Origin: Bacteroidia bacterium
Lineage (GTDB): Bacteria; Bacteroidota; Bacteroidia; Bacteroidales; VadinHA17
Direction of reading: 5' to 3'
NCBI GenBank assembly: GCA_026391595.1
Contig: JAPLDY010000094.1
Coordinates: 1-34,259, forward strand
Length of the DNA: 34,259 bases
The notes under the pieces are model-generated. The model had not been told where the DNA came from and searched no databases. It saw nothing but the letters and a program-made list of their open reading frames with translations. The position numbers and the translations under genes are program-made. The number at the start of each line of letters is the position of its first letter. Position 1 is the stretch's first letter. Positions 1-34,259 of the stretch are shown piece by piece.

Positions 1-140
1 GGCGTTTAATAATTGTAATTTTACAACTGATTTACAAAACGAAAAGCTATATATATGGCTTATAATTAGGCTGTTATCTGATGTTCTGATTTTATCGGAC
101 AACAGAACGGTTTAATTCAGAGGGCCAAAATAAATTAGTT

Positions 141-407
141 ATGAACAGAAACAGATTCGTCTCGATCCTGGGTTGTCTGGTAATTTTTACCGTTCAGGCT
201 ATGGCTCAGGCTCCGTTCACTGACAGTGAGATGGGCTCTGAATTCATCAGGGGAATGGAGCTTTTCAACAAGGAAAAATATCCGGCTGCCATACGGTTTC
301 TGGATTCATATATTGAAAACAACAATAATTCTGACGTCATACTGCTCGCAGAGGCAAAATATTACAGATCAGTGGCAGCGCTTCATCTTTTCAATCCGGA
401 TGCGTAA
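141..407 (+). pseudogene. N-terminal fragment (signal peptide plus first TPR) of a large TPR protein, ended by an in-frame TAA
   Basis: 88-aa ORF with a signal peptide (MNRNRFVSILGCLVIFTVQAMAQA) and a TPR-like segment. Same reading frame as the 414..3161 ORF, separated only by TAA TAC AGG (405-413). Confidence 0.75.
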
Positions 408-413
408 TACAGG

Positions 414-3161
414 ATGATAACCTTCATAAGGACACACCCTGAGAGCCACCGGATCAATGAAGCCTACCTGGCTCTTGGCGATTATTTTTATCAGAATAAA
501 AGCTACCGGAAGGCTGCACTTTACCTTGAGCAGGTTAGGAGGTGGGAATTATCGCAGGAAAAGCTTCCTGAATATTTCTTCCGTCTGGGTTATTCACTAA
601 TGATTAAAGGCGACAAGCCCAGAGCAATGCTCATGTTCTCGGAGATAAAGGACATAGACACAGAATACACCTCTCCGGCACTCTACTATTTTTCACATTT
701 AGCCTATGAGCAGAAAATGTACGAGACCGCAATGGATGGTTTTTCCCGTCTGAAGAATGATGAGACATTCGGAGGTGTTGTACCGTTTTATATTGTCCAG
801 ATACTTTATCTGAAGAAGGATTATGATCAGATACTGACCATGGCTCCGGAGCTTTTAAAATCTGCCGGACCGGTAAGAGCAGTGGAGATTTATCGCTTCA
901 TTGGTGATGCTTATTATAACAAAGGAAATTACACTGTAGCACTTCCTTACCTGGAAAAATTTGCATCAGGGACAAAGATCAGTGCAAGAGAAGATAAATA
1001 CCAGTTAGGCTACTGCTATTACAAAACCGGTGAAACTGATAAAGCGATAAAACTGCTTCGTGAAATCGGAGCCGGCAACGATGAACTCAGCCAGAATATA
1101 TGGTTCATACTGGGCGACTGCTATCTTCAAAAAGGGGATAAGAAACGTGCTCAGCTTGGATTCTCGGAAGCCTCAAAGCTCAATTTTGACAAAAATATTA
1201 CCGAGCAGGCTCTCTTCAGCTATGCAAAGCTGACATATGAAACTTCATATTCGCCCTTTGGAGAAGTTATAAATGCATTTCAGGATTACATTGAACGCTA
1301 CCCTGCTTCCGACAGGATCGACGAGGCTTACAACTACCTGATCAGCACATATATGCAAGTTAAGAACTATAAGGCTGCGCTTGCATCTCTCGATAAGATA
1401 CCAAATAAGAGCAGTAAACTCGAGGAGGCTTATCAGCGGGTGGCATTTTTCAGGGGGCTTGAACTGTTCAAGAACATGGAACTTGAACCTGCAATTGCAA
1501 TGTTCGAGAAATCTCTCAAATTTGAAAAGTACAACAGGCAGCTGAGGGCCCGGGCCGTTTACTGGAAAGGTGAGGCATCATATCGCCTGGGCAGATATGA
1601 AGATGCAAAGACTGATTATACTACATTCATCGGGATCCCCGGCTCATCGACACTTGGTGAGAACTCACTTTTAAGGTATAACCTGGGATATTCATTCTTC
1701 AATCTTAAGGATTATGCAAATGCAATCACCCATTTTAAAACTTTTGAATCAGAGGTTGCCAATGCGAGATCTGAGGTCATGGTTGATGCCAGGAACAGGA
1801 TAGCAGACTGTTTTTACATTACGATGAACTATCCCACTGCCATAACTTATTATGACAAGGTGATAGACTTCGGAAAGATTGATGCCGACTATGCTATGTT
1901 CCAGAAGGGTTTTTCACTCGGACTTATGAATGATGAGAGGGGCAAGGCTGATGTACTTTCATCACTGACAACCAGATATCCGTCTTCAGCTTATGTTCCA
2001 AATGCAATTTTCGAAAGAGGCAGGGCACATGTTGTCCTTGAAGATTATCAGAAGGGTGAAGCCGATTTCAACACTGTGATTACATCATTCCCGGAGAGTC
2101 CTTTTGTTCCTCGGGCAATGGTTCAGCTGGGCCTGCTATACTATAATACGGATCAGAACGACAAGGCAATAGCCCAGTATAAGAAAGTTGTTGAGAAATA
2201 CAAGTCGACACCGGAAGCCAGGGCAGCTCTTACAGGACTGAAGAACACCTATGTAGAGATTAATGACGTGGATTCCTATTTCGCATATATAAAAACACTC
2301 CAGGGGTATGGCGACGTTAACCTTGCCGAAAAGGACTCCCTGCTTTATGCGTCTGGTGAAAATCTGTATATCACTGGCAAATACCAGAGAGCTGCTGAAG
2401 CATTCAGGAGTTATATAAAAGAATTTCCCTCCGGAAGCTTCCTACAGAATTCACAGTTCTACCTTGCTGAATGCTACAGGAAAACCGGCAATGACGATGA
2501 AGCTCTCAAGTTGTTTGTAGCAGTAGCCGGATCACCGGTAAATCAGTTTACGGAACAGTCGCTGAACGCAGCTGCAGCTATTTATTATTCAAAGGAAGTT
2601 TATGTATCATCCCTGGAATATTATGAAAAGCTTGAGAAAGGTGCCTCCACATCCGAGTTTAAGATAACTGGGCTGAGAGGTGGGCTCCGGTCAGCATATC
2701 AGCTGGGCGATGCTCAAAAAACAATTGCAGCGGCAGATCAGATAACCGGAACTCCAAATGTACCGGAGGAGCTTTCACGGGAAGCAATATTTATGAGGGC
2801 AAAGGCAAATTACAGCCTGAACAATTTTGAAAGCGCCCTTACCGATTTCCAAAAAACTGCAAATGAAGTGACAAGCGCCGAAGGTGCAGAATCAAAATAC
2901 AGGGTGGCTGAGCTTCTTTTCAGGAAGGACCAGATAGACGAATCTGAAAAGCTGGTTACTGAATTCATCGACCAGAATTCCCCGCACCAGTACTGGATGG
3001 CAAGGATGTTCATCCTCCTTTCCGACATAAGCCTGAAAAAGGGAGATAAGCTGCAGGCACGAGTGACGCTTGAGAGCCTCAGGGATTATTATACTATTGA
3101 TAATGATGGTATACTGGATGAGGTAAAAGCAAAACTCGACGTCATCAATGCAGGCAATTAA
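414..3161 (+). CDS. Tetratricopeptide repeat protein, probably envelope-associated; main body of the interrupted ORF that starts at 141
   Basis: 915-aa ORF with many TPR motifs (e.g. ALYYFSHLAYEQKMYETAMDGFSRL, AMVQLGLLYYNTDQNDKAIAQYKKVVEKY). Has no signal peptide of its own. Confidence 0.85.
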   Translation: MITFIRTHPESHRINEAYLALGDYFYQNKSYRKAALYLEQVRRWELSQEKLPEYFFRLGYSLMIKGDKPRAMLMFSEIKDIDTEYTSPALYYFSHLAYEQKMYETAMDGFSRLKNDETFGGVVPFYIVQILYLKKDYDQILTMAPELLKSAGPVRAVEIYRFIGDAYYNKGNYTVALPYLEKFASGTKISAREDKYQLGYCYYKTGETDKAIKLLREIGAGNDELSQNIWFILGDCYLQKGDKKRAQLGFSEASKLNFDKNITEQALFSYAKLTYETSYSPFGEVINAFQDYIERYPASDRIDEAYNYLISTYMQVKNYKAALASLDKIPNKSSKLEEAYQRVAFFRGLELFKNMELEPAIAMFEKSLKFEKYNRQLRARAVYWKGEASYRLGRYEDAKTDYTTFIGIPGSSTLGENSLLRYNLGYSFFNLKDYANAITHFKTFESEVANARSEVMVDARNRIADCFYITMNYPTAITYYDKVIDFGKIDADYAMFQKGFSLGLMNDERGKADVLSSLTTRYPSSAYVPNAIFERGRAHVVLEDYQKGEADFNTVITSFPESPFVPRAMVQLGLLYYNTDQNDKAIAQYKKVVEKYKSTPEARAALTGLKNTYVEINDVDSYFAYIKTLQGYGDVNLAEKDSLLYASGENLYITGKYQRAAEAFRSYIKEFPSGSFLQNSQFYLAECYRKTGNDDEALKLFVAVAGSPVNQFTEQSLNAAAAIYYSKEVYVSSLEYYEKLEKGASTSEFKITGLRGGLRSAYQLGDAQKTIAAADQITGTPNVPEELSREAIFMRAKANYSLNNFESALTDFQKTANEVTSAEGAESKYRVAELLFRKDQIDESEKLVTEFIDQNSPHQYWMARMFILLSDISLKKGDKLQARVTLESLRDYYTIDNDGILDEVKAKLDVINAGN

Positions 3162-3228
3162 AGAGATTACTGACTGATACCCGACATGCAAAAGGGAATT
3201 TTAGAAATTTTTGAGAAACAGAAGTGAA

Positions 3229-4932
3229 ATGAAAAAAATCCTGATAATATTGCCTCTGATATTCCTGACTTGCCTGGCTGGTTCAGCACAGACGGTTCAG
3301 CAGGATCTTGACAGGGAAGTGACTCTTTATAATCCGTATAAGCCCTCTGTACCGGACTTCAAAAAGAGGAGCTATCTGCCTGATATCAGCGATACTGCAA
3401 AGCTGAGGCCCGACTTTAAATATGATGTTTCGACCACGGCCTTTTCGCCGGAATATACCATCAGTCCTATTAAGCCTGCTGCTCTGCTTCCCGATCCTCT
3501 GCCAAAGCTGTACAAGAGTTACGTAAAGCTTGGATTTGGGAATTATATCACACCCATGGCTGAGATCAGTATCACCAATGAACGCTCAAAGAAAGGAGCA
3601 ATAGGTTTCTATGCAAGACATTTCTCCACAAACGGTCATATTCGCCTGCAGGAAGACCACGATAAAGTCTTTGCAGGATACATGGATAATGATCTTGCAT
3701 TATATGGAAAAAAATTCTTCCGCGAAAGCCTGCTTGAAGGATCGGTTGACTTTACCCAGAAGCTGAGGTATGCATATGGATATGATACCACTATTGTCCG
3801 TGATGAATCGGATAAAAAAGAGATCAGGATGGGGTATAATAACCTGAGCGCAGACATTTCACTCGCCTCATTGACTCTTGATTCTACGAGCTATTCATAT
3901 GATTTTGACCTTAATTATGATTATTTCTATCACACCAACAAGAAATCTCAGCATAACATTGGACTGACAGGAAGTATGGCTACAAAGTATGAAGGATTTT
4001 ATATTGGTTCAGGCCTTGAATTTCAGTATTTCATGCTTTCGGAGCAGCTTTGGGACAAGTCCAAGTATCTCGTGTCTCTTAGTCCTTTTGTTAAGAAGAG
4101 CACTCCTCAATGGAACTTCAAAGCCGGACTTCAGTTGCTCCTCGACAGGAATATGACTGAGAAGCCGAGATTCCATATTTACCCGGACGTAAACTTCGGA
4201 TTCAGCGTGGTACCCTCATATGTCAGGTTTTTCGCAGCTTTGGGTGGCAGACTTGAAAGGAACGAACCAAAAGTGATTATCGGGGAAAATCCATTCCTCA
4301 TCCGCAACGGAACCTTGTTTAAGCTGCCAAATACCAGTCATAATCTGATTATTTCGGCAGGGGTCAACGGAAATACCGGAATAGGCGGAAATTATGTTTT
4401 ATCGGCTTCATATTCATTAATTAACGATATGTTGTTCTATGCCAATATAGTGAATACAGCAGATTTTATATCACCTCAGATTGGTAACATGTTCATTCCC
4501 CTTACTGACGATGGCGAGCTACTGAAGATACATGGAGAGATAAGCGGGCTGATAAAGGACAAGATCATGTATAGAGGCGAAGCAAACTGGTACAATTATT
4601 CGCTTACCCAATATGATTATCCTTTTAACAAGCCGGACTGGGATGCGAGTGTCGGTATTAAGTACAATCTGAGAAACAAAATTATTACAGGAGTAGATGT
4701 TACGGCGCTTGGCAAGCGCAGATTTGCAGTAATGAACGAAGCCACGCTGTTCACATTTCCGGATTATGAACCTGTACATGTCAATATCAACCTGAACGCA
4801 GAGTACAGGTACTCCAAGATACTATCGCTCTGGATTAAAGCCAATAATATAGCCTTCAACAAGTACTATGAATATGCCTACTACCCAACGCAGAGGTTCA
4901 TCTTTATGGTAGGATTCAGCTATAGCTTATGA
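3229..4932 (+). CDS. Outer-membrane beta-barrel / TonB-dependent receptor-like protein
   Basis: ORF 3211..4932. The ATG at 3229 gives a clean signal peptide (MKKILIILPLIFLTCLAGSAQ). Alternating aromatic beta-strand pattern and a C-terminal RFIFMVGFSYSL typical of barrel proteins. Confidence 0.7.
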   Translation: MKKILIILPLIFLTCLAGSAQTVQQDLDREVTLYNPYKPSVPDFKKRSYLPDISDTAKLRPDFKYDVSTTAFSPEYTISPIKPAALLPDPLPKLYKSYVKLGFGNYITPMAEISITNERSKKGAIGFYARHFSTNGHIRLQEDHDKVFAGYMDNDLALYGKKFFRESLLEGSVDFTQKLRYAYGYDTTIVRDESDKKEIRMGYNNLSADISLASLTLDSTSYSYDFDLNYDYFYHTNKKSQHNIGLTGSMATKYEGFYIGSGLEFQYFMLSEQLWDKSKYLVSLSPFVKKSTPQWNFKAGLQLLLDRNMTEKPRFHIYPDVNFGFSVVPSYVRFFAALGGRLERNEPKVIIGENPFLIRNGTLFKLPNTSHNLIISAGVNGNTGIGGNYVLSASYSLINDMLFYANIVNTADFISPQIGNMFIPLTDDGELLKIHGEISGLIKDKIMYRGEANWYNYSLTQYDYPFNKPDWDASVGIKYNLRNKIITGVDVTALGKRRFAVMNEATLFTFPDYEPVHVNINLNAEYRYSKILSLWIKANNIAFNKYYEYAYYPTQRFIFMVGFSYSL

Positions 4933-4936
4933 GAGA

Positions 4937-4993
4937 GTCTTGCAGGTCTTGCCAGTCTTGCAGGTCCTTTACGACTTGCACGACCTGCATGAC
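4937..4993. repeat. Short direct repeats plus inverted copy, able to form a hairpin
   Basis: GTCTTGCAGGTC at 4937-4948 and 4955-4966 (18-bp period). Near-perfect inverted copy GACCTGCATGAC at 4982-4993 (11 of 12 pairs). Confidence 0.8.
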
Positions 4994-5072
4994 AAATCTT
5001 TCCCTGTTAATTTCTATATTAAATTGTGCATAAAAAATAACATATTTTTAACAGAAAACCGTTTAAAATGTA

Positions 5073-5080
5073 TATATTTG
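5073..5080 (+). promoter_or_regulatory. Possible Bacteroidetes -7 element upstream of gyrB
   Basis: TATATTTG matches TAnnTTTG; no clear TTTG -33 element at the expected distance. Confidence 0.4.
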
Positions 5081-5255
5081 CAGTATTATTTAATATTCAT
5101 ATTATCAATTGCTTATAACACAAAATGAGAGGTCTTTCCTGGTAGCTGTAGGCGGTGAAAAATATATTCTTGTCCTGATTCCCTTAAATCATTTTACTAA
5201 TCAGTTGGCGATGAGAAGAACAAAGCTCTCTTTTAGTGTTATTTGGATGTTATAA

Positions 5256-7238
<1,983 letters not shown>

Positions 7239-7240
7239 TT

Positions 7241-7276
7241 AACCACCTTCCTCCTGACTTGACATCAGGGGTGGTT
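7241..7276. terminator. Hairpin between convergent gyrB and the DUF362 gene, possibly a bidirectional terminator
   Basis: AACCACC (7241-7247) pairs with GGTGGTT (7270-7276); inner CCTGA (7253-7257) pairs with TCAGG (7265-7269). Confidence 0.6.
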
Positions 7277-8388
7277 TAGTCGCCAAAGACTTTTCGTCGT
7301 ACCTCAACTGCACTATATTGGCAAACCTCGGCGCAGCAGAAGCACCTGATGCATTTATTGTCAGTCAGAACGACCCACTTCTTCTTCTCGGGATGCATGG
7401 TTATCGCATTAACAGGGCATATTTTTATGCACTCCTGGCAACCTGTGCAGTTTATGTGTTTAAATACCGGTCTTTTTTCAAATCTCTTTATAAAATGCAG
7501 CCTGTGCTTTATGAATCTGGCAACTATATTTTCATTGACGGAAATTGGAATACGCTTGAAATCTTTCCTGATAAGAGTCTCAAGTTCCGGCCCGTCATAA
7601 ACTATATCGCTGCGATCCGTGAGCCATTGTCTTCTTGAAAGGGCAATCGCATTAGTGGGGATATCCATAGGGTCATAACCTGCTATTGTACTGGCAATAA
7701 TATCCATGGCCAAAGGATTCGAAGATCCAATCAGAACTTCCGTTGCAAAAGGAGTACCCTGCCCGGGACCATGGCCTTCCATGCCCATAATGCCGTCCAT
7801 TATGAAAAAATGTGGGGTTACTGCCTCATTCAGATCAACAAGGAAAACGGAAAACCTATCCCTGTCATTATGAAGCGCATGCTGCATCGCTTTGGAAAAC
7901 CCGGGTACAAGTCCAAGTGAATTCTTTATAGCCCCGGTGAAATAAACCAGCTCATGGTTCTTGAATTTTGGCAGGGAAATAATCAGATCGACTTCCCGGG
8001 TAACAGATGCTATCCTGATCTTCCCGTTTTTAAGTACTGCTTCTGCAGGATTCTTTAAAAAATCAACCCATTCAGCTCCTGTTCTCCTGCATACATCATA
8101 AATCCCTGATTTTTCGCATTTGAAGCCTGGCAGATGCATCGCAGGAGAATCGCCCACTAAAACAGTTGCACCTTTTGACTGAAGCAACCTTACCATCGCT
8201 TCGACCACCACAGGATGTGTGCTTATGCATTTGGCAGGGTTGCTGTCGATAAGTATGTTGGGCTTGACAAGGACCTTTTTGCCTGAAACATCCGGACCTT
8301 CACATGCAGTATATATTTCAGAAATTAAATCGTAGACTTTGATGGGATTATACTCGCCGCATCTCCTTACAGTGACTTTTGTATTCAT
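7276..8388 (-). CDS. DUF362 domain protein with C-terminal 4Fe-4S ferredoxin domain
   Basis: ORF 7276..8409; start more likely at MNTK (8388). VLVKPNILIDSNPAKCISTHPVVVEAMVRLL is DUF362-like. CTGCQECIKICPVNAI and CIRCFCCAEVCQYSAV are two Fe-S cluster motifs. Confidence 0.85.
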   Translation of the reverse strand: MNTKVTVRRCGEYNPIKVYDLISEIYTACEGPDVSGKKVLVKPNILIDSNPAKCISTHPVVVEAMVRLLQSKGATVLVGDSPAMHLPGFKCEKSGIYDVCRRTGAEWVDFLKNPAEAVLKNGKIRIASVTREVDLIISLPKFKNHELVYFTGAIKNSLGLVPGFSKAMQHALHNDRDRFSVFLVDLNEAVTPHFFIMDGIMGMEGHGPGQGTPFATEVLIGSSNPLAMDIIASTIAGYDPMDIPTNAIALSRRQWLTDRSDIVYDGPELETLIRKDFKRIPISVNENIVARFIKHRLHFIKRFEKRPVFKHINCTGCQECIKICPVNAITMHPEKKKWVVLTDNKCIRCFCCAEVCQYSAVEVRRKVFGD

Positions 8389-8421
8389 GTAAAATTTTAA
8401 AGAGCACAAAGAAAAGAATAA

Positions 8422-9861
8422 TTATTCAGATAGGATTGTCTCCTTTAAAATTTCCTCAATATGAGAAATTACTTTCTGCTGTGATCCTGAAAAATTATTA
8501 ACTATTATGCAGAAAATCAAATTTTTACCTGTTAAGGTTGTAAGATATCCTGCATAGCTTCTGACCCTGGTCATTGAACCGCTTTTTGCCCTCATGCGTG
8601 ATTCAAATACAGGATCGGTGAAATGATTCTTAAGGGTGCCCTCCTTGCCTGCTTCCGGAAGTGAAGAATAGAACTGATCAAAATACTTTCCCCTGCTCTT
8701 CATATAAAACAGAAGGGAGACCATTCCCTTCGCATTGACTGCGTTGAGAGGAGAGAGGCCGCTTCCGTCCTCAATGAAAAAGCCATCTGTGCTTATGCCC
8801 GAGAGATCAAGGAATTCATGAATGCAGCTGACGCCCGATTCGGTGGCCCCATTCTTCTTATAAACCTTCCCGATCTCTTTGACAAGATGCTCAGCATACA
8901 GATTGACACTCTCATGATTAAGCACCTCAATGATCTTTTCAAGCGGCGGAGAAGATGTCTCGGCAATTTCGCGGACCTCGGTTTTAAGAGGTCTTTGCAT
9001 CAGCCTGACAGTTGTCGGATAAGTCGCAACATCGATTCCTGCATCCTTGAATTTCTGATTCATCATTTTTGCCATAATTAACGGAGGATCCGCGATGGAT
9101 GCATTCAATACAAAATCATTGACATTGGATGGGATCGTCCCTGCCAGCCAGCCGTTAGTGCTGTAGGGCGCTGCAAAAACATAGCCCCTGTCGGCGGTAC
9201 CTGCAGCAACGAGCCAGTTGGAAAATTCAAACCTGCATTCGGCAGGAGAGATGCCTGTAATATAAAGCTGTGAACTGTCAGATGCAGTCTTAAAATGTAT
9301 TTCATAGGAGTTATCGAAGAGTGATAATCCATATGCACCGGCTCCATAATAATTACCAGCATCCTCCCAGAGCCATTTGGAAGGTACCGGCAGATAATCG
9401 TAGTAAGAATCGTCAGTTATGACTCCCCCCGTTATCCTTCTTATCCTGAGTTTCTTCAATTCATCAATCCACCTGTCAGCAAATCCGGCATAATGCTCCT
9501 CAAATTTTTTTGATCCAAGAGAGGGATCTCCACCGCCTTTTATAACAATATTACCGTCCAGCAATCCAAACAATTTGTGTATATTCCCGGTATAACCGAT
9601 TTCAGTTTTAAAAGTGTATTCAGGACCAAGCAGTTCGAGAGCTGCGGAAGTTGTGACCAGTTTCAATATTGAAGCGGGAACAAGGCTTTTATCTGCATTA
9701 TATTCGAATACGGTTTTTCCGCTGTCGGAATCTATTATACAGAAAGAGACAGCAGCATGTTCCATTACAGAATCTGCAAGGAGCGAATTCAGGGCCCTTT
9801 CCTGCGAAAACATCTGGAGAGGGATCCAGAATAACAGAATGCTGAATAATCTTCGGGTCAT
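8422..9861 (-). CDS. dacB: D-alanyl-D-alanine carboxypeptidase/endopeptidase (PBP4, peptidase S13)
   Basis: 479 aa with signal peptide. SLVPASILKLVTTSAALELLG (SxxK), DGSGLSPLNAVNAKGMVSLL and RAKSGSMTRVRSYAGYL (KSG). Confidence 0.92.
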   Translation of the reverse strand: MTRRLFSILLFWIPLQMFSQERALNSLLADSVMEHAAVSFCIIDSDSGKTVFEYNADKSLVPASILKLVTTSAALELLGPEYTFKTEIGYTGNIHKLFGLLDGNIVIKGGGDPSLGSKKFEEHYAGFADRWIDELKKLRIRRITGGVITDDSYYDYLPVPSKWLWEDAGNYYGAGAYGLSLFDNSYEIHFKTASDSSQLYITGISPAECRFEFSNWLVAAGTADRGYVFAAPYSTNGWLAGTIPSNVNDFVLNASIADPPLIMAKMMNQKFKDAGIDVATYPTTVRLMQRPLKTEVREIAETSSPPLEKIIEVLNHESVNLYAEHLVKEIGKVYKKNGATESGVSCIHEFLDLSGISTDGFFIEDGSGLSPLNAVNAKGMVSLLFYMKSRGKYFDQFYSSLPEAGKEGTLKNHFTDPVFESRMRAKSGSMTRVRSYAGYLTTLTGKNLIFCIIVNNFSGSQQKVISHIEEILKETILSE

Positions 9862-9863
9862 TT

Positions 9864-10910
9864 CTATTTGCTTTTATTCTGTTCCATTGTTGAAAGCAAT
9901 CCGCAGGCTGCCTGTATATCTTCTCCCCTTGACGTTCTTACAGTGGATAGAATCCCTTTGGCATTAAGTGCTTCCTTGAATCTGATTGTCGCAGCCATAT
10001 CGGGGCTCTCGAATTCTGAACCCGGTATTTTGTGAAACCTTATGATGTTAATCCTGCATTTAATGCCGTTGAGTATCCGTGCCAGCTCTTTAATATGTGC
10101 AGGTGAATCATTTACTCCTTTAAAGAGTATATATTCAAAAGAGACTCTTCTCTGGCTGTTGAAGTTGAAATCACGGATTATATCAAGTATATCCCTGACT
10201 GAGTTTGTTCCCTGTATAGGCATCAACGCCCGTCTCTCCTCGTCAAATGGGGAGTGAAGACTTACAGCAATATGGCACCGGCTCTTATCGAGGAACTCCT
10301 TAATGCTGTTTTTCAGTCCTATGGTGCTGACCGTTATCCGCGTGGGGCTCCACCCATATCCCCATTCAGAAGTAAGGATCTCAAGGCTCTTAAGGAGCTC
10401 TGCAGTATTGTCGAGGGGTTCACCCATTCCCATGAATACCATATTTGTCAGCCTGCCGAATTCCGGCATGCTCCTGAACTGGTTCAATATCTCATTGCAT
10501 GAGAGATTCCCCTGGAATCCCTGTTTACCGGTCATGCAGAATACGCAACCCATCTTGCATCCGGCCTGGGATGAAACACATATTGTAGCCCTGTCGTCAT
10601 CAGGGATAAAGGCAGTTTCTATATATTTGTCATCCAGTACTTTATATAGATATTTCTTTGTGCCATCCTTGCTTTCGGCGACATTTACAGGTTCTGAGAG
10701 GCCAATTTCATAATCAACAGAAAGGACCTCCCTCATCTTCTTCGAGAGATTGGTCATCTCATCAATCGTGGATATCTCCTTTTTATAAAGCCAATCAGCA
10801 ATCTGTCTTGCAGCAAACCCGGGAAGCTTAACCCGTTTTGTCACTGCTATCAGTTCATTCAGTGTTTTCCCGTATAGTTTCTCTTTAACCATTGAAAAAG
10901 AACCTGACAA
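9864..10910 (-). CDS. rlmN: 23S rRNA (adenine(2503)-C(2))-methyltransferase, radical SAM
   Basis: CVSSQAGCKMGCVFCMTGKQGFQGNLS radical-SAM CxxxCxxC motif, NMVFMGMGEPLDN, VRTSRGEDIQAACGLL. Start may be MVKEK at 10892. Confidence 0.95.
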   Translation of the reverse strand: MSGSFSMVKEKLYGKTLNELIAVTKRVKLPGFAARQIADWLYKKEISTIDEMTNLSKKMREVLSVDYEIGLSEPVNVAESKDGTKKYLYKVLDDKYIETAFIPDDDRATICVSSQAGCKMGCVFCMTGKQGFQGNLSCNEILNQFRSMPEFGRLTNMVFMGMGEPLDNTAELLKSLEILTSEWGYGWSPTRITVSTIGLKNSIKEFLDKSRCHIAVSLHSPFDEERRALMPIQGTNSVRDILDIIRDFNFNSQRRVSFEYILFKGVNDSPAHIKELARILNGIKCRINIIRFHKIPGSEFESPDMAATIRFKEALNAKGILSTVRTSRGEDIQAACGLLSTMEQNKSK

Positions 10911-10937
10911 TATTCAGAATTTGATTAACAGGATCAT

Positions 10938-11036
10938 AAGAACTTACACAGAGTGACACAGAGGACCACAGAGATACACAGAGGTCAGACTCTGTGGCAC
11001 TCTGTGGTTCTCCGGATCTCCTCTGTGAAAGTTCTT
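10938..11036. repeat. Long imperfect inverted repeat made of CACAGAG heptamers at 10-bp spacing
   Basis: CACAGAG at 10947, 10957, 10967 and 10977. Inverted CTCTGTG at 10990, 11000 and 11021. Outer arms AAGAACTTACACAGAG and CTCTGTGAAAGTTCTT. Confidence 0.9.
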
Positions 11037-11047
11037 CATCTTTTTTA

Positions 11048-11824
11048 TTATAGATTAATAATACCGTCGAAGACAAAAGTAGCTGGTCCGGTAAGCCATA
11101 TATTGGTTACCTTTCCATCTGTCACCTTGAATTCCACTTTGAGATTACCACCCCTGGCCCTAACATTTACAGGAGCTGTGTCAAAATGTCCAGCCAGCAC
11201 TGAAGCAATGGCAGAAGCAGTTACACCTGTACCGCAGGCCAGTGTCTCTTCCTCGACGCCACGTTCGAAAGTTCTGAGATATAATCCATTATCATTTACT
11301 TCGACAAAGTTGACATTGGTTCCGCCAGGGGAGAATTTTGGAGACCACCTCAGTCTTTTTCCTTCTTCATTGACATCCATCCTGTCGATATCAATGGTAA
11401 ATACCACATAATGCGGTGATCCGGTATTTATAAAATAGCTGCCATCGATGATCTTATATTCATTCACGTCTGCCATCTGGAGGCGGACTATATCATCCAT
11501 TACTTCTGCCTCATGAATGCCATCGAAGGCAATGAATTTCTGATTATTGCCTGCTATATTCCATTTCCTTGCAAAATGGGCGGTGCATCTTCCTCCGTTT
11601 CCGCACATGGAACCGGGCTTTCCGTCGGAATTGAAATATTTCATCTCAAAGTCAGCCTTGTCATTACCGGAGATAAGGATAAGCCCGTCGGCTCCAATGC
11701 CAAAACGGCGGTCGCATAATCTGTTAATAAGATTTGAATCAGCGGGATTAAATGTACCCTTACGGTTGTCTATGATAATGAAATCATTACCCGCTCCCTG
11801 GTACTTGTTAAAAGTTACCTTCAT
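11048..11824 (-). CDS. dapF: Diaminopimelate epimerase
   Basis: 258 aa: KYQGAGNDFIIIDN, MCGNGGRCTAHFA and EETLACGTGVTASA carry the two catalytic Cys motifs. Confidence 0.96.
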   Translation of the reverse strand: MKVTFNKYQGAGNDFIIIDNRKGTFNPADSNLINRLCDRRFGIGADGLILISGNDKADFEMKYFNSDGKPGSMCGNGGRCTAHFARKWNIAGNNQKFIAFDGIHEAEVMDDIVRLQMADVNEYKIIDGSYFINTGSPHYVVFTIDIDRMDVNEEGKRLRWSPKFSPGGTNVNFVEVNDNGLYLRTFERGVEEETLACGTGVTASAIASVLAGHFDTAPVNVRARGGNLKVEFKVTDGKVTNIWLTGPATFVFDGIINL

Positions 11825-11964
11825 CAGTGTTAAAGTGTTGTTAAATCATCATAATACATTGAAAGTCATGCAAAAAAAGCATGATCTTTGTAAACAAAAA
11901 TGTCTGAAAACGGTTGTAAAGATATGAAGATTTTGAAAGGCACATAAATTGATAAACCAAAGAA

Positions 11965-12033
11965 TCCCTCCTTAAGGGGGCTGGGGGGTGTAGAAAAGGA
12001 AAAACATCCCCCTGACCCATTCGAAGGGGGAGA
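11965..12033. repeat. Imperfect G/C-rich inverted repeat upstream of the htrA-like gene
   Basis: TCCCTCCTTAAGGGGGCTGGGGGGTG (11965-11990) is partly complementary to CATCCCCCTGACCCATTCGAAGGGGGAGA (12005-12033). Confidence 0.75.
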
Positions 12034-12062
12034 TAGAAATTAGTAACAAAAAATTTAAAAAA

Positions 12063-13517
12063 ATGAAAGGAAAGTATTTATTGGGCGGATTGTTTATGGC
12101 TCTCCTCGGAGCAGCAATAGCATTATTTGCTTATACAAAGATAATTGATAAACCTGCGGAGGCAGTAGTCAGAGACAGTTCCATGATTGGAACCCCTCAG
12201 GCAAAAGCCGTCCTGACATCATTTGAGATGCAGGAGGGACAGGTTGATTTTACGTATGCCGCAGAAAAGACTGTTCATGCAGTTGTTCATGTAACTACCA
12301 AGATGACTGTAACGCAGCCTTCAAATCCTTTTGAGTTCTTTTTTGGTGATAATTACAGCAACCGGCAAAGGGAAAGGGAGGTTGCAGGCTATGGTTCAGG
12401 AGTGATCATTTCTCCTGATGGATATATTATTACTAATAACCATGTCATTGAAGATGCTGAAAATATTGAAGTCAAGCTGAACGATAACCGTAGTTTCAAG
12501 GCGGAACTGGTAGGCCGTGACCCAAGTACAGATATTGCACTTCTTAAGATCAAAGCTGATAATCTTATTTGGCTCAAATACGGAGATTCAGATAATTTAA
12601 AGATAGGAGACTGGGTCCTTGCAGTTGGCAACCCTTTTAACCTTACTTCTACAGTTACTGCCGGCATCGTCAGTGCCAAAGGAAGAAATCTTCCGCTCAT
12701 TAATTCTGAATACAGTATAGAATCGTATATTCAGACTGATGCTGCGCTTAATCCAGGCAACAGCGGTGGCGCGCTTGTAGATACGAAAGGATCCCTTGTC
12801 GGGATTACTTCTGCACTAGTTTCACCGAACGGCTCATATGCAGGTTACTCCTTTGCCATTCCTGTCAGTATAGTAAGAAAGGTCGTTGAAGATATCAGGC
12901 AATTTGGTACTGTTCAGAGAGCTTTAATGGGGATTAAAATGACTGAGGTAACTCCTGAGGAGGCAGAAAAACAGAATCTTACGGAAGTTAAGGGTGCACT
13001 GATATCGGATGTAACTGAAGGAGGAGCAGCATCTGCAGCAAATCTTAAGGAAAAAGATATTATTACCAAGATTGACGAAGTTCTTATTGGTTCTCCGACA
13101 GATTTGCAGGAGCAGATAGGTAAACACCGTCCCGGTGACAAAATAACGGTAACCTATTTCAGAGGGGGAAAAGCCAATACAGCACAACTTACACTGAAGA
13201 ATATCGCAGGTAATACCAATGTTGTTACCAAGGGGATGGGTGTTGATGAAATATTCGGTGCAAGATTTGAGACATTAAGTTCTTCAGATAAACGATCGTT
13301 GAATCTGGATAACGGTGTAAAAATAATTGAAGTGAATGATGGCTGGTTTAAGGATCAGGGACTTAAAAAGGGTACTGTTATCCTTAATATTAATGGCAAA
13401 AAAGTCAATAGTGCTGAAGAGATCCGCAATGCAACAAATAGCAGCGAAAAGTCGGTGAAATCCATTGAAGGTATTGCCACAGACGGAAGGTACTTCAATT
13501 TTAAATTCGGGTACTAA
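12063..13517 (+). CDS. Do/DegP family periplasmic serine endoprotease with two PDZ domains
   Basis: 484 aa: GSGVIISPDGYIITNNHVIEDA (His), DPSTDIALLKI (Asp), QTDAALNPGNSGGALV (Ser), followed by PDZ regions. Confidence 0.93.
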   Translation: MKGKYLLGGLFMALLGAAIALFAYTKIIDKPAEAVVRDSSMIGTPQAKAVLTSFEMQEGQVDFTYAAEKTVHAVVHVTTKMTVTQPSNPFEFFFGDNYSNRQREREVAGYGSGVIISPDGYIITNNHVIEDAENIEVKLNDNRSFKAELVGRDPSTDIALLKIKADNLIWLKYGDSDNLKIGDWVLAVGNPFNLTSTVTAGIVSAKGRNLPLINSEYSIESYIQTDAALNPGNSGGALVDTKGSLVGITSALVSPNGSYAGYSFAIPVSIVRKVVEDIRQFGTVQRALMGIKMTEVTPEEAEKQNLTEVKGALISDVTEGGAASAANLKEKDIITKIDEVLIGSPTDLQEQIGKHRPGDKITVTYFRGGKANTAQLTLKNIAGNTNVVTKGMGVDEIFGARFETLSSSDKRSLNLDNGVKIIEVNDGWFKDQGLKKGTVILNINGKKVNSAEEIRNATNSSEKSVKSIEGIATDGRYFNFKFGY

Positions 13518-13595
13518 TTGTTAATATATGTTAATATGTTGATAATCAGGGGGGTTTAATTTATTCCCCTGGTTATTCAACAATACTGATTTTCT

Positions 13596-13626
13596 TTTGT
13601 TATTACATATATTAGTATTATCTTTG
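13596..13626 (+). promoter_or_regulatory. Bacteroidetes primary-sigma promoter of rpoD
   Basis: TTTG (13596-13599), 19-nt spacer, TATCTTTG (13619-13626); start codon at 13646. Confidence 0.8.
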
Positions 13627-13645
13627 CAAAAATTTTTCCAGGCGG

Positions 13646-14506
13646 ATGAGACAGCTAAAGATTACCAAATCCATTACAAACAGGGAGAGTGCTTCACTCG
13701 ACAAATACTTGCAGGAGATTGGTAAAGAGGAGTTGATTTCGGTTGAAGAGGAAGTTGAACTGGCTCAGAGGATCAAAAAAGGGGACAGGACTGCTCTCGA
13801 AAAACTCACAAAAGCAAACTTGCGTTTCGTTGTTTCTGTTGCTAAACAGTACCAGAATCAGGGATTAAGTCTTCCTGATCTTATCAATGAAGGTAACCTT
13901 GGACTTATAAAGGCTGCTGAGAAATTTGATGAGACAAGAGGATTCAAATTCATTTCATACGCCGTATGGTGGATACGTCAGTCAATCCTTCAGGCTCTTG
14001 CTGAGCAGTCGAGGATTGTAAGGCTCCCTCTTAACCAGGTAGGTTCACTGAACAAGATCAACAAGGCTTTTTCGAAGTTCGAGCAGGAGAATGAACGTAC
14101 TCCCTCACCCGAAGAGCTTGCTGAGGTTCTTGAGCTCCCGAAGGAGAAGGTAACAGATACGCTCAAGGTTTCCGGAAGACATGTATCGGTTGATGCTCCG
14201 TTCATTGAAGGAGAAGATAACAGCCTTCTTGATGTTCTTACAAACTCTGATTCACCTGTCGCCGACAAGCTCCTGATGGACGAGTCGCTGTCACGTGAGA
14301 TTTACAGGGCTCTTGCAACCCTTACAGAAAGGGAAAGAGATATTATCAGGTACTTCTTTGGCATAGGCTGCCAGGAGATGACACTTGAGGAGATAGGAGA
14401 GAAGTTTGGTCTAACGCGTGAAAGAGTTCGCCAGATAAAGGAGAAAGCTATCAGAAGGCTCAGACATACTTCACGAAGCCGTCTTCTGAAAGGATATTTA
14501 GGTTAA
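13646..14506 (+). CDS. rpoD: RNA polymerase primary sigma factor RpoD (short Bacteroidetes form)
   Basis: 286 aa: sigma70 region 2 ([39 protein letters not shown]), region 3, and region 4 ([19 protein letters not shown]). Confidence 0.95.
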
Positions 14507-14527
14507 TAACATTAATGCTATAATTAG

Positions 14528-14557
14528 AAATGAGCCCCGGGGAGAGGCTCATTTTTG
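14528..14557 (+). terminator. Rho-independent terminator of rpoD
   Basis: AAATGAGCC-CCGGGGAGA-GGCTCATTTTTGTT: stem followed by a T-tract shortly after the rpoD stop. Confidence 0.8.
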
Positions 14558-14808
14558 TTAGATGCCTGCGATAGATCTCGCAGGCCGGGGGAAAAACTCA
14601 ACAATATCTTAATCCTAATTCAGGAATTCTATTACCAAATCATTATCTGACAGTAAAAAAAGAAAATAATCATATCTTTTCTTTACAGAGTCAATATAAG
14701 AGCTATTTGAGCCAACAGAACACTGGTTTCAAATGACAGAAGCAGTTTTAATGCTTTACTGGTTTTTTTAAGACAGCGAATGAATTTAGACCGCTTTAAG
14801 AAATCAGA

Positions 14809-15552
14809 CTATTTTTTGTTGAACTTTCCGATAAATGCGTTTCTGAAGCTGTCTCCCAGTGAAGCTTTAAGGTTCTCTGAAAGAATTATTTCTCCCTGTC
14901 TCGTAAAACTCTGAATATGACTGAGATTCACCAAATAGGAGTGGTGGACCCTGATAATATTGTGTTCAACAAGAAGATCTTCATACTGCTTCAGGTTTTT
15001 GGAGCTGATAATCTTCCTGTCGCCTTCAAGATATAAATTGGTACAGTATCCGTCAGCTTTACACATAATTATTTCACTGATCTTCAACACCTCGAATCCC
15101 TTGATATTTGAGACCACAATTGTCGGTTGGAACGACATATTTTCGGAAAGGCTCTGGAGCAGCTCAGAAACTTTCTCATTGTCATAGCTCCATCTGTTCT
15201 CGTTTCTTATCTTGTCTACCGCAGCACTGAGCTCATCTATCTTTACCGGTTTAAGCAGGTAATCCGCCGCATTTACCCTGAAAGCTTTTATGGCATATTC
15301 AGAATAGGCAGTGACAAATATAACCCTGAAATTAATTTTACCGAACATCTTCAGGAGATCAAATCCCTTGCCATCGGGCATCTCAATATCGAGAAAGACG
15401 ACATCAGGATTATATTTCTGGATCACGCGGTGAGCTGATTTCACTGAAGATGCTGTAGCTACTACCTCAACATCATTGCAAAAATCCCTCAGGTAATTGC
15501 ACAGCACTTCCCTTGAAGGAGCTTCATCATCAACTACTACTGCTCTTATCAT
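14809..15552 (-). CDS. LytTR-family response regulator (REC plus LytTR DNA-binding domain)
   Basis: MIRAVVVDDEAPSREVL, VVFLDIEMPDGKGFDLL (phospho-Asp), YLLKPVKIDEL, and C-terminal LytTR region HNIIRVHHSYLVNLSHIQSF. Confidence 0.93.
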   Translation of the reverse strand: MIRAVVVDDEAPSREVLCNYLRDFCNDVEVVATASSVKSAHRVIQKYNPDVVFLDIEMPDGKGFDLLKMFGKINFRVIFVTAYSEYAIKAFRVNAADYLLKPVKIDELSAAVDKIRNENRWSYDNEKVSELLQSLSENMSFQPTIVVSNIKGFEVLKISEIIMCKADGYCTNLYLEGDRKIISSKNLKQYEDLLVEHNIIRVHHSYLVNLSHIQSFTRQGEIILSENLKASLGDSFRNAFIGKFNKK

Positions 15553-18500
15553 GCTGGTTGTGTTTATTTATTTTGACCGGTATATCTACTTCCACTCTGG
15601 TCCCTGTATCCTTCCTGTCAGTGTTGAGATCTGTAATCTCAAACTTATAATTTGTTCTTCTCAGTTTCCCTGTGATCTGCAATCGTTCTGTTATAATGTT
15701 AATGCCTTTAGGTTTGTGACTTCCGTCGGTCTCCCTGCTTTTCATGGAAGCAGTTCTTCCTATTCCGTCATCCTCGATTATGCACCTTAGTCCTTCATTA
15801 TCAGTGCGGACAAATTTAATGTTAATCATTCCCTTCCTTTTCTCAAGCGGTCTTACTCCGTGCCAGATGGCATTCTCAATAAAAGGTTGAACAATACCCG
15901 GACAAATCTCAGTGTCATTCATATTGTCAATCTCTGACGTTTCCAGATTATATTCAAATTTATCACCAAATCTGAGATGCTCTATCCGGAGATAATCCTT
16001 AAGGGATCTTATCTCATTTTCGAGAGGTATGAAGTCGGAACCCATGTTCGACAGAATCGATCGTATAAGTCTCGAAAAATCAGCGATATATCGGTTTGCT
16101 GATAACTTGTCGTTATTGGAAATGAAATAATTGATGGAATTCAGTGAGTTAAAGATAAAATGAGGGTTCATCTGGCTCCTTAGTGACTGGAGCTTAAGCT
16201 CATATTGTTTTGACCTCTCCCTTTGCTTTAACTGCTCTGTGTAAACTATTACTGAAAAAACAACTATCATTAATACTAACAGCGGCATCAGGATCCTGAA
16301 TATTCGTGTCTGATAGAAAGCAGGTTTTATCCTGATGACGATATCCCTTGATGCAGTCCAGTCGCCATTTTGATCTGCAGCCTCAATAATGAGATCATAC
16401 CAATCTGGTCTGAGGTTTGAATAATTAATATTCCGGTTTTGGGAACCTGTTTCAATCCATTTCTTGTTGACACCTGAAAGCTTGTACCTGTAATTTGTTC
16501 TGTCAGCGTTGATAAAGTCGGTTGAGGAAAAGGAAAGATGAAAATTATTCTCTCCCTTTGCCAGAATTATCGTATCGGTCTCATTTAATCCTTGCGGTAA
16601 ATTCCTTGTTTCACCTGATACCTCAAGATGCGTCAGCAGAAGTTTATTCTGAGTTGTTTCTTCTGATAATTGTATGCTATCGGGGTAGAACCTTATAAAT
16701 CCGCCCATTCCGCCGAAGAAAAATTCCCCGTCGTCTGCAATGAACTTAGCCCCTGAATTAAATTCTGAAATTGCAATTCCGTCAGTTTCATCAAATGCTC
16801 TGACATTTTCGGATTCCGGGTGTATCATGGATATGCCATCATTGGTTGAGACCCAGATATGACCTGATTTGTCCTTTAGCAGACTGTAGGTCGTATTATT
16901 CGATAATCCTTTCGAGGTAGTATAATATCTTGTGGCGCCGGTAACAGTATTGTACCTGCATACTCCCTTTCCCAGGAGGGCCAGCCAGAGATCTCCATCT
17001 TCGCCTTGTATTATATCTTCAACGTTGCATATTCCAGAAGCAATTTTAATTTCAGATCCTTCCCTGGTTAATGTGTTATATTTAAGTAATTTACTTTCAG
17101 ACATTCCGCCCCATATAATCCCTGATGTGTCGGCATAGAGCTTAAAGATACCATTTGCCTCAGGAGACTTCCAGAGGATCTCCGTTTTTCCGGTCCCGGG
17201 ATTGTATATTGAAAGGTTATTGGTTCCTATATAAACATTACCTTCACTGTTGACAGCAATTGCCCTGAAACTTCTGGCTTCCGCATGGTGCTTCACAAAG
17301 ATACCTGTACTATAATCATAGAACTGCAACAGATTCATGAGATAACCTATCCAGATCCCATCGTTTACCGGTATCATAGATCTTATATAAGCTGCCGAGT
17401 CAATAATTTTCTGCGAAATAAAATCTGTACCCGAAACTGAATTGCCTGCTCCAAACTGAAGTATATGATCATAACTTCTTATTCCTGTCCATATTTTTCT
17501 TTCCCTGTCCATTATCACGGAATAGACAGCAGGACTGGTAGAGTCGGAGGAGGTGATAAGCGTGTTTTTGAAAGATCCCGGGATGAAAGCAACTCTTGAA
17601 ACTCCGAGAGTCACGCCGCCTGATGTTGAATTCGAAAACCAGAAGGAATATTTCCTGTCAGGCAAAATGGCCGTCGGCCATTTTGCCTGATGGTCAGGAA
17701 TATATGTCAGTTTTTTATTAGCCTGATTATAAAAATATATACCGTCGTTTCTTTTTCCCCAATAGAAATAATCTCTGCCAGTGAATTCATTTTCAGGGAT
17801 TGTCTCCGTGTATTCTCTGAAAATGCCGCTTGCTTCATTGAGCTTGAAAAGGCCGTTGTTAGAGAAAAGCCATTTGTTGCCGCACAGCGATAAGTAAAAT
17901 GATCGCCATATTAGGGATTCGAAATAGGTTTTGGGTACATTGATGGTTTTTTCTACCTGATACTCTCTGAATAAATGGTATTCGTTTATTTCGCTTTTCC
18001 TGAATTCACTCACCAAGGTTCCGGCCATCCAGATTACGGAATCACCAGCCATTGTAAGCCAGGTCTTCGGATCTTTAATGATGTAAGGTTTATTGTCCTT
18101 CCCGGTCAGTTTTAACACTGTCAGCTCCTTCTTTACAGGATCCATTTTAATAATGCTGCTTAGACCGGTTATCAGAAGATTCCCTGACTGGTCTGTGGAA
18201 ATATTATTCACATAGCCAATATGTAAACCATCGATAGCCTTCATAGTTTGAAAATCATCAGTACCGCGGTTGTATTTCACCAGCTCTCTCGTATCGGTAA
18301 ATATCCAGAGATTATTAACCCCGTCAACCAACAGCTCAGATATAGAAAAAAATGGTATTGAAGTGGAATCATCCGGTTCATGAAAATAGTTCCTGAATGA
18401 ATGCCCGTCGAACCTGCTTAAACCGTCCCATGTACCCAGCCAAAGGAATCCTGAACTGTCCCTGGCAATGGCTCTGACATTATTATGCGGCAGTCCGTCG

Positions 18501-18616
18501 GCAGTAGTATATGACTTTATGGTGAAATTCTGGGAGTATATATTTACTATTGAAACCAGTAAGCCGGCAATCAGAAAATATAGTGACGGGAAAAAAGATT
18601 TACTTTTCCTGAACAT
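15530..18616 (-). CDS. Sensor kinase: two-component regulator propeller repeats, Y_Y_Y domain, TM, LytS-type histidine kinase
   Basis: 1028 aa: signal peptide, propeller repeats (DSSGFLWLGTWDGLSRFDG, DKSGHIWVSTNDGISM), Y_Y_Y-like YRYKLSGVNKKWIETG, QMNPHFIFNSLNSINYFI, IIEDDGIGR. Confidence 0.93.
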   Translation of the reverse strand: MFRKSKSFFPSLYFLIAGLLVSIVNIYSQNFTIKSYTTADGLPHNNVRAIARDSSGFLWLGTWDGLSRFDGHSFRNYFHEPDDSTSIPFFSISELLVDGVNNLWIFTDTRELVKYNRGTDDFQTMKAIDGLHIGYVNNISTDQSGNLLITGLSSIIKMDPVKKELTVLKLTGKDNKPYIIKDPKTWLTMAGDSVIWMAGTLVSEFRKSEINEYHLFREYQVEKTINVPKTYFESLIWRSFYLSLCGNKWLFSNNGLFKLNEASGIFREYTETIPENEFTGRDYFYWGKRNDGIYFYNQANKKLTYIPDHQAKWPTAILPDRKYSFWFSNSTSGGVTLGVSRVAFIPGSFKNTLITSSDSTSPAVYSVIMDRERKIWTGIRSYDHILQFGAGNSVSGTDFISQKIIDSAAYIRSMIPVNDGIWIGYLMNLLQFYDYSTGIFVKHHAEARSFRAIAVNSEGNVYIGTNNLSIYNPGTGKTEILWKSPEANGIFKLYADTSGIIWGGMSESKLLKYNTLTREGSEIKIASGICNVEDIIQGEDGDLWLALLGKGVCRYNTVTGATRYYTTSKGLSNNTTYSLLKDKSGHIWVSTNDGISMIHPESENVRAFDETDGIAISEFNSGAKFIADDGEFFFGGMGGFIRFYPDSIQLSEETTQNKLLLTHLEVSGETRNLPQGLNETDTIILAKGENNFHLSFSSTDFINADRTNYRYKLSGVNKKWIETGSQNRNINYSNLRPDWYDLIIEAADQNGDWTASRDIVIRIKPAFYQTRIFRILMPLLVLMIVVFSVIVYTEQLKQRERSKQYELKLQSLRSQMNPHFIFNSLNSINYFISNNDKLSANRYIADFSRLIRSILSNMGSDFIPLENEIRSLKDYLRIEHLRFGDKFEYNLETSEIDNMNDTEICPGIVQPFIENAIWHGVRPLEKRKGMINIKFVRTDNEGLRCIIEDDGIGRTASMKSRETDGSHKPKGINIITERLQITGKLRRTNYKFEITDLNTDRKDTGTRVEVDIPVKINKHNQHDKSSSS
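17648..17703. repeat. Intragenic palindrome: 33-nt perfect core inside an imperfect inverted repeat
   Basis: TCAGGCAAAATGGCCG-T-CGGCCATTTTGCCTGA (17658-17690, 16-bp arms, 1-nt centre). Flanked by ATATTTCCTG (17648-17657) and CAGGAATAT (17695-17703). Confidence 0.92.
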
Positions 18617-18705
18617 GGTACAACAGCCAAATTATTCACAAAAGAAAGCTATTTTTGAGATTATAAAAAAATATAGGATTAAAAAAGTCTATTCCTCTAT
18701 CCGCC

Positions 18706-20721
18706 ATGGATTTTAAACTGGTATCAGATTTCGTTCCGACCGGCGATCAGCCTGAAGCTATCGAACAGCTTGTTGACGGGCTTCAAAAGAATGTTCCTTT
18801 CCAGACCCTGCTTGGTGTTACAGGTTCGGGGAAGACATTTACGATCGCAAACGTCATTGAGAAGGTTAACAGGCCGGTTCTGGTACTAAGTCACAACAAG
18901 ACTCTGGCCGCACAACTCTATGGTGAATTCAGACAGTTTTTCCCTGAAAACTGCGTCGAATATTTCGTTTCATATTATGATTATTACCAGCCCGAAGCGT
19001 ATCTTCCCGTTTCCGATACCTATATTGAAAAGGATCTTTCAATAAATGAGGATCTTGAAAAACTGAGGCTCAGCGCTACTTCATCCCTTCTTTCCGGAAG
19101 GAAAGATGTCATAGTAGTATCTTCTGTATCATGTCTTTATGGCATAGGCAATCCTGATGATTTTCATTCCAGCACTGTTCAGGTCGTAAAAGGACAGAAC
19201 ATTGCAAGGAACTATTTTCTGAGGAAGCTGGTGGATAGTCTTTACTCCCGGAATGAGATGGAATTCAGACATGGCACCTTCAGGGTAAGGGGCGACACAG
19301 TAGATATATTCCCGGCTTATGCCGACATAGCTGTAAGAGTAATTTTCTTCGGAGATCAGATAGAAGAGATAAACACCTTCGATCCGGTCAGCGGGAACAG
19401 GCTGGAGGTTCTGAACGATTATGTCATCTATCCTGCGAATATTTTTGTAACCACCCGCGACAGGATAAATCAGGCAATAAGTTTCATACAGGATGATCTT
19501 GTTCGACAGGTGACTCATTTCAATGAGATCGGAAAAAAAGAAGAGGCAAAACGGCTTGAACAAAGAGTTTCCTATGATCTTGAGATGATCAAGGAACTTG
19601 GTTATTGCAGCGGGATCGAAAATTATTCCCGTTATTTTGACGGCCGGAAACCGGGGACAAGGCCTTTCTGCCTGCTCGATTACTTCCCGGATGATTTCAT
19701 TACCGTAATTGACGAGAGTCATGTAAGCATCCCACAAATCAGGGGAATGTCCGGAGGTGATCATTCACGCAAGCAGACTCTTGTGGAATTTGGATTCCGC
19801 CTTCCCGCAGCCCTCGACAACAGGCCGATGCGAATCGAAGAGTTCGAGTCACTTACCGGCCAGATAATATTCGTAAGCGCCACCCCGGCTGATTATGAGC
19901 TGGAGAAGAGCGAAGGAGTGTATGTCGATCAGGTGATACGTCCCACAGGTCTCCTGGACCCACCGATAGAGGTCAGGCCAAGTCTTAACCAGATCGATAA
20001 CCTTATGGATGAGATCAGGGAGAGGGCAAAGGCAGGAGAGAGAACACTTGTGACTACAATTACCAAGCGTATGGCAGAGGAGCTGACTACCTATCTGCTG
20101 AGATTTGATATAAGGTGCCGCTACATCCATTCGGACATTGATACAATAGAACGGATTGAGATAATGGAAGGATTGCGGATCGGTGCCTTTGATGTACTTG
20201 TAGGTGTCAACCTTCTGAGAGAAGGACTTGATCTGCCTGAGGTTTCACTGGTGGCTATACTCGATGCTGACAAGGAGGGGTTCCTTAGATCTTCAAGGGC
20301 GCTTACCCAGACAGCAGGAAGGGCTGCCCGCAACCTTAATGGCAAGGTTATAATGTATGCCGATACTGTTACCGGAAGCATGCAACTGACAATTAATGAG
20401 ACAAACAGGCGCCGCGAAAAGCAGCTGAAATACAATGAGGCTATGGGCATAACCCCTGCACAGATCGTCAGAAAGACAGGCTCAGCACTTACAGGGCTGA
20501 CCAGGAAAGGCGTTTCCGTAAAGGCATATTTTGAGCCTGAGCGTCCTGATATTGCTGCAGATCCTGTTATTAAGTATATGAACAGCGAAGCTCTTCAAAA
20601 GACAATTGAGAAAACCAGGAAAAGCATGGAAAAAGCCGCTTCAGAGCTTAATTTTGTCGAAGCGGCCAGGTTCAGGGATGAGATGGCTGATCTCCAGAAG
20701 CTGCTCAGAAGTAAAAGCTGA
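18706..20721 (+). CDS. uvrB: Excinuclease ABC subunit B
   Basis: 671 aa: FVPTGDQPEAIEQLVDGL, LLGVTGSGKTFTIANVI (Walker A), YFVSYYDYYQPEAYLP, LVGVNLLREGLDLPEVSLVAILDADKEGFLRS, C-terminal UVR motif. Confidence 0.97.
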   Translation: MDFKLVSDFVPTGDQPEAIEQLVDGLQKNVPFQTLLGVTGSGKTFTIANVIEKVNRPVLVLSHNKTLAAQLYGEFRQFFPENCVEYFVSYYDYYQPEAYLPVSDTYIEKDLSINEDLEKLRLSATSSLLSGRKDVIVVSSVSCLYGIGNPDDFHSSTVQVVKGQNIARNYFLRKLVDSLYSRNEMEFRHGTFRVRGDTVDIFPAYADIAVRVIFFGDQIEEINTFDPVSGNRLEVLNDYVIYPANIFVTTRDRINQAISFIQDDLVRQVTHFNEIGKKEEAKRLEQRVSYDLEMIKELGYCSGIENYSRYFDGRKPGTRPFCLLDYFPDDFITVIDESHVSIPQIRGMSGGDHSRKQTLVEFGFRLPAALDNRPMRIEEFESLTGQIIFVSATPADYELEKSEGVYVDQVIRPTGLLDPPIEVRPSLNQIDNLMDEIRERAKAGERTLVTTITKRMAEELTTYLLRFDIRCRYIHSDIDTIERIEIMEGLRIGAFDVLVGVNLLREGLDLPEVSLVAILDADKEGFLRSSRALTQTAGRAARNLNGKVIMYADTVTGSMQLTINETNRRREKQLKYNEAMGITPAQIVRKTGSALTGLTRKGVSVKAYFEPERPDIAADPVIKYMNSEALQKTIEKTRKSMEKAASELNFVEAARFRDEMADLQKLLRSKS

Positions 20722-20727
20722 TTAGTT

Positions 20728-21558
20728 TCAAGGTTTTGTTGCAGCCCAGTCGTTTTTGGATGAATAATTTGTGACTGTCCCGGTCATTCTTGCACCATCA
20801 ACCTTTCCTGTATACAAGTCTCCGCTTATTTTGAAGGTAATATCGTTGCCACTGAGACGTCCGTCTGCAATCGGGATTTCTTTTCCGTCTTTTAGATAGA
20901 TCCCATGTAGCATCTGGAATTCCTGTTTTATCAGGAGCTGATTACTGCCGAGCTGCCATGTGCCTTCAACTTTTGCCGGGACGATCCACATAAGAGCTGT
21001 ATTCCAGCTGTTCCAGTTCTCCTCAGTCGTCACTTCATAATCAGCCTCCCATTCACCCATTGTGAATGTATTTGAAACAACGCGTGTTCCGGGTTTTAGT
21101 TCAAGGATGCGGGGCCTGAGCTTAAGGTTGATCTCAGGGAGAAGAAACATGGTGATCACCGTTGCTTTGGAAAGGTCATACTCAAACAGATCTGTTTCAA
21201 TGAATTCTGTCCTGTCGGTTACTCCGTCATTCTTTGCATTTCTTTTCGACAGCGTAACCATATCAGGATTATACTCAATCCCGATGGCATGTGCACCTAA
21301 TTTTGCTGCGGCAATGACTGTCCGTCCATCACCCGAACCCAGGTCTATTACGTAATCATCGGCGGTGACTTTTGCTGTTTTGAGCATCAGATCAACAAGC
21401 TCCGATGGGGTTGGCACCCATACGACATCCTTACCCTGCTGTCCGACTTCGGGAACATATCCGGAATCTGGCTTCTTCTCCTGAGCTGCCAGCACAGCAT
21501 AAACTGAGACAAATAAAATCGTCAGGAACGTGCATCTTATAAGGTTAATTGATCTCAT
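20728..21558 (-). CDS. Class I SAM-dependent methyltransferase-like protein with N-terminal signal peptide
   Basis: MRSINLIRCTFLTILFVSVYAVLAAQEKK signal peptide, then VWVPTPSELVDLML and YVIDLGSGDGRTVIAAAKLGAHAIGIEYNPDM (motif I). Confidence 0.82.
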   Translation of the reverse strand: MRSINLIRCTFLTILFVSVYAVLAAQEKKPDSGYVPEVGQQGKDVVWVPTPSELVDLMLKTAKVTADDYVIDLGSGDGRTVIAAAKLGAHAIGIEYNPDMVTLSKRNAKNDGVTDRTEFIETDLFEYDLSKATVITMFLLPEINLKLRPRILELKPGTRVVSNTFTMGEWEADYEVTTEENWNSWNTALMWIVPAKVEGTWQLGSNQLLIKQEFQMLHGIYLKDGKEIPIADGRLSGNDITFKISGDLYTGKVDGARMTGTVTNYSSKNDWAATKP

Positions 21559-21615
21559 TCGGCAATTTGTTTATAATACGTTATAATGTCAGTCATTAAA
21601 ATTATTTATTTTTTT

Positions 21616-22731
21616 TCAATTTTTGATAAGTGTCATAACATGTTTTGCTATTGCAATGCATGATGTCAATCCCGGAGATTCCATCCCGATCAGATTTATG
21701 AATCCGGGATTTCCCCTCCCAGATTCTTCCATAATATAAAAATCCCTCACCGGTTCGCCCGGTTTTTGAGTTTTAGGTCTTATTCCTGCCATTTCAGGAG
21801 CTATGTCGTCAAGTTCCAGGAATGGAAGGAATTTTCTTGCTGATTTCCAGAATGCTTCCTGCTTCAGTGAGTTCACAGAATAATCATAAACATTTGATTC
21901 AAGGTAAGTTACGTCGGGACCCAGCTTAACGCCCCCACTCATGTCGATTGTAACATGAATTCCGATACCCTCCAGGTTGGTATGCGGAACCGGATAAACG
22001 AGGCGGTTGAGGAGCCTGTTCTTCGGGGGTAGAACTCTGAAGTATTCACCTTTACAGAAGCGTATAGAAAGTCTATCATCCTTCATACCAGCCATCTCTG
22101 CAATTTTGTCTGATGTAAGACCAGCAGCGTTGATCACTACACGTGTTGTAAAGATGTAAATGTTTTTATCCGCATCAAGGAGGGTTATCTCATAGCCTTC
22201 AATTATTTTCCTGATTCCTGTCACCTCGCTGCCATAGACGATCTGTCCGGCATTGTTGAGGGTATTAGTTTCGAACCGCTTCATCAGAGAGTGGGAATCA
22301 ATAATACCTGTCGTTGGTGAATAGAGAGCTTTGAGTGCAAAGATCTCCGGTTCAAGCTTTTTAATCCGGTCGCGGTCAATTATTTCAATATCGACCCCGT
22401 TACCGGCAGCATTGGTTTTTATCCCGTCAATTACAGCAATCTCTTTCTCATCAGTTGCAACAATAAGCTTTCCACAGTTGTTGAAGGGTATTTCATATTT
22501 TCTGCAATAATCATAAAGAAGGGTTTTACCCACGACACACAGTTTTGCTTTCAGACTTCCTTCAGGATAGTAAATACCTGCATGTATTACTTCGCTGTTG
22601 CGACTGCTTGTCTCTTGTCCGAAAGTCGTATGTTTTTCAATAACAAAGACATTTTTATTAACTTCCGATGCTTTTTCCGCTATTGCCAGACCAATTACTC
22701 CGGCTCCTATTATTGTTATTTCTGCATCCAT
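21616..22731 (-). CDS. FAD-dependent oxidoreductase of the L-2-hydroxyglutarate oxidase (LhgO)-like family
   Basis: Start preferred at MDAEITIIGAGVIGLAIAEKASE (22731). Dinucleotide-binding GxGxxG, SSRNSEVIHAGIYYPEGSLKAKLCVVGK, C-terminal GNPGFINLIGMESPGLTSCIAIAKHV. Confidence 0.85.
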   Translation of the reverse strand: MDAEITIIGAGVIGLAIAEKASEVNKNVFVIEKHTTFGQETSSRNSEVIHAGIYYPEGSLKAKLCVVGKTLLYDYCRKYEIPFNNCGKLIVATDEKEIAVIDGIKTNAAGNGVDIEIIDRDRIKKLEPEIFALKALYSPTTGIIDSHSLMKRFETNTLNNAGQIVYGSEVTGIRKIIEGYEITLLDADKNIYIFTTRVVINAAGLTSDKIAEMAGMKDDRLSIRFCKGEYFRVLPPKNRLLNRLVYPVPHTNLEGIGIHVTIDMSGGVKLGPDVTYLESNVYDYSVNSLKQEAFWKSARKFLPFLELDDIAPEMAGIRPKTQKPGEPVRDFYIMEESGRGNPGFINLIGMESPGLTSCIAIAKHVMTLIKN

Positions 22732-22848
22732 AAAAAAGCTTATTTCTGAATCTGGCTGTAAAACCTTATTCAAAAATAAGCTTAATACTTCATCCTGCAA
22801 TAATCTTGACGATGACTGCAAATGATTTTACCAATAACTAATAACTGC

Positions 22849-23052
22849 TTACTTCTTATTGCACTCGCACCTGTTTACGACAATGAATAATGCAATTGTA
22901 ATGAGAAAGAAGCTGTTACCCATGTTGAAATAATTCACCACGTGATTAATAGGAAGTATGTCCTTTCCTGTCAGGCCCGAAATTGTTCCCAGTACTATCA
23001 ATATGATTCCTATACCTCCTGAAACCCATCCGATCCAGTTCAATGCTTTCAT
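22849..23052 (-). CDS. Small membrane protein with two predicted TM helices
   Basis: 67-aa ORF MKALNWIGWVSGGIGIILIVLGTISGLTGKD... with two hydrophobic segments. Confidence 0.65.
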   Translation of the reverse strand: MKALNWIGWVSGGIGIILIVLGTISGLTGKDILPINHVVNYFNMGNSFFLITIALFIVVNRCECNKK

Positions 23053-23092
23053 GACATTAGTTTTTGTTAATAAATCATTTCCATCATTAATT

Positions 23093-23100
23093 CAAAGGTA
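23093..23100 (-). promoter_or_regulatory. Possible -7 element for the 67-aa membrane protein gene
   Basis: CAAAGGTA on + is TACCTTTG on -, matching TAnnTTTG; a weak CTTG lies about 20 nt upstream. Confidence 0.45.
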
Positions 23101-23196
23101 CAAAATAGGAGAATATGAGTCAAGGCAAAATGATGTCATCTCAAAGACTATAATGGTTGAAAAAAATTATCTTTAAACTTAATTTGCTTCATAGAA

Positions 23197-25317
23197 ATGA
23201 TAAGATCCCTGATTCAAATTCTTTTACCGGTTTTATTCTCACTGATATCCTGCTCCGGAGAACGGGCCCCTATAGACAGGTTCGCCATAGTTTCACGACA
23301 CGATATACATAATTCAGTGATTGACAGCCTTAGTTCCCTGTCTGTAGGAAATGGCGAATTTGCATTTACGGTTGATGTTACCGGATTGCAGTCATTTCCT
23401 GAATTTTATGAAAAGGGTATACCACTGGGTACTATGTCTGAATGGGGATGGCATACAGGATTGAATCCTGAAAATTACACTCTGTCAGATGTTTACAGGA
23501 GTTATGACGTTCACGGCAGACAGGTAGATTATGTGTATCAGTTCCGCCCTGCTGATGGGGCCAGGAAGGCCGGGGCCACAGAATGGCTGAGGGCTAATCC
23601 TCACAAATTCAATCTGGGTATGATCGGTTTGCAGCTGATGAGGAAGGACGGTACCCTTGCCGGTATAGGCGATGTAAAGGATAACATGCAATCGCTATAT
23701 TTATCGACAGGTACAATAGAAAGCAGATATTCCATTGACGGTACGCCTGTAAGTGTCCTTACAGTCTGCCAGCCTGATCAGGATGTTGTCTCTGCCAGGA
23801 TAGAATCAAGGATGATAAGTGAAGGCAGGCTGAAATTAAGTATTTCTTTTCCCGCTGCCGTTGGTCGTTGGTCAGGTTATGATTACAATTCTCCTGAGAA
23901 ACATGTTACCAGGATGGTCCGGACAAATCCTGAAGCGACCCTGTTTGAGAGAATCCAGGATAATGATAAGTATTATGTCGAGGTGCTGCATAAGAATTGT
24001 ATTATGAAAGAATCGGCCCGGCATCATTATTATCTGGAACCAGCTTCTGCAGATTCGGTTATTGAGTTTTCATGCAGGTTCTCCGAAGTGCCGTACGACA
24101 GTGGGCCTGACGCTTTTGATGTAGTTCATGAAGCCAGCCGGAAGGGATGGGAAGCCTTCTGGTTGAGTGGTGGAACAGTTGATTTCTCAGAGTGTACAGA
24201 TCCGCGTGCCTTTGAGCTTGAAAGACGTGTGGTTCTGTCACAGTACTTAACCAGGATCCAGTGCAGCGGATCTCTTCCTCCAGCAGAAACAGGGCTTACA
24301 TATAACAGCTGGTTTGGCAAGTTCCACCTTGAGATGCACTGGTGGCATGCAGCTCACTTTGCATTGTGGAACCGTGAAGAGATCCTCGAAAAACAGATGA
24401 AATATTATTCTGATATCATTGGGAATGCCCGCCAGACTGCCCGTCATCAGGGTTATAAAGGAGTGAGATGGCCAAAAATGACTGATCCTGAGGGCAGGGA
24501 AAGCCCGAGTAATGTTGGAACTTATCTTATCTGGCAGCAGCCCCATCCTATATTTTTTGCCGAGCTGCTTTATGAGAACGCCGAAAATAAAAATAAGATA
24601 CTTGAAAAGTACCGGGAAATTGTTTTCGAAACGGCCGATTTCATGGCATCCTATGCCTGGTTCGACAGTGAGAATGACAGATATGTCCTCGGACCCGTTC
24701 TCATACCGGCACAGGAGAGCCTTAACAAGGAGACAACAATAAATCCGGTCTTTGAAACCGTTTATTGGTACTGGGGTCTGAAAACAGCTGTAGAATGGAA
24801 GAAAAGGTTGCGGGAGACACCTGATCCTCTTTGGGTTGATATTGTGAAGAAAATCTCTAAGCTGCCTGTTCAGGATGGCCTGTATCTATGTTCTGAAGAC
24901 ACAAAGGATTCATATCAGAATCCCAGGTATATGAGCGATCATCCTATAGTTTCAGGTATCAGCGGAGTACTGCCGGGTACAAAACTGGTTGATAATAAAA
25001 TACTTGGTAATTCACTTGATACAATAATGAAAAAATGGAACTGGCAAACGACCTGGGGATGGGATTTTCCGATGCTGGCTATGTCTGCAGCTGCAATAGG
25101 AAGGCAAGAGCAGGCGATTGATTTCTTAATGATGGATGCTCCGAAAAACCGCTATCTTGTCAATGGCCACAATTACCAGGATGCCAGACTGGCATTATAT
25201 TTGCCGGGTAATGGAGGGCTGCTTGCTGCAGTTGCAAAGATGTGCGTGCAGGATCAGTTTCCCCATAACGGGAAATGGAATATCAGGTGGGAGAACCTGA
25301 ATAATTATGTAAAATAA
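23197..25317 (+). CDS. Lipoprotein, (alpha/alpha)6-type glycoside hydrolase-like protein (GH65-like annotation likely)
   Basis: 706 aa: lipobox-like LFSLISCSGE, then SLSVGNGEFAFTVDVTGLQSFPEFYEKGIPLGTMSEWGWH and FHLEMHWWHAAHFALWNRE. Confidence 0.65.
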   Translation: MIRSLIQILLPVLFSLISCSGERAPIDRFAIVSRHDIHNSVIDSLSSLSVGNGEFAFTVDVTGLQSFPEFYEKGIPLGTMSEWGWHTGLNPENYTLSDVYRSYDVHGRQVDYVYQFRPADGARKAGATEWLRANPHKFNLGMIGLQLMRKDGTLAGIGDVKDNMQSLYLSTGTIESRYSIDGTPVSVLTVCQPDQDVVSARIESRMISEGRLKLSISFPAAVGRWSGYDYNSPEKHVTRMVRTNPEATLFERIQDNDKYYVEVLHKNCIMKESARHHYYLEPASADSVIEFSCRFSEVPYDSGPDAFDVVHEASRKGWEAFWLSGGTVDFSECTDPRAFELERRVVLSQYLTRIQCSGSLPPAETGLTYNSWFGKFHLEMHWWHAAHFALWNREEILEKQMKYYSDIIGNARQTARHQGYKGVRWPKMTDPEGRESPSNVGTYLIWQQPHPIFFAELLYENAENKNKILEKYREIVFETADFMASYAWFDSENDRYVLGPVLIPAQESLNKETTINPVFETVYWYWGLKTAVEWKKRLRETPDPLWVDIVKKISKLPVQDGLYLCSEDTKDSYQNPRYMSDHPIVSGISGVLPGTKLVDNKILGNSLDTIMKKWNWQTTWGWDFPMLAMSAAAIGRQEQAIDFLMMDAPKNRYLVNGHNYQDARLALYLPGNGGLLAAVAKMCVQDQFPHNGKWNIRWENLNNYVK

Positions 25318-25339
25318 TAAGCTCAAAATATAAATATAT

Positions 25340-26014
25340 ATGAAAAAAGAAATTTTGAACAAACTCTTCGCAGTATCAGCTGCTTTTCTTCTTTCAGGAT
25401 TACCATGTTTCCTCCAGGGCCAGTCAACCAGCAAAGGAGAGATGCCGCAGTACCTGTTCAGTGAATTTACCAAATGCGATGTTGTCATGAAGGGAGGGCA
25501 GGTTAATACACCCGTGATGAATTATAATATTGTTACCGAAAAAATGGTCTTTCTGAGCAATGACAAATATTATGATATGACTAATCCGGATGCTGCGGAT
25601 ACCGTTATGTTGAACGGATGCAAGTTTATCCCTGTCGGCAAGGCATTTTATGAGGTTCTTGTTAAACAGCCAATTGCATTGTTCATTCAGCATAAGGGCA
25701 ACCTTTTAATGGCCGGCAAACCTGTTGGATATGGTGGCACATCCCAGGTCTCTTCGTCCAATTATATATCAAGCCTTGAACTCTCCGGACTTCAGACCAA
25801 TCTTGCATTGCCGAAAGATTATATCGTCAATCCGGCCCCGGTTTACTGGATCCGCGCAGGGGACAAATGGTCGGATTTTACAACTGAGAAACAGTTCCTC
25901 GCTCTGTTTCCTGACAAGGCAGCCCTTTTAAAAAGCTTCATAAAAGAGAATCGTATCAAAATTGACAAGCCGGAAAATGTCGTCAGGCTCGTGAAATATT
26001 ATGCTTCTTTATAG
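25340..26014 (+). CDS. Secreted hypothetical protein
   Basis: 224-aa ORF with signal peptide (NKLFAVSAAFLLSGLPCFLQGQS); no family recognised. Confidence 0.65.
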   Translation: MKKEILNKLFAVSAAFLLSGLPCFLQGQSTSKGEMPQYLFSEFTKCDVVMKGGQVNTPVMNYNIVTEKMVFLSNDKYYDMTNPDAADTVMLNGCKFIPVGKAFYEVLVKQPIALFIQHKGNLLMAGKPVGYGGTSQVSSSNYISSLELSGLQTNLALPKDYIVNPAPVYWIRAGDKWSDFTTEKQFLALFPDKAALLKSFIKENRIKIDKPENVVRLVKYYASL

Positions 26015-26146
26015 GCAGTCTGATATATTGAAAACGGTACCCCGGAAAGCAGAATATTTTTATATTTGGGCCTAGGTTTTCGGAATTATTATTAACTTTA
26101 ACCTATTGCTATAAGAAATCGAGGGGTCTGTCTAAAGTAACCGGGT

Positions 26147-26872
26147 ATGAAAAAAGCTCTTGCTCTTATTTTTCTGGTCATACTTACCGCTTCAGCTTAT
26201 CCACAGCAGGTGAATACGGCTTCCCCCGATGTGGACATGTCTTATTTTGTCACCCATACGCGCGATGAGCTGATCAGAAAGCTTGTCGACCTTCCGCTGG
26301 GGATACAATCCACAGACCCCATTGATGTGATCCTTCAGAAAATAGAAACTTACCTTATTGCTTTTGTTCCGCAACCTGAATATGCTGATGATGAATATGC
26401 AAAAGCTGCCAATATGCAGGCGCTCAGGAGTTTAAAGCAGGGTGGCTACGGGATTGGTTCAGTTCTTGTTGATATGGATGGGAAAATCATTTATGCCGCG
26501 CATAATTCGCAAATTCAGAAAGACAGATCTGATCTTCACGCAGAGATGACTCTTATGACAAAATTTGAGGAGAGCCATAAATCACATAAATACATGAATA
26601 TGTATGTATATAAGCCCGGACTTACAGTATTCAGCTCAGCCGAACCATGTCCCATGTGCTTTATAAGGATCAGTACGGCAGGATGCGATACAAAATATTG
26701 TACCCCGGGACCTGAGGACGGAATGGTTACCAGGATAAGCTGCCTGCCTTCCTCCTGGCAGGAAATGGCCAGAAAGCAAAAGGTCGAGATGGGCGATTGC
26801 TCTCCAATAATGCAGAAGCTTTCGCACCTGCTTTTCTATTCATTCCTTCTCGACGACAGGGGTCCGAAATAG
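26147..26872 (+). CDS. Exported CDA-fold (cytidine/nucleoside) deaminase-like protein
   Basis: Signal peptide MKKALALIFLVILTASAYPQQ; zinc-binding motifs LHAEMTLMTKFEE (HAE) and SSAEPCPMCFIRIS (PCxxC). Confidence 0.82.
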   Translation: MKKALALIFLVILTASAYPQQVNTASPDVDMSYFVTHTRDELIRKLVDLPLGIQSTDPIDVILQKIETYLIAFVPQPEYADDEYAKAANMQALRSLKQGGYGIGSVLVDMDGKIIYAAHNSQIQKDRSDLHAEMTLMTKFEESHKSHKYMNMYVYKPGLTVFSSAEPCPMCFIRISTAGCDTKYCTPGPEDGMVTRISCLPSSWQEMARKQKVEMGDCSPIMQKLSHLLFYSFLLDDRGPK

Positions 26873-26985
26873 GTTAAATATTATCTGTAAGCTGTCATCC
26901 GTCAATTCAAAACAGCAATCCGTAAAACAAAACAGGTATTTACAATCAGGAACACTTAAATTTAATACGTTAACAACCTGATCTG

Positions 26986-27017
26986 TTTAATTTAGGTCAA
27001 AATGTTTCCTAATTTTG
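26986..27017 (+). promoter_or_regulatory. Possible promoter of the TPR sensor kinase operon
   Basis: TTTA (26986-26989), 20-nt spacer, TAATTTTG (27010-27017); start codon at 27044. Confidence 0.55.
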
Positions 27018-27043
27018 TATTATGCTTAATACCTGAAGATTAA

Positions 27044-28978
27044 ATGAAGAGGATAATTAAGTTGTTTGCGGTATTTCTGTGCCTCTCCGCGACAGCAGCG
27101 GCAGGAACAATCAGACTTGGAACGGGGAATAGGATCCCGGGAATAGCCAGCTTTCCCGGTAAAACAGCCGATACCGCCTGGGTCAATTATTATGTCAGAA
27201 AGGGATTTTCACATCTGACCAAAAAATCCTACGATCTTGAGAAGGTTTTAGCATATATTGATACGGCTTGCCTGGTATGTGAAAAGGAGGAATTTGACTT
27301 TCCTTCTTCACTGCATCTTCTGAGGGCTGAATATTTTTATGAAACTGGAGATTTCAGCAGGTCTGAAACAGAGGCCTCATTAGCAGTCAAAAAAGCTGAA
27401 AATGAAATGAAATATCTCCTCCAGGCAAGATCATTGATCTTTCTCGGGAGATATTACCTGAGGACAGGCTTCTACCAGGCAAGCATTGATCAGTATAACA
27501 AGAGCATAGCGCTTGCTGATGAAAAAGATCTGAAAGGCATTAAGCCAAGAAGTTATGCCGGGCAGGCTGAGGTATTTTTGACTGTCAGCGATTATAAGGC
27601 ATACATGACAAACCTGAGAAAGATGGTTGAAGTTTCCCTTGCTGAAAATGACACGCTTGATGCAGAAGAAGGTCTCCTGCGGCTGGGAACTATACTTACA
27701 GAAGACCAAAGAGATTTCCGAAAGGCAGATTCCACCCTTAAGGAGTGTATCAGGCTGGCGCTTATCAAGAAAGATACATATTATGCAGCTTATGCGATGG
27801 CAAACACAGGATGGAATTTCTACCGTCAAAAGATGCCGGACTCCGCAATTATTTATTACCAAAAATCTCTGAACTACAGTTCGGGAAGATCTGCTAATGC
27901 CCTTGGGAATCTTGGTACAATATACCGTGATCTTGGAGATTATAACAGAGCTCTGAAATTCTATACAAAATCGCTTGACATAGCGAATGAAAGCAGGGAC
28001 TGGTATTCACTTTCATGGGTTTATAAGGATATGAGTGACCTTTACCTTACCAGGGAGGATACCTCAGGTGCTTTTAAATCCTATGTCCTTTATAAACAGT
28101 TCAATGATTCGGTGTTGTCAAAGAAGAGCACCCTGGGATTGGCTGAAGCCAGGATCAGGTATGATGCAGATGCACATAATAAAGAGATCGACCTGCTGGA
28201 ACTAAGATTGAAGAATAACAGTATTCTTAATACAGGATACACTATAGTGGTTGTTTCCCTTATTGTGATAGGACTTCTGATATTCAGAAGCAGGAGGCTG
28301 AATGAGAAGAGACGGATTAGCGAAATGAATCACAAGATATCGGAGATGACGCAGGCTAACCTGAGGCAGCAGATGAATCCTCATTTCATATTTAACACCC
28401 TCAACTCGATACAATATTATATGTATCAGAACGATAAGGTGGCTACAAACAATTATCTCACAAAGTTCTCGAGCCTAATGCGCAAAGTGCTTGATAACTC
28501 TCAGAGTACGTCTGTTCCTCTCCGCGATGAACTCGATGCATTGAATCTCTATCTTGAGCTTGAATGTTTGAGATTTAAGGATAAATTTGAATTTAAGATA
28601 ACTGTTGATGATGAGATAGATCCTCTGATGTACAAGGTGCCCACAATGCTCATTCAGCCTTATGTCGAAAACTCAATCTGTCATGGGCTCATACCTATGG
28701 AAGGTAAGGGGTTTGTAAATATTAACCTTAAACTGACTGAAGCGTGTATTGTCTGTACTATTGAAGACAACGGCATAGGCCGTGAAGCAGCTACTGAACT
28801 GAGAAAGAAGAAAGAGAAGAACCATAATTCACTTGGAACCCAGATCGCCACCTCAAGGCTTGAACTGGTGAACAGCCTGTACGGCACCAGCCTGAAGACG
28901 GTCTATACCGATCTTAAAAATGAAAAGGGAGAAGCTGACGGCACACGTGTTGAGATCCATATACCTATTCTGACATGA
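27044..28978 (+). CDS. TPR-containing LytS-type sensor histidine kinase
   Basis: 644 aa: signal peptide, TPR repeats, TM near aa 390-415, LRQQMNPHFIFNTLNSIQYYMYQ, QPYVENSICHGL, TIEDNGIGREAA. Confidence 0.93.
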   Translation: MKRIIKLFAVFLCLSATAAAGTIRLGTGNRIPGIASFPGKTADTAWVNYYVRKGFSHLTKKSYDLEKVLAYIDTACLVCEKEEFDFPSSLHLLRAEYFYETGDFSRSETEASLAVKKAENEMKYLLQARSLIFLGRYYLRTGFYQASIDQYNKSIALADEKDLKGIKPRSYAGQAEVFLTVSDYKAYMTNLRKMVEVSLAENDTLDAEEGLLRLGTILTEDQRDFRKADSTLKECIRLALIKKDTYYAAYAMANTGWNFYRQKMPDSAIIYYQKSLNYSSGRSANALGNLGTIYRDLGDYNRALKFYTKSLDIANESRDWYSLSWVYKDMSDLYLTREDTSGAFKSYVLYKQFNDSVLSKKSTLGLAEARIRYDADAHNKEIDLLELRLKNNSILNTGYTIVVVSLIVIGLLIFRSRRLNEKRRISEMNHKISEMTQANLRQQMNPHFIFNTLNSIQYYMYQNDKVATNNYLTKFSSLMRKVLDNSQSTSVPLRDELDALNLYLELECLRFKDKFEFKITVDDEIDPLMYKVPTMLIQPYVENSICHGLIPMEGKGFVNINLKLTEACIVCTIEDNGIGREAATELRKKKEKNHNSLGTQIATSRLELVNSLYGTSLKTVYTDLKNEKGEADGTRVEIHIPILT

Positions 28979-29739
28979 TAAAGAAGCTGAAGACTGTTAT
29001 TGTAGATGACGAACCAAATGCAGTTGATTTCATTTATTCAGTGATCGGGGATCACTGCCCTGAACTTGAAGTAGTCGGTAAAGCATATAATGTTACTGAA
29101 GGTGTAAAAAAGATTGAAGAGGAAAAACCCGACCTGGTATTTCTCGATGTCGAAATGCCCAATGGCACCGGCTTCGACCTGCTGGCACATTTTCCGGAAA
29201 AGGAATTTGATGTGGTATTCATTACCGCGTTCAATCACTATGCAATAAAGGCAATAAAGTTCAGTGCGATTGATTATATCCTGAAGCCGCTTAATATTAC
29301 TGAGTTTATAGAAGCAGTAAAGAAAGTTCTCCTGAAACGCTCCAATTCTTCATTCCAGGGTAACGATAATTTCAAGGTTCTTATGGAAAACCTGAAGTCG
29401 CCCATCCCCTCAAGGCTGGCCATCCCAACCGCTGACGGAATGGAATACCTTAATCCAAAAGAGATAATAAGGATAGAAGCAGACAGGAGCTATTCATGGT
29501 TTTTCCTTACAGGTAACCGCAAGATACTTGTTTCAAAGAACCTCAAGGAATTCCAGGACCTGCTGAGTGACCGATATTTTTTCCGGGCGCACAATTCACA
29601 CCTTATAAACCTGAAATATGTACGTAAGTTTGTTCGCAAGGAGGGAGGTTATATTGAGATGCAGGATGGTGAACAGATCCCCATATCCAGAAACAAGAAA
29701 GATCTCTTCCTGGTTCACATGTCAAGATTCAAAGGATGA
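28975..29739 (+). CDS. LytTR-family response regulator
   Basis: 254 aa: KTVIVDDEPNAVDFI, LVFLDVEMPNGTGFDLL, DYILKPLNITEF, RAHNSHLINLKYVRKF; ATGA overlap with the upstream kinase. Confidence 0.94.
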   Translation: MIKKLKTVIVDDEPNAVDFIYSVIGDHCPELEVVGKAYNVTEGVKKIEEEKPDLVFLDVEMPNGTGFDLLAHFPEKEFDVVFITAFNHYAIKAIKFSAIDYILKPLNITEFIEAVKKVLLKRSNSSFQGNDNFKVLMENLKSPIPSRLAIPTADGMEYLNPKEIIRIEADRSYSWFFLTGNRKILVSKNLKEFQDLLSDRYFFRAHNSHLINLKYVRKFVRKEGGYIEMQDGEQIPISRNKKDLFLVHMSRFKG

Positions 29740-29743
29740 TGGC

Positions 29744-29775
29744 ACAAAAAAGAGGAGCCGTTGCCGGCCCCTCGT
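29744..29775 (-). terminator. Terminator hairpin between convergent genes
   Basis: GAGGAGCCG-TTGC-CGGCCCCTC (8 of 9 pairs). The A-tract before the stem on + reads as a T-tract after it on -. Confidence 0.65.
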
Positions 29776-29814
29776 TAACTAAACCCAATCTTTTTCAATT
29801 GCCTTTCAGATACA

Positions 29815-30300
29815 CTACCTTGTTGCTGTCATGCTGGTATTGGTATTAAGCAGGAAAGGGAAATAAGCTGCAATAAGCTTGGTAGCTTCAATAACCGGCT
29901 GCTGACCCGGACCAAGGACTTTCTGATGAAAATATTCTACCCTGTTAAGGTTCTCATCTGTTGTCTTGTGCCCATCGTTCTCAAAAGCTTTATCAAGTCT
30001 TTCTACTCCGAAATATACCTTATTACATACATACTGTACGGAGAGCTTATCGGAGAGAACGACATATTTCCTGCATTTGCGGTCCTTGCACACAATTATA
30101 GTCACCTCCATAGGCGTGTTTTCATAGCTGATCGTAAAAGCCTGACATTCATCCCCCTTCATTGAGACTGGATTGTCGACTGTTTCGATCTTGTAGTTTC
30201 CAAGTGCTGAAAAGGTCTGACCTTTTGCAACGACTTTCTTTCCGAATGTGACAGTGCAGATGGCTGCTAAAAGTACTGTCATTAAAATCATTTTTTTCAT
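29815..30300 (-). CDS. Small secreted hypothetical protein
   Basis: 161-aa ORF with signal peptide (MKKMILMTVLLAAICTVTFGKK) and four Cys in the mature region. Confidence 0.65.
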   Translation of the reverse strand: MKKMILMTVLLAAICTVTFGKKVVAKGQTFSALGNYKIETVDNPVSMKGDECQAFTISYENTPMEVTIIVCKDRKCRKYVVLSDKLSVQYVCNKVYFGVERLDKAFENDGHKTTDENLNRVEYFHQKVLGPGQQPVIEATKLIAAYFPFLLNTNTSMTATR

Positions 30301-30479
30301 GGCTCAAAGAATTTAATTTGTTAACTTTAAAAACGCTTTTTACTGTCCTTATTTTTTAAGATCAATTTCAATCTTTATCCCGAAATTATGCTATTAGTAT
30401 AATGCAGGAAACGGCTAAATCACAATTGGTTGGTTTGGATTGACGGATAGCAGGAAAATAGCCGGAAACCGTATCAGGA

Positions 30480-32618
30480 TTATTGATTGCTCATCCCGAA
30501 TTCCAGCGTTCCGCCTTCCATGAGGTCGGCATGTGAGATCTTAAATTCGGTCAAAGTCTTTTCATTCAGCCTGACCCATTTTAGATACCTGTTTTCTTCA
30601 GATGCATCGGGGGCAAGGATCTTAAGTTTCTTATTATTGGGGAGCTGGATAGTTATTGATTTATAGGAAGACCCATGAAGGAAGTAATAATCCTGACCGG
30701 CAACCGGGAAGAATCCGCATCGCGCAAAAAAGTAAAGAGATCCCATGGCTCCCTGATCATCATCACCCGGCAGTGAGGTTTTGGTATATTTGGGTACAAG
30801 CTGCATCCTCAGGTACTTTGCACAAAGATCCGGCCTGTTGATGAGCGGATGACAGAACCACCACAGTGTCATGAAGGAAGGCTCGTTGCCAAAATCAATA
30901 TAATTATTATCGAGAGCATGAACGAGTCGCTTTGTAAATGTCTCCGGACCGCCCATATATTCTATCATGCCGGGAATATCATGAGGGATGAAGTATGAAT
31001 AGATCCAGCAGGTGCCTTCGTAAAAATGTTTGTTGTAACCTGTTTTCGGATCTATATTGTCGAAGGTTCCGTCACTTTTTTTACCCATAATAAACCCCTT
31101 GAAACCATCGCTTTCAGCTGACACGTTCCAGATATTTTTCCAGCTGGCGGATCGTGCAGAATACTTTTGATAATCGGCTGTTTTACCCAGTCCTTTTGCC
31201 AGTGTGGCAGCACAGAAGTCATCATATGAGAACGCCAGGGTTCCTGAACCAGAGTACATCCTGTTGGAATAAAAGTGCTTCTCTCCAGGGTAATGGTACC
31301 CGTTGATTATATAATTCGGAGTCCTCATGCTGTCGGCATTGTATTTCAGTATCTTATAGGCTTCGTTCCAGTCAACTCCGGGTATCCCTTTTACATATGC
31401 GTCGGCAATTATCTTGTCAACAGTGTTGCCACCCTGACCAACAGGGCTTTCAAGTCCATTTATAAATGCTTCTGCAACATATTTGTCATGCTTATATCTG
31501 GCTATGAATGAATTGATATTTTCTGAAACCATTTCCTGATCCAGGATACACATTAGCGGGAATACCGTCTTCCATGAATCCCACATTGTATAATGATCAT
31601 CCCAGAAAGCCTCTTCAGTATTCCAGGCATTATTCCCGGTCCTGTTCCTGGGTTGTACAAAGCTATGAAACAGGTTAGTATAGAAAATAGTTTTTTCCTT
31701 TTCGGAAGCCTCGATTTTCACTTTTCCCAGTTTGGTGTTCCATGCTTTGCGTGCTTCATTTTTAAGCTTATCGAATTCCCATCCGGGGATCTCCTGTTTC
31801 AGAAGCATTTCTGCATGAGACTCACTCCTGAACGAGACAGCAATCTTGACATAAACGGGTTCATTGGCCCGGGTGCTGAATTTATAGAAAGCACCCATTC
31901 TCGAATTAATGCTTTTTTCAGCATTACTCCCGTCATTTATCTTTTCATTGATCCACGTTCCAAAACCATCAGGCTTTTTGCTGAGTACGGCATAGAAGTA
32001 CATTTTCCAGCGTGTATTGTTTGATGGCCAGTTGCCTTTGAAGGTTCCTCCGCCGGAAATGGCATTTTTTTCTTTCAGGATGTTTACATATCCGTCTTCC
32101 AGGCCGATTGCTCCTTTCAATTTTCTTGCCACATCTATGGTTACAGACGCATTAATTGTTTCGGGATAGGTAAATCTGTACAGGGCTGCATTAGCGGATG
32201 GCACCACTTCGCAGAGAATATTGCTTTTTAAAAGTTTTACCTTATAATAATAGCATCTGGCAACTTCCTCGTCCTTTTCTGATGCATAATTCTCTTCATT
32301 AATCTCCAGCCCGATCTGTGGAGCAATCAGAAAATTGCCATAGGAGCTTAGTCCTCCGGTACCCTGCGCATGAAGCTGCGCAAATCCGATTATCTTCTCT
32401 CCTCCCTTATAACCTCCGTTGTTGGGGTTAAGGGTATTTGGACTGGGGTAAACAGAAGAATGCGGAAGACAGGGTCCGGCCATGCAGGAACCTTGTCCAG
32501 CTGCACCGATCATAGGATTGACATAGTCTGCCGGCGTCATCGTTTTTTGACCTGATGCAAAAGGTGAGAAGTTTAATAAAAGGGTCAAACTTATAAAATG
32601 CAGCGCGTGTTTATACAT
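30480..32618 (-). CDS. Glycoside hydrolase family 92 (alpha-mannosidase-like)
   Basis: 712 aa: signal peptide, VNPMIGAAGQGSCMAGPCLPHSSVYPSPNT, GFAQLHAQGTGGLSSYGNFLIAP, WDSWKTVFPLMCILDQEM, GDDDQGAMGSLYFFARCGFFPVAGQDYYF. Confidence 0.9.
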   Translation of the reverse strand: MYKHALHFISLTLLLNFSPFASGQKTMTPADYVNPMIGAAGQGSCMAGPCLPHSSVYPSPNTLNPNNGGYKGGEKIIGFAQLHAQGTGGLSSYGNFLIAPQIGLEINEENYASEKDEEVARCYYYKVKLLKSNILCEVVPSANAALYRFTYPETINASVTIDVARKLKGAIGLEDGYVNILKEKNAISGGGTFKGNWPSNNTRWKMYFYAVLSKKPDGFGTWINEKINDGSNAEKSINSRMGAFYKFSTRANEPVYVKIAVSFRSESHAEMLLKQEIPGWEFDKLKNEARKAWNTKLGKVKIEASEKEKTIFYTNLFHSFVQPRNRTGNNAWNTEEAFWDDHYTMWDSWKTVFPLMCILDQEMVSENINSFIARYKHDKYVAEAFINGLESPVGQGGNTVDKIIADAYVKGIPGVDWNEAYKILKYNADSMRTPNYIINGYHYPGEKHFYSNRMYSGSGTLAFSYDDFCAATLAKGLGKTADYQKYSARSASWKNIWNVSAESDGFKGFIMGKKSDGTFDNIDPKTGYNKHFYEGTCWIYSYFIPHDIPGMIEYMGGPETFTKRLVHALDNNYIDFGNEPSFMTLWWFCHPLINRPDLCAKYLRMQLVPKYTKTSLPGDDDQGAMGSLYFFARCGFFPVAGQDYYFLHGSSYKSITIQLPNNKKLKILAPDASEENRYLKWVRLNEKTLTEFKISHADLMEGGTLEFGMSNQ

Positions 32619-32634
32619 AAAGGAAAATCCAGAA

Positions 32635-32665
32635 TTGATTTATGAAATGCTTTAAATTATCTTTG
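32635..32665 (+). promoter_or_regulatory. Possible promoter of the GH43 gene
   Basis: TTG (32635-32637), 20-nt spacer, TATCTTTG (32658-32665). Confidence 0.55.
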
Positions 32666-32729
32666 TTAAAATGTCCAATGCTCTGACGATATAAAGTTAT
32701 CTATTATTGTATTTATTCAACTTAGAAAT

Positions 32730-33770
32730 ATGGCAATCATTTTTAAAATAAGAACTAGCCGAAACCGGTTGTTAATACTTCCGATACTATGCTTTGCTGT
32801 TTTGAATTATACAGAAGCTCAGACCTCCCCCCGGCAGCCGGCGAAACTGGATACATTCAGGCCGGGAGAGGTATGGCCAGATGTTGACGGAAATCATATT
32901 CAGGCACATGGCGGCGGAATTATCAAAATCAGGAAAACATACTACTGGTATGGAGAGCAGCGGGGGAAAGATCTCGATCCGCAGTACCGGTATGTAAGCT
33001 GTTATTCATCCAAAGACCTTTTAAACTGGAAGTTCATGGGTAATGTGGTCAAAATGCTCCCTCCTGACTCACTGACAGGAAGATGGGTTCTTGAACGCCC
33101 CAAGGTTTTTTATAATGCCACAACAAAGAAGTATGTGATGTACTTTCATATAGACGACCGACAGTACAAAGTTGCACAGGTGGGGATAGCTGTATCAGAC
33201 AAGCCCGACGGCGAATTCAGTTATGTAAAAAGATTTCGTCCTCTGGGTCAGGAAAGCAGGGATATCGGTCAGTTCATTGATGATGACGGTACCCCGTATC
33301 TTGTATTTGAAGACCGTCCCAATGGTTTCCATATCGCTGGTTTATCGGATGATTATATGGATGTTGTAAAGGATATGACCCTGGTGAAAGCTCATATGGA
33401 AGGAGGAGCGATTGTCAATTATGAGGGTTTGTACTATTCTATCGGTTCGGGGCTTACAGGATGGAAGCCAAATCCCAATAAATATTCGACAGCTCCTACA
33501 CTTGAAGGTCCCTGGACAGAATTTAAGGACATTGCTCCGCCAGAAGCAAATACTTACGGGTCACAGTCGACAATGCTTATCAAGGTCGTTGGTACAAAGA
33601 AGACGACAGTGATCTACATGGGAGATATGTGGAAACCATCAACGCAGTGGGATTCCCGTTACTTGTGGATGCCTCTCGAATTTATTGATGGCAAACTGCG
33701 GCTGCCTCAGCCACGACCATGGAAACTGAATATTAAAACCGGTGAGGTGACTTTTCCTGATGAAAAATAA
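32730..33770 (+). CDS. Glycoside hydrolase family 43 protein (galactan-type subfamily likely)
   Basis: 346 aa: DVDGNHIQAHGGGIIKIRKTYYWYGEQRG, RWVLERPKVFYNATTKKYVMYFH, RDIGQFIDDDGTPYLVFEDR. Confidence 0.85.
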   Translation: MAIIFKIRTSRNRLLILPILCFAVLNYTEAQTSPRQPAKLDTFRPGEVWPDVDGNHIQAHGGGIIKIRKTYYWYGEQRGKDLDPQYRYVSCYSSKDLLNWKFMGNVVKMLPPDSLTGRWVLERPKVFYNATTKKYVMYFHIDDRQYKVAQVGIAVSDKPDGEFSYVKRFRPLGQESRDIGQFIDDDGTPYLVFEDRPNGFHIAGLSDDYMDVVKDMTLVKAHMEGGAIVNYEGLYYSIGSGLTGWKPNPNKYSTAPTLEGPWTEFKDIAPPEANTYGSQSTMLIKVVGTKKTTVIYMGDMWKPSTQWDSRYLWMPLEFIDGKLRLPQPRPWKLNIKTGEVTFPDEK

Positions 33771-33837
33771 TTTGTAACAGCCATCAAGACACAACCCATA
33801 TGCCAGAGTTATGAGCCAGGCTATAAAATAATTAAAA

Positions 33838-34259
33838 ATGAAATTCAAATTTTTATCTCAGCTATCGCTTCTTCTTTTAATAAGCAATCATTTCCTGAGT
33901 TCCCAGACACCGTATGTTTCCAAAGTATGGATACCTGACAATGGTGATGGCACCTACAAAAATCCCATCATCAATGCCGATTATTCTGATCCGGATGCAA
34001 TAAGGGTTGGCGATGATTATTACCTGACTGCCTCCAGTTTTACCTGCGCTCCCGCCTTACCTGTTCTTCATTCAAAAGACCTTGTAAACTGGACGATCAT
34101 AGGACATGCTCTTGATAGGCAGGTGCCTCCCGATGTATTTGATAAGACACAGCAGGGCAAGGGGGTATGGGCTCCGGCAATCCGCTTTCATAACGGTGAA
34201 TTTTATATTTTTTACCCTGATCCGGATTATGGAATTTATATGGTTAAAACAAAAGATCC
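33838..34259 (+). CDS. Glycoside hydrolase family 43 protein (beta-xylosidase-type), truncated by the window end
   Basis: Open frame from ATG 33838 to window end: MKFKFLSQLSLLLLISNHFLSSQ...YKNPIINADYSDPDAIRVGDDYYLTASSFTCAPALPVLHSKDLVNWTIIGHAL. Absent from the ORF track because it has no stop. Confidence 0.88.
   Translation, partial: MKFKFLSQLSLLLLISNHFLSSQTPYVSKVWIPDNGDGTYKNPIINADYSDPDAIRVGDDYYLTASSFTCAPALPVLHSKDLVNWTIIGHALDRQVPPDVFDKTQQGKGVWAPAIRFHNGEFYIFYPDPDYGIYMVKTKD

Follow-up and report, generated by a model that had tools for sequence, protein, structure and literature searches.

The window, by which we mean the whole 34,259 nt stretch of DNA analysed here, belongs to a draft Bacteroidales genome of 3.64 Mb in 265 contigs. 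It carries on the minus strand a CDS of 1028 aa (15530..18616), recognised by its open frame, its Pfam matches and its relatives, with a Reg_prop sensor region, a Y_Y_Y domain and a LytS-type His_kinase domain. Named relatives of this protein come mainly from the Bacteroidales and other Bacteroidota. Downstream, the ORF of a LytTR-type response regulator (14809..15552, minus strand; Pfam Response_reg and LytTR) overlaps the 3′ end of the kinase gene and is its probable partner, whilst the divergent uvrB (18706..20721, plus strand; Pfam UvrB domains) lies upstream and served as an orthology check on relatives.

Within the kinase gene, and in frame with it, lies a perfect palindrome of 33 nt (17658..17690) with 16-bp arms and a 1-nt centre, reading TCAGGCAAAATGGCCG-T-CGGCCATTTTGCCTGA and encoding residues H309-D320, HQAKWPTAILPD. 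In the mRNA the 5′ arm TCAGGCAAAATGGCCG corresponds to 17675..17690 and the 3′ arm CGGCCATTTTGCCTGA to 17658..17673, both on the minus strand. On re-reading, the palindrome was exactly as a preliminary description had given it, and so were the outer arms that extend a broken symmetry over 17648-17703: ATATTTCCTG (17648..17657) pairs imperfectly, with a 1-nt bulge, with CAGGAATAT (17695..17703), and TGGT (17691-17694) stands between the latter and the perfect palindrome. A fold of the mRNA, proposed there as a check, gave a very stable hairpin, with an energy of -36 kcal/mol over 91 nt and z = -7.6 relative to dinucleotide shuffles. The same description had placed the palindrome in a sensor-kinase CDS, which is right, and between propeller repeats, which is plausible, although Pfam gives only one Reg_prop stretch, at residues 41-64.

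As a null model we used 150 synonymous-codon shuffles, preserving each protein and its codon usage, of 520 long ORFs of this genome (854,769 nt). In the ORFs themselves the longest perfect short-spacer arm is the 16 bp of the palindrome, followed by arms of 13 and 12 bp. The shuffles yielded arms of at least 12, 13, 14 and 15 bp at 0.59, 0.15, 0.027 and 0.007 per replicate and no arm of at least 16 bp. By extrapolation, about 0.001-0.003 arms of 16 bp are expected per 854,769 nt of CDS, roughly 0.01 per genome and about 1e-4 for the window, in agreement with the earlier statement that such an arm is very unlikely by chance in the window. The palindrome is locally improbable, yet across hundreds of genomes chance alone would produce some. 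In CDS, perfect arms of 11 bp or more modestly exceed expectation, although the cases are few (6 versus 2.5 in this genome, 7 versus 2.5 in other Bacteroidota).

Sequence sampled from the host genome amounted to 1.3 Mb, and we sought further copies of the palindrome. Neither in this genome nor in 145 relatives did BLAST or mismatch patterns recover a second copy, and the 27-nt core had no other occurrence there with up to three mismatches; the mismatch search suggested in the preliminary description therefore added no copy. Distant BLAST against plasmid and phage collections returned chance 20-nt matches only. The 16-nt arm was found in 8 IMG/VR contigs, about the number that we would estimate from chance for a 16-mer, given the size of the collection. 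Rfam gave no match in the window.

For comparison at the site we used 15 relatives from same-genus and same-family genomes, all extant sequences, at 34-60% protein identity. Most of these are orthologues, since uvrB adjoins the gene in 14 and the LytTR regulator in 12. No gap interrupts any of the 15 alignments at the palindrome site, each of the residues 306-321 recurs in one or more of the relatives, and within the site the identity (0.42-0.58 in L004, L005, L006 and L008) is similar to that of the flanks. Therefore, nothing has been inserted at the site, and the alignment of kinases that had been proposed as a search for an insertion revealed no gap. Likewise, the small palindromic element put forward in the preliminary description is contradicted by a single-copy sequence whose residues occur in gap-free relatives, and a repetitive element of REP-like or MITE-like kind can be rejected on the same grounds, the palindrome standing in one place only and adding no DNA relative to the 15 relatives. 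These residues are encoded in relatives without a palindrome, and no other copies exist, which is the outcome that the preliminary description had set as refuting a special element.

The hairpin itself is private to this lineage among the sequences compared. Relatives pair at just 2-8 of the 16 arm positions, and in all 15 the hairpin is absent, with no stem above the synonymous-codon null. The closest relative (L004) has no quasi-palindrome beyond its own synonymous-codon null; it matches 14 of 16 nucleotides in the 5′ arm and 9 of 16 in the 3′ arm. A conserved structured RNA is thus rejected, no structure being retained in the 15 relatives and Rfam being without a match.

Much of the pairing is nevertheless imposed by the protein. 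Some residues, W-P and A-I among them, are complementary by coincidence, so that the amino acid sequence and local codon usage lead one to expect 9.46 of the 16 pairs; the probability of all 16, given the protein and independent synonymous codon choice, is 9e-6. The missing pairs largely come from rare codons in the 3′ arm, namely ACG (0.11 of the use of its amino acid) and TTG (0.07). Ranked by codon commonness among the six-codon windows of the gene, the 3′ arm falls in the lowest 1.8%, whilst the 5′ arm, built of common codons, stands at the 94th percentile.

Taken together, these data suggest that the palindrome is probably a lineage-private, nearly neutral product of mutation, in which a quasi-palindrome imposed by the protein was perfected, most likely by template switching. 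The starting state would have been an imperfect inverted repeat forced by the protein sequence. At such a repeat DNA polymerase may switch templates and copy one arm from the other, which would leave a perfect palindrome; here the 5′ arm of the mRNA could have been the template for correcting the 3′ arm. Codon rarity suggests this direction. Residue sharing does not settle it, because L006 also has the 3′-arm residues A-I-L-P-D, L008 has them with a single change, and others come near to them. Judging from the aligned sequences, both arms were probably near their present state before the event. Since both arms encode residues seen in relatives, it is unlikely that one arm was rewritten as a whole, and only a correction of a few bases fits. 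Two features expected of a template-switch product are seen, a 16-bp inverted repeat around a 1-nt centre and relatives that have no perfect repeat and no indel; that L004 shows no quasi-palindrome beyond its null counts against the reading. We infer the event from distant relatives, a comparison that includes no intermediate, because the genomes searched, among them 61 other genomes of the genus, contained no relative above 60% protein identity, and that does not demonstrate a single multi-base event. Of the four origins named in the preliminary description, template switching is the best supported.

Chance is the main rival to quasi-palindrome correction. Ordinary drift of codons and residues would here have produced the 16 pairs, which became conspicuous as many windows were read. 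The protein already supplies about 9.5 of the 16 pairs, and at roughly 0.01 expected per genome some would turn up in hundreds of genomes scanned. However, the low probability given the protein, the lack of any 16-bp arm in the 150 shuffled versions of the 855 kb of CDS, the concentration of rare codons in one arm and the continuation of the symmetry by the outer arms all speak against drift, and we consider it rather unlikely as the origin of this palindrome.

The genus also carries long palindromes between genes. These are composites in which GAATGACA is followed, after about 15-20 nt, by a long near-perfect palindrome and, after about 15-20 nt more, by TGTCATTC, the flanks being inverted. 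Their arms are mostly 15-25 bp, purine-rich and different in sequence between copies. The pattern matches in 19 of 42 genomes of the genus (the host and 18 of 41 others), with 12 matches in the host and 39 in the genome G010. Host copies include L142:6094-6192, L140:3999-4099, L155:1593-1690, L202:14045-14146, L229:1876-1974 and L238:2446-2548, and same-genus copies include L269 and L278. A limited literature search found no paper describing the GAATGACA/TGTCATTC composite, which looks more interesting than the coding palindrome. A link to RAYTs was rejected, in that Y1_Tnp genes are present but the loci of those examined are without such flanks. Four copies in G010 (L285, L286, L287 and L288) share one palindrome and near-identical flanks, the 75-nt left flanks being identical, and carry the spacer in either orientation, with a central TTGA or TCAA (CTTGAG versus CTCAAG). 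Such a spacer inversion is known from template switching between arms (PMC8604942) and lends support to that reading, though recombination between arms could also yield it. A genus with many long, spacer-flipping palindromes would be a good natural system for studies of bacterial template switching.

Other palindromic sequences were seen alongside. A second intergenic family of the host, about CCCCCTTCTCTCCGCCARCTGGCGGARAGARGGGGG, occurs at L124:19302-19337, L142:9521-9556, L198:9010-9047 and L125:12861-12896, and a repeated hairpin of the host, CTCTGTGTAAGTTCTT...AAGAACTTACACAGAG, at L140:9554, L192:3466, L224:16130 and L235:5978. In the window, CACAGAG/CTCTGTG repeats lie at 10947-11012, where an overlapping ORF (10953-11411) has no Pfam match. 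Runs of N are found at or beside palindromes at L217:10868-10884, G025:C8:51334-51440 and G010:C7:439549-439645, with NN central in the latter two; the palindromes may have led to assembly gaps or to masking there.

The coding palindrome could have been left by whatever process generates the intergenic ones: palindromes would form unusually often in this lineage and now and then be written into a gene, the protein remaining acceptable. We regard this proposal as improbable. Membership of the GAATGACA/TGTCATTC family itself was rejected, the coding palindrome being without the flanks and without any gain in length and its resemblance being weak (P 0.004-0.03, post hoc). The flank words are confined in the window to positions 15913 and 24672.

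A function for the hairpin, as a lineage-specific mRNA structure or DNA operator that might, for instance, slow translation or transcription of the kinase and the regulator behind it, is quite improbable. Its stability is high, but it is missing in all 15 relatives, has no second copy and hence no regulon, has no Rfam match and lies deep within the CDS at codons 309-320. The regulatory mRNA hairpin of the preliminary description is thus unsupported, no relative having kept it. That a palindromic element was inserted or template-copied here, with the intergenic composites as a possible source, is likewise very improbable. The core does resemble some intergenic palindromes, such as GAGGCGGAATGGCTGCTGGCCATTCCGCCTC in G037; tests made after the resemblance had been noticed gave P 0.016-0.028 for the best score and P 0.004-0.010 for the top five. 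Against this, the length is unchanged and the residues are the same as in relatives, the GAATGACA/TGTCATTC flanks are absent, and the DNA is nearly fixed once the protein and perfect pairing are given, so that the resemblance can be coincidence. An assembly artefact, by a fold-back chimera or mis-joined reads, might be entertained for a draft in 265 contigs, but with an intact frame, the same length as in 15 relatives, normal residues and a site in mid-contig it is very improbable.

In summary, the palindrome is confirmed and is most likely an ordinary feature, a new case of a known process. Read as quasi-palindrome correction, it illustrates on a small scale that a long, perfect and very stable hairpin can arise within a gene by mutation alone, with neither a mobile element nor a regulatory role, and it cautions that not every coding palindrome is an element. 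REP elements of the GTAG and CGTC families are also short palindromes that occasionally lie within genes, but they form repeated families with an unpaired end tag (PMC3733652), whereas the palindrome here is single-copy. In the mitochondrial coding palindromes of Nematomorpha (PMC6649704), as here, both arms code for residues present in relatives; those palindromes are numerous, reach 284 bp and in some cases fill the same site in all four species, in contrast to the single 33-nt case described here. In yeast (PMC8604942), a 5-bp coding inverted repeat in REG2 became a perfect one of 16 bp, and inversion of the spacer where the arms are identical is recognised as a sign of template switching. 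The arm-homogenised yeast repeats resemble our case as perfect repeats in a CDS of one lineage, with the same arm length in REG2, although there strains and parental nodes revealed the event directly and here there is no close relative. Quasi-palindrome correction, for which PMC6649704 cites van Noort et al. (2003), is known from E. coli, where template switching perfects quasi-palindromes at the thyA hotspot and in lacZ reporters (PMC7202029). The event was observed there and is deduced here from distant relatives, and the arm is long for the coding DNA of this genome; in both, an imperfect repeat is made perfect, and neither an element nor a net insertion is involved.
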